Positions 1 through 53,668 of a stretch of DNA of 53,668 nt are shown here, one piece after another. Position 1 is the first letter of the stretch. Every line of letters begins with the position of its first letter. The DNA is from a virus, in IMG/VR virus record IMGVR_UViG_3300043778_000094, positions 1-53,668 of that record; one strand, given 5' to 3'. Below the pieces are notes generated by a model. The model had not been told where the DNA came from and ran no database searches. It saw only the letters and a program-made list of their open reading frames with translations. Made by a program: the position numbers and the translations under genes.

Positions 1-127
1 CCCAACGGTGCGGCTACCGCTCTACGCGGGTCGCAGGGGAAAGGCAAGCGTTTTCAATGCCGGATTGTTCACCGGAAGCCAGGGCGGAACGTCGGCGGCA
101 GATCGCCGATTTGTGGCGCAGCATCGG
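1..127. repeat. Terminal direct repeat, left copy (partner 53542-53668)
   Basis: The first 127 bases recur without a mismatch as the last 127 bases of the window. A repeat of exactly this odd length at both ends is what a k-mer assembler leaves on a circular contig, so this is best read as proof of circular closure rather than biological terminal redundancy. The repeat includes the start of the gpW-like gene, whose coding sequence therefore appears twice, the second time truncated. Confidence 0.9.
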
Positions 128-293
128 CAATCCGGCGACGAGCCTGTCTGACCGTTCGCGGCAGATCGGCTATGCCACGATCGAACAACGGCTAAAGGCG
201 ATCGGCGAGCTCGAACGACTGGAAGAGCTTTGCGACACCGGAGGCCGACGGGCCGCGCGCATCGCCTACGTTCCACTGATCAAGGCATTGTAG
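57..293 (+). CDS. gpW-like head-tail joining protein
   Basis: A 78-aa protein with the size and place of lambda gpW, which fills the head-tail connector after packaging and is encoded directly before the portal. A predicted N-terminal helix (about residues 6-24) is followed by a basic turn and aromatic strand (RSRQIGYATIEQRLKAI, about 34-50) and a second helix, matching the gpW pattern. Its TAG stop ends two bases before the portal ATG, so the two are translated together. Because the genome is circular, the upstream neighbour is the gpZ-like gene at 52918-53478. The match is structural and positional; identity is low. Confidence 0.7.
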   Translation: MPDCSPEARAERRRQIADLWRSIGNPATSLSDRSRQIGYATIEQRLKAIGELERLEELCDTGGRRAARIAYVPLIKAL

Positions 294-294
294 G

Positions 295-1869
295 ATGGCA
301 GCGCCCAGCGAAAGCTTCTGGCGGCGGCTGGGCGCTGGCTTCCGCCGCAAACCGCAGGCACAAAGCGAGCTGCCGCCGGCCGGCGGCGGTTTCACGGCGG
401 CGCGCAATATCCCGCCAGGGCTCGAGGCCGGCGCCACGCGCCGGCGATTGGCCGTCTGGCAACCGGCTGCCCAACACATCAACGTCGCCATGCGCGCGGC
501 CGGCGACACCATCAACGCCCGCGCCCGCTGGCTGGTTCGCAACAACGGCTACGCCAAGGCGGCGTTGCGTTCCTGGTCGGCCGCCACGGTCGGCGCCGGG
601 ATCAAGCCGTCATCTTTGGTCGAGGACGAAGCGCTGCGCGATCAGATCCACGAAACGTGGAACGCCTGGACCGACGAGGCCGACGCCGAGGATGTGACTG
701 ATTTCTACGGGATCAGTCGCCGTGTTTCACGTGAGACGTTTCTCGCTGGCGAGTGCTTTGTGCGTTTGCGGCCGCGGTTCCCCCAAGATGGTCTGACGGT
801 CCCGCTGCAGCTCCAAATGCTGCCGGCCGAACAACTCCCGTTGTGGAAGCTCGACTACGCGCCGAATGGCAATCCAATCCGCCTCGGCATCGAGTTTGAC
901 CGCAATCTACGGGACAAGCGCGTCGCCTATTGGTTTTATCGCACCAACCCGACCGACGCGACGACGTTCCGCGATGCGCTGCTGCAAGACCAGCTCACGC
1001 GCGTCCCGGCCGAGGATGTCATTCACGTATTCGACCCGATCGAGGCTGGCCAGGTCCGTGGCCACAGCGGCTACGCCGCGGCGATCGTCAAATTGTTCCA
1101 GCTCGACGCCTTCGACGATGCCGAGTTGGAGCGTCAGAAGCAACAAAGCCGCTACGCCACCTTTATCGAAACGCCGGAGGAACACGACGAGGACGGCAAT
1201 CCGCTGGTCCCGCGCCCCGAGGACGACGATCTCGCCTATGCGCCGGGCGCTACGGTGCAGCTCTATCCTGGCGAAAAGATCACGTTGTCGGCGCCCGGCG
1301 GCACGCCGTCCGGCTACGAGGCGTTCCAGTATCGCGTGCTCCTGCAAATCTGCGCCGCGCTCGGCATCCCCTACGCTGAATTGTCGGCTGACCTGGCCAA
1401 GGCGACCTATGCCAGTTCGCGCGCCGGCCTGCTCGCCTTCCGCGCCGAGGTCGAGGCGTTTCAGCACGCCGTGCTCGTGTTCCAATTCCTGCGCAAGGTC
1501 TGGACCCACTGGTTCGATGCCGCGGTGCTCGCCCGCGCCCTGCCGATCTCGGCCTCTGCCTACACTGGTCAGCCCACGGTCTATCGCGCGTACAAGGCGA
1601 TCGCGCCGCGCGCGGCCTGGGTGGACCCGCTTAAGGATCGCCAAGCCGCCATTCTGGCGCTGAAAGCCGGCATCATCGCACCGCAAGATGTCGTCGAGGC
1701 TGAAGGCTACGACCTCGAGGAGACCTATCACCGCATCGCCGAGGCCGCAGCTCTCGCGCAGAAGCTCGGGATCACAATCGATTACGGCTCGCGCACCCAG
1801 AGCATCGGCACCAGTCAACCGGCCTCCAGCGACAGCGCCTCGCCCTCGGACACGGAGGCCGCAGCATGA
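295..1869 (+). CDS. Portal protein, lambda gpB family
   Basis: A 524-aa portal protein that forms the dodecameric ring at the head vertex, through which terminase drives DNA. Family hallmarks are the N-terminal segment with AAGDTINARARWLVRNNGYA (about residues 64-83), the WxAWTDEADAE stretch near residue 122, and the central region with PAEDVIHVFDPIEAGQVRG (about 237-255). The length is normal for the lambda group. The C-terminal tail is Ala/Ser rich. The stop overlaps the start of the protease gene by four bases, so translation is coupled. The order portal, protease/scaffold, decoration, major capsid is that of lambda. Confidence 0.95.
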   Translation: MAAPSESFWRRLGAGFRRKPQAQSELPPAGGGFTAARNIPPGLEAGATRRRLAVWQPAAQHINVAMRAAGDTINARARWLVRNNGYAKAALRSWSAATVGAGIKPSSLVEDEALRDQIHETWNAWTDEADAEDVTDFYGISRRVSRETFLAGECFVRLRPRFPQDGLTVPLQLQMLPAEQLPLWKLDYAPNGNPIRLGIEFDRNLRDKRVAYWFYRTNPTDATTFRDALLQDQLTRVPAEDVIHVFDPIEAGQVRGHSGYAAAIVKLFQLDAFDDAELERQKQQSRYATFIETPEEHDEDGNPLVPRPEDDDLAYAPGATVQLYPGEKITLSAPGGTPSGYEAFQYRVLLQICAALGIPYAELSADLAKATYASSRAGLLAFRAEVEAFQHAVLVFQFLRKVWTHWFDAAVLARALPISASAYTGQPTVYRAYKAIAPRAAWVDPLKDRQAAILALKAGIIAPQDVVEAEGYDLEETYHRIAEAAALAQKLGITIDYGSRTQSIGTSQPASSDSASPSDTEAAA

Positions 1870-3104
1870 TCCGAGATCTTTCGCACATCTTCGCGCGCAT
1901 CTTCGGCGTCCCGCTTTTGATCCAACCGGGCAAGCTCGAAGCCTTGCTCGCCGGCCTGAATGCCGCTCGCTTTCAGCGCGGCTCGCTGCTCGTCCCACAG
2001 GCCAGTGCCGAAGAGGCTGACCCTCCCAAGTCCGAAGCCTCGACTTATGGCTATCGGCTCAACAAAGGTGTCGCCACGGTCCCGGTGCACGGCGTGCTGG
2101 TGCGCCGCGCCGGCCAGATTGACGCCGATTCCACCCGCTTGCAGTCCTACGAAAACCTGACCCGGGTGTTGCGCAGTGTTCGCGCCGATCGCCGCGCCCG
2201 TGCCATCCTGCTCGACATCGACAGTCCCGGCGGCGAGGCCGGCGGCGTCTTCGACTTCGCCAACGAAGTCCGCGCGATCGGCCGCGACAAGCCGGTCTGG
2301 GCCGTCGCGAATGATGACGCCCTGTCGGCCGCCTACGCCATCGCCGCGGCGGCGCAGCGCGTGTGGGTCACCGATACCGGCGCCGCTGGCGGCGTCGGCG
2401 TCGTCGCTCTGCATCTGGACCAATCACGGCACGATGAAGAGGCAGGGCTCGCCTTCAACTACATTTTCAAGGGCGCGCGCAAGGTCGACGCCAATCCGCA
2501 CGAGCCGTTGTCGATCGAGGCGCGCGTCGGCATTCAAGGCGAAATCGACCGAATTTACGACAAGTTCACGGCCTCGGTCGCCGAGCACCGTCGCTTGCAG
2601 CCGGCCCAGGTCCGCGCCACCGAGGCGCGCGTGTATTTCGGCGGCAATGCCCGCAACGAAGGCCTGGTCGACGAGGTCGGCAATTACGACCAGGCGCACG
2701 CCGCACTCGCCGACAGCGTCAATCTCGGCCCCGTCAATTCCAGAGGAGCGAGCAGGATGGACAGCGAAGACAATCCCGCCAACGTCGTCAATCTTGACGA
2801 AGTCCGCGGCACGGCGCGCACCGAGGCTTTGGCCTACGCGCAAGAAGTCAATGATCAGTGCCGGCTGGCACGGCATCCCGAACTGGCGAATGCCTACATC
2901 AGCAAAAACACGCCGATCGCCACGGTCAGTCGCGAGCTGCTGGAGCTCCGCGCCCGCGAGGACCAGATGCGGCCGATCGACACCATCGATACCAGCGCCG
3001 CCGTGCGCGCCGGTCAGATGGGCAACCAGACGGCCGATGTCATCAAGGCCAACGCTGAACGCATGCGCGCCTACCAGACGCCGTATCGCGGCGGCGGGTT
3101 CTAA
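1866..3104 (+). CDS. Head maturation protease of the S49/SppA family with C-terminal scaffold (gpC/Nu3-like)
   Basis: A 412-aa fusion of an S49 serine peptidase and an assembly scaffold. The peptidase half has DIDSPGGEAGGV (about residues 118-129), the nucleophile Ser154 in DDALSAAYAIA and the general-base Lys206 in KGARKVDANPHEPLS, as in lambda gpC. The last ~115 residues (LAYAQEVNDQCRLARHPELA and onward) match the scaffold tail of this family. An in-frame ATG at 2757 with its own AGGAG motif can produce the scaffold alone, as Nu3 is produced from lambda C. The start overlaps the portal stop. It should process the prohead and then be removed. Confidence 0.93.
   Translation: MIRDLSHIFARIFGVPLLIQPGKLEALLAGLNAARFQRGSLLVPQASAEEADPPKSEASTYGYRLNKGVATVPVHGVLVRRAGQIDADSTRLQSYENLTRVLRSVRADRRARAILLDIDSPGGEAGGVFDFANEVRAIGRDKPVWAVANDDALSAAYAIAAAAQRVWVTDTGAAGGVGVVALHLDQSRHDEEAGLAFNYIFKGARKVDANPHEPLSIEARVGIQGEIDRIYDKFTASVAEHRRLQPAQVRATEARVYFGGNARNEGLVDEVGNYDQAHAALADSVNLGPVNSRGASRMDSEDNPANVVNLDEVRGTARTEALAYAQEVNDQCRLARHPELANAYISKNTPIATVSRELLELRAREDQMRPIDTIDTSAAVRAGQMGNQTADVIKANAERMRAYQTPYRGGGF
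2757..3104 (+). CDS. Internal-start scaffold protein (Nu3-like) inside the protease gene
   Basis: Codon 298 of the protease gene is an ATG preceded by AGAGGAGCGAGCAGG, a Shine-Dalgarno match that the reading frame does not need. Translation from here gives about 115 residues containing only the scaffold domain, starting MDSEDNPANVVNLDE. In lambda the same trick makes Nu3 from the 3' part of gene C, giving an excess of scaffold over protease. The motif, frame and domain boundary all agree; expression itself is inferred. Confidence 0.7.
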   Translation: MDSEDNPANVVNLDEVRGTARTEALAYAQEVNDQCRLARHPELANAYISKNTPIATVSRELLELRAREDQMRPIDTIDTSAAVRAGQMGNQTADVIKANAERMRAYQTPYRGGGF

Positions 3105-3108
3105 GCGG

Positions 3109-3315
3109 ATGCTTAGTCTCGGCCTGATGGCCTACATCGGCCGGCCGTATCTGGAGCGCGTGCCGCCGCCCGTACCGCCTGATCCTGGGAATGGCGGCAG
3201 TGCCGACCCGCCGCCAGCCGAAACCTTGCCAGCGCCTCCCGAGGGGCCCGAGCCGCATCATCCGATGGCTGCCGTGCGCCGTGCCGGCCCGCCGCGCCCA
3301 CGCCGCCCGAACTAA
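3109..3315 (+). CDS. Small proline-rich protein of unknown function
   Basis: A 68-aa reading frame that fills the short space between scaffold and first decoration gene. It begins MLSLGLMAYIGRPYLERV and then becomes almost entirely Pro, Glu, Ala and Gly, ending in an Arg/Pro-rich tail. No domain is recognised and there is no clear Shine-Dalgarno motif, but it starts 5 bases after the scaffold stop and ends 3 bases before the next ATG, as real genes here do. A second proline-rich protein is encoded at 9079-9516. It could be a small virion component; this is a guess from position. Confidence 0.5.
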   Translation: MLSLGLMAYIGRPYLERVPPPVPPDPGNGGSADPPPAETLPAPPEGPEPHHPMAAVRRAGPPRPRRPN

Positions 3316-3318
3316 ACC

Positions 3319-3834
3319 ATGGCTGCTGCACGCGAGGCCACGCGCTATGCCAATTTCGTCCTGACCGAGGCGAAACTGTGGCGCTCGCGTGAGGTCCGCT
3401 TGACTGCCGTCATTACAGGGGGCACGCCCAGCGGCACGATCTTCGACAATAGCGGCAATATCTTGATCGCCGGGACGATCAACGCTGCCTCATCGATCTT
3501 GTTGCGGCCTGAGCCGCCGCAGACTGTCGCCAACAGCAAGCTGGTGCTGGCACGCAATGCCGAGGTCAATGACGCCTTTTTATCTTACGTGATGCAGGGC
3601 GGCGTGCCAATGAATCAGGCGCAAATCGACTCGACTAATCTCGCATTGCTCATGAACAGCGGGATTGTCGTGCGCAAAGGGGTGCTACCTGACTCCAGGG
3701 CCTCGACCAGCTTTTTCGGCGACCTGGGGGCAGCCATCAGCGGTGCCTTCGCGGCAGCGGGCGAGGCGGTTGCTGGTGCTGTCAACGTCGTGCTGGCGTT
3801 GGTCTATCACCCGCGCAACCGGGATCGCCGCTGA
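3319..3834 (+). CDS. Head decoration protein, lambda gpD-like (paralogue 1 of 4)
   Basis: A 171-aa protein with the gpD fold signature in its middle: LVLARNAEVNDAFLSYV followed about 30 residues later by GIVVRKGVLP. gpD trimers bind the three-fold sites of the expanded capsid and clamp it against DNA pressure. This copy has a longer loop between the two motifs than its paralogues and a C-terminal tail (about 125-171) with an Ala/Gly-rich, hydrophobic segment. Its TGA shares bases with the ATG of the next gene. Four members of one family in a single head operon is unusual. Confidence 0.75.
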   Translation: MAAAREATRYANFVLTEAKLWRSREVRLTAVITGGTPSGTIFDNSGNILIAGTINAASSILLRPEPPQTVANSKLVLARNAEVNDAFLSYVMQGGVPMNQAQIDSTNLALLMNSGIVVRKGVLPDSRASTSFFGDLGAAISGAFAAAGEAVAGAVNVVLALVYHPRNRDRR

Positions 3835-5615
3835 TGGCGCAGTCTGTTCGCGCATTCGATGGCGGTCTGTCCCTGTCCCGGCAAGAGCCGTGGTTCGCCG
3901 CCTTCCTGCTGGCCGAGTCGCGGCAGTATCGCTCGCGCGGCATCCGCGAGATCCAGGCAGGGGCCTGGGCAGTCGGGACCCTCCTCGACAGCGCCGGCGA
4001 TGTCGTCACCCCCTCGACTGTGGGCGATGCGAGCTGGGTCCTGCTCGCCCCGTTTTTCGATGAGCAGCGCGCCCCTGCCCTGCTGATCATGCGTGATGCC
4101 GAGGTCAACGACTGGTACATCCAATACGGCGTGCTCAATCACGGCGCGGTGAATGAGGCATTGCGCGTCAACAGCCGCATTATCGTGCGTGCTGGGCCGG
4201 CTCAGTTCGGGATCGAGGCGCGCGATGTGACGGTCAGCCCAGCCGTGGGCGGACAAGGGGACGTGCAGGCCGCGCTGGAGTATGTCAACGACAACATGCT
4301 CAGCACAGCCGGCGCGACCATGACCGGGCCGCTGCATGTGCGCGAAGTTGACGCCGCGACCGAACGCACCGAAGCAGTCAATCGCGGCTATGTCGACTCG
4401 CTGGTCCTGGGCGTGTCGAATTTTATTGGCCGGCTCGATGCCGAGAACGATGAGGTCTATTACACCCAGATTTCAGGCATCACCCCCAGCCCTGGGCCGC
4501 TCTGCACGCCCGAGATTGCGCGCCAGGGCGGCATGGTGATCTGCGAGCGGCCAGGGATCATGCCCCCCGGCTCCCAGATGGAGGGGACCGTGTTCAGCTA
4601 TGGCGACCGCGCCATCAGCGACGGCGACGTTTGGTATCACTTCCCCTCAGTCACTGAGCAAGTCACCGGCACGATGGTTGCCCTAACCCCTGAGGTTTTC
4701 GCCCGCGACAATGTGCAGGCTGCACTGCAAATGGCCGAGGCTGCGGTCAACAACCGGGTGCAAAAGAGCGGCGACACCATCACCGGCATGCTGACGCTCG
4801 ATCCTGGCGTGCCAGGGCTGCCTGCCTTGTTTATCCGCCAGCCCGCCAATGATCCTGGCGCTACGTTTCTTATCGCCGGCAATCCTAATGGGCGAGCAAT
4901 CGACGCCTCAGGCTCCATTCGATTGACTACTGGCGACCTCGAAGTCATGGGCGGCGCGATCAATGTAAGCAGCGGCGCCGGCTTTGTCATAGCGCGCCAA
5001 TTCTACCTCGGGGTCGAAATTAACTGCGGCTATCTGCTGGGCAACGACACCACCAGCGGCGGCCTCTGGCGCAATAACAACGGCCAGATGACCTTGCGCC
5101 GGCCAGCCGGGCAGGCCGATCTGTTCTCCGAGGATAACAATGCGGTCAGCCGCCAGCGCATCCTGACCGAGAATGATTTGACCGACATGCTGGTGATGTA
5201 CCGCGCGCCGGCATTGTTCTCGACGCCGGCAGGGCTTCCGCTTGACCAAAATTGGAAGCAATGGTGGATCGATTCTTTTTCGCTACCGGGACGCACCGGC
5301 AGCTCGCGGCTGCTAATCAGCCTTTCAGTGTCGTGTTTTGGTCCTACTGGTCAGATTTGGCTATTGGGCGCGCGTCTGGCGGCGCCGCCGGGCGGGGCGG
5401 TCGAACGGCGCGTCTTTATGTATGCAGACGGAATGACTGGCCTGTTTGAATTTTATGTCGATGTGCTAGGGGCCAACCCGACGCTCGCGATCCAGCTTGC
5501 CGCCTTTGGCGTGCCATTGTCTGACAGTCCGCCAGCCGGCATCGAGACGCGCGATGCGCGCGTTTACGATACCCGCTCGGAAATTTCAATAATCGACCTG
5601 GGGCCATCAGCATAG
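3834..5615 (+). CDS. Decoration protein-fibre fusion: gpD-like head domain plus fibre-like C-terminus (paralogue 2 of 4)
   Basis: A 593-aa protein. Residues 1-130 form a gpD-like domain (LLIMRDAEVNDWYIQYG, then RIIVRAG). From about residue 140 it turns into a phage-fibre architecture: two copies of the repeat seen in tail fibres, GATMTGPLHV and GDTITGMLTL, each near a segment of the form DVQAALEYVND / NVQAALQMAEA, then a Gly/Asn-rich beta region and a compact C-terminal domain (about 480-593). I infer a capsid-anchored fibre: the gpD part would dock on the head and the rest would project. It lies in the head operon, between two plain gpD-like genes, not with the tail fibres at 22858-25103. 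Confidence 0.72.
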   Translation: MAQSVRAFDGGLSLSRQEPWFAAFLLAESRQYRSRGIREIQAGAWAVGTLLDSAGDVVTPSTVGDASWVLLAPFFDEQRAPALLIMRDAEVNDWYIQYGVLNHGAVNEALRVNSRIIVRAGPAQFGIEARDVTVSPAVGGQGDVQAALEYVNDNMLSTAGATMTGPLHVREVDAATERTEAVNRGYVDSLVLGVSNFIGRLDAENDEVYYTQISGITPSPGPLCTPEIARQGGMVICERPGIMPPGSQMEGTVFSYGDRAISDGDVWYHFPSVTEQVTGTMVALTPEVFARDNVQAALQMAEAAVNNRVQKSGDTITGMLTLDPGVPGLPALFIRQPANDPGATFLIAGNPNGRAIDASGSIRLTTGDLEVMGGAINVSSGAGFVIARQFYLGVEINCGYLLGNDTTSGGLWRNNNGQMTLRRPAGQADLFSEDNNAVSRQRILTENDLTDMLVMYRAPALFSTPAGLPLDQNWKQWWIDSFSLPGRTGSSRLLISLSVSCFGPTGQIWLLGARLAAPPGGAVERRVFMYADGMTGLFEFYVDVLGANPTLAIQLAAFGVPLSDSPPAGIETRDARVYDTRSEISIIDLGPSA

Positions 5616-5626
5616 GAGGGACGACA

Positions 5627-6049
5627 ATGGCTCGTGCTGCACAAGGGAAATGGTTCGCTGATGCGCTAATCAGCTACGCGCAAGGGTATCGCTCATTCGA
5701 GGCAGTCAACGTGGCGGCTGGCGGTCCGCTGGAGCCTGGCACCCTGCTGGGGGCTGGGGGATCGCTGGCTCCGACCGCAGGCAATGTGGCAATGATCCTG
5801 CTGCAAGCCCTGCCGGCCCGTACCGCGCCGATGCCGGCGCTGGTCCTGGCGCGCGATGCCGAGGTCAATGATGCATACATCATTTATGGCGCGCTCACCC
5901 CAGGTACCGTCAACGGCACATTGGCCGGGCTCGGCATCATCGTGCGGCCTGGCGTGCTGCCACAGTCGATCGTCACTGCCAGCATGCTCGACGAGGAGGG
6001 CCGGATGATCGAGGAACCACCGCACGAGCCCGAGCCGGCTGCGGTCTAG
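5627..6049 (+). CDS. Head decoration protein, lambda gpD-like (paralogue 3 of 4)
   Basis: A 140-aa protein, the member closest in size to lambda gpD (110 aa). It shows ALVLARDAEVNDAYIIYG, a TVNGTL stretch and LGIIVRPGVLP, the complete family signature. It has the strongest Shine-Dalgarno motif of the group (AGGAGGGACGACA before the ATG), and lies directly before the major capsid gene where lambda keeps gpD. It is therefore the likeliest main decoration protein. The acidic C-terminal tail (about 125-140) is extra. Confidence 0.85.
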   Translation: MARAAQGKWFADALISYAQGYRSFEAVNVAAGGPLEPGTLLGAGGSLAPTAGNVAMILLQALPARTAPMPALVLARDAEVNDAYIIYGALTPGTVNGTLAGLGIIVRPGVLPQSIVTASMLDEEGRMIEEPPHEPEPAAV

Positions 6050-6067
6050 CAGAGGGGAAATCAAGTC

Positions 6068-7168
6068 ATGTTGGACATTTTCAGCAACAATGCCGCGTTC
6101 ACGGTGACCGGCCTGACGGCAGCCCTGCTGCGCACGCCCTATGTGCCAGGCCTCATCGGCAGACTCGGATTGTTCGCGCCGCGGCCGATCGCGACCACGA
6201 CGACGACGATCGAAATCAAAGGCACTCGCCTGGCGCTGGTGCCCGAGGTTCCGCGCGGTGCGCCGCCCACCCCCAATGTGGAGGATCGGCGCGCGCTCGT
6301 GCCCTTTCGCATCCCGCACTTCCCAATCCGCGATACGATCATGGCGGACGCGGTCCAAAATGTGCGAGCGTTTGGCACGGAAGATCAGCTCGAGGCGCTG
6401 TTGACCGTGCGCAACGAGCGCATGTCGAGCATGGGCCTCAAGCTCGACGTGACCCAGGAATATCTGCGCCTCGGCTCGGTCCGTGGGATCGTGGTCACCG
6501 CGGCCGATCGCAACACCGGCGCGCCGTTGCAGTCGATAAGCCTGTTCGATCAATTCGAGGTCGCCGCCCAGCCGCCGCGCAATTGGCCGATCATCGGCGC
6601 CGGCCTGCTCGGGCAAGAAGCTGCGGCTTGGGAGGGGCAGCTTACCGGCTTGATCAATGACCTCGCCCGTAGCATGGCCGACGAGTTGCCGGGGGGCATG
6701 CTGGGCGGTATTTTTGGGGTTTGCGGTGCAGAGTTTTTTGATGCCTTCTCGATGCATCCCGAGCGCCGCGCGGCCTTTATCGGCATTGACAGTCGGCCAG
6801 TCATCGAGCCGCTGCTGGGGACCCGCATTCAATTCCGCGAAGTGACCATCGAAGAATATCGCGGGCGTACCGGCAACGTTCAATTCGTCCAACCAAGACA
6901 ATGTCATTTCTTCCCGGTCGGCGTCCCCGAATTGTTCATCGAGGTCTTTGCGCCGGCCGACTACAACGAAACGGTCAACACGCTCGGACTGGCGCGCTAT
7001 GCCAAGATGGAATCGCTGGATTTCGACAAGGGTGTGGAGCTGGAGGCGCAGATGAACGTTCTCCCGATCTGCACCAGCCCGCGCGCGTTGTTCACGGTGA
7101 CGGCAACCGATTATGTTCGTCCGCCCGCGCCACTGGTTGGGACTTCGCCGGCACGCAACCGCAGCTAA
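6068..7168 (+). CDS. Major capsid protein, lambda gpE family
   Basis: A 366-aa protein that builds the icosahedral shell. Recognisable family features are the N-terminal segment on finding partners (FTVTGLTAALLRTPYVPG), the TTTIEIKGTRLALVPEVPRG strand near residue 40, the loop with PFRIPHFPIRDTIMADAVQN, and the C-terminal RQCHFFPVGVPELFIEVFAP / YAKMESLDFDKGVELEAQMN segments. Length and order are those of lambda E. A good Shine-Dalgarno motif (GAGGGGAAATCAAGTC) precedes the ATG. The TAA stop overlaps the ATG of the fourth gpD paralogue. Confidence 0.95.
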   Translation: MLDIFSNNAAFTVTGLTAALLRTPYVPGLIGRLGLFAPRPIATTTTTIEIKGTRLALVPEVPRGAPPTPNVEDRRALVPFRIPHFPIRDTIMADAVQNVRAFGTEDQLEALLTVRNERMSSMGLKLDVTQEYLRLGSVRGIVVTAADRNTGAPLQSISLFDQFEVAAQPPRNWPIIGAGLLGQEAAAWEGQLTGLINDLARSMADELPGGMLGGIFGVCGAEFFDAFSMHPERRAAFIGIDSRPVIEPLLGTRIQFREVTIEEYRGRTGNVQFVQPRQCHFFPVGVPELFIEVFAPADYNETVNTLGLARYAKMESLDFDKGVELEAQMNVLPICTSPRALFTVTATDYVRPPAPLVGTSPARNRS

Positions 7169-7719
7169 TGCCTCGCGCCGTCGCCGACGTCGTCTTTACG
7201 CGGATGATCCTGCGCGAGGCTCCCGCCAGTGCCTCGCGTAATCGGATGTATTTGGTCGGCGTCGGTGAGCCTGGCACGCTGCTCAGCGTCCACTATACCG
7301 GCGCGCTGGATACCAGCTACGCCACGCCGGTTGCGCTGCCCAACAACGCCAACGGCATCCTGCTGGACCGCCAGCTGACAACTGGTGCCGCGATGCGCGT
7401 CATGCTGACCCGTAAGTGTGAGGTCAACGACGCCTATATCGAGTATGGGAATTTTGACCGGCTGACCGTCAACCTGGCGCTCGCGGCGAATGCTGGGATC
7501 ATCGTGCGTCAAGCTATCACCGACAGCTCTGGGATCGCTGGGGGCATCTTCGATGATGACGGGCATGATGGGGAGGCCGAGCGGGCCTGGGTGGCCGCCG
7601 TGCCGCCAGCAGCCGTGCCAGGGGAGGGACGCCCGCCCTTCTATCATTCCTGGGGGATCGTCTTGACCTTTCGCCGCTGGGTGGTCGGCCTGGCCTTGCG
7701 CTGGGGGCGGAGGGGCTGA
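7168..7719 (+). CDS. Head decoration protein, lambda gpD-like (paralogue 4 of 4)
   Basis: A 183-aa protein starting MPRAVADVVFTRMILREA, with the start chosen because its ATG overlaps the capsid stop (TAATG). The signature is present but more diverged: MLTRKCEVNDAYIEYGNF, then TVNLALAANAGIIVRQAI. After the domain it carries a 55-residue tail that ends in a hydrophobic/basic stretch (WGIVLTFRRWVVGLALRWGR). Placement after rather than before the capsid gene is unlike lambda. The tail might mark a vertex-specific or minor surface role; that is inference. Confidence 0.68.
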   Translation: MPRAVADVVFTRMILREAPASASRNRMYLVGVGEPGTLLSVHYTGALDTSYATPVALPNNANGILLDRQLTTGAAMRVMLTRKCEVNDAYIEYGNFDRLTVNLALAANAGIIVRQAITDSSGIAGGIFDDDGHDGEAERAWVAAVPPAAVPGEGRPPFYHSWGIVLTFRRWVVGLALRWGRRG

Positions 7720-8288
7720 TGCCGCTCGCGGCCTTTGACCCGCTGCTGCGAGCGCTCGACGACGGGCTGGGCGAGCCGGGGGCTTGGCTCGGCAATCTGC
7801 TGCAAATGCGATTCGTGCAAGATTACACGCCGGCGGCTCTGCAAATGACTGAACAAGGCATGACCCAAGTCCAGACGTGGGTCTATTTCGGCCGCTACCA
7901 ATTGCTTCCGGGCGCTGGAGTGCCAGGAATCGGCGACATCGTGACGGTGCGCGGTCGCACTTGGGAAGTCGTCGAGTTCGGCACGGACGATCTCGAGGAG
8001 CTCCAGTTGCGCCTGGTCCCGTATCAGACTTCACCGCTTGAGGATGAGCCGCGCGGTCCTGGCCGGCCGACACGCCGCGACGATATCCTGGCCGCTTGGG
8101 ACGCCCTGGTGGCGCTGCGCGCGATCGACCCGCGGAAGCCTCTCAGCCGTGCCTTTCCCCACATACGTCGCCGACTGACCGGATCCTCGGCCCCGTCGCC
8201 TGGTCTCAGCGACAAGACCCTTCAGGGAGTGTTGTCGTCGCGTTCGGCGCCGGCCTCCGGCGACGGCTCGGGTGGCGCGGCACGGTGA
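7719..8288 (+). CDS. gpFII-like head-tail joining protein with C-terminal extension
   Basis: A 189-aa protein in the position of lambda gpFII, the neck protein that makes the portal complex competent for tail joining. Residues 75-105 (GVPGIGDIVTVRGRTWEVVE and following) resemble the gpFII strand pair 'GDTLTIGEENFWVDRV'. Residues 112-150 (GRPTRRDDILAAWDALVALR and onward) form an added basic, helical segment. The start overlaps the previous stop by one base (TGATG). The last 67 bases overlap, tail to tail, the leftward gene 8222-9001. Confidence 0.55.
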   Translation: MPLAAFDPLLRALDDGLGEPGAWLGNLLQMRFVQDYTPAALQMTEQGMTQVQTWVYFGRYQLLPGAGVPGIGDIVTVRGRTWEVVEFGTDDLEELQLRLVPYQTSPLEDEPRGPGRPTRRDDILAAWDALVALRAIDPRKPLSRAFPHIRRRLTGSSAPSPGLSDKTLQGVLSSRSAPASGDGSGGAAR

Positions 8289-9001
8289 AACCACTGCCAC
8301 CAGCGCCGCCGACGGACCCAAGCCCAATGTTCGGCAAGGACGAGCGCGACCCCATCGAGCCGGCGATTGACCTCCTCGACCGTAGACTTGTGCGCGAGGG
8401 TCGCGGCCAGGTTGCCCAGGTCGCGGAGTTCGGCGCGAACCTCGGCGCGGATGATCGCAATCTGGTCAGGCAGCACGGTGAGCTTGTCGAGGATCGCGGC
8501 GGCGTTGGCCTCGGCCTCCTCGCTGGCTTGCTTGGCCTGGGCCTGGACATCCCCACGGAAAGCAGCCAGTTCGGCGCGGATCGCCAGGATGCCGTCTGTA
8601 ATCACCCCCTCACTGTCGCTGATTTGGCTGGCGATCCTGGTCAAGCCGTTCGCCAGGCGCTCGTCGAACTTCTCGAATAGGGGGCCGAAGCCTTCCTGGG
8701 CTGTGCGCATTTCGGTCAATGCCGTGCGCATTTCGGTCAAGTCCTGACGGACCGCGCTGGTGTTGGCGACATTCTCTTGGCGCAGCTTGGTTATGTTGGT
8801 GGCCAGATTAGCGATTTCCGCGCGCGCCCCGTCCAAATCAAGCGCCAGGGCTTCCCACTGTTGGCGATAGCGGTCGGGGGTCTGATCAATGCGCTCGCGT
8901 ATTTCGCGCATGTCGTGCTGCACCTTGGAACCGAGTTGTTCCTGAGCACTGCGCAACGTATCAACGTCAGTTAAGGTCGCCGGTTGACGGGATCGGGCCA
9001 T
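8222..9001 (-). CDS. Long coiled-coil protein of unknown function, antisense within the late module
   Basis: A 259-aa protein on the strand opposite to all its neighbours, beginning MARSRQPATLTDVDTLRSAQ. A GAGGA motif lies 8 bases before the ATG. Residues ~10-210 are almost continuous heptad-like helix rich in Ala, Glu, Leu, Arg (for example DLTEMRTALTEMRTAQEGF, with an internal repeat of TEMRTA). The C-terminus has an aromatic/basic cluster (WAWVRRRRWWQWFHRA, about 228-243) that could contact membrane or nucleic acid. No family is recognised. It needs its own promoter, expected in the 9002-9078 gap, and may be a lysogeny-expressed cargo gene. Confidence 0.7.
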   Translation of the reverse strand: MARSRQPATLTDVDTLRSAQEQLGSKVQHDMREIRERIDQTPDRYRQQWEALALDLDGARAEIANLATNITKLRQENVANTSAVRQDLTEMRTALTEMRTAQEGFGPLFEKFDERLANGLTRIASQISDSEGVITDGILAIRAELAAFRGDVQAQAKQASEEAEANAAAILDKLTVLPDQIAIIRAEVRAELRDLGNLAATLAHKSTVEEVNRRLDGVALVLAEHWAWVRRRRWWQWFHRAAPPEPSPEAGAERDDNTP

Positions 9002-9078
9002 TGCATTGTCCTCGGCTTTATGCGAAAGCCTGTCGTTGCTGGTGTATCATTGTTTCACTTTCACGACGGGAGAAATAG

Positions 9079-9516
9079 ATGCCGCGCTATCTTGTTTCGT
9101 CTGACAGTCCGATCGCCGTGCGGGGGCTCGGGCGCCCCGGTCATGGCCTCCCCTGGCCTGGCCGTCCGACCGATCCCGATTATGGTTTGGAAGAAGGCGA
9201 ACGGCCGGAAGTCGAGCCGCCGGATATCGACCCGCCGCCGGGGATCTGGCCTGGCCCGTCTCCGGGGCATCCAATCGAGCCGATTCCACCGGGTGATCCC
9301 GGGCACCCCGACACCGGCTTTCCGCCAGGGTCGATCTGGCCGCGCCCGCCGCACGCGCACGGCAAATTCATCGTCTTGGCGCACGTGCCGGGCTACGGCT
9401 GGCGATATTTCTCGGTCGACATGGACGCATTGCCGGAGCCGCCCGCGGGAGGAGTCGGCGGTCGCCCTCCTCAGAGGCCGGGAGGGGCGCCGGAAGTGGA
9501 CCCAACGCGCCGGTAA
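9079..9516 (+). CDS. Proline/glycine-rich protein of unknown function
   Basis: A 145-aa protein preceded by GGGAGAAATAG. Residues ~18-95 are dominated by Pro, Gly, Asp and Glu (for example PPPGIWPGPSPGHPIEPIPP). A short folded-looking segment follows (GKFIVLAHVPGYGWRYFSVD, about 103-122), then another Pro/Gly tail. No known domain is recognised. It lies between the neck gene and several beta-rich surface proteins, so a virion accessory role is possible. Confidence 0.6.
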   Translation: MPRYLVSSDSPIAVRGLGRPGHGLPWPGRPTDPDYGLEEGERPEVEPPDIDPPPGIWPGPSPGHPIEPIPPGDPGHPDTGFPPGSIWPRPPHAHGKFIVLAHVPGYGWRYFSVDMDALPEPPAGGVGGRPPQRPGGAPEVDPTRR

Positions 9517-9597
9517 CGCGCCAGCGCTTGCGTCGATTGTTCGGGCACTGAACCAGTTGGGCGACCTCTGACGGCAGGCCGGCAGCAGTGAGCCCAA

Positions 9598-9636
9598 GGG
9601 AGGGGGGAACCCGGCCTGCCCAGGCGAACCCCTCCC
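9598..9636 (+). terminator. Inverted repeat in the gap before the Ig-like gene
   Basis: GGGAGGGG at 9598 pairs with CCCCTCCC ending at 9636 around a 23-nt loop. No T-run follows, so it is a weak terminator candidate or a translational attenuator ahead of 9714-10205. The rest of 9517-9713 shows nothing that I recognise. Confidence 0.3.
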
Positions 9637-9713
9637 AACCGCATAAAATTCTCCGATTTCCGACCTGATTTCCGCCGTGGTTTATGCCGCCGGCGCGGCG
9701 CAGCCTCGGCGCC

Positions 9714-10205
9714 ATGGCAGACGCATATCTTCCTGACAACCTCCCTGTTGGCACCGTCATCGCGGCGGTGACCGTCGTCATGTCGGACGGCAGCACCTTC
9801 ATCGGGGCCTTGAGCGCCGAGCCGGCTGACCTGGTGACCACGGCGGGCATGAACCTGGTTCTCGCCCGCGCCCTGACCCCGGCAGACGGCGGTGCTGATA
9901 CCTGGGAGGTCACCGCGACCCAGGACGGCTATTCGGCCACTGCCACACTCGATGTCGAGATTATCCCGATCCCGATCCTGGTCGAGTTCGACCCTCCCAC
10001 AGCAGAGCTGCCCGACAACGCCCAGGCAGGCACCCCGATCGCCACGGTCGCGGTCACCATGTCGGATGGCAGTCCCTTTGCTGGGAGCCTCAACGCCAGC
10101 CCTGCTGGCTTGGTGCGCATGGATGATTACGAGCTGGTCACCGCCAGGGCCTTGACCCCGGCAGACGTGGGCAACCAGACCTTTACGGTTACGACTGCGC
10201 CGTAA
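9714..10205 (+). CDS. Two-domain Ig/cadherin-like surface protein
   Basis: About 163 aa made of two tandem copies of one beta domain of roughly 75 residues: LPDNLPVGTVIAAVTVVMSD ... LTPADGG and LPDNAQAGTPIATVAVTMSD ... LTPADVG. The pattern 'D(N)xxxGTxIAxVxVxMSDGSxF' is that of bacterial Ig-like/cadherin-like adhesion modules that decorate phage virions. I choose the ATG at 9714 (MADAYLPDNLPVGTV) because the repeat begins there; an in-frame ATG at 9684 is the alternative and neither has a convincing Shine-Dalgarno motif. It is followed after one base by the 535-aa gene. Confidence 0.65.
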   Translation: MADAYLPDNLPVGTVIAAVTVVMSDGSTFIGALSAEPADLVTTAGMNLVLARALTPADGGADTWEVTATQDGYSATATLDVEIIPIPILVEFDPPTAELPDNAQAGTPIATVAVTMSDGSPFAGSLNASPAGLVRMDDYELVTARALTPADVGNQTFTVTTAP

Positions 10206-10206
10206 A

Positions 10207-11814
10207 ATGCCGATCGCGTTTGGCAATGCCACCGATCTCGGCAACAACGGCTTGTCGTTTATCGCCTCCGATCCTCCATTCATTGGGCCGCGCGCCGTAC
10301 ACACCGCGCCCCATACATTGGGGGTCGGAAGTAATGTTTTACTCGTCGCTGTCGAGGGTGCCTTTCCGCCAGTTGACGACATTACCAGCGTGACTTATGC
10401 GGGATATCCCCTAGTCGAATTAGCTAAATATGTACCGCGTGTCGAGGACAACCAGCGCTGTCTATACCTTTACGGGACGGTCGATCCGCCTACCGGAACC
10501 AATGATGTAATCGCCGAGTGCGCGGGTAATCATTATCTCGCGGTGCTGGCAATGGATTATTCCGGCGCCTCGGCGGCCGATATTTCAATAGCCAGAAATG
10601 TCGCTCCTCAAGGCTCGACGGAATTAACTACCACAATCAACGTTATTCAGCCGGATAGCTGGATTGCACTTCTGGAATCGGGTTACGACGAGGATGTGGC
10701 GCAGCCCGGCGTTGGCCTAGTTGGGCCGCGGACTTACGGCCAGCAATGGGGCTCGCCGTCATTTTTCGATAGCGGAGCAGGCGTCCCGGCTGGCGATTAC
10801 CAATTCACTACATACCGCACGCCGCCCCATGATACCTATCCGGGGATATTGCATCTTGCCATTGCCTTCGCGCCGGCTGACTCCACACCACCCGCGCCAG
10901 GGTTCAACCGCGCTGCCGATCTCGGGCACAACAATTTTATTTCGACGGTCTTGCGGGCGTCCTACACGCTCGGCGCCGGCAGCAATCTGTTGTTTGTCGC
11001 GTTTGTCGGCGACCCGGTGCGGGGCTTTACTTCGGGGGCGCTGCCGCAACTGCCGGCGCGACCCTCGCAGCCCTTGCCGGCAATAGATGATGTTCTTTGG
11101 GTACGGTGGGGCAGTCAAGACCTGTCGCTCGCGGCAAAGATTACAATGCCGCCCGAAGGCTGGCCGCCGGAAGTTACCGAACATGAACGGTGGGGATATA
11201 TTTATTATCTTGAAAACCCGCTGCCCGGTACGCAACAAATTGAAATACAATGCGCCACGGGGCAAAGCTTTATCGCCGCCGCCGCCGCCGATTATCGAGG
11301 CGCGCGGCTGACCGGCATCAACGCCTGGCGTCAGAACTTTTTCCCCTATGCGCAAGACGCGCCATTTACCACCGAGATTGATACGACCAGCCCGAATTGC
11401 TGGATATTTCTTTATACCGATCAGAACACCGACCCGCCTACCGAACCGCCGCCCGCGCCCGCAGACGATTCATGCGTGCTGCGCGTCGTCGGCGGCGGCT
11501 TTACAGCAGGGCCTAATCCAGGACCGTGGGGGCGGCCTGGGATATTCGACAGCAACGGTGTGGTTCCAGCCGGGACCTATGCCATATCGACCGCGCAGCA
11601 GAGCCGTTATCCCGGCACTGGCGTCGTCCATCTGGCGGTCGCGTTCGAGGTCGAGGCAGCAGCAGGTCCCCCGCTCCCCACGGTCAGTCTTGACCCTGCC
11701 CAGCATGCCGAGGTCACCAGCTCAGGCAGCCTGGCAGCGCGGGTGTTCCCCAGGCCGGTCGGGGTCAGCCTCGATCCTGCCACCTTCCCGCGCGTCGAGA
11801 TATCGAGCCGCTGA
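10207..11814 (+). CDS. Large beta-rich virion surface protein with internal duplication
   Basis: A 535-aa protein with two homologous halves. Each starts with a 'FNxAxDLGxN' motif (FGNATDLGNNGLSFIASD near residue 5; FNRAADLGHNNFISTVL near 233) and continues with 'YTLGAGSNLLFVAFVGD', a strand with the aromatic YxY/IYYL element, a 'DYxGA' motif and a final 'PGxxHLAxAFE' strand. The fold is probably a beta-sandwich. The last ~45 residues begin a different repeat (VSLDPAQHAEVTSSGSLAAR) that continues in the next gene. It is AT-richer than its neighbours in places, hinting at separate acquisition. Function unknown; likely an adhesin or neck/tail decoration. Confidence 0.65.
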   Translation: MPIAFGNATDLGNNGLSFIASDPPFIGPRAVHTAPHTLGVGSNVLLVAVEGAFPPVDDITSVTYAGYPLVELAKYVPRVEDNQRCLYLYGTVDPPTGTNDVIAECAGNHYLAVLAMDYSGASAADISIARNVAPQGSTELTTTINVIQPDSWIALLESGYDEDVAQPGVGLVGPRTYGQQWGSPSFFDSGAGVPAGDYQFTTYRTPPHDTYPGILHLAIAFAPADSTPPAPGFNRAADLGHNNFISTVLRASYTLGAGSNLLFVAFVGDPVRGFTSGALPQLPARPSQPLPAIDDVLWVRWGSQDLSLAAKITMPPEGWPPEVTEHERWGYIYYLENPLPGTQQIEIQCATGQSFIAAAAADYRGARLTGINAWRQNFFPYAQDAPFTTEIDTTSPNCWIFLYTDQNTDPPTEPPPAPADDSCVLRVVGGGFTAGPNPGPWGRPGIFDSNGVVPAGTYAISTAQQSRYPGTGVVHLAVAFEVEAAAGPPLPTVSLDPAQHAEVTSSGSLAARVFPRPVGVSLDPATFPRVEISSR

Positions 11815-12210
11815 CCATGGCAAGCGGCACCATCACCGTTCGCATTTTCCCCGTCCCAGCCTCCCTGGGGCTCGCCCCAGCCGTCCATCCGCTGGAGGCA
11901 TCAGGAACCATCGCCGTCAACATCGGCGCTGGCGCGGGTCCCAGCGCGGTTGTGTTCGATCCTGTCGCCCATCCCCTGCCTGCCGCGCGCGCCGACCTCG
12001 CCGCGCGAATATTCGCCCGACCGCTCCTCGACCTGACGCCTGCGCCGCATGCCCTGGAAACCAGCAGCAGCCTGGTTGCGCGAGTGTTCCCCAGGCCGGC
12101 TGTCGGTCTGGCTCCAACGGTCCACCAGCTCCAGGCGTCAGCAAGTATTCAGGCTCGAGTGTTCCCCCGGCTCCTCGGCACCAGCCTGGCCATTCGCCAT
12201 CCCGCGATCC
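11683..12210 (+). repeat. Seven ~27-residue coding repeats running across a gene boundary
   Basis: Units of the form '(V/L)xLxPxxHxLxxSxSLxARVFPRP' follow one another: SLDPAQHAEVTSSGSLAARV, SLDPATFPRVEISSR (stop), SGTITVRIFPVP, LAPAVHPLEASGTIAVNI, FDPVAHPLPAARADLAARIF, LTPAPHALETSSSLVARVF, LAPTVHQLQASASIQARVF and a degenerate last one. The stop of the 535-aa gene and the start of the 349-aa gene fall inside one unit, and the two genes are in different frames. Confidence 0.75.
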
Positions 12211-12866
12211 CCCAGGCGTTTGGCCGTATCGCGGTCGAGATCAATCCTGCTGTCCGCAAGTCGTATGTCGCGGCATTGCGCCAGGATACCGTCGAACGGC
12301 TGGCGCATTTGTCACAATTCCGCCGCGTGTTCGACAGCAGGCAGGCACAAATCAGCCGCGCCATGCTGCCGGCGATCCGGGTCTACGCCTCCCAAACCTC
12401 CGAAGGGCGCAGCATCAACATCCCAGACTTCCTGACGACCACGAACCTGGTTGTGCAGGTCATTGCCGATGATGTGACCGACGTGGGTTCGGCCGAGCGA
12501 GTCGACGAGCTGTGCGACGATGTAAAAGACTGGTTGCTCGGCGATCCCGAATGGCTGGTGAATTACGAGCGCATCGCTGGCATTACCACCGACATCGACC
12601 GCGACATCGAAGGCGAAAGCCGCACCACGGTTGCGACCATTACTTTCGCAATGACGATCAGCGAGTGGTACGAGCCGCGCGTACCTGACACGCTCGACAG
12701 GGTGGACATGAAAATCGACGTTATCCGCCCTGCGGCTGACCCGAATATTCGATATCCGGGACCAGATGGGCGCATCGAGGTCCACGGTCACTTCGAGCGG
12801 CCCATTCCTGCCCCCTGGCCGCCGTTGCCACGGCGGGGGGTGCCACAGTCCGAAAAGGGGAAATGA
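11817..12866 (+). CDS. Tail terminator (gpU-type) with an N-terminal repeat array
   Basis: A 349-aa protein of two parts. Residues ~1-130 are repeats of the type described at 11683-12210. Residues ~140-310 look like a tail-terminator domain: a long helix (AALRQDTVERLAHLSQF), AIRVYASQTSEGRSIN, a strand LVVQVIADDVTDVGSAERV, DLxxxV...LLGDPEWL and IDRDIEGESRTTVATITFAM. In myophages this protein caps the tail tube and sheath and joins the tail to the neck. The N-terminal repeats are an unusual addition, and their first unit shares the break with the previous gene. The ATG lies two bases after that gene's TGA. Confidence 0.65.
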   Translation: MASGTITVRIFPVPASLGLAPAVHPLEASGTIAVNIGAGAGPSAVVFDPVAHPLPAARADLAARIFARPLLDLTPAPHALETSSSLVARVFPRPAVGLAPTVHQLQASASIQARVFPRLLGTSLAIRHPAIPQAFGRIAVEINPAVRKSYVAALRQDTVERLAHLSQFRRVFDSRQAQISRAMLPAIRVYASQTSEGRSINIPDFLTTTNLVVQVIADDVTDVGSAERVDELCDDVKDWLLGDPEWLVNYERIAGITTDIDRDIEGESRTTVATITFAMTISEWYEPRVPDTLDRVDMKIDVIRPAADPNIRYPGPDGRIEVHGHFERPIPAPWPPLPRRGVPQSEKGK

Positions 12867-14407
12867 CCATGCCGGTTTCCTTCGAGCGCATCCCAGCGAA
12901 TATCAGGGTGCCCCTGTTCTACGCGGAGGTTTCGAACCGCGAGGCGTCCTACCTCCAGACCCTCCAGCCGGCTCTGCTGATCGGTCCCATGCTGCCAGCA
13001 GGGGCAGCAACCCCCCTTGAGCCCGTCCTGGTGCGCGATGCTGGGGACGCCTTCGGCCTGTTTGGGGCAGGCTCGATCCTGGCTGACATGGTGGCAGCAT
13101 ACCGCCGCAACGACACTTATGGCACGATCTGGGCAATCCCCCATGTCGACGCCACGGCGGCGACCGCAGCCAGGCTCGTCATGATCATTGACGGGATTGC
13201 CACAGCACCAGGGACGATTGGCGTCTATGTCGCCGGCGACCGCTACCGGGTCACCGTCGCCAATGCTGACACGGCGCTGATCGTGGCAAATAAGCTCGCG
13301 GCCGCGATTGCCGCCGATCCCTTTGCCCTGGTCACTGCCGTAGCGATCCAGGACCCTGACACTCTGACCGCAGGGCGGGTTACCCTGACCAGCAAAAACA
13401 AGGGTGCTGTGACCAACGACATTAGGGTCGTGCTCAATTATCGCGGCCTGGCTGGAGGGGAGTCGACGCCAGCCGGCCTCGATATCGAGATGGGCGACTC
13501 CTCGCTCGACGCCCCCGGAGCTGGCCTGGCGGACCTGTCAACAGCTATCGCGGCCATGGCGGATGACGAATACGATTTTATCTCGATGCCGTACACCGAC
13601 AGCGCGGCACTCGATGCCCTGGCCGAGGCCCTGGACGACGTGACCGGGCGGTGGGCCTGGAACCGCCAGATTTACGGCCATGCCTTCTGTGCCCGGATGG
13701 GAACCTACTCGCAATTGCAGGCATTTGGGGTTGCCAGGAATGACCCTCACGTCTCGGTGCTGGGATTTGCTGTCAGCCCCACGGTGAGCTGGCGGCGCGC
13801 CGCCGCTCTGTGCGCCCAGGCCGCGACCTCGCTGCGCATCGACCCGGCCAGGCCGCTGCAAACCCTGCCCCTGGTGGGGGCGTTGGCACCGCGCCGGGGC
13901 GACCGCTTCGGCATGCCGCAGCGCAATACCCTGCTCTATTCGGGGGTTGCCACCGAGATGGAGTCAGGGGGCGCGGTGGCGATCGAGCGTTGCGTGACAA
14001 CTTACCAGCGCAATGTCTGGAACCAGCCCGACCCCAGCTATCTGGACGTGCAGACCTTGGCGACCCTGACCTATATCATTCGCTTTCTGCGCATCCGCAT
14101 CCTCCAGAAATTCCCCAGGCACAAGCTGGCCAATGATGGGACCCCGTTCGGGCTCGGCCAGGCGATCGTTACCCCGCGCATCATCCGCGCAGAGCTGATC
14201 GCGGCCTATTCGGAGCTGATCGAGCAAGGCATTGCCGAGAACATGGAGGCGTTTAAGCAATTCCTTGTCGTCGAGCGCGACCCCAACGACCCGAATCGGG
14301 TCAATGTCCTGCTGCCTCCAGACCTTGTGAACCAGCTCAGGATTTTCGCCATGCTCGTGGAATTTCGCCTCAGATATGCGGCCAGTGCGACCGCTGCGGC
14401 AGCCTGA
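12863..14407 (+). CDS. Tail sheath protein, Mu gpL-like
   Basis: A 514-aa contractile sheath subunit. The N-terminus VSFERIPANIRVPLFYAEVS is the Mu gpL hallmark; the middle holds TIGVYVAGDRYRVTVANAD and the C-terminal part shows DVQTLATLTYIIRFLRIRIL and IIRAELIAAYSELIEQGIAE. Sheath rings stack around the tube and contract at infection, driving the tube into the envelope. The ATG overlaps the end of the terminator gene. The gene makes this a myovirus-type tail despite the lambda-like head. Confidence 0.95.
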   Translation: MTMPVSFERIPANIRVPLFYAEVSNREASYLQTLQPALLIGPMLPAGAATPLEPVLVRDAGDAFGLFGAGSILADMVAAYRRNDTYGTIWAIPHVDATAATAARLVMIIDGIATAPGTIGVYVAGDRYRVTVANADTALIVANKLAAAIAADPFALVTAVAIQDPDTLTAGRVTLTSKNKGAVTNDIRVVLNYRGLAGGESTPAGLDIEMGDSSLDAPGAGLADLSTAIAAMADDEYDFISMPYTDSAALDALAEALDDVTGRWAWNRQIYGHAFCARMGTYSQLQAFGVARNDPHVSVLGFAVSPTVSWRRAAALCAQAATSLRIDPARPLQTLPLVGALAPRRGDRFGMPQRNTLLYSGVATEMESGGAVAIERCVTTYQRNVWNQPDPSYLDVQTLATLTYIIRFLRIRILQKFPRHKLANDGTPFGLGQAIVTPRIIRAELIAAYSELIEQGIAENMEAFKQFLVVERDPNDPNRVNVLLPPDLVNQLRIFAMLVEFRLRYAASATAAAA

Positions 14408-14409
14408 CA

Positions 14410-14598
14410 ATGGACCTGCTCATAATCATCATCCTGCTGGTGATCCTGTTCGGGGGCGGGGGCTATTACTACCGCGGCGGCTATCACCAGCAAGGCGGAC
14501 CCTACGGCATTGTCCCAATCCTCGTGGTGATCCTGATCGTCGTCGTGATCCTGGGGTTGCTGGGGGGGCGCTTCGGCTACTACCACGTCGTTTTTTGA
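14410..14598 (+). CDS. Small two-span membrane protein (DUF3309-like) inside the tail module
   Basis: A 62-aa protein with two strongly hydrophobic segments (LLIIIILLVILF, residues 3-14; IVPILVVILIVVVILGLLGG, 34-53) separated by a Gly/Tyr-rich turn with a YYYRGGYHQQGGPYG sequence. The layout resembles the small DUF3309 membrane proteins common in Alphaproteobacteria. It sits 3 bases after the sheath stop and 12 before the tube gene, so it is made with the tail proteins. It might be a lysis helper, a membrane-active infection factor, or a passenger; the sequence does not decide. Confidence 0.65.
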   Translation: MDLLIIIILLVILFGGGGYYYRGGYHQQGGPYGIVPILVVILIVVVILGLLGGRFGYYHVVF

Positions 14599-14610
14599 GG
14601 AGGTCACACC

Positions 14611-14976
14611 ATGCCAGCCCGCCGCGTTGCCGGGGTCGCCTACGTCTATGTGGACGGCCAGCAATACCCTCTGAGGGGAAACCTTACTGTCAGCATCGAC
14701 ACCATCGAGCGCGAAGGCATTCCTGGCCAGGACGCCATTCACGGCTACATCGAGCGGCCGCGCGTGCCCTTCATCGAGGGGGATTTCTCCGACTTGAATG
14801 GGCTCTCGCTGGTGGCGCTCCAGCGCATGGACGATGTGACCGTGACGGCTGAGCTGGCCAACGGGAAACAATACATCCTGCGCAATAGCTGGACCTCGAC
14901 CGCGCGCGAGTTCAACGCGGCAGACGGCCAGGCAACCGTGCGCTGGGAAGGCATGGCAGGGGAGGAGGTCCTTTAA
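14611..14976 (+). CDS. Tail tube protein, Mu gpM-like
   Basis: A 121-aa tube subunit that builds the rigid DNA conduit inside the sheath. It has the family start RRVAGVAYVYVDGQQYPLRG, a middle EREGIPGQDAIHGY, and the closing ELANGKQYILRNSW ... ATVRWEGMAGEEV. A strong Shine-Dalgarno motif (GAGGAGGTCACACC) precedes the ATG, in keeping with a high-copy structural protein. It is followed immediately by the chaperone gene. Confidence 0.93.
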   Translation: MPARRVAGVAYVYVDGQQYPLRGNLTVSIDTIEREGIPGQDAIHGYIERPRVPFIEGDFSDLNGLSLVALQRMDDVTVTAELANGKQYILRNSWTSTAREFNAADGQATVRWEGMAGEEVL

Positions 14977-15315
14977 ATGGCCACAACCATCGAGCTGCGA
15001 ACGCCGATCCAGGCGCATGGTGAGGAGCGCAGGGCAATCGAGCTGCGGGACATAACCCCAGCCGACATCAACACATGCGGCTACCCCTTCAGGGGGGATG
15101 GCACAATCGAGACAACCGCCATCAGCGCCCTGATTTCACGTCTGGGCAACATCCCGCCGTCATCGGTCAACCAGCTCACAATCCGGGACTGGAATGCTTG
15201 CATGCTGGTGATATTCAGTTTTTTCGGGGACCAGGAGGGGGACAACAACAGCGGATCGTCGAACGCGCCTTCGACCTCGCCTTTATCTGGAAATGGCACC
15301 CTCGAACCGCATTAG
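14977..15315 (+). CDS. Tail assembly chaperone, short form (Mu gp41-like)
   Basis: A 112-aa protein with the gp41/TAC pattern: an N-terminal 'LRTPIQAHGEERRAIELRDI' and TIETTAISALISRLGNIPPS followed by LTIRDWNACMLVIFSFFG. These proteins coat the tape measure during tail assembly. The C-terminal part after the frameshift site is low-complexity and not conserved in type, as expected for the 0-frame tail. The long form is listed separately. Starts one base after the tube stop. Confidence 0.85.
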   Translation: MATTIELRTPIQAHGEERRAIELRDITPADINTCGYPFRGDGTIETTAISALISRLGNIPPSSVNQLTIRDWNACMLVIFSFFGDQEGDNNSGSSNAPSTSPLSGNGTLEPH

Positions 15316-15410
15316 AGCTGACCCTCGACGAACTGGTTTTTTACGAGAACCAGACGCAACGCATAATGGAGGAGCTGGAGCGCAGCAACCCCGATGGCCG
15401 ACAAAATTGA
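14977..15410 (+). CDS. Tail assembly chaperone, long form made by -1 frameshift (gp41-gp42-like)
   Basis: Slipping back one base at T-TTT-TTC (15219-15225) joins the first 83 codons to 61 codons of the -1 frame, giving about 144 aa. The added part contains FDLAFIWKWHPRTALELTLD and ends ENQTQRIMEELERSNPDGRQ, clearly protein-like and of the gp42/gpE-type. Its stop overlaps the tape-measure start by 17 bases. Mu and most tailed phages make this pair in a fixed ratio by the same mechanism. Confidence 0.82.
15219..15225 (+). promoter_or_regulatory. -1 programmed frameshift slippery site T TTT TTC
   Basis: In the chaperone frame the codons are AGT TTT TTC GGG; both TTT and TTC tRNAs can re-pair after a one-base backward slip. 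The sequence after it is G-rich (GGGGACCAGGAGGGGGAC), which may slow the ribosome. The -1 frame stays open for 61 codons and encodes the expected gp42-type extension. Confidence 0.85.
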
Positions 15411-17493
15411 CATTTCAGCGATTGCCCGCGTCATTGACCAGACCACTGGTCCGATGCGCAAGATCACCGGCAGCATTCAGACTGCCGGCAAGGCCGCGAC
15501 CACGACCGGGGGCGCGTTCTTCAAGCTCAATGCGTTCAAGTTCGGTGGGCTGACAGCCGGCATTCGCGGGGTCGGCCAGTCTCTCGGCGGCCTGTTCTCC
15601 CAGGTCACCAGACTGCTCGGGCCCTTGACCGCGATGGCGGGGATCGCCGGCCTGGGCGGCGCGGTCGCGGGCATGAAAAGCTATATTGACACTGCCGACA
15701 AGCTGGGCAAAACCGCGCGCCGCTTTGGCACCACCGCTGAATACCTCCAGCAGTTCAATTATGTCGCGGAGCGGTCTGGGGTCGACGCCTCGGTTGCCCA
15801 GGACGCGCTGGGCAAATTCATGAAAACCCTGGGCACCGCCAGCAAAGGGGGCAAGGCGGCAAAGGACCTCATCCCGCTGCTGGGGAAAATGGGGATTTCG
15901 ATGCAGGAAATAAAAGCCGGGGACTTGGCTTCGATCCTGCCCAAGGTCGCGGAGGGATTTAAAAAGAACGTCAACCCGGTATTGCGCAACGACGTGGCGA
16001 TCAAGTTGTTCGGGAAGTCTGGCGGCAAACTAATCGACATGTTTGCCCAGGGCAAAATCAGCATGCAAGAGCTGATGCAGGAAGCGGTCAAACTCGGGAT
16101 CATTACCACCGAGGAAACCAAACAGGCCGAGGCCGCAGCAGATGCCTGGCTCGACTTCACCAAATCAATCACTGGCGTTAAAAACGCGATTTACGCGGAA
16201 TTTTTGCCAGCGGTCGAGCCGGTTCTAAAGGCAATGAAGGAATGGGTGCTCGAAAATAAGAAAGTCATCAAGGAGGAGGTCACCAAATTTGTGACCAAAC
16301 TCGGTGAAATCCTGAAGTCGATTAATTGGAAAGCGATTTACGAGGGGGTCAAGTCCTTTGGCAAGGGCTTGGATTGGGTCGCAAAGAAGATCGGCGGCTG
16401 GGAGAATGTCATGGTCGCCGCGGTTATTTTCATGAACCGCAATTTTGTCCTTGCGGTCGCCAATGTCGTCAAGCATCTGGTGCTGCTCGGTGCCACCATG
16501 GCCGCGCAGATTGCCACTGCTGGGGGCTTTACCGGGGCCGCTGCTGCCATCAAGGCGTTTTCGGCCGCCTTCGCGGCAACCCCGATCGGCTTGATTATCG
16601 CGCTGGCTGCTGCAATCGGCTTCCTGGGTTATTCGATGTGGGAGGCGCGCGAGGACATTGCGAAAGCCTGGGATGATGCCGGTAAAACGATCGACAAGGG
16701 CGCTAAGCTGGTGGCGGCCAATGTCAAGGAAGCGGCCGATGACCTGCCCGACTCCTGGGGCGATGCCTGGGATCGAATGACGGCGACGGCAGGCACGATC
16801 TGGAGTGAGCTGTCAGCGAGCGCAAAATCTGGAATGGCTCTGGTCAAGGGCAATATCGCCGATGCCAGTCAGGGGATTGGCGAGGACCTGAGCACAGCCT
16901 GGCAGGCTGTCAAAACCGCCTGGGGTCCGGTGGGGACCTGGTTCGGGGAGAAGTGGACCGAGGCTAAAGCAGAGTTTGACACTGCAAAAACCTGGCTCGG
17001 CACATTTGAGGGGGATTTCATCCCAGGACCGATCAAAACTGCCTGGGCTGACCTCAAGGCATGGTTTGGCAATCTGCTAAGCGGCGTCGTCGGAGTGTTT
17101 CAGTGGGCCTGGGGCATCATCGAGCCGATCATCTCGGCAGTCGCTGCCGGGGTCGGCAAAATCACTGGTGCGATCAGCACGGTCGGCGGCCTGGCTGGCG
17201 GTGCAATCCAAGGAGTCAAAGATTTCTTCGGCGGCGGCGGTCAGGCTGCCCCTGCTGCTGCCCCTGGGGCTGTTGCTGCCCCTGCGGATGGCGGATCCCT
17301 GCTCCAGGGAGCGAAGCGCGCTGGGGTCGCGGGAGGTCAGCAACAAACTGCCAGAGTCGAGGGTGAAGTCCAGACGAATATCAAGATCGAAACGGTCGGC
17401 GACATCAAGGCGACCGCGACCACTCGGGATCGCGGCATGGCCAGTTCGAATGTCGAGGTCGGGCGTTCGATGCCAGGGCTGGCGGCAGGATGA
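15394..17493 (+). CDS. Tail tape measure protein
   Basis: A 699-aa protein that sets tail length and is ejected ahead of the DNA. It begins DKIDISAIARVIDQTTGPMR, a common TMP start; residues ~60-115 form Gly/Ala-rich helices, ~300-330 an amphipathic helix (VIKEEVTKFVTKLGEILKSI) and ~385-425 hydrophobic segments (TPIGLIIALAAAIGFLGYSM) able to insert in the host membrane. The C-terminus is Ala/Pro/Gly rich. At about 0.15 nm per residue a tail near 100 nm would be expected. It overlaps the long chaperone form. Confidence 0.92.
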   Translation: MADKIDISAIARVIDQTTGPMRKITGSIQTAGKAATTTGGAFFKLNAFKFGGLTAGIRGVGQSLGGLFSQVTRLLGPLTAMAGIAGLGGAVAGMKSYIDTADKLGKTARRFGTTAEYLQQFNYVAERSGVDASVAQDALGKFMKTLGTASKGGKAAKDLIPLLGKMGISMQEIKAGDLASILPKVAEGFKKNVNPVLRNDVAIKLFGKSGGKLIDMFAQGKISMQELMQEAVKLGIITTEETKQAEAAADAWLDFTKSITGVKNAIYAEFLPAVEPVLKAMKEWVLENKKVIKEEVTKFVTKLGEILKSINWKAIYEGVKSFGKGLDWVAKKIGGWENVMVAAVIFMNRNFVLAVANVVKHLVLLGATMAAQIATAGGFTGAAAAIKAFSAAFAATPIGLIIALAAAIGFLGYSMWEAREDIAKAWDDAGKTIDKGAKLVAANVKEAADDLPDSWGDAWDRMTATAGTIWSELSASAKSGMALVKGNIADASQGIGEDLSTAWQAVKTAWGPVGTWFGEKWTEAKAEFDTAKTWLGTFEGDFIPGPIKTAWADLKAWFGNLLSGVVGVFQWAWGIIEPIISAVAAGVGKITGAISTVGGLAGGAIQGVKDFFGGGGQAAPAAAPGAVAAPADGGSLLQGAKRAGVAGGQQQTARVEGEVQTNIKIETVGDIKATATTRDRGMASSNVEVGRSMPGLAAG

Positions 17494-18773
17494 GCGGCTG
17501 GCGCACCCGGCTTAGGCCGGCATCGTTCCGCGGTGCCAGATTCTACGTTGACACCGTCAACACCGAGACTGGTCGACGCTGGGCCGATCACGAATACCCG
17601 GCGCGCAACACTCCGTTCGCTGAGGATTTGGGGCGCAGTCAGAGGGTCTGGCGGTTCACCGGCTACACCATCGGCGACGACTTCCTGGCCGCGCGTGACC
17701 GCTTGATCGAAGCATGCGAGGAGGATGGGCACGGCGAACTTGTTCACCCCACGCTCGGCACGTTGCAGGCGGCATGCCGTGTCGTCACGGCGACAGAAGA
17801 GCGCGAGCGCGGCCGGTTCTGCTCGCTCGCCATGGAATTCGCCGAGGCGGGGTCTGTCCGCGAGCCGACCCAGGACGCCGACCCTGACCTGGCGGTGGGG
17901 GATGCAGCAGGGGGGCTGAGCAATGCCGCCATGCCCAATTTTGCCGGCCTGTTCTCTGTCGGCGGCGCGGGACCCTGGGTCGCGGATACGGCGATCGCCG
18001 ACGTGCGCAACATTTCCGATGGGCTGCGCATGTTGCGCCTGCCCCCTGGGGACCTGCCACAGACCCCCCTGATAACCGCGCTGGATTATCTCAGCGTCCA
18101 GGCCCCCTCGCTTGTGGGCGATCCCAGGGCCTTGGCAGACGCACTCGATCGGACCTTTGCCGCCTTCACCGATGCAGGGGAGGCTGGCCCGGTCGTGGGT
18201 GCCATGCTGACCATGGCCACGGAATGGCGCTCCTCGGCGCCGCGCGGCTCGGGAGGCTTCCAGCCGCTCGCCCCTGAGCACCCCGACGTCGCCCCAGACC
18301 GACCGCGCCATCTGCTCAACCCCTACGCCACGCCGCGTATCCTCTCGCTGCCCAGCCAGCGCGCCCAGAACGCCGCCGCGATGGAAGCCTTCGTCGCGGA
18401 GCTGGCCTTGCGGGAAATCGGTTACTCGATCACCGGCATGGCATTCGACAACTACGACCAGGCGATCGAGGTCCGCCAGGCAGTCGGCCAGGTTTTCATC
18501 GCGATTGAGCAGCAGACCGCCGATGCTGGGCAGGATGACGTGTTCAGCGCGCTGGCAGAATTGCGCCACGCCATCAATGCCATGATCATGATGCGGGCTG
18601 CGAGCCTCAACCCGCTGGTGACCTATCGCACCCTGGCCACAGCCAACTCGATCACCTTGGCCTGGCGGATGTACCAGAGCACTGCCCGCGACCTCGAAAT
18701 TTGCGATCGGGTGACGGCGCGCAATCCCGCCTTCCTGCCGAGCACCGGGCGCATTCTGGCGGCTGGGCAATGA
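17490..18773 (+). CDS. Mu gpN-like DNA circularisation/tail protein
   Basis: A 427-aa protein with the DNA_circ_N domain at the start: RLRPASFRGARFYVDTVNTE, then RWADHEYPARNTPFAEDLGR and QRVWRFTGYTIGDDFLAARD (residues ~5-75). Mu gpN is a baseplate/tail protein named for a possible role in protecting or circularising injected DNA. The rest is helical without recognised motifs. Overlaps both neighbours by four bases (ATGA), so the baseplate operon is translationally coupled. Confidence 0.88.
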   Translation: MSGWRTRLRPASFRGARFYVDTVNTETGRRWADHEYPARNTPFAEDLGRSQRVWRFTGYTIGDDFLAARDRLIEACEEDGHGELVHPTLGTLQAACRVVTATEERERGRFCSLAMEFAEAGSVREPTQDADPDLAVGDAAGGLSNAAMPNFAGLFSVGGAGPWVADTAIADVRNISDGLRMLRLPPGDLPQTPLITALDYLSVQAPSLVGDPRALADALDRTFAAFTDAGEAGPVVGAMLTMATEWRSSAPRGSGGFQPLAPEHPDVAPDRPRHLLNPYATPRILSLPSQRAQNAAAMEAFVAELALREIGYSITGMAFDNYDQAIEVRQAVGQVFIAIEQQTADAGQDDVFSALAELRHAINAMIMMRAASLNPLVTYRTLATANSITLAWRMYQSTARDLEICDRVTARNPAFLPSTGRILAAGQ

Positions 18774-20134
18774 GCGAAGTTCGCACCCCTGCCAGGCCGA
18801 GCAGCCGTGGCACCAGCCAGCAGAGCCGCGAGGCGCGCGAGGCACCTTTCAGCCTGCTGGTGTCAGGCGAGCACTATGCCGGCTGGAAAACCCTGAGGGT
18901 TACGCGCGGCCTGGAGCGCGCCACCGGGGATTTTGAGCTGACTGTCAGCGAACGCTGGTCGCTCGAAGAGGACATTTGGCAAATCACCCCAGGCGAGTCT
19001 TGCGAAATCCAGCTTGGCGGTGAAACCGTGCTGACTGGCTGGGTTGACAAATACGGACCCAGCTACGACGCCAATTCGCACTCGATCAGTCTAAGCGGCC
19101 GCTCGAAAACCTGTGACCTGGTGGATTGCTCCATTACCGTTGACGGGGGGCAGTTCAAGGGGATGACGGTCGGCCAGATTGCCCGCATTCTGGCGCAGCC
19201 GTTTGGGGTCGAGGTCGTGGTGAACACCCAGACCCCGCCCGAGCCCGAGGTCCAGGTCCAGCAGGGGGAGACGTGTTTTGCGCTTATCGAGCGGCTGTCG
19301 CGTGTGCACGAGCTTCTGGTCACTGACGACGCGCTGGGGCGACTGGTTCTCACGCGCGCCGGCTCCGGTCGTGCGACCACCAATCTTATACATGGGGAAA
19401 ACATTCTCAGTGCCTCAGCGGACCTCGACAACAGCAAGCGATTTTCAGACTACATCGTCAAAGCGCAAAGGCCGGGTAACAGGACCAAAGACGGGGGGCC
19501 GATAGATCAAGACTGGGGCGGGGGCGGCGATGGCGGCTGGCAGCCGAGCCTGGTGGAGCAAGTCCGCCAGCTCCGCAACATCCCCAATATCTCGGCGCGC
19601 TATCGCGAGCGCATGCGCATCCAGGCACAGGCCGCAGCCGCCAAGTCACCAGGCAAGACCGCGCCCAAGACGCTGACCCAGATTGTCGGGCGCGCCAAAG
19701 ATGCCGGGGTCACCAGATACCGCCCGCATGTCATCGTGGCGGAAAAGCAGGCTGATGATGCCGCTGCAGCGCAACGCGCCGATTGGGAGATGCGCCGGCG
19801 CGTCGGCCAGGCGCTCAAGGTGACGGTCGGCGTCCAGGGCTGGCGGCAGGAAGATGGGAAGCTATGGGCAACCAACGACCTGGTCTGGGTCGAGGCTCCC
19901 TGGCTGTCGCTGTCGCATGAACTGATCATCGGTGAGGTCCAATTCAGCTACGACGACGGCGGCGAATTCACTGAGCTGGGCTTGACTCTGCCCGATGCTT
20001 TTCTGCCCGACCCCTCGAAACGCAAGGGGAAAAAGGACCCAGCCAAAGGGAAAAAGGGCGGCGGCAAAGGCGGCAAAGGCAAGAAAAAGGGCGGCGGCGG
20101 TGACCCCTATGCAGGATGGCAGCCAACATCATGA
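18770..20134 (+). CDS. Baseplate hub protein, Mu gpP (gp44)-like
   Basis: A 454-aa protein (start at the ATGA overlap with gpN, MSEVRTPARPSSRG). It carries the gpD/gp27-type hub domains: FSLLVSGEHYAGWKTLRVTR, SCEIQLGGETVLTGWVDKYG and the LSGRSKTCDLVDCSI motif. A Lys/Gly-rich tail (residues ~415-445, with KGKKGGGKGGKGKKKGGGG) is unusual and suggests a flexible, basic appendage. The hub holds the spike at the base of the tube. It overlaps the spike gene by four bases. Confidence 0.88.
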   Translation: MSEVRTPARPSSRGTSQQSREAREAPFSLLVSGEHYAGWKTLRVTRGLERATGDFELTVSERWSLEEDIWQITPGESCEIQLGGETVLTGWVDKYGPSYDANSHSISLSGRSKTCDLVDCSITVDGGQFKGMTVGQIARILAQPFGVEVVVNTQTPPEPEVQVQQGETCFALIERLSRVHELLVTDDALGRLVLTRAGSGRATTNLIHGENILSASADLDNSKRFSDYIVKAQRPGNRTKDGGPIDQDWGGGGDGGWQPSLVEQVRQLRNIPNISARYRERMRIQAQAAAAKSPGKTAPKTLTQIVGRAKDAGVTRYRPHVIVAEKQADDAAAAQRADWEMRRRVGQALKVTVGVQGWRQEDGKLWATNDLVWVEAPWLSLSHELIIGEVQFSYDDGGEFTELGLTLPDAFLPDPSKRKGKKDPAKGKKGGGKGGKGKKKGGGGDPYAGWQPTS

Positions 20135-20643
20135 GCGATCATCGGCGGATCATGAATATGGTTTCGCGCGGCGTTATTGCGTCGACGGATGACGAAACCG
20201 GATTGCAGCTCGATCAAGTCTCGCTGCTCTACGAAGAGGACAAGATTGCGGTCGAGCGGTTCCAGAATTACGGATTTTCATCCTCCCCCCCAGCCGACAG
20301 CGAGGCGCTGGTGGTTTTTGTCGGGGGAGGCCGCGACCATGGGGCAATCGTGGGGACAGATGACCGCCAGTCGCGTTTCACCGGGCTCGAACCTGGTGCA
20401 GTCGCGATCTACACCAACGAAGGCGACAGCATTGTCCTGAAGCGCAACGGCATTATCGAAATCACGACAAAGCATTTGGTGATCACCGCCGAGGAGGACG
20501 TGACCATCAAAACCGAAAAGATCGAAATCGAAGCCCCCGAGATTGCCATCAAGGGCGACATCGAGCTGGACGGGGACCTGAACGCCACCGGCAGCATAAA
20601 CGCCCCCCAGGGCAGCGTGGGAGGCGCTGGGCGCGATGAGTGA
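20131..20643 (+). CDS. Baseplate spike/assembly protein, Mu gp45 (gpV)-like
   Basis: A 170-aa protein (start chosen at the ATGA overlap; an ATG 15 bases upstream is possible). The OB-fold part has RGVIASTDDETGLQLDQVSL and FVGGGRDHGAIVGTDD; the C-terminal half is a chain of short beta repeats (TKHLVITAEEDVTIKTEKIE, IEAPEIAIKGDIELDGDLN) that forms the triple beta-helix spike. The spike pierces the outer membrane on contraction. Confidence 0.88.
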   Translation: MSDHRRIMNMVSRGVIASTDDETGLQLDQVSLLYEEDKIAVERFQNYGFSSSPPADSEALVVFVGGGRDHGAIVGTDDRQSRFTGLEPGAVAIYTNEGDSIVLKRNGIIEITTKHLVITAEEDVTIKTEKIEIEAPEIAIKGDIELDGDLNATGSINAPQGSVGGAGRDE

Positions 20644-21118
20644 CCTGCTGACCACTTGGGACCCCTCCCGTCTTACAGGGGATTGGATGCTCGCGGCCGG
20701 CGATCTGGTGGCGGGGGATGACCTCGAAACCAGCGTGATCCTGAGCCTATTCACCGATCGGCTGGCCACGGCGGACGATCCGCTGCCTGACCCCACGGAT
20801 GGCGATCGGCGCGGCTGGTGGGCCGATGACGGCGCGGCAGAGGGTCCGCTCGGGTCGAGGCTATGGCTGATCAGCCGTGAAAAGGAAACGAACCAGGTCA
20901 GGCTGCGCGCCGAGGATTACTGCCGCGAGGCCCTGGCCTGGCTGCTGGAGGATGGGGTTGCAGACGAAATCACCATCCTCGCCGAATGGCCGCGCGCGGC
21001 ACCGGGGCGGCTCGATGTGGGGGTCGTCATCATCCGCGAGGGGGCTGAGCTGTTGAACCGCCGTTATTCCTGGGCCTGGTCGGAGTCGAGCCGTGCCTTT
21101 CGAGCGCCCGCTACTTGA
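20636..21118 (+). CDS. Mu gp46-like baseplate wedge protein
   Basis: A 160-aa GP46-family protein, the counterpart of T4 gp25. Typical elements are SLFTDRLATADDPLPD, DRRGWWADDGAAEGPLGSRL (residues ~58-77) and REALAWLLEDGVADEITI. It overlaps the spike gene by 8 bases and the gp47-like gene by 26. Confidence 0.9.
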   Translation: MSDLLTTWDPSRLTGDWMLAAGDLVAGDDLETSVILSLFTDRLATADDPLPDPTDGDRRGWWADDGAAEGPLGSRLWLISREKETNQVRLRAEDYCREALAWLLEDGVADEITILAEWPRAAPGRLDVGVVIIREGAELLNRRYSWAWSESSRAFRAPAT

Positions 21119-22154
21119 GGATTTGCGCCGCAGGATCGGCGCGGACCTAGAAGCCAAATTGCGGGGAGCCGACACCAGGCTTCGCGTCAACAACCTACGC
21201 GCATTTTCGGAGGTCGAGGCCGGATCCGCGCATTTGCTGTACGGCAGGCTGGAATGGTCATTCCGCCAATTGTTCCCAGACAGCGCCGAGCAGGAATTTC
21301 TGGACCGCTGGGCGTCCATCTGGGGGGTCCCCCGCATCCCCGCTGCGATCGCCAATGGGCCGGCGACCTGGCCGGCTGATGCTGGGGCCTCGATCCGCGA
21401 CGATGCCCAGGTGCGGCGCGCCGACGGGGTCGAATACACCATCCCGCTCGGGGCCTCGGAGGCAGGGGGGCAAATCACCGTCACTCTGTACGCGAGCGAG
21501 GCTGGTGCTGCTGGCAATGCCGAGCCTGGGGTGCAGCTCCAGCTTTTGACGACATTCGCCGGGGTCGCGGTCACTGGCGAGGTCGCAGAGCCTGGCCTGG
21601 CTGGGGGAGCCGACGAGCAAATCGACGCTGCCCTGCTGCGCGCGGTCCTGGCACGCATCCGCCAGCCGCCCCATGGGGGTGCAGCGTTCGACTATGTGCG
21701 CTGGGCGCTGGAGGTCCCAGGGGTGACAAGGGCCTGGTGCTACCCGCTGCAGGGCGGTGCCGGCTCGGTGACCGTGCGCTTCATGATGGATGAGGTTCGC
21801 GGCCCCTCGGGCATCCCGACCCCTGCCGACGTGGAGCTGGTGGCAGCGCACATCGAGCCGGTGCGGCCAGTCACGGCGCGGGTCCTGGTGTTCGCCCCGG
21901 TCGAGATCCCGGTGGACGTGGTGATTGCCGACCTGGAGCCTGACACCCCGGAAATCCGCCGCCTGATCTATGAGGGGCTTTATCACATGCTGCTGGAGGA
22001 GGCCGAACCGGGCGGCTCGATCTACCGCGACCAATGGTCAGCCGCTATCTCATTCACCCCAGGCGTCAGGCGCTTTGTGCTGGTCAGCCCAACAGACCGC
22101 ATCGACGTGCAGCTCGGTGAGATTGTCGGCCTGGGGGAGGTCACCTATCAATGA
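21093..22154 (+). CDS. Baseplate J-like protein, Mu gp47
   Basis: A 353-aa baseplate wedge protein that starts with GTG (MPFERPLLEDLRRRIGADLE). Family features: LLYGRLEWSFRQLFPDSAEQ, FLDRWASIWGVPRIPA, EIPVGASEAGG-like 'TIPLGASEAGGQITVTL', and GGAAFDYVRWALEVPGVTRA / WCYPLQGGAGSVTVRFMMDE. With the gp46- and gp48-like proteins it forms the wedges around the hub. Confidence 0.92.
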   Translation: MPFERPLLEDLRRRIGADLEAKLRGADTRLRVNNLRAFSEVEAGSAHLLYGRLEWSFRQLFPDSAEQEFLDRWASIWGVPRIPAAIANGPATWPADAGASIRDDAQVRRADGVEYTIPLGASEAGGQITVTLYASEAGAAGNAEPGVQLQLLTTFAGVAVTGEVAEPGLAGGADEQIDAALLRAVLARIRQPPHGGAAFDYVRWALEVPGVTRAWCYPLQGGAGSVTVRFMMDEVRGPSGIPTPADVELVAAHIEPVRPVTARVLVFAPVEIPVDVVIADLEPDTPEIRRLIYEGLYHMLLEEAEPGGSIYRDQWSAAISFTPGVRRFVLVSPTDRIDVQLGEIVGLGEVTYQ

Positions 22155-22858
22155 GGGTCGAATTATCCCGCGAAGCGCAGCCTGAGAACGAGCGCCAGCC
22201 GGTCTACGGTCTGACTGGCGACGACTACGCCCAGGTGCTCGCAGACCTGCTGCCTCGGGGCTGGGCCTGGCCGCGCGAGCCGCGCACGGTGTTGATGCGG
22301 ACCTTTGCCGGGCTGGCGGTCGAATTTGCCAGGGTCACGCATCGGGATTGTGACCTGCTGACCGAGTCCTATCCTGGCACGGCGCTGGAGACTCTGGCCG
22401 ATTGGGAACGCATCTGCGGCCTGCCTGACCCCTGCATCCAGCCGCCCTTGACCGGGCTTCAGGAACGGCGCGCGGCGGTCCTGTTCAAGCTGGCATCGAG
22501 GGGCGGGCAGAGCAAAGCCTATTATATCGCCGTCGCAGCCGCGCTTGGGTTCGATATCACGATCACCGAGTTTTTTGCCTTCCGCGCTGGAGCCAATCGA
22601 GCTGGCGAGCGCGTCAATGGGCAGGATTGGCTTTACACATGGCGGATTACCGCGATCAATAATCGCGTCTGGTCATTCCGGGCTGGCCGCAGCACTGCTG
22701 GGGAGCGGCTGCGGCGCTGGGGCAATCGGATGTTGGAATGCGTCATCGAGCCTCTGAAGCCGGCTCACACCATCCTGCAATTCGCCTATGTCGGTTCGAT
22801 TTGGGATGAGGGTTATTCCGAATGGGACGGCGGCAGCTCGCTCTGGGACATGCCCTAA
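22151..22858 (+). CDS. Mu gp48-like tail protein (YmfQ/DUF2313)
   Basis: A 235-aa protein with the family's N-terminal LADLLPRGWAWPREP and LLTESYPGTALETLADWERI, then a C-terminal half that ends in Trp/Gly-rich SIWDEGYSEWDGGSSLWDMP. It links the baseplate wedge to the fibre proteins. The GTG/ATG context overlaps the gp47 stop by four bases, and its own TAA overlaps the next ATG. Confidence 0.9.
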   Translation: MRVELSREAQPENERQPVYGLTGDDYAQVLADLLPRGWAWPREPRTVLMRTFAGLAVEFARVTHRDCDLLTESYPGTALETLADWERICGLPDPCIQPPLTGLQERRAAVLFKLASRGGQSKAYYIAVAAALGFDITITEFFAFRAGANRAGERVNGQDWLYTWRITAINNRVWSFRAGRSTAGERLRRWGNRMLECVIEPLKPAHTILQFAYVGSIWDEGYSEWDGGSSLWDMP

Positions 22859-23430
22859 TGGTTAGTCAGATTGATCCGTCATTGCCGATTACGGGCCGGC
22901 CGCAGACCGACAGCGTACGCCGCAACTTCCTGCATGCGCGGGACGAGATCAGCGCAATACAGGCTGGCGGTCCGTTTCAGAATATAGCGACGACTATGCT
23001 CAACATTGTCCCGCCGCTTGACGCAGTGACTTCAGGTTACGGGATGTGGAGCGACTCCGAATTTTTCAATATCGGTGAGACGCAAACCCGCAACCCGATA
23101 CTGATGGGGGCTACGAGCGCAGCCGGTAATAGCGTCTGGGTGCAAGGCGTCGTCGGGTCCGAAGCGGCTGTCCCTTCATTTGCCCTGATTACCAGCAGGT
23201 TTGGCGACCCTTATGTCGGTCTGTGGAATGACGGGAGCGGCCTGCAAATCGGCACTACGACCGAGTGGGGGTTGCCAGACCGCGCAGTGATTTCGATCAC
23301 CAAGGATGGCGCGAGCTTCCTGCTCCCTGTCCAGCTCCCTGCCGATCCGGTTGAGGACCTTGAGGCCGCGACCAAGCAATATGTCGATGATGCGATTGCT
23401 GCCTTGCGCGCTGAGCTGCTGCACAGATGA
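22858..23430 (+). CDS. Short tail fibre / fibre-attachment protein
   Basis: A 190-aa protein whose start (MVSQIDPSLPITGRPQTDSV) is typical of fibre proteins linked to the baseplate in alphaproteobacterial phages. The middle resembles a small beta-sandwich with GYGMWSDSEFFNIGETQ, and the end DLEAATKQYVDDAIAALRAE is the coiled coil that often closes fibre segments. The ATG overlaps the previous stop (TAATG). Confidence 0.75.
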   Translation: MVSQIDPSLPITGRPQTDSVRRNFLHARDEISAIQAGGPFQNIATTMLNIVPPLDAVTSGYGMWSDSEFFNIGETQTRNPILMGATSAAGNSVWVQGVVGSEAAVPSFALITSRFGDPYVGLWNDGSGLQIGTTTEWGLPDRAVISITKDGASFLLPVQLPADPVEDLEAATKQYVDDAIAALRAELLHR

Positions 23431-23440
23431 GGGGGGACAG

Positions 23441-23641
23441 ATGGACGCCACTGCTGAAATCACCATGACGATGACCGCCGCAGAATGGAACCAGGTGCTC
23501 GCCATCCTGGGCGAGGGGGGACCCTGGCGGATCGTCGACCCGCTAATCCGCAAGCTTGCCCAACAGGGGCAGGCACAAGCTATGGCCAATGGCAGCGGCA
23601 TGCCCGCGCTCGACGGGGAGACTCCGCGTGTTCAGAATTGA
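23441..23641 (+). CDS. Small protein between fibre genes, unknown function
   Basis: A 66-aa protein preceded by GAGGGGGGACAG. Sequence MDATAEITMTMTAAEWNQVL then AILGEGGPWRIVDPLIRKLA; helical, no known motif. It overlaps the fibre gene that follows by 14 bases. Small genes of this kind often encode fibre chaperones or assembly factors; that is a guess from position. Confidence 0.65.
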   Translation: MDATAEITMTMTAAEWNQVLAILGEGGPWRIVDPLIRKLAQQGQAQAMANGSGMPALDGETPRVQN

Positions 23642-25103
23642 CAGTCCGAGCGCGGTCCCCTCGATCCCGATAACCCCGCCGCCATTTGCCCCTGGCTTTT
23701 TCACGGACGGCAACCCGGCCTCTGGGGCCGAGGCGACGATTGTCGATGCCTGGTGGTTGAACATGGTACAGGAGGAAATCCTGACCGTGATCACCAGTAT
23801 CGGGATGGCGGCGGACAAGGCCGACAGCAGCCAACTCTACCAGGCTATCCAGCGCATCGCCGAGGCCGCTAACCCCGACCTCGCAGGCTTTTTGCCATTG
23901 TCTGGCGGGGCGCTCTATCGCCCTGGCGGTGGGGATTTGCTGACCATTAGAGCCGATCAGCAGGCTGCGCCGTCATTGCACGCACGTCTTGTCACTACCG
24001 TTATCGGCGTTCGTACATGGGCATGTGGCACGGATTCGAGCGGCGCCTTTTCGATCACCGACATAACCGGGGACGTGGTTCGTCTGACGCTGGGCACTGG
24101 TGGAGTATTCACCTACAACGGCCCTGCGAACATTACCGGGAATTTGACTGGCAATACCATCTCGGCGGTCGGCGATGTGAGCGCGGGGAATAATCTTGTT
24201 GCGGCTAACATTGTCCGGGTCGGCGGCCAGGGCGTCCAATATCCCGCTTTGGGCAATGCTCATAATATCGGCTGGGTTTTTGATGGCTCATTCCTTGGCT
24301 TTCGTGTTGACGGCCAATTCTCGGGCGGGTTTGTTGTTCCCGGCGCGATCCAATCCAGCAGCCTTGTCGTCTCCGGTAATACGGCGCTCAATACCTGGAC
24401 GAGCGGCAGCGGCACGGTCGATGGCAATCTAGTCGTTAATTACAACGCAAGCCTCGGCTCGGCAAATATTCATGGACACTGCCAAGGCAATACGTGGCAG
24501 TTCGGCAGCGGTACCGTCATTGGCAATCTCGATTGCGGCGGCGATGGCAGTTTTGTTAACATTACCGGCCACAATCAAGTTGTGACGAATTATTTTCGCT
24601 GCACCACGGCGGATATTCAAGGCAATACGGTCATCGGCGGTCAACTGGACATTAACGGCGGCGGTTTCATCTATGCCATAAATCGCTGTTATCGTGGGTA
24701 TGAAATAAATCTAGACCCAGGCGGCATTTTTTCTGCCGCGCATGGTGCCAGTTACCAGGGAGGTCCCTGGAATACGTCGCTCGTTTTGCACACTCGCGCC
24801 GAGGCGATCGAACCCTACGAACATGGGCTTGCCGCGCTCCGTCAATTACAGCCGATGATTTACAGCGAGCGCCGCCTTATCGGTATTGCGTCCGAAGATT
24901 ATCGCGGCCCGATGCCGGAAATGGTCGTGCAGCTTGAAGTCGAGGATGACGGGATCGCGGCGGCATTGCGAACCGAGCCGCCGAAAACAGTCGAGGGATA
25001 TAACGGCGGCGCATTGACTTACGCGCTGGTAAACGCGGTCAAGGAGCTGGCCGAGCGCATCGAGGAGCTGGAGCGCGCGTGGCCGGCGCCGGCGCCAGCT
25101 TGA
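23628..25103 (+). CDS. Tail fibre with C-terminal S74-type chaperone-like domain
   Basis: A 491-aa fibre. I choose the GTG at 23628 because GGGGAG lies 7 bases before it and the resulting start FRIDSPSAVPSIP fits the family; an ATG at 23556 is possible. Residues 35-85 (ATIVDAWWLNMVQEEILTVI) are the baseplate-binding head. A long beta region rich in Gly/Asn follows with repeated 'GNTxxxGxGTV(I/D)GN' steps. The end (ALRQLQPMIYSERR, IGIASEDYRGPMPEMV, ALTYALVNAVKELAERIEEL) resembles the self-cleaving endosialidase chaperone that trimerises fibres. Confidence 0.82.
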   Translation: MFRIDSPSAVPSIPITPPPFAPGFFTDGNPASGAEATIVDAWWLNMVQEEILTVITSIGMAADKADSSQLYQAIQRIAEAANPDLAGFLPLSGGALYRPGGGDLLTIRADQQAAPSLHARLVTTVIGVRTWACGTDSSGAFSITDITGDVVRLTLGTGGVFTYNGPANITGNLTGNTISAVGDVSAGNNLVAANIVRVGGQGVQYPALGNAHNIGWVFDGSFLGFRVDGQFSGGFVVPGAIQSSSLVVSGNTALNTWTSGSGTVDGNLVVNYNASLGSANIHGHCQGNTWQFGSGTVIGNLDCGGDGSFVNITGHNQVVTNYFRCTTADIQGNTVIGGQLDINGGGFIYAINRCYRGYEINLDPGGIFSAAHGASYQGGPWNTSLVLHTRAEAIEPYEHGLAALRQLQPMIYSERRLIGIASEDYRGPMPEMVVQLEVEDDGIAAALRTEPPKTVEGYNGGALTYALVNAVKELAERIEELERAWPAPAPA

Positions 25104-25106
25104 CGC

Positions 25107-25376
25107 TTGCCCGCGCCGCGTCCGCCTTTCGACATTTTACGGGCGGCGTTCTGGCTGCTCGCCGTGCTCGTCATTGTGACCATGGGCCTTATCGCGCTGG
25201 TCGTTACCGGTTGCGTCGTCGGCACTTTGACCGGGCGCTTCGCGGCGGGGACGTGCAACCAAATCGGCATCGGAGCCTTGATCCGCGATTACTGGTCGGA
25301 AATCTTGACGACGATCCTGGCATTGCTGGTGGCCGGCCGACCGCCACCGTCGCCGCCAGCTCCACCGGAGGAATGA
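25107..25376 (+). CDS. Putative holin, two-span membrane protein
   Basis: An 89-aa protein placed directly before the endolysin. It has one strong span (FWLLAVLVIVTMGLIALVVTG, about 14-35) and a weaker one (ILTTILALLVAG, about 67-78), with a charged segment between and a Pro-rich C-terminus. The start appears to be TTG at 25107, without a good Shine-Dalgarno motif; an in-frame GTG a few codons on is the alternative. A pore-forming role is inferred from topology and position. Confidence 0.6.
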   Translation: MPAPRPPFDILRAAFWLLAVLVIVTMGLIALVVTGCVVGTLTGRFAAGTCNQIGIGALIRDYWSEILTTILALLVAGRPPPSPPAPPEE

Positions 25377-25907
25377 ATGGCTGACAACTTTCCGCGCGCC
25401 GTAGATCACACGCTCAGGCACGAAGGCGGCTATGTCGACCACCCGGCCGACCCCGGCGGCGCCACCAACCGCGGCATCACGCTCGCCACCTATCGCGCCT
25501 GGACGAAGCGCCCGAACGCGACCAAGGAAGAACTTCGTGGGATCAGCGAGCAGACGGCACGGGAGATCTATCGCGAGAACTATTGGCACCCGATCAGCGC
25601 TGACAAATTGCCCCACGGCGTCGACCATATGGTTTTCGACATGGGGGTGAATGCCGGCACCTTCCGTTCAGCGCAACTGCTGCAAGAAGTGCTCGGCGTC
25701 CTGGTCGATGGCCGGATCGGACCGCAGACCCTGGCGGCCGCGGCGCAGGCCGACCCGCGCCAGCTGATCGATGACCTCCGGGCCCGCCACGAGCGTTACT
25801 ACCGCGGGCTCGGCACCTTCGCGACCTTTGGCCGAGGCTGGCTCGCCCGCCTCGACTCACGCCACAAGGAGGCGCTGGCGATCCTCGACGCGAGAGAAAT
25901 CGCATAG
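25377..25907 (+). CDS. Endolysin, GH108 N-acetylmuramidase
   Basis: A 176-aa lysozyme that cuts peptidoglycan. The catalytic Glu16 is in RHEGGYVDHPADPGGATNRG, the family signature; the C-terminal half (MGVNAGTFRSAQLLQEVLG, VDGRIGPQTL) is the PG_binding_3 domain. A perfect GGAGG motif overlaps the stop of the holin candidate. No signal peptide is visible, so release depends on the holin. It is the last gene of the late module. Confidence 0.95.
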   Translation: MADNFPRAVDHTLRHEGGYVDHPADPGGATNRGITLATYRAWTKRPNATKEELRGISEQTAREIYRENYWHPISADKLPHGVDHMVFDMGVNAGTFRSAQLLQEVLGVLVDGRIGPQTLAAAAQADPRQLIDDLRARHERYYRGLGTFATFGRGWLARLDSRHKEALAILDAREIA

Positions 25908-26134
25908 ACGGAAAGCGGCGACCCGCGTCCGCTTTGGTTAATTTGCCCGGTGCGAGGTTAGGCACATTGCGCGTAACCCATTGATGTCTGATCGCGAAAT
26001 GGAGAAGGTTAGTCATCGTAAGACGTTGAATTCATTGGCTAGTTATAGTACGGCCCGGGGAGCCATCCCTCTAAAATCGAGTTGATTTCGTTGACGTTTT
26101 CGATCTAAGTGACTAACCGGGGTGGGGAGGTTAG
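25908..26134. other. Non-coding region next to the integrase: candidate attP
   Basis: The 227-bp gap between endolysin and integrase is rich in related short motifs: GGTTAGGCAC at 25956, GGTTAGTCA at 26007, GTGACTAACC at 26109 and GGTTAGTCAC at 26129. A 7-bp hairpin (AAAGCGG at 25912 with CCGCTTT at 25929) follows the endolysin and may end its transcript; a related hairpin lies inside the end of the integrase gene (26167-26196). Repeated arm-like motifs beside an integrase are what an attP contains. The 15-20 bp core cannot be assigned without a host att site. Confidence 0.5.
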
Positions 26135-26140
26135 TCACTT
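26107..26140 (-). terminator. Perfect 12-bp inverted repeat overlapping the integrase stop
   Basis: AAGTGACTAACC (26107-26118) and GGTTAGTCACTT (26129-26140) are exact reverse complements around a 10-base G-rich loop. It overlaps the last codons of the integrase gene. It could be the terminator between the two convergent transcription units, or an integrase/excisionase arm site, since the same GGTTAGTCA motif recurs at 26007. Confidence 0.55.
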
Positions 26141-27241
26141 TCTTGATCTCGGTTGGTTCGCAATGACTAGCGGAAGCGGTGACCCGCTTCCGCTAGGCTC
26201 TGGGAATTGAATCAATCGGGCCATCCCCGCCTCTGCCATGCGCGAACGATCGGCGGCGTCGATATAGCGCTGCACCTCCCTGAGACTTCGATGACCTGAT
26301 ATCGCGGCGATTTGCGGCGCCGTGCACCCGGCTTCGGCCAAGCGCCGGCAGATCGCCTTCCTGAGCCCGTGCGCCGAACAGTGCGACAAGCCGGCCTCGT
26401 TGCACCAATCGCGAAACGCGTTGCCAAACCCGGCCACGGCAAACGACTTGCCGAATTGGGTCATCAGAAACGCCAAATTGCCGCATTCGGACGCCGCGAT
26501 GATATGCGCCAGCTCGGGATGAATCGGGACGTCCATCGGTTGTCCGGTCTTCTGCTGTCGGATCGTGAACTTGCCACCCCGGAAATGCTGCGGCCCCATG
26601 CGCACGACATCGCCGCGGCGTTGCCCGGTATAGAGCAACAACGCCATCGCCAGCCGCGGCCGCGAACCGATTGGATGCTTGGCTTCGAATTGTGCGATCT
26701 CGTCTTCGGTCCAAGTGTGATAACCGCGCTCGCGTCCGTCGGCCTTGGTTCTGGTTGATTTGGCCTGGGCGACCCCGACGGTGGGATCATCGTCGCGCAA
26801 CCCGGCTCGAACAGCATATTGCATCAAGTGCCGCACGGCTTTGAGGTAGCCATGCTGGGCGAAGGGTTGCAATTTGCCGAGGATCGCCATCACGTGCTTT
26901 TGCGACAGCTCACGCAACGAATTGTCGCCGTGCGCCTTACGGAAACGCTCGAGGATGGCGCGTCGGTTCTTTTGCGTGATCGGCGCCAGGGCAAGAAAAC
27001 TGTGATCGCCGTAATAACGGGCGATGGCCGCGCTCAGCGAACCTTGTGGGGAACGGTTCTCACCAATTTCGCGCGTCCCTGGGTTGGCAAGCGCAGCGCG
27101 ATAAGCTTCGACAAATTCCGGCGAGTCAGGGAGACCGGGCAACGGTATTCGAGATTGCCCCTTGCGGCGAAAATAATACCGCTGCCGACCGTGCCGATCG
27201 CGATATTGATTGATGTAATCAAAACGCTTTATAATCCTCAT
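26135..27241 (-). CDS. int: Tyrosine recombinase (phage integrase)
   Basis: A 368-aa integrase for site-specific recombination with the host chromosome. From the ATG at 27241 (MRIIKRFDYINQYRDRHGRQ; a GAGG lies 6 bases upstream) the catalytic residues are Arg208 (TGQRRGDVV), Lys231 (RQQKTGQ), His291-x-x-Arg294 (SAHGLRKA), His317 (SGHRSL) and Tyr326 (VQRYIDAADRSRM). The core-binding helices lie at about 70-170. Further in-frame ATGs up to 27301 would add 20 residues. It overlaps the end of the small upstream gene by 23 bases, so both belong to one transcript from the promoter at 27436-27463. Confidence 0.95.
   Translation of the reverse strand: MRIIKRFDYINQYRDRHGRQRYYFRRKGQSRIPLPGLPDSPEFVEAYRAALANPGTREIGENRSPQGSLSAAIARYYGDHSFLALAPITQKNRRAILERFRKAHGDNSLRELSQKHVMAILGKLQPFAQHGYLKAVRHLMQYAVRAGLRDDDPTVGVAQAKSTRTKADGRERGYHTWTEDEIAQFEAKHPIGSRPRLAMALLLYTGQRRGDVVRMGPQHFRGGKFTIRQQKTGQPMDVPIHPELAHIIAASECGNLAFLMTQFGKSFAVAGFGNAFRDWCNEAGLSHCSAHGLRKAICRRLAEAGCTAPQIAAISGHRSLREVQRYIDAADRSRMAEAGMARLIQFPEPSGSGSPLPLVIANQPRSRK
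26167..26196. repeat. 13-bp inverted repeat inside the 3' end of the integrase gene
   Basis: CTAGCGGAAGCGG (26167-26179) pairs with CCGCTTCCGCTAG (26184-26196) around TGAC. The central GCGGTGACCCGC is close to GCGGCGACCCGCG at 25915, just after the endolysin. Two related dyads flanking the att candidate suggest protein-binding sites or paired transcription stops. Confidence 0.5.
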
Positions 27242-27437
27242 CGAAGACCTCATCCCATGGATTGGGTTTTGGCTTTGGTTCTGGCGCCGTTCCGCTGACA
27301 ACAGGCGGCGTCAGTTCCACCACAATACGCCCATCTTGCCCGATTTCGACGCGCGCGACCTTATGACCGGCCGCCTCGACCGCCTTGATCGCCGCCGTGA
27401 TATCGCGCTGACGAAAGGTTAGACGAACGCGAGCCAT
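27219..27437 (-). CDS. Small basic protein upstream of integrase, unknown function
   Basis: A 72-aa protein MARVRLTFRQRDITAAIKAV, continuing with KVARVEIGQDGRIVVEL and a Pro-rich acidic tail (PKPKPNPWDEVFDEDY). This 'basic helix, then VARVEI..GRIVV strand' layout recurs in small proteins of alphaproteobacterial prophages, without a known function. Its position before integrase is that of an excisionase, but it lacks a clear helix-turn-helix. The ATG overlaps the -10 element of the predicted promoter, so either the transcript is unusual or the true start lies elsewhere. Confidence 0.6.
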   Translation of the reverse strand: MARVRLTFRQRDITAAIKAVEAAGHKVARVEIGQDGRIVVELTPPVVSGTAPEPKPKPNPWDEVFDEDYKAF

Positions 27438-27463
27438 TATACACAAAACGCGTGTATTGTCAA
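27436..27463 (-). promoter_or_regulatory. Consensus sigma-70 promoter with embedded operator, leftward
   Basis: On the minus strand TTGACA (27463-27458) and TATAAT (27441-27436) are both perfect and 16 bases apart. The spacer holds the perfect dyad ATACAC-N7-GTGTAT (27439-27457), a typical place for a repressor. The last two bases of the -10 box form part of the ATG of the 72-aa gene, so transcription would begin downstream of that ATG. It would serve the integrase. Confidence 0.75.
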
Positions 27464-27467
27464 GGGG

Positions 27468-27854
27468 TTAGTTCACGGTCGGCGTTGGGTCTTGTGGCAC
27501 TTCGATTTCCTGCCTCATTTTATAGGCTCGGGCTGCCTCCTCCGGGTGCTTGCTCATATCGTGGTCGAACGCGCCCGCCGGCAACTCCGCGATCGGGATG
27601 CGGCCCTCGCCGGGCCAGCCACGGCACGCGATTGTCAACAATGAATTGTCCTGCTGCCACCGGATGATGCAGGCCTCGCACAGCACCGCATAGGCGCCGT
27701 CGAGCGGCAGATCGCAGACGACACAGCCCCAGCCGTGGCCGGGGATCGCGCCGCGTTGACTTAACATGATCAGGTTGTGCGTGGGCCCGCCCTCGCACAT
27801 GCAGCACGGGCCGAGGTCGGGGAGATCGCCGTTCCCATCGTCTATTCGCGCCAT
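27468..27854 (-). CDS. Cysteine-rich probable zinc-ribbon protein
   Basis: A 128-aa protein with cysteines in CxxC-type pairs: GPCCMCEGG (about 16-24), GCVVCDLP (43-50) and LCEACIIRW (58-66), spaced as in zinc-binding folds. No family name is recognised. It ends the leftward early operon; only one base separates it from the gene before, so co-expression is clear. The codon use and acidic C-terminus (HPEEAARAYKMRQEIEVP) fit its neighbours. Confidence 0.7.
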   Translation of the reverse strand: MARIDDGNGDLPDLGPCCMCEGGPTHNLIMLSQRGAIPGHGWGCVVCDLPLDGAYAVLCEACIIRWQQDNSLLTIACRGWPGEGRIPIAELPAGAFDHDMSKHPEEAARAYKMRQEIEVPQDPTPTVN

Positions 27855-27855
27855 T

Positions 27856-28347
27856 TCAGTGCCTCGTCTGGGGGACCAGCAGATCGACCATGCGGCCGAA
27901 CATATCTTTGGGCGTGCCCGATTGCCGGATCAGGCGGCGGATTTTGCCTTTGTAGTCGCGTTCGACGTCAAAGAGCGCGCCCAGCGAGCGCTCGCGGTCG
28001 CCGACAACGACCTGATAGCATTCGCGCCGCTGATCCTTGTAGGCGCCGCCCGTACCTTCTCGATCAAGTTGTCGAAAGGTGGCGTCGAAATTTTCGTCCT
28101 GGCGCACCCTCACATACCAGGCGGCGACGATGATCGCGTACTGATCGGCCCCGGCGCGTTTGAGAACTGCCTGAAACAGATTGACCGCCAAGGCCTTGTC
28201 GAGCATCCGAAAATCGAGTCCCACGACAATCGGCATACCGTCTTTCATTGCGGCGAAAAACGGCGGCAAGTCACCCTTCGCCGGCAGGTCTTGGACCGTC
28301 GCCTCGAGGTAGCGGCAATTCGCGGCGAGCCAATCGTCGAGGGTCAT
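27856..28347 (-). CDS. Conserved-type phage protein of unknown function
   Basis: A 163-aa protein with a mixed alpha/beta look: AMKDGMPIVVGLDFRMLDKA, AIIVAAWYVRVRQDE, GGAYKDQRRECYQVVVGDRE. No catalytic motif is recognised. Its ATG overlaps the stop of the Rad50-like gene (ATGA), which ties it to recombination or replication by operon position only. Confidence 0.65.
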   Translation of the reverse strand: MTLDDWLAANCRYLEATVQDLPAKGDLPPFFAAMKDGMPIVVGLDFRMLDKALAVNLFQAVLKRAGADQYAIIVAAWYVRVRQDENFDATFRQLDREGTGGAYKDQRRECYQVVVGDRERSLGALFDVERDYKGKIRRLIRQSGTPKDMFGRMVDLLVPQTRH

Positions 28348-30038
28348 GCCGCGGCCTCGGCGAGCTCGTGCAGCGGCTGCGCGACGCCGTCCTCGATCCA
28401 GTAGGACATGCCAAGCCCGTCCGCCTCGATGTCCGGGACCTGCTCCCGCCGCGAGAGCGTCATGCAGATGAGAGCCGGCAGCCCGGCTTCATCAAGCAGA
28501 TCGAACAAGCCTGAGCGGGTGGGACCGTCGAGGACATCGGCGGCGTCGAGCACCACCATCGCCGAGCCGTCGAGATGCGCCATCGCCACCTGCAGCACGG
28601 CGCGGACCCGATATTGCTCGCTGGTCGACAACAGCGCGTAGGGTCGCCCGCCATAGACGAATGTCATTTCGGCATCGACAGTGACCTGGTTCCAGCCCGC
28701 GGCGAGACTCAGCCGGCCGAGCTGCGCGGTGTTGAACAGTTCGAGGACGTGGCCGAGCTTTTTCGCTCGCAGCCCGTCGGGCGCCAGAATGTCGATCACC
28801 GCGTTGTTGGTCATGATCTTGTCGTGCAGATCGTCGGCGTCGCGCTTTTGCCGGAACCCGATCAGCCGCTGTTGGGCGGCATCAACCTCCGCCTTGGCGG
28901 CCTCGACATCGACTTCGGCCTCGGTCGGCGGCGGCATCTTGTCGAGACTGGTGCGGGCGAGTAGAGCGGTTTGCATACTAAAGCGGGCTTGGTCGACGGC
29001 GTGATCGGCCTCGCCCACCTGACCGGTCAACCGGCTGACATCGCCATCGGTTCTGGCAATCGCATCGCGGCGCTTTTTGAGTTCAGAAGCGGGCGGCGCC
29101 GCCTCAGCCGGTTCGAGCCGGGTTTCGGCGAGATTGACCCGGCGCAACACGACAAAGGCGCCGCAGTGCGGGCACGGCATGCCCGGATCGACAGTGCCCG
29201 GGGGCAGCGCGGCGCGCGCCTGTCGGGCGACGACAAGCTCGCCGGCGAGCCGTTCGGCAGTCGCCTCGGCCTGTTGCAAGGCGTCCTTGCGGGGTTCGAC
29301 AGCTGCTGCCTCGGCCGCGAGCCGAGTTCGCTCCGCGCCCGACACGGCGGCGGCGGCAATCGCCTTGTCGTGGTTCCCCTTGGCGAGCGCGAGTGCGGCG
29401 AGCAGATCGTTTTCCTTTGGCTCCTCAAATTCGAACTGCCAACCGGCCGGAACCCACGAGGCGCCGACGCGGTTGCCCCAGTTCGCCCCGGTGACCTGGC
29501 GCCAGGCGCCCTTGTATTCGGTGCCCTTTTCCTTGCGCAGCGTGTGCGCGCCATCCCAGCCCTGCGCCTCGATCAGTTTCCAGATGACGGCAACCGCGTC
29601 GTCGTCCATCTCCTCGTCGACGAGGGCGCGGGCGAGATCCTCGCGCGTCGGATCGGCGTGCAAGTATTTGCCGAGGGTTCGGGCGCGGTCTGCCGGCGCT
29701 TCAACAGCGATGCTCAAGAGCCCCGCGGCATAAACCGACGCCGCCGGCGGTTCGCCCTGCGCCGAAGGCTGACAGGCGGGCCAATCGATCCGCGCTGTTC
29801 CCGATTCCCCCTTGATCACGATGCGTGCTTCGTTGGCGCCGCTCTTGACCAGCAATCCGGCCGAGGCCTTCGCGAGACCGGCGAGCGGCAAGCCGGCGCC
29901 GCACAACACGGCACCCGTCGCCTGCGCCAGACTCGACTTGCCGGCGGCGTTCCTGCCCGCGACGAGGGCGATCGGCGCGCATTCGATATCGGCGCGCTCG
30001 CAACCGCGGAAATTGCGCAGCGCGATTTCGATGTTCAT
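28344..30038 (-). CDS. Rad50/SMC-like recombination ATPase
   Basis: A 564-aa ABC-type ATPase of the SMC/Rad50 kind. The Walker A box is GRNAAGKS (residues 28-35); a coiled-coil arm with Ala/Glu/Arg-rich helices follows, and CPHC at 289-292 lies between the two coiled arms exactly like the zinc hook of Rad50. The head closes with STSEQYRVRAVLQVAMA (signature region) and AMVVLDAADVL (Walker B). It is about half the length of bacterial SbcC, so the arms are short. A nuclease partner may be the PD-(D/E)XK protein at 33545-34411 in the same operon. Confidence 0.82.
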   Translation of the reverse strand: MNIEIALRNFRGCERADIECAPIALVAGRNAAGKSSLAQATGAVLCGAGLPLAGLAKASAGLLVKSGANEARIVIKGESGTARIDWPACQPSAQGEPPAASVYAAGLLSIAVEAPADRARTLGKYLHADPTREDLARALVDEEMDDDAVAVIWKLIEAQGWDGAHTLRKEKGTEYKGAWRQVTGANWGNRVGASWVPAGWQFEFEEPKENDLLAALALAKGNHDKAIAAAAVSGAERTRLAAEAAAVEPRKDALQQAEATAERLAGELVVARQARAALPPGTVDPGMPCPHCGAFVVLRRVNLAETRLEPAEAAPPASELKKRRDAIARTDGDVSRLTGQVGEADHAVDQARFSMQTALLARTSLDKMPPPTEAEVDVEAAKAEVDAAQQRLIGFRQKRDADDLHDKIMTNNAVIDILAPDGLRAKKLGHVLELFNTAQLGRLSLAAGWNQVTVDAEMTFVYGGRPYALLSTSEQYRVRAVLQVAMAHLDGSAMVVLDAADVLDGPTRSGLFDLLDEAGLPALICMTLSRREQVPDIEADGLGMSYWIEDGVAQPLHELAEAAA

Positions 30039-30044
30039 CGCCGA

Positions 30045-30632
30045 TCAATCCAGCATGAGGTAGAGCGCGTTTTCGTAATCGCCCGGGGGCCGTTTCATCA
30101 TGCGAAAGCGCTGCGGCGGCTGACCGTGGCGGTAAATCGACCCGTGCTTGTCGTCATAGATGACGCGGATTTCCGGCAGCTGACTGAACAGCCGATCGAG
30201 CAGCTGGCGCAGCCGCTTGTGGTGGACCTTTGCGCTGTTGACGACGACAACCGCATAAAACCCGAAGTCTGGCGCGACATAGAACGTCACCGAGGCGCCG
30301 ACGCGATCGGGCCGGAAGCGCGCATCGAAATTGCCGAGCAACCAGCCGCAGGCATATTCCTGGCATGGTTTGGGGCGGTTTGGGTAAATCCCGCAGCCCT
30401 TTCCGGCAACATGCCGACACCGGGTCATCGGCAGCTTTTGCAATTCGTTAATGCCGAGGACGGTGCAGCAAAAGGTGCACTCGCCGCAACCTTCGCGCCG
30501 CGGCGACGCGCGCACCAGAAGCCGGTCCTTACCTTCGCCGATTTGGACGGTCGTCGACTCGTCGATCGACGCGATCGTCCGGCCGATCTCGAAACGATCG
30601 GGGTCGATTTCGAGACGCTCGATTTCTTCCAT
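30045..30632 (-). CDS. YkgJ-like cysteine-cluster protein
   Basis: A 195-aa protein with the metal-chelating signature of the YkgJ family: GCGECTFCCTVLGI, then CRHVAGKGCGIYPNRPKPCQ and EYACGWL (about residues 45-95). The family probably binds zinc or an iron-sulphur cluster; its reaction is not established. I prefer the ATG at 30632, which has GAGG 7 bases upstream, over the GTG at 30644 that overlaps the previous stop. It is the second gene after 30641-31744 in a tight operon. Confidence 0.75.
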   Translation of the reverse strand: MEEIERLEIDPDRFEIGRTIASIDESTTVQIGEGKDRLLVRASPRREGCGECTFCCTVLGINELQKLPMTRCRHVAGKGCGIYPNRPKPCQEYACGWLLGNFDARFRPDRVGASVTFYVAPDFGFYAVVVVNSAKVHHKRLRQLLDRLFSQLPEIRVIYDDKHGSIYRHGQPPQRFRMMKRPPGDYENALYLMLD

Positions 30633-30640
30633 CTTTCGCC

Positions 30641-31744
30641 TCACGCCTCGAAATTGACCCGGCGCCGTTGCGCGGGTTGTGCCGTCTGTTGCGCCGGCTG
30701 ACCACCTGGTGGCGCCCGTTCCCCGCCGGGTTGCGGCGGCGCGCCCTCGGAAGGTTGCTGCCCGACTGCTGCATCTTCCCGAGGACGATCAGCCGGCTCC
30801 TCCGGCCGATTGGGGGCCGCTGCGGCGGTGGTTTGCGCCGGGGCTACGGTTGCCGCCCGCCGGCGATTTGCGCTTTCAGCGGGCGCCGCTGCGGCCGGCG
30901 CGGGCGTTCTCGCCGCCTCGGTGGACTCTTGCGCGACCTCGAGGCCGAGCGCCCGTGCCGCCTCGACAAAGGCTGGCAACCGCCCCTCGCGGGCGGCGTC
31001 GCCGAGCCCGGCGATTTGGTCGAGGGTCAGATGATCGATAGCCTGGCGGTCGAGGGCGATGGCCCTTTGCGCCGCGAATTGCAGCACGTTGGCGCGCTTC
31101 TGGTCGATCACCGACTCGGTGATGACCTCTTCCTTTTTTAGCCGCAGCATTTCGAGCTTCCAGCGGATCGCGATGTCCTGCGGGATGAGGGCGAGGACGG
31201 CATTGCGATAGGCTTTCGATTGCGCGATCGTCGCGTAATGCGGCCGCTCGAACTGCCCGCCGCCTTGGCGTTCCCCATACCGCAATTCGCGCCGCTCGGA
31301 CTGGAGACTGTTCCCCGTTTTGACGTCGATTACTTCGCAGATAGCCGAATAAAAATCGTCTTCGTTCTCGAGCTCCGGGACGACCGAGCACGAGACCGTC
31401 ATCGGCATGTTCTCGGCCGGATAACTGGTAAAGATGAAGAGTGCTCCCGTCTTTTGCGTCGCGGCCACGAGACGATGCTTTAGACCCTTGTAGTGGTTCG
31501 CCAAGTGGCGGGCGCCGACGACGCTGATCCCGGTCGCGGGCTCGCGCTGGCCGGCGATGTCGAAACTGTAAACGAATTTCGATGAGCCCGGCCCGTGCAG
31601 GACCTCGTCGGCGATCAGCGCGTTGTCGCGCTCCTCCATCACGTGCCAGGCGTCAATGTCAAATCCGCCGGTCATCGTGCGGACGGCGTCGAGCGTAGCG
31701 ACCTGGCGCGGGGCGACGAGTTGCGGGCGGGTGGTCTGAGCCAT
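30641..31744 (-). CDS. Putative recombination/single-strand annealing-type protein
   Basis: A 367-aa protein. The folded part (about 1-250) shows SKFVYSFDIAGQREPATGIS, VGARHLANHYKGLKHRLVAA and YATIAQSKAYRNAVLALIPQ; the last element recalls the conserved helix of Rad52/Sak-type annealing proteins ('A..KA...AL...'). The final ~110 residues are Ala/Pro/Gln/Arg-rich and disordered, as in several single-strand-binding partners. GAGGA lies 5 bases before the ATG. Location next to a Rad50-like ATPase supports a recombination role, but the family name is uncertain. Confidence 0.5.
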   Translation of the reverse strand: MAQTTRPQLVAPRQVATLDAVRTMTGGFDIDAWHVMEERDNALIADEVLHGPGSSKFVYSFDIAGQREPATGISVVGARHLANHYKGLKHRLVAATQKTGALFIFTSYPAENMPMTVSCSVVPELENEDDFYSAICEVIDVKTGNSLQSERRELRYGERQGGGQFERPHYATIAQSKAYRNAVLALIPQDIAIRWKLEMLRLKKEEVITESVIDQKRANVLQFAAQRAIALDRQAIDHLTLDQIAGLGDAAREGRLPAFVEAARALGLEVAQESTEAARTPAPAAAAPAESANRRRAATVAPAQTTAAAAPNRPEEPADRPREDAAVGQQPSEGAPPQPGGERAPPGGQPAQQTAQPAQRRRVNFEA

Positions 31745-31821
31745 CTACTTCCTCGCTATGCGGGGTTGCGGCGGATCGTGTTCTTCGCGGTGTCCGCCTT
31801 CGGGGAAGGGACGCCTATCAA

Positions 31822-32529
31822 CTAACGCGGATGCGTCTGAAAGTAATTCTGCACCCATCCGTTCAATTCGGGTTGCGTAAGCGGAGGCTTGCCGTAGCGC
31901 AAACACACTTGATCCACGTTATCGTGATAGCGGTCCAATTCCCTTTGAATTTTAGTCGGCGACAGAAACGGCAATCGTTTGAATTTCAGGTAAACAGCGA
32001 ATGCCCGGCGGAAGCGATAGAACCACGCCGGCGGCGGCTTTGCTGGTGCGGGCCTCGGGGCCTGCATCACAATCGCCGGTACCGACATTTTTTCCGAAAT
32101 CGGCCGCAGCGGCGGGACCGGGATGATGGTTTTCGTTGGCGGCGGCAGGTCGCGCAGTGCTGGCGCCGCCTCGCAGGCGAGGCAAGCGACCGAATGATGT
32201 GCCGCCCAGGTTGCTTTGATGACCGGACCGCCGCAATCGCCGCACACTTGGTCGGCGACATAGCGCAAACGAGCGTGGTCGCTCCATTTACGTTTGCAAG
32301 GGTCCCCGTCGCTCTCGATGCCGATCGTCCCCACAGTGCTGAGAAAATATTCCCAGCGCGCGACACTGTTGACCGGCATTTCGGTGCGCGTGCGGCTGCG
32401 CCCCGGGTGCATCACATAACGCATCGCGTAATGCAGCGGGATTTGCTGCTCGACCGCTTCGAACAACTCGCCCAGTTTGTGCCATTGGCGATCGCGCAAT
32501 CGGGCGAAGACTTCGGCTTGCCACCCCAT
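31822..32529 (-). CDS. Unknown protein with a zinc-finger pair
   Basis: A 235-aa protein. Residues ~90-120 have CGDCGGPVIKATWAAHHSVA then CLAC, a CxxC...CxxC zinc ribbon. A Pro-rich linker (about 125-175) leads to a basic C-terminal helix region (WFYRFRRAFAVYLKFKRL). The N-terminal 'LRDRQWHKLGELFEAVEQQI' is helical and could be a winged-helix start. Its ATG overlaps the stop of the ParB-like gene. DNA binding is plausible; nothing more can be said. Confidence 0.65.
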   Translation of the reverse strand: MGWQAEVFARLRDRQWHKLGELFEAVEQQIPLHYAMRYVMHPGRSRTRTEMPVNSVARWEYFLSTVGTIGIESDGDPCKRKWSDHARLRYVADQVCGDCGGPVIKATWAAHHSVACLACEAAPALRDLPPPTKTIIPVPPLRPISEKMSVPAIVMQAPRPAPAKPPPAWFYRFRRAFAVYLKFKRLPFLSPTKIQRELDRYHDNVDQVCLRYGKPPLTQPELNGWVQNYFQTHPR

Positions 32530-33548
32530 TAGACGTGCAATTCCACGCCGCCGACGCCGCGGCGCAGACTCGGCGGCGTTTCCAGACGTTTGATGCGGTC
32601 GAGCTCGGCGATAACCCGTTTCAGCAGGTCAATGGTGCCGTCGCATAAGACGCGCGCCAGATCCTGCCGCGAATAGGCCGACAGATACAATTGTTCAATG
32701 CCCTTGTCGGCCAGGTTATTGAGAGTGCGAATTGTCGCGAAGAATTTGGTCGCTGGCGCCGGTGAGATGCGACCGTGTTTGGCTTGGACCTGCATCTTGC
32801 GCGTCGCCGCGGTTTGCGTCGCCCGCTCTACCGTCGCCAAACCAGAGGCTTCATCGCGGGTTTTCTTGACCTCTTTGCAAAGCTCATCGACTTCGGCGGT
32901 TGAAGCACCAGCCAAGACGGCGAATTGTGCTGCTTTGCCAAACACAACATCGTTTTGAATGCCCTGCAATGCCAAGACGCTCGACCGCGACAGCTTCGCT
33001 TTGGCAAAATCAAAACCAAAGCGCCGCCCGCGTATCATGGCTTGCTGTTCCGTCCAGCCGGTTTTGACCTGTCCTTCCTTCAGGTTCCATTCTTTCGCAA
33101 GTTGCTTCAGCGAGCGATCAGGATAGGTCTCATGCAACTGTAAGACCTGCAGAACGCGATCGCGGATCGACACCCCCTGGCCTTCAATTGTGTTCAGACG
33201 GCGGATCAACGATTCCCGGCGATAAACATCACCCTCGGTTACGACATAAGCATCGCAATCCGTGCGATTGGCTAATTTCGCCGCCTCGGTGCGGTGCACC
33301 CCAGTCGCGATCAGATATTGCGCGGGGGGGATGCCGTCATGGGTCAACAGCACAATGGCCGGGAATTCGGTCCCTTCCTCCATTGCCAGCGCGTAACTGA
33401 TCGCTCGATCTTCATCGACGCGGCGCAACAATCGTGCCGGGTTTTCATAGGACGCCTTGAGATCGATTTCCGAGAAATCAACGTGCGGGTGATATTCGTA
33501 GCGGTAGCCGCCCTGCTCGAGGAATTGTTCCGTCTTTTGATCTTTCAT
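32529..33548 (-). CDS. ParB/Srx-like domain protein
   Basis: A 339-aa protein with a ParB N-terminal nuclease-like domain: FSEIDLKASYENPAR, FPAIVLLTHDGIPPAQYLI, then ATGVHRTEAAKLA, the G-x-HR motif. The middle (RSLKQLAKEWNLKEGQVKTG) looks like the helix-turn-helix of ParB proteins; a helical C-terminus follows. Stand-alone ParB proteins in phages act in replication, modification or regulation. It is the first of three ParB-fold proteins in this genome (others at 43236 and 44472). Confidence 0.82.
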   Translation of the reverse strand: MKDQKTEQFLEQGGYRYEYHPHVDFSEIDLKASYENPARLLRRVDEDRAISYALAMEEGTEFPAIVLLTHDGIPPAQYLIATGVHRTEAAKLANRTDCDAYVVTEGDVYRRESLIRRLNTIEGQGVSIRDRVLQVLQLHETYPDRSLKQLAKEWNLKEGQVKTGWTEQQAMIRGRRFGFDFAKAKLSRSSVLALQGIQNDVVFGKAAQFAVLAGASTAEVDELCKEVKKTRDEASGLATVERATQTAATRKMQVQAKHGRISPAPATKFFATIRTLNNLADKGIEQLYLSAYSRQDLARVLCDGTIDLLKRVIAELDRIKRLETPPSLRRGVGGVELHV

Positions 33549-34411
33549 CCCACCCCATTCCTTTCTTTTGCCGGGTCTCCCTCGCGGCAGAATTCAGTGC
33601 CGAAGGCCGGGCAGTATTTCGGGCTGCACAAGATCGAGCTGGGGTTCGCCTGGAACGCCCACGGGTCGCCGGGCAGGATCCGGCGCACCGGGTCGCCGTT
33701 GCGGAACGTCGCGAGGTCGCCCTCGATATGACGCAGGATGTTGATCGCCGCCGTCTCGGCCTGGGCGACCGCGACCGGTTTCGATATCGGGTCGGGCTGC
33801 GGCTTGCCGATGGCGACGCGCTTGATGTTGTCGACCGCCGCTTCCTGAATGTCGAGGCCGTGACTACGGGCCAACAGCGAATAGCCGCCGATTTGTGGCG
33901 CGTGACTGCCGCCGTCACGGAGCGAAGTTTTCAAATCGCGCACGCGATGTGGCTCGCGCGCCACGACGTCTGGCTGGCCCGACAAGATCAGACCGGGTGC
34001 CACTTCGGCCTCTAGCCGTTCCTCGACGATGATCGGTTCGACCTCGGGCGCCACCACGCGGTAATAGGCCCGTGCCATCCCGACCGCGGTAACCTCGCCT
34101 TCGACCCGGTTCGCGGTCGTGCGATCGAATTCGACGCCTTCGCGCATGCTCTCGGCGAGCGTCTCGGCGGCGCAGTCCGCGGCAATCGTCGACGGCGGCA
34201 GACTTCCGGTTTCGGCCTTCTCTTTGAGGATGACCTCGGCCGCCTTGTGCACTGCCGAGCCGATCGCGGCGCCGATGCCGCGCGGCGTCGAGCGCAACCG
34301 GAAGCCCATCGTCGAGATTTCGCGCCAGAACAGTCGCGCCGCGCCGCGCCGGTTGCAATCCGGGTATCCCGTTAGGGCGCTACAGCGAATGATGGTTGCG
34401 AGCCCGGTCAT
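33545..34411 (-). CDS. PD-(D/E)XK exonuclease of the RecB/Cas4 type with Cys cluster
   Basis: A 288-aa nuclease. Motifs in order: N-terminal Cys in YPDCNRRGAARL, GSAVHKAAE (His of motif I), LILSGQPDVVAREPHRVRDL with DLKTS (Asp...Asp-x-Lys active site), APQIGGYSLLAR (motif III Gln/Tyr), and a C-terminal CSPKYCPAFGTEFC. One N-terminal and three C-terminal cysteines are the iron-sulphur arrangement of Cas4 and AddB nucleases. A role in recombination, together with the Rad50-like ATPase, is likely. Confidence 0.85.
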   Translation of the reverse strand: MTGLATIIRCSALTGYPDCNRRGAARLFWREISTMGFRLRSTPRGIGAAIGSAVHKAAEVILKEKAETGSLPPSTIAADCAAETLAESMREGVEFDRTTANRVEGEVTAVGMARAYYRVVAPEVEPIIVEERLEAEVAPGLILSGQPDVVAREPHRVRDLKTSLRDGGSHAPQIGGYSLLARSHGLDIQEAAVDNIKRVAIGKPQPDPISKPVAVAQAETAAINILRHIEGDLATFRNGDPVRRILPGDPWAFQANPSSILCSPKYCPAFGTEFCREGDPAKERNGVG

Positions 34412-34893
34412 CGAAGCTCACCCCAAGTCCGCGCAAACGCTTTTCCGTCTTCATACGGACGATCCCAATCTTCGGGATAATCCATAGTCGCGAAATACGG
34501 CCCTTGCGGCAACAAACAATCGAATTTGTAACACAGCAACAAATACCCTGCGGCAACTATCCTAACGCCAAGATCGGGATGCAACATGGCGAGAATGCGC
34601 AAGCGCTCGGGCAAGTGCCTTGCATTCCCCATGATTGCAGCGACGAATCTTATCACATTGGTTAGTAGAATTTCGGCTTCACGCAATGCCCAAGCGGAAA
34701 AAGGCGGATATGGCAATTCGAACATTCTGCCTTCGGGGCACGGATTAAATCTGAAGCCGGCGATATAACGCTCAAGAGGCGACAAATTCTCTTCGCCAGC
34801 CCACATTTTCATCAAGCCACTGCCGACAAATGCCCGCGGATAATATTTTTCGGAGTAAAGTGGCCCCTGCTTATAAGCGGCCTCGTAATTCAT
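34408..34893 (-). CDS. Unknown protein in the early operon
   Basis: A 161-aa protein, helical and aromatic (EKYYPRAFVGSGLMKMWAGE, LREAEILLTNVIRFVAAIMG, GVRIVAAGYLLLCYKF). No motif is recognised; the hydrophobic part is too polar to be a convincing membrane span. It overlaps both neighbours by four bases, so it is co-translated with the nuclease. Confidence 0.6.
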   Translation of the reverse strand: MNYEAAYKQGPLYSEKYYPRAFVGSGLMKMWAGEENLSPLERYIAGFRFNPCPEGRMFELPYPPFSAWALREAEILLTNVIRFVAAIMGNARHLPERLRILAMLHPDLGVRIVAAGYLLLCYKFDCLLPQGPYFATMDYPEDWDRPYEDGKAFARTWGELR

Positions 34894-35144
34894 TGCGGCC
34901 GCCGCGTGTACCGGTTCGGCAGGAACTCGCGCGCTTCGGGCGGGTCGGGCGGACCCTTCGATCCCATGCCATCGACCACTGCCTGCAGGATCTTCGACCA
35001 GCCGATGTCGCTAAGAATGCACTGGACTTCGATCCGTTGCTGATCGCCCGCCTTGAAGGTCACCACCTGACCCGCAACGAGGCGGCGGAATTGCGCCTCG
35101 TCGAGGGCGATGCGCATCGCGTTGTGACGCCGGGGGTCGACCAT
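34890..35144 (-). CDS. Small unknown protein, first gene of the leftward early operon
   Basis: An 84-aa protein (MVDPRRHNAMRIALDEAQFR ... LVAGQVVTFKAGDQQRIEVQ). A short beta-rich segment GQVVTFKAG resembles small DUF-type phage proteins. It stands nearest to the candidate promoter at 35178-35206 and is coupled to the next gene by an ATGA overlap. Confidence 0.6.
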   Translation of the reverse strand: MVDPRRHNAMRIALDEAQFRRLVAGQVVTFKAGDQQRIEVQCILSDIGWSKILQAVVDGMGSKGPPDPPEAREFLPNRYTRRPQ

Positions 35145-35177
35145 GTGATCCCGCCTTAAATCGACTGATCGGCCGCG

Positions 35178-35206
35178 ATCGTCTCGAAAGCTTTCTAATT
35201 TGTCAA
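35178..35206 (-). promoter_or_regulatory. Candidate leftward early promoter
   Basis: On the minus strand a perfect TTGACA (35206-35201) is followed after 17 bases by GACGAT (35183-35178), a weak -10. The spacer holds the 10-bp palindrome GAAAGCTTTC (35186-35195), a possible operator. It lies 34 bases before the first gene of the early operon. The rest of 35145-35311 shows only an A/G-rich Shine-Dalgarno stretch for the rightward gene at 35312. Confidence 0.5.
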
Positions 35207-35311
35207 GAGACCCTCCGAACCGGGATTGTCGATTCGCAACGGGGTGATTAACCTTGTCGAGCGGGGGGATCGCGTTTCCTGACGCACGTCTAAAAAAGGA
35301 CGGTTAAACTC

Positions 35312-35980
35312 ATGATTGAACAGGATCAGGAACAACAGGCTATCGCCCGGATGCTCGACTGGATGACGGCCGAGGGAGAAAACTATCGCGTCAATTCGAA
35401 GCGAGAACGCCCGTGGCGGATCACGCGCACATTGCTGCTAACGGTCGCGGCGCCGCTGGCGCTTGCCGCCGTCGCCTTTTACGTGATCGATCTGTCGCCG
35501 CCATTTCGACCCGATCTGCCGAGCCTGTGGGCGGATTTGTTTGCCTTGTCGATCGCCTGTTTTCTCGGTGGCGTTGTCGGCGGCAGTGTCGCCTTGGCGG
35601 CCATCTGTGTCGGCACCGCCTACCTCTTATGGATCGCTTCGGCAACGGATTTGGATGCGTGGATTTGGTTTACGGTGCGGCTGCTCGCTTATGCGAGCGT
35701 GCTCGTCGTGCTCTATTTCAGGGCACCTTCGGCAGATCCGCTGTTGCCGGGCCTTGGCCCTCCCAGGCGCGGATCAGCATTTCTTCGTAAGCTGTTAAGG
35801 TGGCGTCATCGATGGGTCGACCGTCTCGTTGGCGGGCCGCCAGGGCATCATAGATATAGGCATGAGCCTCGACCAGGCGTTCGCGGATATGAGTGCCGCG
35901 CGGCAGGCGTTCGATCACTCGCTCGGCGGCAGCAAATGCCCTTTGCGACAATTCGAGGTCGATACGGCCCAGCACGTTAA
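35312..35980 (+). CDS. Four-span membrane protein overlapping the repressor gene
   Basis: A 222-aa reading frame. Residues 1-140 hold four hydrophobic segments (TLLLTVAAPLALAAVAFYVI, LFALSIACFLGGVVGGSVAL, AAICVGTAYLLWIAS, FTVRLLAYASVLVVLYF), similar in layout to the DUF4118 membrane part of sensor kinases. After about residue 148 the sequence is antisense to the repressor gene and turns Arg/Gly-rich, so the tail may be a non-native extension of a truncated gene. AAGGA lies 11 bases upstream. Beside the repressor it may be expressed in the lysogen, for example as an exclusion protein; that is speculation. Confidence 0.6.
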   Translation: MIEQDQEQQAIARMLDWMTAEGENYRVNSKRERPWRITRTLLLTVAAPLALAAVAFYVIDLSPPFRPDLPSLWADLFALSIACFLGGVVGGSVALAAICVGTAYLLWIASATDLDAWIWFTVRLLAYASVLVVLYFRAPSADPLLPGLGPPRRGSAFLRKLLRWRHRWVDRLVGGPPGHHRYRHEPRPGVRGYECRAAGVRSLARRQQMPFATIRGRYGPAR

Positions 35981-36179
35981 ATCCCATCACTTCGGCGAGG
36001 CTCCATCCGAAGGCCGTCGCAATTCTTTCCAAGGTGTCGATGCGCCGCCCGGAAGCTGGCAGCTTGTCGAGGGTGTCGTGACCGATGCCAGACTCGGCGA
36101 GCAATACACGCAAGGGTTTGCCGAGTTCGGCCGCGCGCGCCACAAGACGGGCCTTTAAGGCCTCTTCTGACCAAGCCAT
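35718..36179 (-). CDS. HTH-type repressor (XRE-like)
   Basis: A 153-aa protein with an N-terminal helix-turn-helix (GKPLRVLLAESGIGHDTLDK, then LPASGRRIDTLERIATAFGW, residues ~20-60) like lambda-type repressors. The rest is helical (AAERVIERLPRGTHIRERLV) with no LexA-type peptidase, so induction would not be by self-cleavage. It is transcribed away from the Cro-like gene at 36357, the classic repressor/Cro divergent layout. Its 3' end overlaps the membrane-protein frame by 263 bases. Confidence 0.78.
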   Translation of the reverse strand: MAWSEEALKARLVARAAELGKPLRVLLAESGIGHDTLDKLPASGRRIDTLERIATAFGWSLAEVMGFNVLGRIDLELSQRAFAAAERVIERLPRGTHIRERLVEAHAYIYDALAARQRDGRPIDDATLTAYEEMLIRAWEGQGPATADLPKVP

Positions 36180-36241
36180 AATCCGATTTCCCCGGAGCCT
36201 CTGTTAACCACGCAATCGCTGATTGTCGCCCTTCGTGTTGC

Positions 36242-36276
36242 GACTAGGTATCATAACTATCGAATATTTTCTAGTC
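36242..36276. promoter_or_regulatory. Dyad in the repressor-Cro control region
   Basis: GACTAG (36242-36247) and CTAGTC (36271-36276) are exact inverted copies 23 bases apart, around an AT-rich stretch (TATCATAACTATCGAATATT), unusual in this GC-rich genome and a natural place for divergent promoters. The whole 36180-36356 gap probably holds operators for the repressor; no perfect -35/-10 pair was seen. Confidence 0.4.
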
Positions 36277-36356
36277 TTGTGTGGCCAAAGCGGGCGACCG
36301 CCTGAGGGTTCGCGAGGGGCTTGACGCCGCCTAAAGCCCTCGCATAGCCTCTGCGA

Positions 36357-36638
36357 ATGTATTCGACGGCAGAGCTGATTATCCTGGCCAAGGCCTATCT
36401 GGCTTGGAGTGACATCGCCGAATCCACTCTCAGCATCCACGCGGTCGGCAACGACAAGATGTTTACCCGCCTTTTCGCCGGGCTCGACTGTACCGCGCGA
36501 TCGGCCGAGCGCGCCTCGATGTGGTTCGACACCCATTGGCCACTCGGGCTCGCCTGGCCCGCTGAGGTTGAGGCCCGCCGGCGCCAGCCGCGCGCGCGCA
36601 AGAAGCGGGAATTCGCCGGGACTTCCATCCCTAGATGA
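36357..36638 (+). CDS. Cro-like small regulator
   Basis: A 93-aa protein (MYSTAELIILAKAYLAWSDI). Residues 1-60 fit a compact helix-turn-helix (TLSIHAVGNDKMFTRLFAGL) of the kind found opposite repressors in prophages of Rhizobiales; the C-terminus is Arg-rich (RRRQPRARKKREF). First gene rightward of the control region, hence the Cro-like call. The stop TGA overlaps an ATG that opens a further small frame. Confidence 0.6.
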   Translation: MYSTAELIILAKAYLAWSDIAESTLSIHAVGNDKMFTRLFAGLDCTARSAERASMWFDTHWPLGLAWPAEVEARRRQPRARKKREFAGTSIPR

Positions 36639-36781
36639 CGACGCCCCCGGCTGGGGAAAGCCGGGGGCTGGGGACGAAGCCAATCATGCCCTTTGGGGGG
36701 ATATCGACCATGATCAGCCATCGCCAGAAATGGGAATTATTCAAGAACATTAAAGAACCCCTGCCCCTTTCGAGGGGATAG
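36635..36781 (+). CDS. 48-aa small frame, translationally coupled to the Cro-like gene
   Basis: The ATG at 36635 overlaps the TGA of the Cro-like gene (ATGA). The frame encodes MTTPPAGESRGLGTKPIMPF and then GGISTMISHRQKWELFKNIK, with stop at 36779-36781, five bases before the replication gene. The second half looks protein-like and could also start at an internal ATG (36710). The first half overlies a hairpin. No homologue is recognised. Confidence 0.4.
   Translation: MTTPPAGESRGLGTKPIMPFGGISTMISHRQKWELFKNIKEPLPLSRG
36643..36668 (+). terminator. GC-rich hairpin between Cro-like and replication genes
   Basis: GCCCCCGGCT (36643-36652) pairs with AGCCGGGGGC (36659-36668) around a 6-base loop. 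No T-run follows, so it may be a factor-dependent or attenuating site that limits read-through into the replication operon. Confidence 0.45.
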
Positions 36782-36786
36782 ACGCG

Positions 36787-37656
36787 ATGGCCAAAAACCC
36801 GTCCTCGGTCTGGTATTGGAATGACTGGCTGCTCGACCCGGGCGTGCGCATGTGCTCGATGGCAGCGCGCGGCTTCTGGCTCGAAATGTTGGCGATCGCC
36901 GCGGCCGCGACACCTTACGGCCACGTCGTCATCAACGGCGCCCCGTGTTCGATTTGCGATCTCGCGACCGCCACTAACCAGCGCAAGCAGGATGTCTCCC
37001 GCTGGATCCGCGAACTTGAAAAGCGCGGGGTCTTTTCGCGCACCGAGGACGGGACGATTTTCTGTCGGCGGATGGTCCGCGAGGCCGAGGCGCGACGCGA
37101 AAAAGCGTCCCATCGCGGTAAAGCGAGACCCCCCAAAGTCGCGCACCCCCAACGCGATACTAACCAACCGGATTTGCTGGATAATTCGTCACCGAAAACC
37201 GAAAAATTCACGGACTCAGACTCAGACAGCGTAGCTGTCTCCCAGGATTCTCCCTCTACTTCTGAACCTCTTCCTGAGTCCCTTGACGCTCCGCGCGCGA
37301 GAGAAGGGGAAAGCGAAAAGCACGGAAAAGGGAATCCTGAAGAGGGTCGCTGCGCTCCCCTTGAAGAACAAAAGGAGACAAGCCCAGGTCGGAACGGGTC
37401 TGATACCCGTTCTCCAGCACGCGCAGGGAAACCGCCAGCGCTGAAGGCCAAGATCCGCGCGCAGCTTCAGCAGAAGCACGCCCGCTACCTGCAGGCCCGA
37501 CGACGACCGGACGAACTGGCGGCCTATTGGGCCGCGATGGTCGATGACGATCCGGCCGTGGCGCAGCGGGCCTTCGACGACACCGACCGCCGAATGCGCG
37601 GCGCCGGCTGGGACGACATGCGCGCGTGGAAACTCCAACAGGGGATCGGCGCGTGA
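36787..37656 (+). CDS. Winged-helix replication initiation-type protein
   Basis: A 289-aa protein. Its N-terminal 110 residues (VWYWNDWLLDPGVRMCSMAA, GFWLEMLAIAAAATPYGHVV, ICDLATATNQRKQDVSRWIR, KRGVFSRTEDGTIFCRRMVR) form the winged-helix seen in lambda O/DnaT-type replication proteins of prophages. A long Ser/Pro/Glu-rich linker (about 130-215) follows, then a basic C-terminal helix region (QLQQKHARYLQARRRPDELA). No polymerase or helicase gene is present, so the phage probably recruits host replication proteins. GAGGGGA precedes the ATG. Confidence 0.7.
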   Translation: MAKNPSSVWYWNDWLLDPGVRMCSMAARGFWLEMLAIAAAATPYGHVVINGAPCSICDLATATNQRKQDVSRWIRELEKRGVFSRTEDGTIFCRRMVREAEARREKASHRGKARPPKVAHPQRDTNQPDLLDNSSPKTEKFTDSDSDSVAVSQDSPSTSEPLPESLDAPRAREGESEKHGKGNPEEGRCAPLEEQKETSPGRNGSDTRSPARAGKPPALKAKIRAQLQQKHARYLQARRRPDELAAYWAAMVDDDPAVAQRAFDDTDRRMRGAGWDDMRAWKLQQGIGA

Positions 37657-37700
37657 TTACCGCGGCCGATGTTGCCGCCGCTGCCTCCGAAGTGGTGGCG

Positions 37701-37994
37701 TCAAGCCAACTTGATACGTTTGGCACGCTGCTGCGCCTGCGCTGGTCGTCGCAACCGTGGACCTGCGAGCTCCCATGTCGGCCGGCCGGCACCGGAGGAA
37801 TACTGCGCTTCGCGGAGGACCTTAGTAGCAACCAATGTCCGCAGCGCGCGGCGTGTGGCGACGAGGTGAACCTTAGTCACTTCATCGAGCCTGCATTGGT
37901 AAACCCGCGACGCCAGTTCGGGCACGCTCAACAGAGGCGTGCGGGTCAAAGCGATAACAATCCCACGTTGTACGACACCCCGACCGCGCGACAT
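37701..37994 (-). CDS. Small winged-helix-like DNA-binding protein, divergent
   Basis: A 97-aa protein on the minus strand: VIALTRTPLLSVPELASRVY, then VHLVATRRALRTLVATKVLR and SSGAGRPTWEL, the pattern of a small winged helix. AAGGGGT lies 8 bases before its ATG. A rightward frame across the same DNA (GTG at 37653) is less protein-like, so I prefer this strand. It diverges from 38093, and the gap between them carries four decamer repeats it might bind. Confidence 0.6.
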   Translation of the reverse strand: MSRGRGVVQRGIVIALTRTPLLSVPELASRVYQCRLDEVTKVHLVATRRALRTLVATKVLREAQYSSGAGRPTWELAGPRLRRPAQAQQRAKRIKLA

Positions 37995-38006
37995 TCAACT
38001 TACCCC

Positions 38007-38075
38007 TTAAGAGTTTTTAAGCGTTTCCAACTCCGCGTCCGAAACGGGAACGGCGAAACACTTAGAAACACTTAA
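38007..38075. promoter_or_regulatory. Two pairs of decamers in mirror arrangement (operator or origin iterons)
   Basis: TTAAGAGTTT (38007) is followed directly by TTAAGCGTTT (38017); 29 bases later AAACACTTAG (38056) is followed directly by AAACACTTAA (38066). The second pair is the reverse complement type of the first. Tandem 10-bp spacing puts the sites on the same DNA face. The cluster fills the intergenic space between divergent genes 37701-37994 and 38093-38707. Confidence 0.65.
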
Positions 38076-38092
38076 ACACAGCGGAGGCGACG

Positions 38093-38707
38093 ATGCCAAG
38101 GGCTCAACGAACACAGGATGCCAGAGACGAGCGGCGGATAGCCGAATATATCCGGCCAATCCTTGAACGCCTGCGCTGGGACCGGAATATCGATGTCGCG
38201 GCGGTCGCGCGCACGGCGCTTGACAATCTTGATTTAGACGGCGGTATCGAAAGGGATAGCCCGATTATTTATCTGGCAGCCAATATGGGATTTAAGCAGG
38301 TAACACGAGAGTTACTGCGTACAAGATGGGAAGATGAAGATAAACGTCAACCTTCCGGCGCGGCTACGTCGTCGGGCGACCCGAAAATGCAATCAAGCGC
38401 CGATGAAAACGGATGTGACAGTCATATAGAAGACGAAGACGAATATCAAAAAGAATACCAGACCCAATTAGAGCTTTTCGAACGTTATCCGCGCTTACAG
38501 CCACGTTATCCGCGAGAGCATGCGCGAGGGCGGCCGCGCGGATATGTATTGGTCAATAGGATGAGTGAGGCCGATTGGAATTGGAATCTCGATAATATGG
38601 AGGGCAAAATCGCTGGTCTGAAAGCACATTTTAATCAGTTGATTGCGTACGGGAAAGAGCGCGGATTTATACGCTACACTCGTGGCGATGCGGTCCGCGA
38701 GGCATGA
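38093..38707 (+). CDS. Unknown protein in the replication operon
   Basis: A 204-aa protein with a good Shine-Dalgarno motif (GCGGAGGCGACG). It is charged and helical: ERLRWDRNIDVAAVARTALD at the N-terminus, an acidic linker (DSHIEDEDEYQKEYQTQLEL) and a C-terminal ADWNWNLDNMEGKIAGLKAH. Codon use is more AT-rich than its neighbours, hinting at a different origin. Its stop overlaps the ATG of the next gene. No family recognised. Confidence 0.65.
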   Translation: MPRAQRTQDARDERRIAEYIRPILERLRWDRNIDVAAVARTALDNLDLDGGIERDSPIIYLAANMGFKQVTRELLRTRWEDEDKRQPSGAATSSGDPKMQSSADENGCDSHIEDEDEYQKEYQTQLELFERYPRLQPRYPREHARGRPRGYVLVNRMSEADWNWNLDNMEGKIAGLKAHFNQLIAYGKERGFIRYTRGDAVREA

Positions 38708-39180
38708 CCGATCTTTTCTTCCCGTCCGAAGATCATCGCCGCGCGCTGGTCGACAAGGTCGAGGCTGGCGGACTGAAAGCGCTCGACGACCACGAGAAGC
38801 GGGAATTTCACGCATACCGCTACGCCTGGCGCCGGGTGCGGCTCGCCGACTTTAGCCAGAAATACCAGTGCGACCCGCGCGGCGACTGGTTCGACGGGGT
38901 TTTCGTCAACCAGGCGGTCGAGATGATGACCGGCGGCAAATACAGCCTGACACCGCCGCGCCCGGAGCGCCGGCCCGACCCGACGCCCGAGGACATCGCC
39001 TATGTCGATCGGCGGCTCGCCGAATTCCGCGCGAACCTTGCCGTCGCCGAGCGCACCCCGACCACTACGCGACGCACCGCCGACCCGCGCGACCTCGCTG
39101 CGATTCAGCGCGGGCTCGGCCTTAGCGCAACTGAAATCAACCACGGAGAGGCGGAGGATGGCAAAGACGCTGCGGAGTGA
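38704..39180 (+). CDS. Unknown protein in the replication operon
   Basis: A 158-aa protein coupled to its neighbours (ATGA start; stop inside the next gene). The N-terminal half (RRALVDKVEAGGLKALDDHE, KREFHAYRYAWRRVRLADFS) is helical; a Pro/Arg-rich middle follows. No catalytic motif is visible. Between a replication protein and GapR, a chromosome-handling role is possible by context only. Confidence 0.6.
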   Translation: MTDLFFPSEDHRRALVDKVEAGGLKALDDHEKREFHAYRYAWRRVRLADFSQKYQCDPRGDWFDGVFVNQAVEMMTGGKYSLTPPRPERRPDPTPEDIAYVDRRLAEFRANLAVAERTPTTTRRTADPRDLAAIQRGLGLSATEINHGEAEDGKDAAE

Positions 39181-39652
39181 AATTCCCGACCAGTTCGGTG
39201 GGGTCATCAACGAGGGCGCGCTCGCCCGTTATGTCGAGCGCGTCGAGCGCCTGCACGAGGAACGCGCCTCGCTCGGCGAGGACATCAAGGCGGTGATGGA
39301 GGAAGCCAAAAACGCCGGCTTCGTGCCCAAGATCATTCGCCAGATGGTTCGCGAGCGGAAGATGGAGCCGGTCGAGCTGCAGGACCACCTGGCATTGCTC
39401 GACAGCTACCGCCGCGGCCTCGGCATGCTTGCCGGCACACCGCTCGGCGACGCCGCGATGGACCGCGCCGAGGCCGAGACTGGTAGCGCCAGGGCCGAGG
39501 GTGCGTCACGCCGAGGCCGCAAGCCTCGATCCTTTGACGAGCAACCGGTGCATCAGCCGCGGCCGCGCGGCCGGCCGCGCAAAAATGTGGGCGAAGCGCT
39601 GGCCGATGCCCGTCTGCATCTCGGCGAGGAAGAGCCGGTAGGCACCGCATGA
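39158..39652 (+). CDS. GapR-like (DUF2312) DNA-binding protein with two AT-hook-like motifs
   Basis: A 164-aa protein with a near-complete GapR domain (residues 8-90): GGVINEGALARYVERVERLH, EERASLGEDIKAVMEEAKNA, GFVPKIIRQMVRERK. GapR of Caulobacter clamps overtwisted DNA ahead of polymerases and promotes replication. This copy adds a long tail with RRGRKPR (118-124) and PRPRGRPRK (134-142), AT-hook-like DNA minor-groove binders. The start ATG at 39158 has GGCGGAGG directly before it. It presumably acts on phage or host DNA topology during replication. Confidence 0.9.
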   Translation: MAKTLRSEIPDQFGGVINEGALARYVERVERLHEERASLGEDIKAVMEEAKNAGFVPKIIRQMVRERKMEPVELQDHLALLDSYRRGLGMLAGTPLGDAAMDRAEAETGSARAEGASRRGRKPRSFDEQPVHQPRPRGRPRKNVGEALADARLHLGEEEPVGTA

Positions 39653-40263
39653 CTGGCGGCCTGTTCGCGCTCGACGTGGCGACGACGACTGGCTGGGCCT
39701 ATGGCATGCCCGGCGATCGGCCGTCCTATGGCCGCTTCCGTTCAGGCAAACCGCGCCCAAAGGACAGTGAAGGCAATATCGGCGAAGCCTTGCGCGCGTT
39801 TTGTTTGTGGCTTGGCGCGCGTTGCATCGAATGGCAACCGAGCATGATTGTCTTCGAGGCGCCCTATGTGCCGCGGTTTGCACCGAGAAAGGTGCGCACG
39901 AGAACCGGTCAGGTGATTTCGACCGAACCGACCAAGGGAATACCGATCGATATCAACGTCGTGCGCAAGCTGTTCGCCATGTGCGGCCTGGTCGAAATGA
40001 TCGCCTATGAGCATGCGATCCCGTGCCGCGAAGAACAATCCAATGTGATCTGCCGGCATTTCACCGGCAACGGCTCGTGGGGCGGGCGCGCTAATAAGAA
40101 GATCGCGACGCAAAAGATGTGTGCCGTCCACGGCTTTCCCAATGTCACTGAAGACGAAGCCGATGCGTTGGCGCTGTGGTTTTATGCCGAGGCGGTGCGC
40201 TTCACGAAAGTCCGAAGTGCCGGACCCTTGTTCGCGCTCGGCGGCCGCGCTCGGTTCACGTGA
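39649..40263 (+). CDS. RuvC-like Holliday junction resolvase
   Basis: A 204-aa RNase H-fold nuclease. The acidic residues are Asp9 (FALDVATTTGWAYG), Glu near 70 (MIVFEAPYVP) and the Asp/Glu set in TEDEADALALWFYAE (about 168-182). The basic middle (RFAPRKVRTRTGQVISTEPT, GGRANKKIATQKM) would hold the junction. It resolves branched DNA before packaging. It overlaps the GapR-like gene by four bases and is the last gene before a strong terminator. Confidence 0.88.
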   Translation: MTGGLFALDVATTTGWAYGMPGDRPSYGRFRSGKPRPKDSEGNIGEALRAFCLWLGARCIEWQPSMIVFEAPYVPRFAPRKVRTRTGQVISTEPTKGIPIDINVVRKLFAMCGLVEMIAYEHAIPCREEQSNVICRHFTGNGSWGGRANKKIATQKMCAVHGFPNVTEDEADALALWFYAEAVRFTKVRSAGPLFALGGRARFT

Positions 40264-40326
40264 AAACGAATTCGGCTATCATGACCGTGAAACGACTCAA
40301 CTTCGTTTCGACACCTCCCAAACTTC

Positions 40327-40355
40327 GGGCGGCTTGCGAGCCGCCCCTTTTTTTT
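40327..40355 (+). terminator. Intrinsic terminator after the resolvase
   Basis: GGGCGGCT (40327-40334), loop TGCG, AGCCGCCC (40339-40346), then C and eight T. A textbook rho-independent terminator. The T-run also pairs with the A-run at 40379-40384 (TTTTTTGGG / CCCAAAAAA), which could make it work for leftward transcripts as well. The remaining bases to 40432 show no gene. Confidence 0.92.
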
Positions 40356-40432
40356 GGGGATGTGATCCCTCGCCCAAAAAACGATCTTTCGCGGTCCGGG
40401 CCGGATGCGGGGACAAGAGGCACGTCTTTTCG

Positions 40433-40765
40433 CTAGTCCGTGCCGTGAAAACTTTCTTGGGTTGGGGACGACCGCCGACTGATTTCGCGCAGGCTCGCGT
40501 GGATCACGTGATCGAGCGCGTGCACCAGCGTCACGGCCGGCAAGCCGAGTTCGGCGGCGAGGATCGCGGCGTGTCGCGCCGGTGCGCTCAACAATTGATC
40601 GCGCACCCGACGGGCGCGAGCGAAGGTCATCGCCTCGGCCTTGTGGATCTCGACCAGCTCGCGATGCCGGATTTTCAGCGTCAAATCGTTGTGTTGGGCC
40701 CGCACCACGTTGAGTTCGGTGTTGATCTTCATCAGCGTTTCTGGGCTGGGATCGATCGCCATCAT
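40433..40765 (-). CDS. Second Nu1-like protein, C-terminal domain only
   Basis: A 110-aa protein (start ATG at 40765, overlapping the previous stop; a second ATG follows directly). ELNVVRAQHNDLTLKIRHRE and ARRVRDQLLSAPARHAAILA, then AAELGLPAVTLVHALDHVI, parallel the C-terminal half of its upstream neighbour (IVWLREIPDRCAAEFAAVLE). It lacks the helix-turn-helix. It looks like a duplicated oligomerisation half of a small terminase, perhaps a regulator of packaging complexes. Confidence 0.6.
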   Translation of the reverse strand: MMAIDPSPETLMKINTELNVVRAQHNDLTLKIRHRELVEIHKAEAMTFARARRVRDQLLSAPARHAAILAAELGLPAVTLVHALDHVIHASLREISRRSSPTQESFHGTD

Positions 40766-41262
40766 GCCGTCTCCGCTGTTCGAACCGCTTCCTCGGCCAG
40801 GTCGCCCAGCTCGACAATGCACAAATCGATAAAGCGAGCGAGCAACTGGTGGGCGACTGTAGGGCTGATTTCCAACACCGCGGCGAATTCAGCCGCGCAG
40901 CGATCGGGGATTTCCCGCAACCAGACGATGAACTGCTGCACTTCGGCATTGGCTTGAGCAGCGAATTCGGCACGGTTGATATAGCGTTCACGGACGCCCT
41001 CGAGCTTGTCCTTGGCAAGCCGCAATTTGGCGATGCCGACGACGATCTTGGCTTCGGCCGACCGGCGGCCTTGATCAGTCTGCTGCGTCGTCATGCGCGA
41101 ACGGCGTTGAATTGCCCAACTGGCGTCGGCCTGGTCAATGTCGATCCGACCCGAAGTCGGCATGATGATGAGGCCTTGAGCCACGGCGTTACGGATCGTC
41201 TGCTCGCTGACCCGGTGCATCTTGGCGTATTGTGCGACCGATGCGGTTTTGGCTTCAGACAT
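40762..41262 (-). CDS. Small terminase subunit, Nu1-like
   Basis: A 166-aa protein with an N-terminal helix-turn-helix (ASVAQYAKMHRVSEQTIRNA, VAQGLIIMPTSGRIDIDQAD) as in lambda Nu1, which binds cos. The C-terminal helices (EGVRERYINRAEFAAQANAE, QQFIVWLREIPDRCAAEF) are those of Nu1-like proteins of alphaproteobacterial phages. It is transcribed away from the large subunit; the ATG here and that of the large subunit share the palindrome CATG at 41260-41263. A later ATG (codon 15) is possible but would cut the DNA-binding helix. Confidence 0.8.
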   Translation of the reverse strand: MSEAKTASVAQYAKMHRVSEQTIRNAVAQGLIIMPTSGRIDIDQADASWAIQRRSRMTTQQTDQGRRSAEAKIVVGIAKLRLAKDKLEGVRERYINRAEFAAQANAEVQQFIVWLREIPDRCAAEFAAVLEISPTVAHQLLARFIDLCIVELGDLAEEAVRTAETA

Positions 41263-43231
41263 GGCTTCGATCCCAAGCTTTCTTGACTACCTCGAACCCG
41301 ACAACGAATTGGGGGTCGCCGAATGGTCTGATCGTTACCGCGTCTTGACTTCCCGCAGCGCTGCCGAACCCGGTCCGTACCGTACCGCTCGCACCCCATA
41401 TTTGCGAGAGCCGATGAACGATCTCGGGGTGACTTCGCCAATTCAGCGCGTGGTGTTGAAGAAGGCGGCGCAAGTCGGCGCCAGCGAACTCGGCAATTGT
41501 TGGATCGGCTACATTGTCGACCAGGCGCCGGGGCCGACCATGTTGGTGCAGCCGACCGTGGAGCTCGCCAAGCGGTATTCACGCCAGCGCATCGACCCGC
41601 TGCTCGACGAAAGCGAACAATTGCGCGTCAAGGTCCACCCGGCGCGGTCGCGCGACTCGGGCAATACCATGCTCCTCAAGGAGTTTCTCGGCGGCGTGTT
41701 GGTCATCACCGGCGCGAATTCAGCCGTGGGCTTGCGCTCGATGCCCGTGCGCTTCCTGTTCCTCGACGAGATCGATGCCTACCCTGGCGACATCGAGGGC
41801 GAAGGCGATCCCGTGGCCCTGGCCGAAGCCCGTGCGCGCACCTTCAGCTTTCGCGCCAAGAAATTGCTGGCTTCGACGCCGCTGATCAAAGGCAGTTCCC
41901 GCATCAGCGCCGAATACGAGGCCAGCGACCAGCGCAGATATTTCGTCCCGTGCCCGCTTTGCGGATTTGCGCAAGCTCTCGAATTCGCCCGGCTGCGCTG
42001 GCAACCCGGCCGGCCCGAAACCGTCGTCTACCAGTGTGCTCAATGCGAGAAGAGCTTCCCCGAATATCACAAGACGGCGATGCTCGAAGCCGGCGAATGG
42101 CGGCCGACCGCGATCAGCTCCGACCCGTTGACCCACGGCTATCACATCTCCGGGCTTTACAGCCCGATCGGCTGGCTCGGCTGGGCGCAAATCGCCCGTG
42201 ACTGGGAAAAGGCGACGAACGATCCCGACGCCCGCAAGACCTTCGTCAACACCGTCCTCGGCGAAGAATGGGAGGAGGAGGCCGATGCCGTGCCCGATTG
42301 GGAACGCCTCTACGAGCGCCGCGAGGCGTGGCCGCACGCCACGGTGCCAGAGCGTGGCTTGTTCTTGACGGCTGGCGCCGACGTCCAAATCGACCGTATC
42401 GAGATCGACGTTTGGGCCTGGGGGCGCGGCCTCGAGTCGTGGCTGGTCGAACATATCGTCATCAACGGCGACCCGGGGCGGCCGGAGATTTGGGAAATCC
42501 TGACCGAACTATTGGGCCGCACCTGGGAACACGAAACCGGCGTGCGCCTGGCGCTGCAGCGTTTGGCGATCGACACCGGGTTCACCACTCAAAACGTCTA
42601 CCAGTGGGCGCGCGGCCAGGATCGCGCCACGGTGCTGCCGGTGCGCGGCGTCGGCGCTTATGATCGTCTGGTGCCCGTGTCGGGGCCCACCAAGATCGAA
42701 GTGACGAACCAGGGCAAGCGGCTCAAGCGCGGGCTGAACCTGTGGACCGTCTCCGTCAGCTTTTTCAAGAAGGAACTCTATAAGCATCTGGGGCTGCCCA
42801 AGCCGACCACGGAACAGCTCGGCGCCGGCTTCACCTATCCCCACGGCTACATCCATTTGCCCGATACCGTGTCAGACGAATGGATTAAGCAACTGACCGC
42901 CGAACAACAGGTCATCATCCGCTCGCGCCGTGGCTTTGCCGCGCGCACCGAATGGCGCCAGTTGCGACCGCGCAACGAGGCGCTCGATTGCCGGGTCTAT
43001 GCACGGGCCGCGGTCTGGCTCGCCGGGGCCGATCGATGGTCCGAAAACCGCTGGCGTGCTCTCGAAGATCAATTGGGCCTCGAACCGCCGCCCGAACCCA
43101 ATCCGCCCGAACCGGAGACAGCCCCCGAAGACGATCAGTTGAAAGTTGCCCTGGGCGGGATCATCCGACGCCCCGTGCCCACGGCGATGGCATCACGCCG
43201 GCGACGCCGCGTCGGCTATTGGCAGGGATGA
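41261..43231 (+). CDS. Large terminase subunit, lambda gpA family
   Basis: A 656-aa packaging motor and cos nuclease. The ATPase half has RVVLKKAAQVGASELGNC (Walker A-like, about 64-80), FLFLDEIDAYPGDIEGEGDP (Walker B) and TPLIKGSSRISAEYEASD; a zinc-like CPLCG...CAQC pair is seen near 240. The nuclease half contains LFLTAGADVQIDRIEIDVWA, LAIDTGFTTQNVYQWAR and a C-terminal WRQLRPRNEALDCRVYARAA. No clear Shine-Dalgarno motif precedes the ATG. Length and order of parts are those of GpA. Confidence 0.95.
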   Translation: MASIPSFLDYLEPDNELGVAEWSDRYRVLTSRSAAEPGPYRTARTPYLREPMNDLGVTSPIQRVVLKKAAQVGASELGNCWIGYIVDQAPGPTMLVQPTVELAKRYSRQRIDPLLDESEQLRVKVHPARSRDSGNTMLLKEFLGGVLVITGANSAVGLRSMPVRFLFLDEIDAYPGDIEGEGDPVALAEARARTFSFRAKKLLASTPLIKGSSRISAEYEASDQRRYFVPCPLCGFAQALEFARLRWQPGRPETVVYQCAQCEKSFPEYHKTAMLEAGEWRPTAISSDPLTHGYHISGLYSPIGWLGWAQIARDWEKATNDPDARKTFVNTVLGEEWEEEADAVPDWERLYERREAWPHATVPERGLFLTAGADVQIDRIEIDVWAWGRGLESWLVEHIVINGDPGRPEIWEILTELLGRTWEHETGVRLALQRLAIDTGFTTQNVYQWARGQDRATVLPVRGVGAYDRLVPVSGPTKIEVTNQGKRLKRGLNLWTVSVSFFKKELYKHLGLPKPTTEQLGAGFTYPHGYIHLPDTVSDEWIKQLTAEQQVIIRSRRGFAARTEWRQLRPRNEALDCRVYARAAVWLAGADRWSENRWRALEDQLGLEPPPEPNPPEPETAPEDDQLKVALGGIIRRPVPTAMASRRRRRVGYWQG

Positions 43232-43235
43232 CCCG

Positions 43236-43805
43236 ATGAAAGCAACTAGCCGCGCCACGGTCAAAATCAACAGCATCATCCCGAACCCGCGCAACAACCG
43301 GGTTCACCCGCCCGACCAGATCGAAATGCTCAAAGCTTCGATCGAGCGCTTTGGTCAGTCGCGGCCCGTGTTTGTGCGAAAGGAAAATCGCATGTTGATC
43401 GCCGGGCACGGCATCCACCAGGCGATGCGCGACCTGGGGCACGGCGAGATCGACGTGATCTTTTGGGATGTCGACCAGAAGACCGCCGACGAATATCTGC
43501 TCGCCGACAATCGGCTCGGCGAATTATCCCATTTCCACCGCGACCGCACGCTGGCCTTGCTCGAGGACGTGACCGAGGACGCCTATTCAGCGCTCGGGTT
43601 CACGGCCGAGGATGTCGAGGCCTTGCTCGAAAAAGTCAGCAAGCCGCCCGAAGTCAAGCAGATCAACACGGGCGCTGTCGCCGATCGCTTTTGGATCACG
43701 GTGCAAGGACCGATGACGACGCAATCGGCGGCGTTGCAGCGGATCCAGCATTTCATGGCGGAGTTTCCCGATGTCGAAATCGAGCTCGGCACCCTTAAGA
43801 ACTGA
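43236..43805 (+). CDS. ParB-like nuclease-domain protein (modification cassette)
   Basis: A 189-aa protein starting at the ATG with AGGGA 8 bases upstream. The ParB domain reads INSIIPNPRNNRVHPPDQIE, SIERFGQSRPVFVRKENRML, IAGHGIHQAMRDLG, then VDQKTADEYLLADNRLGELS. The final ~45 residues are a separate small domain (FWITVQGPMTTQSAALQRIQ). It follows the large terminase after four bases and overlaps the methyltransferase by 35. Confidence 0.85.
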   Translation: MKATSRATVKINSIIPNPRNNRVHPPDQIEMLKASIERFGQSRPVFVRKENRMLIAGHGIHQAMRDLGHGEIDVIFWDVDQKTADEYLLADNRLGELSHFHRDRTLALLEDVTEDAYSALGFTAEDVEALLEKVSKPPEVKQINTGAVADRFWITVQGPMTTQSAALQRIQHFMAEFPDVEIELGTLKN

Positions 43806-44475
43806 AAAGTGGGGTCTCAACGTCAACCGTCAGTTCGGCCGACGGCTCGGTCCAGCGGGCGGTTTGCGCCAAAGGGTCGCCAACAACCCGGCTGCGCTGG
43901 CGGCCAAAGTCGAAATCCGCAGCAACGTCTTGAACGCGATCGGCGCCGACAAGGCGCGCGTCTTCGATGCCTTCGCCGGCGAGGGTCAGCTCTATTCCCG
44001 TGTCTGGTCGAAGGCTCAACGCTACGTCGGTTGCGATTTGAAATGGTATCGCGACGGGCGGGAACTCTACGTCGGCGACAGCCGCAATGTCATGCGGGCG
44101 ATCGACCTCGCCCCGTTCAACGTCTTTGATTTCGACAGTCACGGCAGCCCGTGGGAACACGTGCTGATCCTGTGCGCGCGGCGCCTGGTGACGGCGGGCG
44201 AACAGATCGGCGTCACCTTCACCGAAGGTTCGCGAGTCGACATTCAATACGGCCATTTTTCGGCCGCGTTGGCGCAATTGATCGGCGTGCAAGGCAAGGC
44301 GAAGGCCACCGGCATGGCGCGGGACAAGGGCTATCATCAGCTTCTCGATCGCGTTGTTACGGCGACCGCGCGACGGCTCAATTGCAGCATCCTCTATCAT
44401 TGGCAGGCGCGACCGCCGGGCCGGGGGACGCGTCTGGTCAATTACGTCGGCCTGGTGCTCGAAGGCCTGCCGTGA
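43771..44475 (+). CDS. SAM-dependent methyltransferase-like protein
   Basis: A 234-aa Rossmann-fold protein. Motif I is VFDAFAGEGQLYSRVW (about 64-79), the acidic end of strand 2 is GCDLKWYRDG, and the catalytic-region motif is FDFDSHGSPWEH (119-130), where a DNA methylase would have N/D-P-P-Y/W; here SPW may take that place. The N-terminal RQFGRRLGPAGGLRQRVANN is basic. Context between two ParB proteins and an ABC-GNAT protein suggests a base-modifying enzyme. The altered motif IV leaves the exact reaction open. Confidence 0.7.
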   Translation: MSKSSSAPLRTEKWGLNVNRQFGRRLGPAGGLRQRVANNPAALAAKVEIRSNVLNAIGADKARVFDAFAGEGQLYSRVWSKAQRYVGCDLKWYRDGRELYVGDSRNVMRAIDLAPFNVFDFDSHGSPWEHVLILCARRLVTAGEQIGVTFTEGSRVDIQYGHFSAALAQLIGVQGKAKATGMARDKGYHQLLDRVVTATARRLNCSILYHWQARPPGRGTRLVNYVGLVLEGLP

Positions 44476-45011
44476 AGATCGTCAGTCGGCGGACCGCTGA
44501 CCTGATCCCGTACGAACACAACGCTCGCCAGCACAGCGACGAGCAGATCGACCAAATCGCTGCCTCGATCGAAGAATTCGGTTGGATGACGCCGCTGTTG
44601 ATCGACGGCAGCAACGGCATCATCGCCGGACACGCGCGTTGGCTGGCAGCGCAACGCTTGGCGATGCCGCGGGTCCCGTGCATCGAGCACGCTCATTTGA
44701 CCGACGCGCAACGCCGCGCCTATGTCCTCGCCGACAACAAGTTGACGCTGAACGCGACCTGGGACGAGGCGATGTTGGCGCTGGAGCTCGAACGGCTCGA
44801 CACGACGGAATTCGATTTGTCGCTGATCGGCTTCAGTGAACGAGAATTGTCACGGCTGCTCGACGGGCTCGGCGAGGGCGGCGACGCCGATAGCCAGACC
44901 GTGCCGGAGTCCTGGGTTGTCGTCGTCGAATGCGCCGACGAAGCCGACCAGGTCGCCTTGATCGAACGAATGCAGGCGGAAGGCCGGACCGTCAGAGGAT
45001 CAATCGGGTGA
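44472..45011 (+). CDS. Second ParB-like domain protein of the cassette
   Basis: A 179-aa protein beginning with GTG, which overlaps the previous TGA (GTGA). VSRRTADLIPYEHNARQHSD, QIAASIEEFGWMTPLLIDGS and IIAGHARWLAAQRLAMPRVP give a complete ParB N-domain; RRAYVLADNKLTLNATWDEA follows as in ParB proteins associated with DNA methylases. It differs from the protein at 43236 and is not a recent copy. The stop overlaps the next GTG start. Confidence 0.85.
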   Translation: MKIVSRRTADLIPYEHNARQHSDEQIDQIAASIEEFGWMTPLLIDGSNGIIAGHARWLAAQRLAMPRVPCIEHAHLTDAQRRAYVLADNKLTLNATWDEAMLALELERLDTTEFDLSLIGFSERELSRLLDGLGEGGDADSQTVPESWVVVVECADEADQVALIERMQAEGRTVRGSIG

Positions 45012-46168
45012 ACATCGACATCGTGCGCGAATCCCCCGTCGTCAGCACACCGCGCGTCGTGCAGATGACCGGCATGTTCGACGTGTCGCTCGAAGAAAAG
45101 AGCCGCGTTGAAATCAATGCAAAATTGCCGATCGAGGAACGCCCGTGGAGTATCGGTCTGATCGTCGGGCCGTCCGGCTGCGGCAAGTCGACCGTGGCGC
45201 GCGAACTTTTTGGGCCCGCCGTGATCGCCGGCTTCGATTGGCCTGAAGATCGCAGCATCCTCGACGGCTTTCCGGCCGCGATGAGCATCAAGACGATTAC
45301 CGCGCTGCTCAGCGCCGTGGGCTTTGGCAGCGTGCCGAATTGGTTGCGCCCGTTTCACGTGTTATCGAACGGCGAACAATTTCGCGCCACGGTCGCCCGG
45401 GCGCTTGCCGAGTGTCCCGACCTCGCCGTCATCGACGAATTCACCTCTGTCGTCGATCGCCAGGTCGCCAAAGTCGCGGCTCATTGCGTGCAAAAGACGG
45501 TGCGGCGCAATAAGCGCCAATTCATCGCCGTCAGCTGTCATTACGATATCGTCGAATGGCTGCAACCAGATTGGGTCTTCGAACCCCATCTCGGCGCCTT
45601 CGAATGGAGGTCTCTTCAGCGACGACCCGAAATCGCCGTTGAAATCCGCAGTGTCGATCACGGCGTCTGGCACCGCTTTAGCAAATATCATTATTTGACT
45701 TCGGTATTGCACAACGGGGCGATCTGCATCGGCGGCTTTGCCAACGATCAATGCGTCGCCTTTACTTCCGCCGTGCGACAAGTGCATTCGACGGTGCACG
45801 ACATTTGGCGCGAACATCGCACCGTGGTCTTGCCCGATTATCAGGGGTTGGGGTTCGCCGGCATTCTGGCCGAATGGCTCGGCTATCATCTATGGCAACA
45901 CGGGTGGCGATTTCATTCGGTGACATCGCACCCCGCGATCATCGCGCAGAAGGCAAGATCGCCGCGCTGGCACCTCATGCGCCACGGGCTGCAATCGGGA
46001 GGAGGCGTCTATGCAGACCCGTCGCTCAAGCGAACCCAGCAACGATTGTCCGAACGACGGATCTCCGCCAGCTTTGTCTACACCCCGCCGTCTGGGACGC
46101 CATCAGCACGGCGGCCAGAGCGCGACGGCCCATTGCTCGGTCCCGAATATCATCGACGACGACGATGA
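45008..46168 (+). CDS. ABC ATPase fused to a Mom-like GNAT acyltransferase
   Basis: A 386-aa two-part protein. Residues ~1-200 are an ABC ATPase: Walker A GPSGCGKS (54-61), signature LSNGEQFRATVARAL (119-133), Walker B DLAVIDEFTSVVD (138-150) and H-loop AVSCHYDIVEW (His178). Residues ~210-355 are a GNAT domain: RFSKYHYLTSVLHNGAICIG, RTVVLPDYQGLGFAGILAEW (acyl-CoA loop) and RFHSVTSHPAIIAQKARSPR, close in pattern to the phage Mu Mom family, which modifies adenine in DNA. The sequence is protein-like to about RISASFVY (residue 358); the last ~28 residues are low complexity and overlap the next gene. Confidence 0.82.
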   Translation: MNIDIVRESPVVSTPRVVQMTGMFDVSLEEKSRVEINAKLPIEERPWSIGLIVGPSGCGKSTVARELFGPAVIAGFDWPEDRSILDGFPAAMSIKTITALLSAVGFGSVPNWLRPFHVLSNGEQFRATVARALAECPDLAVIDEFTSVVDRQVAKVAAHCVQKTVRRNKRQFIAVSCHYDIVEWLQPDWVFEPHLGAFEWRSLQRRPEIAVEIRSVDHGVWHRFSKYHYLTSVLHNGAICIGGFANDQCVAFTSAVRQVHSTVHDIWREHRTVVLPDYQGLGFAGILAEWLGYHLWQHGWRFHSVTSHPAIIAQKARSPRWHLMRHGLQSGGGVYADPSLKRTQQRLSERRISASFVYTPPSGTPSARRPERDGPLLGPEYHRRRR

Positions 46169-46211
46169 ATGGATCGCGGCTTTGATCGGCCGCGCCGGAT
46201 CACTAGGTTGA
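46011..46211 (+). CDS. Small protein overlapping the ABC-GNAT gene
   Basis: A 66-aa protein in a different frame. A very strong Shine-Dalgarno stretch (GGGAGGAGG) lies 5-7 bases before its ATG, which the host gene does not need. MQTRRSSEPSNDCPNDGSPP is polar; the end NIIDDDDEWIAALIGRAGSL looks like an acidic helix. It overlaps the ABC-GNAT gene by 158 bases and the convergent ASCH gene by 9. Possibly a small regulator of the cassette. Confidence 0.55.
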   Translation: MQTRRSSEPSNDCPNDGSPPALSTPRRLGRHQHGGQSATAHCSVPNIIDDDDEWIAALIGRAGSLG

Positions 46212-46517
46212 AACCTGCAAATGGATCATGGCGATTTCGTCGGCGTCGGCGAGATCGCGGTAGATCGTCTTGAGCGCCGCGGCGATGTCGCCGATTTCGT
46301 CGAGGCGGCCGACTTCGAAACGCGCGACCCGGGCGGCGAGCTCCGGGCTGCGCGCTGGGTCGTAGTTGTAGCGGATCACGATCGATCGGCCCGGCCAATA
46401 CGTGTTCGCCGTGAACGGCCGACGATGGCGGCGATATTCAGTCGTCTTTTCGCCACGGGCGAATTGCTCAAAAAACACCCGCTTGACCACCAGCGGGTAC
46501 GGCTTCGGCTCGCTCAT
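46203..46517 (-). CDS. ASCH-domain protein
   Basis: A 104-aa protein with the ASCH/PUA-like pattern: LVVKRVFFEQFARGEKTTEY (the K/E-x-E-Y-R entry motif near 10-30), RRPFTANTYWPGRSIVIRYN, and AARVARFEVGRLDEIGD. ASCH domains bind RNA or modified bases, so it may read or edit nucleic acids; the neighbouring DNA-modification cassette is convergent to it. GGGGGGACA precedes the ATG. Last gene of the ribozyme operon. Confidence 0.75.
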   Translation of the reverse strand: MSEPKPYPLVVKRVFFEQFARGEKTTEYRRHRRPFTANTYWPGRSIVIRYNYDPARSPELAARVARFEVGRLDEIGDIAAALKTIYRDLADADEIAMIHLQVST

Positions 46518-46536
46518 TGTCCCCCCCTGGAAGCTT

Positions 46537-46755
46537 CTAATGTATCAGACGAGCGATCAGCGCCCCGATTACGGCCGCCAACGCGCCGTTGCCAATCAAC
46601 GCCAACGGCACATACCAATGGCGTTCGCGTTCCAACTTCAGTGTTTCCTGAAATAGCTTTTCCCGTTCAGCCGAAAGTTTGTCGCGTTCGGCCGCAAGCT
46701 TGTCATGTTCAGCGATGAATTTGCGAGTTTCGGCAGCAAGATGTTCTTCGCTCAT
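46537..46755 (-). CDS. Coiled-coil protein with C-terminal membrane anchor
   Basis: A 72-aa protein. Residues 1-45 are a charged heptad helix (KFIAEHDKLAAERDKLSAER), followed by one membrane span (WYVPLALIGNGALAAVIGAL, about 47-66) and a short ending. The layout resembles small spanin- or haemolysin-like (XhlA-type) helpers. A GC-rich hairpin (46775-46797) lies just upstream. Function unknown. Confidence 0.7.
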   Translation of the reverse strand: MSEEHLAAETRKFIAEHDKLAAERDKLSAEREKLFQETLKLERERHWYVPLALIGNGALAAVIGALIARLIH

Positions 46756-46774
46756 TTCTGACGCTCCAGAATTA

Positions 46775-46797
46775 GGGCCGGGTTTGCGGCCCGGCCC
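46775..46797 (-). promoter_or_regulatory. GC-rich hairpin between the 220-aa and coiled-coil genes
   Basis: On the minus strand GGGCCGGG and CCCGGCCC can pair around CCGCAAA. It is not a hammerhead (no CUGANGA/GAAA core) and has no T-run. It may stabilise the upstream message or tune the downstream start. Confidence 0.5.
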
Positions 46798-46807
46798 GGT
46801 GATTTCA

Positions 46808-47470
46808 CTAGCTCTTTTGTTTCAATTCGTAGAGCCAGCCGCCGGGTTGCCAATCGGCATCGTCTGGGTCGGGGCCGACTGGGATTTCTTGTCGCGTGCG
46901 AGTGTCGTGATCCCAACGCGTTCTGACCATTTTGACCGGTTTCTTGGAACGCTCTTGCGCCAGCTTCGTGACGCATTGCTTGACCGTGCGCCCGCGCGCG
47001 TCGTCAGCGTCGCAATAGATCGAAAGATAGCCGCTTTCGCTCAGAAACGGCCGATCCCAATCAAACGCCGTCAATTCGAAATGGAAGTCGCCGTCGGCGT
47101 GAACCACGACTCGGCATTTCTTGACCGTGATCAGAAACGTGCCGCTCTGACCCCAAAGCGGCACTTGACCGGGTGCAGTCGCGAGCAATTTTGTCAACCG
47201 GGCATGGCCGGTCAACTCTTCGTCATCGTCATCGTCTGGCATGGCGTCGCCGACGGCATAGAGGCGATCGGCGAATTCGCTGGCCTGGGCTTCGTCGCCG
47301 CCGCGGATCGCAGCGTCATACTGCTTGAGCCAGGCGCGGCCTTGTTCGAGCCGTTCGGTGGGGTCGCCGGCGAGCTCACGGTGGATGCGATAACGCCGTT
47401 CGATAGGACTCGACGGCGGCAGAAAATCAAACCCCGGCTGAAACGCCTGGGCGGTTGCTGTTCGACGCAT
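46808..47470 (-). CDS. Unknown protein downstream of hammerhead A
   Basis: A 220-aa protein, start chosen at the ATG that follows the conserved ribozyme translation box (MRRTATAQAFQPGFDFLPPS); the open frame reaches further but would read through the ribozyme. Parts: a helical N-terminus (RRYRIHRELAGDPTERLEQG), an acidic linker with DDDDDEELTG, and a beta domain with FLITVKKCRVVVHADGDFHF and GYLSIYCDADDARGRTVKQC. No family recognised. Confidence 0.65.
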   Translation of the reverse strand: MRRTATAQAFQPGFDFLPPSSPIERRYRIHRELAGDPTERLEQGRAWLKQYDAAIRGGDEAQASEFADRLYAVGDAMPDDDDDEELTGHARLTKLLATAPGQVPLWGQSGTFLITVKKCRVVVHADGDFHFELTAFDWDRPFLSESGYLSIYCDADDARGRTVKQCVTKLAQERSKKPVKMVRTRWDHDTRTRQEIPVGPDPDDADWQPGGWLYELKQKS

Positions 47471-47504
47471 GTATCGTCTCCATTGCAGATCGGGAAAGAG
47501 GCTT

Positions 47505-47565
47505 CCCGTGACGCGCGGGCGAGCCGCGCGTTTCGGCCCGGTGCTACCGGGCCTCGTCAGACGGG
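47505..47565 (-). ncRNA. Hammerhead ribozyme A (type I)
   Basis: Read leftward: stem I CCCGU; core CUGACGA; stem II GGCCCGGU-AGC-ACCGGGCC; GAAA; stem III CGCGCGG-CUCGC-CCGCGCG; U-C cleavage site; stem I ACGGG. Cleavage is expected between 47510 and 47509. The UGA of the core is the stop codon of the DUF5131 gene. Downstream CGGGAA can re-pair with UUCCCG, then comes CUGCAAUGGAG. The 61-nt core is identical to copy B. Confidence 0.93.
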
Positions 47566-48372
47566 GTATTCGCGCACCCGCAAATCGCGGGGCCATTCTT
47601 CTGGGTCGGCGCCAGCATAATGCACGGTCGACAACGACCGATCATCGTCACGGGCGATCGACCCCAATTGCTTCATAAACACCGGCACGGCGGCCGCCTG
47701 ACAGCGCCGGATCATAAGTCGGGCCCAGGCGATATCAAACGATCGCGCTCGCTGCCGCGGTCGCCCGCTTTCGCCGCCGATCACTACCCAGCCCGTCCCC
47801 GTCGGGTCGCGATCGATCATCTCGAGCTGCGGCTCGACCGAGATCCACGGGACTTCGGTCGGCAGCCGGCTAAGCCACGGCACGCGTTCGTCCCAACGGC
47901 GCTGATCCTCGGCCGAGACGCCGAGCCAGATGCCGGGGTGCGCCGTCGTCGCGCCGATCTGCGCCAACAACCCAGCGAGATTGTCGGGTCGCTTGGTCAA
48001 CACCTGGAAGACATGCCCACGGGCGCGCTGCGCCGCCGTCATCGCCTCCCAGATGCGGGCAAACCATTCGCGCGGCATGTCGTCGTGGGCCAGGTCGGAC
48101 ATGCTGTTGACGAAGATCATGCGCGGTCGCGCCCAGCGCATGGGTTGCGTCAGCGCCGCTTCCCAGAAGCGCAATTCCCCGGTCCACACCGGGCCTCCCT
48201 TGGTGTTGCGCGTCAAACCGCGATATTTGGCGGACGCCGGCCCCCCAAAGCCGGCGATCCGTGCAGCTTCGCGCATCGCGTAACAATGCGTACACCCGGG
48301 CGAAATCACCGTGCATCCGACTGTCGGGTTCCACGTCGACTCGGTCCAGGCAATCGCGGTGTCGCGTGCCAT
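47557..48372 (-). CDS. Phage Gp37/Gp68-type (DUF5131) protein
   Basis: A 271-aa protein of the DUF5131 family: IAWTESTWNPTVGCTVISPG, CTHCYAMREAARIAG (CxxxCxxC-like radical-SAM style cluster), FVNSMSDLAHDDMPREWFAR, VFQVLTKRPDNL, IWLGVSAEDQRRWDERVPWL and WVVIGGESGRPRQRA. The family resembles radical-SAM enzymes; the substrate is unknown. The ATG at 48372 has GGGGGGAGA upstream. Its stop codon is the UGA of hammerhead A. Confidence 0.88.
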   Translation of the reverse strand: MARDTAIAWTESTWNPTVGCTVISPGCTHCYAMREAARIAGFGGPASAKYRGLTRNTKGGPVWTGELRFWEAALTQPMRWARPRMIFVNSMSDLAHDDMPREWFARIWEAMTAAQRARGHVFQVLTKRPDNLAGLLAQIGATTAHPGIWLGVSAEDQRRWDERVPWLSRLPTEVPWISVEPQLEMIDRDPTGTGWVVIGGESGRPRQRARSFDIAWARLMIRRCQAAAVPVFMKQLGSIARDDDRSLSTVHYAGADPEEWPRDLRVREYPV

Positions 48373-48439
48373 GTGTTTCTCCCCCCCGTTGACAAATTTG
48401 CTAAAAACCCCCAATATCCGCGCCGAAGACGTGAGTCTT

Positions 48440-48502
48440 CATTGCAGAACTGGGGGGCCGTCCTGATTGGGGCGGCCCCCACTTTTTACGCTGCCTCGTC
48501 AG
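48440..48502 (-). ncRNA. Degenerate hammerhead unit (probably inactive)
   Basis: This spacer keeps the two ends of the repeated element, CUGACGAGG (48502-48494, inside the last codons of the clamp-like gene) and CUGCAAUG (48447-48440), about as far apart as in the intact copies. Between them lies an 8-bp hairpin (GGGGGCCG / CGGCCCCC) but no GAAA, no U-H site and no stem I. A second hairpin GAAGAC-UCAC-GUCUUC follows. It reads as a decayed or replaced ribozyme. Confidence 0.5.
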
Positions 48503-49781
48503 AAGCGGTCTCGGGAAAGACTTCGCTGACTGACTTATCGCCCTCGCCGGGAACGACTTTATCCGGCGACAACACGGTTTCGACCTGGCGCCAATCGAGG
48601 CAGCGCGTGGCCGCCACTTCCGGCGTCAAACCGCCTTCCCACCAGCTGTCGAGCGGCACGCCGTCGGCGAGTTGGTGGATCGTCAAGCCGGCATTGTCAC
48701 GCGACAACACGGCGTTGACATCGGCGAAGAATTTTGCCCTCGCCTTTTTCGCGGGCGCGCCCTTGAGCTTGGCTCGCTGGGCGACGCGCGTGGTGTCGCC
48801 GTCGTCTGTCGTTTCGGCCTCGTCCTCATCAAGCAATTGAGGCGATGGTGCCGGCGCAGGTAACGCGGTCTGAGGCTGCGTACGGGTTATCAACGTGTTG
48901 ATCCGCTGATCGTAATCCTCGATCTTTTTCTGCAGCAGCCGATTGTTCGGCATTTTTTCGAGCCGCGCCATGGTGCGCGTGCGATTGGCCCGCAAAGCGC
49001 CAATTGTCCCGGTGATTGCCGGGTTCAATATGCGCGCTTGCTGCGGCGCCAACGCCTGATCTCTGAGCCCCATCACGGGCATCAACGCCAACACCGCCCC
49101 CGGGCATCCGGGGAACATAATCAACGTTGGCTTGTCATCGCCCGCGCCGAAGACCTGCACGGTCGGCGACTCGAGCAATTTCGCGAGATCAGCGACACCC
49201 TTGAGATAGGCCGCTTGATAGCCGGTACTTTCGAGGTCCAGTGTTTCGCGCGACGACAGATTGATGCTGGCGAACATGCCGTCGTAAGCCGGAAAGTCGC
49301 CTTCGACTGGGAACAGACGAAAGGTGACATTGTCGTGAGGATCCGACAACAACAGGCGCGGCGCGCCAGTCCCATACGAAATCACGGCGGAGTCGCCGCC
49401 GAGCTTTTCGATCATCATCAACTGTTCTCTGAACAGAGCGAGCGGCACCGTTATTCCCTTTCCGAGCCAACCGGGCAGCGTTGCTGACCCGCTTGGGATC
49501 GAATAGGCGAATAAGCGATGACCGTCGGTCGCGCTGACACGGACTTCGCCTTCGCGCGTGGCGATGTTGACGCCCTGGAGATTTTCCGGGACGTCTTTCT
49601 TGTCGCCGTTGACATCGGTGGTTTTGGCACCGGTGCAGCTGATCGCTGCCTTGAGCGCGAGCACGGGGATGGCGATCGGCTCAAGCGCCGCCACCGACTC
49701 CACGACCGCCTCCTCGACAACGTTCTCGGCAGCGCCGTTCGACGGCGCCACTTCGCGCGAAGTGCTTTTCTTGGTTCGCAT
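48486..49781 (-). CDS. DNA sliding clamp (DnaN)-like protein
   Basis: A 431-aa protein. After a 35-residue disordered start, residues ~38-250 recall a beta-clamp: VNIATREGEVRVSATDGHRL ('V.VSATDG.RL' is the DnaN motif), FREQLMMIEKLGGDSAVISY and TFRLFPVEGDFPAY. Residues ~265-300 (GALRANRTRTMARLEKMPNN) are a helical hairpin, and the C-terminus (about 310-431) is acidic and Pro-rich. It is longer than DnaN, so it may be a clamp-like decoy or a phage-specific clamp. It starts right after hammerhead B. Confidence 0.6.
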   Translation of the reverse strand: MRTKKSTSREVAPSNGAAENVVEEAVVESVAALEPIAIPVLALKAAISCTGAKTTDVNGDKKDVPENLQGVNIATREGEVRVSATDGHRLFAYSIPSGSATLPGWLGKGITVPLALFREQLMMIEKLGGDSAVISYGTGAPRLLLSDPHDNVTFRLFPVEGDFPAYDGMFASINLSSRETLDLESTGYQAAYLKGVADLAKLLESPTVQVFGAGDDKPTLIMFPGCPGAVLALMPVMGLRDQALAPQQARILNPAITGTIGALRANRTRTMARLEKMPNNRLLQKKIEDYDQRINTLITRTQPQTALPAPAPSPQLLDEDEAETTDDGDTTRVAQRAKLKGAPAKKARAKFFADVNAVLSRDNAGLTIHQLADGVPLDSWWEGGLTPEVAATRCLDWRQVETVLSPDKVVPGEGDKSVSEVFPETASDEAA

Positions 49782-49817
49782 AATGGGTCTCCATTGCAGG
49801 TATCGGGAAATTAGCTT

Positions 49818-49878
49818 CCCGTGACGCGCGGGCGAGCCGCGCGTTTCGGCCCGGTGCTACCGGGCCTCGTCAGACGGG
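49818..49878 (-). ncRNA. Hammerhead ribozyme B (type I)
   Basis: Core and stems identical to copy A over 61 nt: CCCGU, CUGACGA, 8-bp stem II, GAAA, 7-bp stem III, U-C, ACGGG. Cleavage expected between 49823 and 49822. The TAA of the upstream membrane-protein gene ends just before stem I. The released 5' end can fold CGGGAA / UUCCCG before the box CUGCAAUGGAGACC. Identity with A implies recent duplication or conversion. Confidence 0.93.
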
Positions 49879-49879
49879 T

Positions 49880-50143
49880 TTAGTGATGTAGTAATTGCGC
49901 GATTTGCGTTAATTGGCCGCTGATGTCGCCGAGCCGACCGTTCATGCTGACAATCATGCCAAGAACTGCGATCGTGGCGGCGGCATTCGCGCCGACCGCC
50001 CAAATCAACATTGTCAGCTTTCCTTCGACGCCGAGCAGCCGCTTTTCATAATCGGCAAGTTCTTCTGCGGCTTTGTCGGCTTTGTCGGTCGAAGCGCCAG
50101 CGTCCAGCAACGCATCGCGTAATGCGCCGAGTTGCAACGCCAT
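49880..50143 (-). CDS. Coiled-coil protein with one membrane span
   Basis: An 87-aa protein (MALQLGALRDALLDAGASTD). Residues 15-42 form a charged helix (KADKAAEELADYEKRLLGVE), followed by a span (MLIWAVGANAAATIAVLGMI, about 45-64) and an amphipathic tail. GGAGG lies 5 bases before the ATG; the sequence CAATGGAGG resembles the ribozyme translation box, without a ribozyme. The layout is that of XhlA-type or holin-like helpers. Confidence 0.75.
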   Translation of the reverse strand: MALQLGALRDALLDAGASTDKADKAAEELADYEKRLLGVEGKLTMLIWAVGANAAATIAVLGMIVSMNGRLGDISGQLTQIAQLLHH

Positions 50144-50159
50144 GTTGCCTCCATTGTTG

Positions 50160-50375
50160 TCAGCCGAGATATAGCAACAATTCCTCGGCGCCGAACACCT
50201 GTTCGACACCGCAGCTGTCGCACGTGTAGTTGCGAGCGTCGGGTTCGCAACCGTCGGCCTCTTCGCCGCAAATCAGGCAAAAGCCGGGGTTATCGAGTTC
50301 CGTCATCTCGCGTTCGACTGCCTCCATCACGCGTTCAGCGGTGATCGAAGCGTGCCACAGCTTGCGCGCTAGCAT
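50160..50375 (-). CDS. Small zinc-ribbon protein
   Basis: A 71-aa protein, start chosen at the ATG with GGAG 8 bases upstream (MLARKLWHASITAERVMEAV). A helix is followed by two CxxC pairs, FCLICGEEADGCEPD and YTCDSCGVEQVFGA, a classic zinc ribbon. It overlaps the SciP-like gene by seven bases. May bind nucleic acid or a host protein. Confidence 0.75.
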   Translation of the reverse strand: MLARKLWHASITAERVMEAVEREMTELDNPGFCLICGEEADGCEPDARNYTCDSCGVEQVFGAEELLLYLG

Positions 50376-50575
50376 GACCGGCACTCCGGGTAGAGTTGCA
50401 GACGGGTCGAGCGCATCGCCGGCACGCCGTGGCGGCCGAATTGACGCCGCCAGGCAGCAAGTTCCTCGTTCGATACGGCAAAGCGGATCGAAGCCTCGGC
50501 GATCGACAACAAGTCGTAATCGATCGCCAGCAACAACACCGCTTTGCGTTGCGGCGACCAACGATCAGTGGCCAT
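50369..50575 (-). CDS. SciP-like (DUF1153) regulator
   Basis: A 68-aa protein matching the DUF1153/SciP pattern: RWSPQRKAVLLLAIDYDLLS, IAEASIRFAVSNEELAAWRR and FGRHGVPAMRSTRLQLY. SciP of Caulobacter is a helix-turn-helix protein that represses CtrA-activated promoters and so shapes the cell cycle. A phage copy may reset host transcription or time its own genes. It is translated after the 63-aa gene, which it overlaps by 11 bases. Confidence 0.85.
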   Translation of the reverse strand: MATDRWSPQRKAVLLLAIDYDLLSIAEASIRFAVSNEELAAWRRQFGRHGVPAMRSTRLQLYPECRSC

Positions 50576-50756
50576 TGTTCGGGACCATGACGTTGAGCGC
50601 CAACTTGACGCCGGGGCGCTTGCACTCGACTGGCACTATCCCGTGGGTCGAGGCGATCAGCTTGGTTTTGCCGGTCTTCGACGTGACGCCGCGGGCGGTC
50701 AGATCGCAGGTGATTACGAGCTTGTCGCCCGTCACCTTGATCTCGACGTTTTCCAT
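50565..50756 (-). CDS. Small beta-rich protein downstream of hammerhead C
   Basis: A 63-aa protein, MENVEIKVTGDKLVITCDLT, continuing KTKLIASTHGIVPVECKRPG. It looks like a small all-beta fold. An ATG 12 bases upstream, inside the conserved GCAATGGAG box, is in frame, but the box serves better as Shine-Dalgarno sequence. Function unknown. Confidence 0.7.
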   Translation of the reverse strand: MENVEIKVTGDKLVITCDLTARGVTSKTGKTKLIASTHGIVPVECKRPGVKLALNVMVPNNGH

Positions 50757-50792
50757 AAGGGTCTCCATTGCAGGTGGTACGGAATTGGACTT

Positions 50793-50853
50793 CCGCGACG
50801 TCCCGACTTGTGTCGGGACGTTTCGTCCCCTGTCACGGGGACTCGTCAGGCGG
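50793..50853 (-). ncRNA. Hammerhead ribozyme C (type I)
   Basis: Read leftward: CCGC; CUGACGA; stem II GUCCCC-GUGACA-GGGGAC; GAAA; stem III CGUCCCGAC-ACAA-GUCGGGACG (9 bp); U-C; GCGG. Cleavage expected between 50797 and 50796. Stem sequences differ completely from A/B yet pair. Downstream CGGAA / UUCCG can form the released 5' hairpin before CUGCAAUGGAGACC. The upstream gene's TAA lies 10 bases before the core. Confidence 0.93.
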
Positions 50854-50856
50854 GGA

Positions 50857-51066
50857 TTAATCCCAGGATCGGGATTTGCCGTAAGTGTCGCGGATGAGGA
50901 TTTTCGTCCCGAAGTCGCGCGAACGCGCCTCGGTGGCGAAGGCCTGAACCTCCTTCTCGTCCTCGCATTGCGCGTGGTCGAGCAGTTCGAGCCCGTCACG
51001 GCTCAACACCGTGACTTGCCATTTGACCCTGCTGCCGCGTGGCGGCACATATTGGCGACGTGCCAT
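50857..51066 (-). CDS. Small unknown protein downstream of hammerhead D
   Basis: A 69-aa protein, MARRQYVPPRGSRVKWQVTV then ELLDHAQCEDEKEVQAFATE. A strand-helix layout with 'VTVLSRDGLELL' recalls very small alpha/beta folds. Starts 6 bases after the conserved GGAG. Function unknown. Confidence 0.7.
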   Translation of the reverse strand: MARRQYVPPRGSRVKWQVTVLSRDGLELLDHAQCEDEKEVQAFATEARSRDFGTKILIRDTYGKSRSWD

Positions 51067-51101
51067 GATGGTCTCCATTGCAGAAGTGCGGATTTTTTGT
51101 A

Positions 51102-51159
51102 CCGCTACGCCCAGCTTGCGTTGGGCGTTTCGCTGGGGTCTCACCAGCTCTTCAGGCGG
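51102..51159 (-). ncRNA. Hammerhead ribozyme D (type I)
   Basis: Read leftward: CCGC; CUGAAGA (A at the variable position); stem II GCUGG-UGAGACC-CCAGC; GAAA; stem III CGCCCAAC-GCAA-GCUGGGCG with one A/C mismatch and a GNRA loop; U-A; GCGG. Cleavage expected between 51106 and 51105. The UGA of the core is the stop of the 98-aa gene. GCGG can re-pair with CCGC 10 bases downstream. Confidence 0.9.
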
Positions 51160-51448
51160 TTTGTGCTGCCAACGCGTCCTCGAGGGCCTTCTTGGCAACT
51201 GGGTTGGTGAACGTCGCGACGCGAGCCGCGAGCCGGGTCCGATTGGCCCGACGTGCAGCCTCGTGACGATCGCACGGGACGCTCGAACGCACGCGACGCG
51301 CCGGCGCATCGGCCAGTTGCGCGTCATAGTGCGCCAGCGCCTCAACAACCGCTGCTTTCGCGACGGCGTTGGTGAAGGTTTCGCCCTTCTGGGCCAGCCG
51401 GGTACGATTTGCGCGCACGGCTGCGAAGTGCATCACTGACTTTGTCAT
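51152..51448 (-). CDS. 98-aa protein with duplicated ANRTRL motif
   Basis: The protein consists of two copies of one ~30-residue unit: AAVRANRTRLAQKGETFTNA ... VAKAAVVEAL and AARRANRTRLAARVATFTNP ... VAKKALEDAL, joined by a linker with VPCDRHE. It is a paralogue of the 89-aa protein at 51817-52086. Each unit looks like a basic turn followed by a helix, so nucleic-acid binding is possible. Ends with the UGA of hammerhead D and starts after hammerhead E. No family recognised. Confidence 0.72.
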   Translation of the reverse strand: MTKSVMHFAAVRANRTRLAQKGETFTNAVAKAAVVEALAHYDAQLADAPARRVRSSVPCDRHEAARRANRTRLAARVATFTNPVAKKALEDALAAQTA

Positions 51449-51487
51449 CGTGGACTCCATTGCAGAAAAGGGGTGCGGTCGAAAGTA

Positions 51488-51541
51488 CCGCGACCAGCCT
51501 TGTGGCTGGTTTCGCCCGGATTTCACGGGCTCATCAGGCGG
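51488..51541 (-). ncRNA. Hammerhead ribozyme E (type I)
   Basis: The closest match to the textbook core: CCGC; CUGAUGA; stem II GCCCG-UGAAAUC-CGGGC; GAAA; stem III CCAGCC-ACAA-GGCUGG; U-C; GCGG. Cleavage expected between 51492 and 51491. The TAA of the upstream gene directly precedes stem I. GCGGU / ACCGC (loop ACUUUCG) forms after release; then CUGCAAUGGAGUCC and the ATG. Confidence 0.94.
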
Positions 51542-51742
51542 TTACGCGACAGTGATAACGACGTTGTCGCTGTCGCCGTTCGACCCGGTGTCGAGGTCAT
51601 AGCGACCGACACGGATCAACGCGTCGAAGATGATTTCTTCGTCGTCGTCTAACATGTTGACGGCGATTACATCGAACAGCGGGGCTGTTTCGGACGAACC
51701 ATCGGAGAAAGTCAGGCAGACGATCGTTGAACGGGTGATCAT
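51542..51742 (-). CDS. Small acidic protein between hammerheads F and E
   Basis: A 66-aa protein, MITRSTIVCLTFSDGSSETA, then FDVIAVNMLDDDEEIIFDAL and an Asp/Asn-rich end. Overall strongly acidic, in contrast to its basic neighbours; acidity of this kind is common in DNA-mimic or anti-host proteins, but no family is recognised. Confidence 0.7.
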   Translation of the reverse strand: MITRSTIVCLTFSDGSSETAPLFDVIAVNMLDDDEEIIFDALIRVGRYDLDTGSNGDSDNVVITVA

Positions 51743-51766
51743 CGTGGGCTCCATTGCAGAGAGTTA

Positions 51767-51824
51767 CCGCTACGCCCAGCAAGCGCTGGGCGTTTCGCCC
51801 GAATTTCACGGGCTCGTCAGGCGG
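51767..51824 (-). ncRNA. Hammerhead ribozyme F (type I)
   Basis: Read leftward: CCGC; CUGACGA; stem II GCCCG-UGAAAUU-CGGGC; GAAA; stem III CGCCCAGC-GCUU-GCUGGGCG; U-A; GCGG. Cleavage expected between 51771 and 51770. The UGA of the core ends the 89-aa gene. This copy lacks the downstream complement of stem I; only UAACUCU separates stem I from the CUGCAAUGGAGCCC box. Confidence 0.93.
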
Positions 51825-52086
51825 CTTGTGACAGCGCGTCTTCGATCGCCTTGCGGGCGATTTCGTTGGTGAACTTCGAAGCGCGAACTGCGAGCCGGGT
51901 GCGATTTGCCTTGACAGCTGCGAGGTGCCGATCGCACGGGGTGGGCACATTGTGCAGCGCGTCGAAAATCGCGACCGCTTCGGAAATCGCCTTGCGTGCG
52001 ACTTCGTTGGTGAACGAATTCGACTTGGCAGCCAGGCGGGTCCGGTTTGCGCGGATCGCAGCGATATGGCGGATCGTGTTGGTCAT
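51817..52086 (-). CDS. 89-aa protein with duplicated ANRTRL motif, first gene of the ribozyme operon
   Basis: Paralogue of the 98-aa protein, again with two units: AAIRANRTRLAAKSNSFTNE ... VARKAISEAV and AAVKANRTRLAVRASKFTNE ... IARKAIEDAL, joined by a linker with TPCDRH. Four units in two genes share 'ANRTRLAxxxxxFTNxxAKKAxxxA'. Its stop is the UGA of hammerhead F, and it follows hammerhead G. Being promoter-proximal, it should be among the most abundant products. Function unknown. Confidence 0.72.
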   Translation of the reverse strand: MTNTIRHIAAIRANRTRLAAKSNSFTNEVARKAISEAVAIFDALHNVPTPCDRHLAAVKANRTRLAVRASKFTNEIARKAIEDALSQAA

Positions 52087-52122
52087 CGTGGGCTCCATTG
52101 CGATAGGGTTTCGGGTTGATTT

Positions 52123-52176
52123 CCCGTGAGCGCTTGTGCGCTTTCGTCCCGGCATCACCGGGCCTCGTCAGACGGG
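52123..52176 (-). ncRNA. Hammerhead ribozyme G (type I), in the leader
   Basis: Read leftward: CCCGU; CUGACGA; stem II GGCCCGG-UGAUG-CCGGGAC with one G/A mismatch; GAAA; short stem III GCGC-ACAA-GCGC; U-C; ACGGG. Cleavage expected between 52128 and 52127. CGGG / CCCG (loop AAAUCAA) can form afterwards; then GCAAUGGAGCCC. No gene lies upstream, so this copy trims the leader of the whole transcript. Confidence 0.9.
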
Positions 52177-52529
52177 TTGCGATCAAGCGCGCGTCATTTC
52201 TGACGCGCGCTCGCTCGTTTCGTTTGCAAGTGGAGATCCTGCAATGAGCCGCGCTATCTGGCAGCGCGGGTGCATTCCTTCGATTTTGTCGTGTCCGAAA
52301 CCCGAAGTGGGTCGCCTGTGGGGGGCCTGCCGGGGAGCTTCAGGCGCTAGTGCGCGCTTTCGAGCTTTCCTACCCGATCCCGATCCGTCAGCCCGGGGAA
52401 TGATATGGTTGGCTGACTTTGCAATCCTTCGAAGCTGGGTCGCGCCTGGATTGCTTCGCGCGTCCCTTGGAAGTCTTGTTTCGTTTCGCGTTTCGCTTCG
52501 TCCTTCTGTCGTTTCGTCTTACACACATG

Positions 52530-52557
52530 AATATAAGCTATTCGCCGGGCTTCTCAA
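52530..52557 (-). promoter_or_regulatory. Candidate promoter of the ribozyme operon
   Basis: On the minus strand TTGAGA (52557-52552) and TATATT (52535-52530) are 16 bases apart in an AT-rich island. The start would give a leader of about 330 nt before hammerhead G. It is the best -35/-10 pair that I found upstream of the operon. Confidence 0.5.
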
Positions 52558-52643
52558 GAGATTTTTTCCACTTTTCCGGGCGTTTGTACTCGTTTTCGGA
52601 AGTACTTGAGAAACCAACCGCATCCGCACGTTGAAACACGCCG

Positions 52644-52678
52644 CAAGCGGAGTGCGTCATCCTGTCGCAGTCCGCTTG
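52644..52678. repeat. Long imperfect hairpin in the control region
   Basis: CAAGCGGA-G-TGCG pairs with CGCA-G-TCCGCTTG around TCATCCTGT: 12 pairs with one G/G mismatch. It could be a terminator for transcripts from either side or a structured RNA; no T-run is present. Confidence 0.5.
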
Positions 52679-52874
52679 TTGCGTGCATCTTGCATGCGAG
52701 GTCGCGCGATGGGGGGTCGCAAAGTCGCGTCAGATCGCGCTGGGCGCGTCGCTGGCGCGCGAAAGCGCTTCGCACGTAGGGCAGCTTAGGGCGCGTCATC
52801 ACGTGCCCCAGGACGCGTCCCTGTCGATTTGCGTCGTCGCGCGAGATCGCGACGTGGTTCTCGCGTGTTGGTAG

Positions 52875-52899
52875 AAAACGGTTTACGGACGACCGTTTT
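52875..52899. promoter_or_regulatory. Inverted repeat upstream of the late module
   Basis: AAAACGGT (52875-52882) and ACCGTTTT (52892-52899) are exact inverted copies around TTACGGACG, with one further T on the right. It may be a bidirectional terminator, or an operator/antitermination point 18 bases before the first late gene. Confidence 0.5.
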
Positions 52900-52917
52900 T
52901 GCGGCTAAGCTTCGCGC

Positions 52918-53478
52918 ATGAAAGGCATGCGGCCGGGACAAGGCGGCTTCACGTTCGACGCCACGGTGTTTCTGGGGAACCTCGAAGCATTGGCCCCGCC
53001 GAAGTCTGATCCCGCGGTGGCGCTGGCGCTGGTCGACACCGCCAAGGCCAGCATCACCAAAGCGGCGCAATTGATCGCCAAGCGCACCGGGCTCAAGAGC
53101 GGCACGGTCAAGGCGCGACTGTCTTATGACTCGGTGCGGGTCGGCGATTATCAGGCGACGATCCGCTCATCACGCAAGCCGATCCCGCTCTACGACTTCC
53201 CCGGCACGGCGCAGACCGGCGCAGGGGTGCGCACGCGCGCCTGGGGCAAGAGCCAGGTCATCCGCTCGGCGTTTATCGCCAACATGCGGTCCGGGCACCG
53301 CGGCGCTTATCGCCGCCGAACGCGTCGCCGCCTGCCGATCAAAGAATTGTGGGGACCGACTATTTATGGCACCTTCGCCACGCCGGAAGTGCAGGGCCTG
53401 ATCCGCTCAACTATGCAGGATCGTTTGAGGACAGCGCTTCTCCGGCGTCTCGCGGCGGCCCAGCGCCGCCGACGATGA
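52918..53478 (+). CDS. gpZ-like minor tail/neck protein
   Basis: A 186-aa basic protein: FDATVFLGNLEAL, KAAQLIAKRTGLKSGTVKAR, then RVGDYQATIRSSRKPIPLYD and FPGTAQTGAGVRTRAWGKSQ, the pattern of prophage minor tail protein Z (connector between tail and head). The C-terminus is very Arg-rich (HRGAYRRRTRRRLPI). Here it precedes gpW across the circular junction, opening the late module, instead of lying beside the tail terminator as in lambda. The ATG lacks a good Shine-Dalgarno motif; a second ATG three codons on has AAAGG. Confidence 0.6.
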   Translation: MKGMRPGQGGFTFDATVFLGNLEALAPPKSDPAVALALVDTAKASITKAAQLIAKRTGLKSGTVKARLSYDSVRVGDYQATIRSSRKPIPLYDFPGTAQTGAGVRTRAWGKSQVIRSAFIANMRSGHRGAYRRRTRRRLPIKELWGPTIYGTFATPEVQGLIRSTMQDRLRTALLRRLAAAQRRRR

Positions 53479-53482
53479 CAAA

Positions 53483-53515
53483 GGGCCGGTTCTCACTGTG
53501 ACTGAGAACCGGCCC
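53483..53515 (+). terminator. Strong 13-bp hairpin after the gpZ-like gene
   Basis: GGGCCGGTTCTCA (53483-53495) pairs perfectly with TGAGAACCGGCCC (53503-53515) around CTGTGAC. Only CGATTGCTT follows, so termination would be incomplete; it may set the ratio between the gpZ-like gene and the head operon, or protect a message 3' end. Confidence 0.6.
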
Positions 53516-53541
53516 CGATTGCTTGCTCCACCCCGTTCGCG

Positions 53542-53668
53542 CCCAACGGTGCGGCTACCGCTCTACGCGGGTCGCAGGGGAAAGGCAAGCGTTTTCAATG
53601 CCGGATTGTTCACCGGAAGCCAGGGCGGAACGTCGGCGGCAGATCGCCGATTTGTGGCGCAGCATCGG
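53542..53668. repeat. Terminal direct repeat, right copy
   Basis: Exact copy of bases 1-127. It includes the truncated second copy of the start of the gpW-like gene; this should not be counted as a separate gene. Confidence 0.9.

Follow-up and report, generated by a model that had tools for sequence, protein, structure and literature searches.

The window analysed here is a stretch of 53,668 bases from virus record IMGVR_UViG_3300043778_000094, which the explanation proposed below assumes to belong to a temperate phage, and which carries an integrase gene (Table 1). Downstream of a replication-initiation (O/DnaD-like) gene, two genes diverge, of which the leftward gene encodes a 97-aa protein, wh97, and the rightward gene encodes a 204-aa protein, p204. 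Most of the 98-base gap between the two start codons is occupied by a 69-base element (38007–38075), composed of two tandem pairs of decamers (38007–38026 and 38056–38075) arranged in mirror orientation with 29 bases between them.

Table 1. Features of the wh97/p204 locus in the window and of the corresponding element in the related contig L031
Feature	Position	Strand	Remark
Terminase large subunit			Resembles those of Rhodobacter and Wolbachia phages
Integrase gene	26135–27301	−	
Replication-initiation (O/DnaD-like) gene	36787–37656	+	PHROG matches; upstream context of the decamers
wh97 gene (97 aa)	37701–37994	−	Start codon 12 bases left of left arm
Decamer 1, outer left	38007–38016	−	AAACTCTTAA on −; TTAAGAGTTT on +
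Decamer 2, inner left	38017–38026	−	AAACGCTTAA on −; TTAAGCGTTT on +
Spacer, 29 bases	38027–38055		Contains CCGCGTCCG at 38033–38041
Decamer 3, inner right	38056–38065	+	AAACACTTAG
Decamer 4, outer right	38066–38075	+	AAACACTTAA
GGAGG	38083–38087	+	Likely ribosome-binding site of p204; begins after 7 bases past right arm
p204 gene (204 aa)	38093–38707	+	Start codon 17 bases right of right arm
GapR-like DNA-binding gene	39152–39649		PF10073, E 5.8e-21
RuvC-like gene	39649–40263		1.6 kb downstream; query used for finding relatives
L031 left arm	3492–3511 (L031)		CTAAGACCGG TTAAGACCGA
L031 right arm	3542–3561 (L031)		TCGGTCTTAT CCGGTCTTAA

Besides the GapR-like gene, the window contains a weak GcrA match at 50230–51210 (E 0.0056, below the cut-off); GapR and GcrA are names of alphaproteobacterial cell-cycle regulators. 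A 431-aa open reading frame on the minus strand (48486–49781) matches a RusA-like PHROG (8.7e-10) and, below threshold, DNA polymerase III beta, and the two disagree.

Read outward-in, the four copies in the window are TTAAGAGTTT, TTAAGCGTTT, CTAAGTGTTT and TTAAGTGTTT. They are identical to one another at 8–9 of 10 positions in pairwise comparison, and position 6 varies among them. The pattern AAACNCTTAR has four exact matches in the 53,668 bases of the window, all at this element, and no exact copy elsewhere in the window, including the vicinity of the integrase gene. When up to one mismatch is allowed, seven matches are found against 5.55 expected, the three extra one-mismatch matches being at chance level.

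The decamer arrangement is beyond chance. Specifically, on a mirrored-tandem score composed of six pairwise decamer comparisons, with a maximum of 60 points, the element scores 52, while 30 first-order Markov shuffles of the full window score 46 at most. Furthermore, when the 98-base gap itself was shuffled 3000 times with dinucleotides preserved and any period from 8 to 12 accepted, no shuffle came to 0.85 of the maximum, the highest being 0.71. The sequence-only reading, which described two inverted tandem pairs with ten-base spacing, 29 bases apart, is thereby borne out, with coordinates 38007–38075 exact. No sigma-70-like promoter is recognised in the region.

To judge from the conservation of its reading frame, wh97 is a real leftward gene: among all frame pairs compared with the relative described below, its minus-strand frame is the best conserved (score 128, next 75). 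The predicted structure of wh97 comprises three helices in a helix-turn-helix-like arrangement, with a mean pLDDT of 56 and no wing seen in the model. The structural matches (VIA) of this low-confidence model are Lrp/AsnC and other winged helix-turn-helix (wHTH) domains at Z 4–5 (Lrp/AsnC about 5), and the VIA list has no Xis, Cox or BldC entry, which excludes nothing; Foldseek returned no match to the model at E ≤ 0.001. In the family libraries, wh97 has no hit among the PHROGs (E ≤ 0.1) or in NCBIfam (E ≤ 1), and only a sub-threshold match to PF08100. For p204, there is no family match above any cut-off and no DNA-binding signature was found, and the structural model is unusable (mean pLDDT 40). 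A PDB sequence search with the wh97 or p204 alignment gave no credible match.

Relatives were collected by searching with the RuvC-like protein, which gave 12 contigs, and then by alignment search, which gave 22, the 12 included. Among these 22 records, wh97 occurs in one and p204 in one, both being the contig IMG/VR 3300037452_000041 (loci L031/L036/L044/L058; L031 hereafter); since contigs may be fragments, absence of wh97 or p204 from a record proves nothing. In L031, the wh97 and p204 relatives are 43% and 35% identical to those of the window and stand in the same divergent order, with GGAGG likewise upstream of the p204 gene. Between them lies the same layout, two mirrored pairs with period 10 and a gap of 30 bases (29 in the window). 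The shuffle test applied to the window gap gives 0 of 3000 for the 90-base gap of L031, and the octamer TAAGACCG occurs five times in the L031 contig, four times in the element and once in isolation. A mirrored-tandem score of 50 or more, out of 60, is reached in the L031 contig and in none of the 21 other loci (251,437 bases, which are parts of contigs and not always the homologous slot). The non-random mirrored layout of the repeats is thus kept, with concerted change of its letters, in the sole relative having both genes; its upkeep rests on two phages, because one independent relative was found.

Comparison of the two elements divides the decamer into a constant and a variable part. Read outward-in, positions 2–5 are TAAG in all eight copies of the window and L031, while positions 7–9 are GTT in 4/4 window copies and CCG in 4/4 L031 copies. 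Decamer identity is 8–9 of 10 inside each phage and averages 4.7 of 10 between the window and L031; by alignment, the middle of the spacer is alike (CCGCGTCCG in the window, CCGTGTCCG at 3519–3527 of L031). Conservation in relatives, on which the sequence-only reading had staked the decamers, is therefore one of architecture and not of letters: the exact sequence differs in L031, and the layout is the same. Judged from these letters, a concerted change in all four copies is what would be expected of sites read by one protein with a changed preference, unlike the drift of unconstrained DNA; because the four copies changed together, a single protein may read all four sites. In wh97 itself, 18 of the first 39 residues are the same in the window and L031, compared with 2 of 11 at the start of helix 3 (residues 40–50). 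This divergence, in a single protein pair, is suggestive only.

Searches for further carriers led back to the same contig. In viral contigs, single-sequence queries with wh97 and p204 gave no match, and two-row alignments recovered L031 alone. Genome contigs gave no match for p204 or the RuvC-like protein, and no host genome carrying both genes came to light; phage records gave no match for the window p204 or for the L031 wh97 and p204, and plasmid records none for the wh97 of either phage. The exact tandem AAACNCTTARAAACNCTTAR is present in 19 stretches of viral contigs, mostly in contigs whose GC content is below that of the window; none of these 19 loci scores at least 50 or has a mirrored second pair, and we take them as chance or unrelated. 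Three viral contigs of about 47–48% GC (L003:7815, L011:6626 and L019:2327) share an identical stretch with AAACACTTAAAAACACTTAA and no mirrored partner.

Taken together, the element is probably the operator of the divergent wh97/p204 pair, putatively bound by wh97 head-to-tail in each arm and controlling both genes. We infer protein binding, the identity of wh97 rather than p204 as the binder, cooperativity and repression. As the putative reader, wh97 is tentatively favoured over p204, because it is small, the helix arrangement of its low-confidence model is winged-helix-like, its best structural matches are winged-helix domains, and the start of its third helix differs much from that in L031.

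The reverse assignment, in which the decamers are the operator of p204 and wh97 is merely co-regulated, is unlikely. p204 tracks the element as wh97 does (in 2/2 phages), and its gene begins 17 bases from the right arm. Against this, p204 has no DNA-binding signature, a point of little weight because the p204 model is unusable, and the size and fold of wh97 are more fitting.

A very improbable reading is that the element works as an RNA or DNA hairpin, as in an attenuator or structured leader, instead of as a protein operator. The arms can pair, and in L031 the fold beats those of shuffled sequences (DNA z −5.05); however, the window element barely does so, with a DNA z of −0.89 (38/200 shuffles as good) and an RNA z of −1.97 for the plus strand (7/200). 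Furthermore, the variation at position 6 of the window copies puts mismatches in the stem, the tandem repeat inside each arm is not required by a hairpin, yet is present in both phages, and no Rfam family matches in the window at the gathering threshold.

We give marginally less credence still to a centromere-like site or a recombination directionality factor (RDF, excisionase) site, at which partition or excision would be the main job and repression secondary. RDFs such as Apl and Xis use one-turn direct repeats as their sites, and some RDFs regulate transcription too (PMC7498355); however, about 10.7 kb separate the element from the integrase gene, the surroundings of which contain no exact decamer. 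For partition, the relative L024 has a ParB_N-like gene in the corresponding slot, but no ATPase or filament gene is recognised among the ten neighbouring proteins tested in the window.

The slot between the replication gene and a conserved 158-aa gene is swapped among relatives (L024:437-2172; L026:3175-4056; window 37701-38707). It holds wh97 and p204 in the window and in L031, the ParB_N-like gene and a gene for a 263-aa protein in L024, and a 293-aa gene with no Pfam match in L026. The 263-aa protein has no recognisable relationship to p204.

Least probable of all is that the decamers are iterons of a replication origin, with the upstream replication protein, whose gene ends about 350 bases before the element, as their binder: the L024 replication protein is 93% identical to that of the window over the 145 residues compared, yet the L024 slot lacks wh97, p204 and the decamers; the L031 replication protein has no similarity to that of the window, yet L031 has the mirrored architecture; and the N-terminal part of the L031 protein is 73% identical (149 aligned positions) to the replication protein of L026, a locus whose slot likewise lacks wh97, p204 and the decamers. 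Replication types and decamers thus dissociate both ways: the decamers go with wh97/p204 rather than with the replication gene, and the replication protein is judged an improbable reader. Iteron arrays do not typically consist of four copies in mirror symmetry, and inside the replication gene there is no direct-repeat array, just one two-copy 14-mer family. The sequence-only reading had proposed cooperative binding by either the small winged-helix protein or the replication protein. The replication half of that proposal is not supported, given L024 and L031, while the winged-helix half gains indirect support from the layout kept together with the same protein, from the concerted change, and from the one-turn repeats known for such proteins.

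With wh97 as the reader, each decamer would be bound by a wh97 monomer, and two monomers would line each arm, by analogy with Apl and BldC. Because the arms are mirror images, the start region of each divergent gene would be covered by one pair, the left pair 12 bases from the wh97 start codon and the right pair 17 bases from that of p204, just before GGAGG. In this way, wh97 could turn down, or otherwise set, its own gene (autoregulation) together with p204. TAAG, which is constant, and GTT/CCG, which varies, may represent two separate contacts, the second matched to the altered recognition helix. Repression by occlusion is a guess, because no promoter is recognised in the region, and activation is also conceivable.

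More tentatively, wh97 could be the founding member of a phage regulator family not yet described, whose proteins recognise mirrored pairs of one-turn repeats through a split code, in which TAAG is fixed and GTT/CCG is changeable and re-tuned in all four copies, giving separate, non-cross-reacting switches in related phages. If wh97 does read the element, the window and L031 provide two natural protein–operator pairs with the same layout and different letters, from which a small recognition code could be tested by swaps, and the one-turn repeat operators known for small winged-helix proteins would gain a mirrored two-by-two layout. Apart from layout and code, the locus would represent ordinary phage regulation. 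In the open-licence literature on similar operators, we found no description of a mirrored two-by-two layout.

Cooperative, head-to-tail binding to one-turn direct repeats is known for small winged-helix proteins (PMC7498355, PMC5859096). Apl of coliphage 186 and other RDFs use direct repeats one turn apart, being weak at a single site and cooperative at neighbouring ones, and Apl represses both pR and pL (PMC7498355). The proposed wh97 case resembles Apl, lambda Xis and P2 Cox in combining a small protein with one-turn direct repeats, and the cooperative head-to-tail mode of wh97 is proposed by analogy with them. In particular, the predicted sites have period 10 in both phages, in keeping with direct repeats one turn apart as in RDF sites, and the Apl sites, which lie between early promoters that are both repressed, can be likened to the wh97/p204 gap. 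Apl has seven operators in direct repeat between pR and pL and five more at attP (PMC7498355); the window instead has two mirrored pairs, identical at 8–9 of 10 positions, and lacks a further cluster at the integrase. No family model for RDFs or excisionases matches wh97.

BldC of Streptomyces is a 68-residue MerR-like wHTH protein that binds 9-bp direct repeats head-to-tail, contacting an AT-rich part and, separately, a base that its recognition helix reads (PMC5859096). The AT-rich part and the specific base of the BldC site can be likened to TAAG and GTT/CCG. The two cases differ in period (9 for BldC, 10 here), the available part of PMC5859096 describes no mirrored pairs for BldC, and wh97 has no family match.

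RdfS, a small oligomeric wHTH protein from an alphaproteobacterial mobile element, the Mesorhizobium symbiosis island, represses the promoter of its own gene by binding there (PMC11963761), which recalls the autoregulation proposed for wh97. RdfS is an excisionase that binds attP and PrdfS, and is set beside wh97 by this description, with no family model linking them. By analogy, wh97 may work like the Apl/Xis/Cox and BldC proteins, a likeness of mode and not of family membership.
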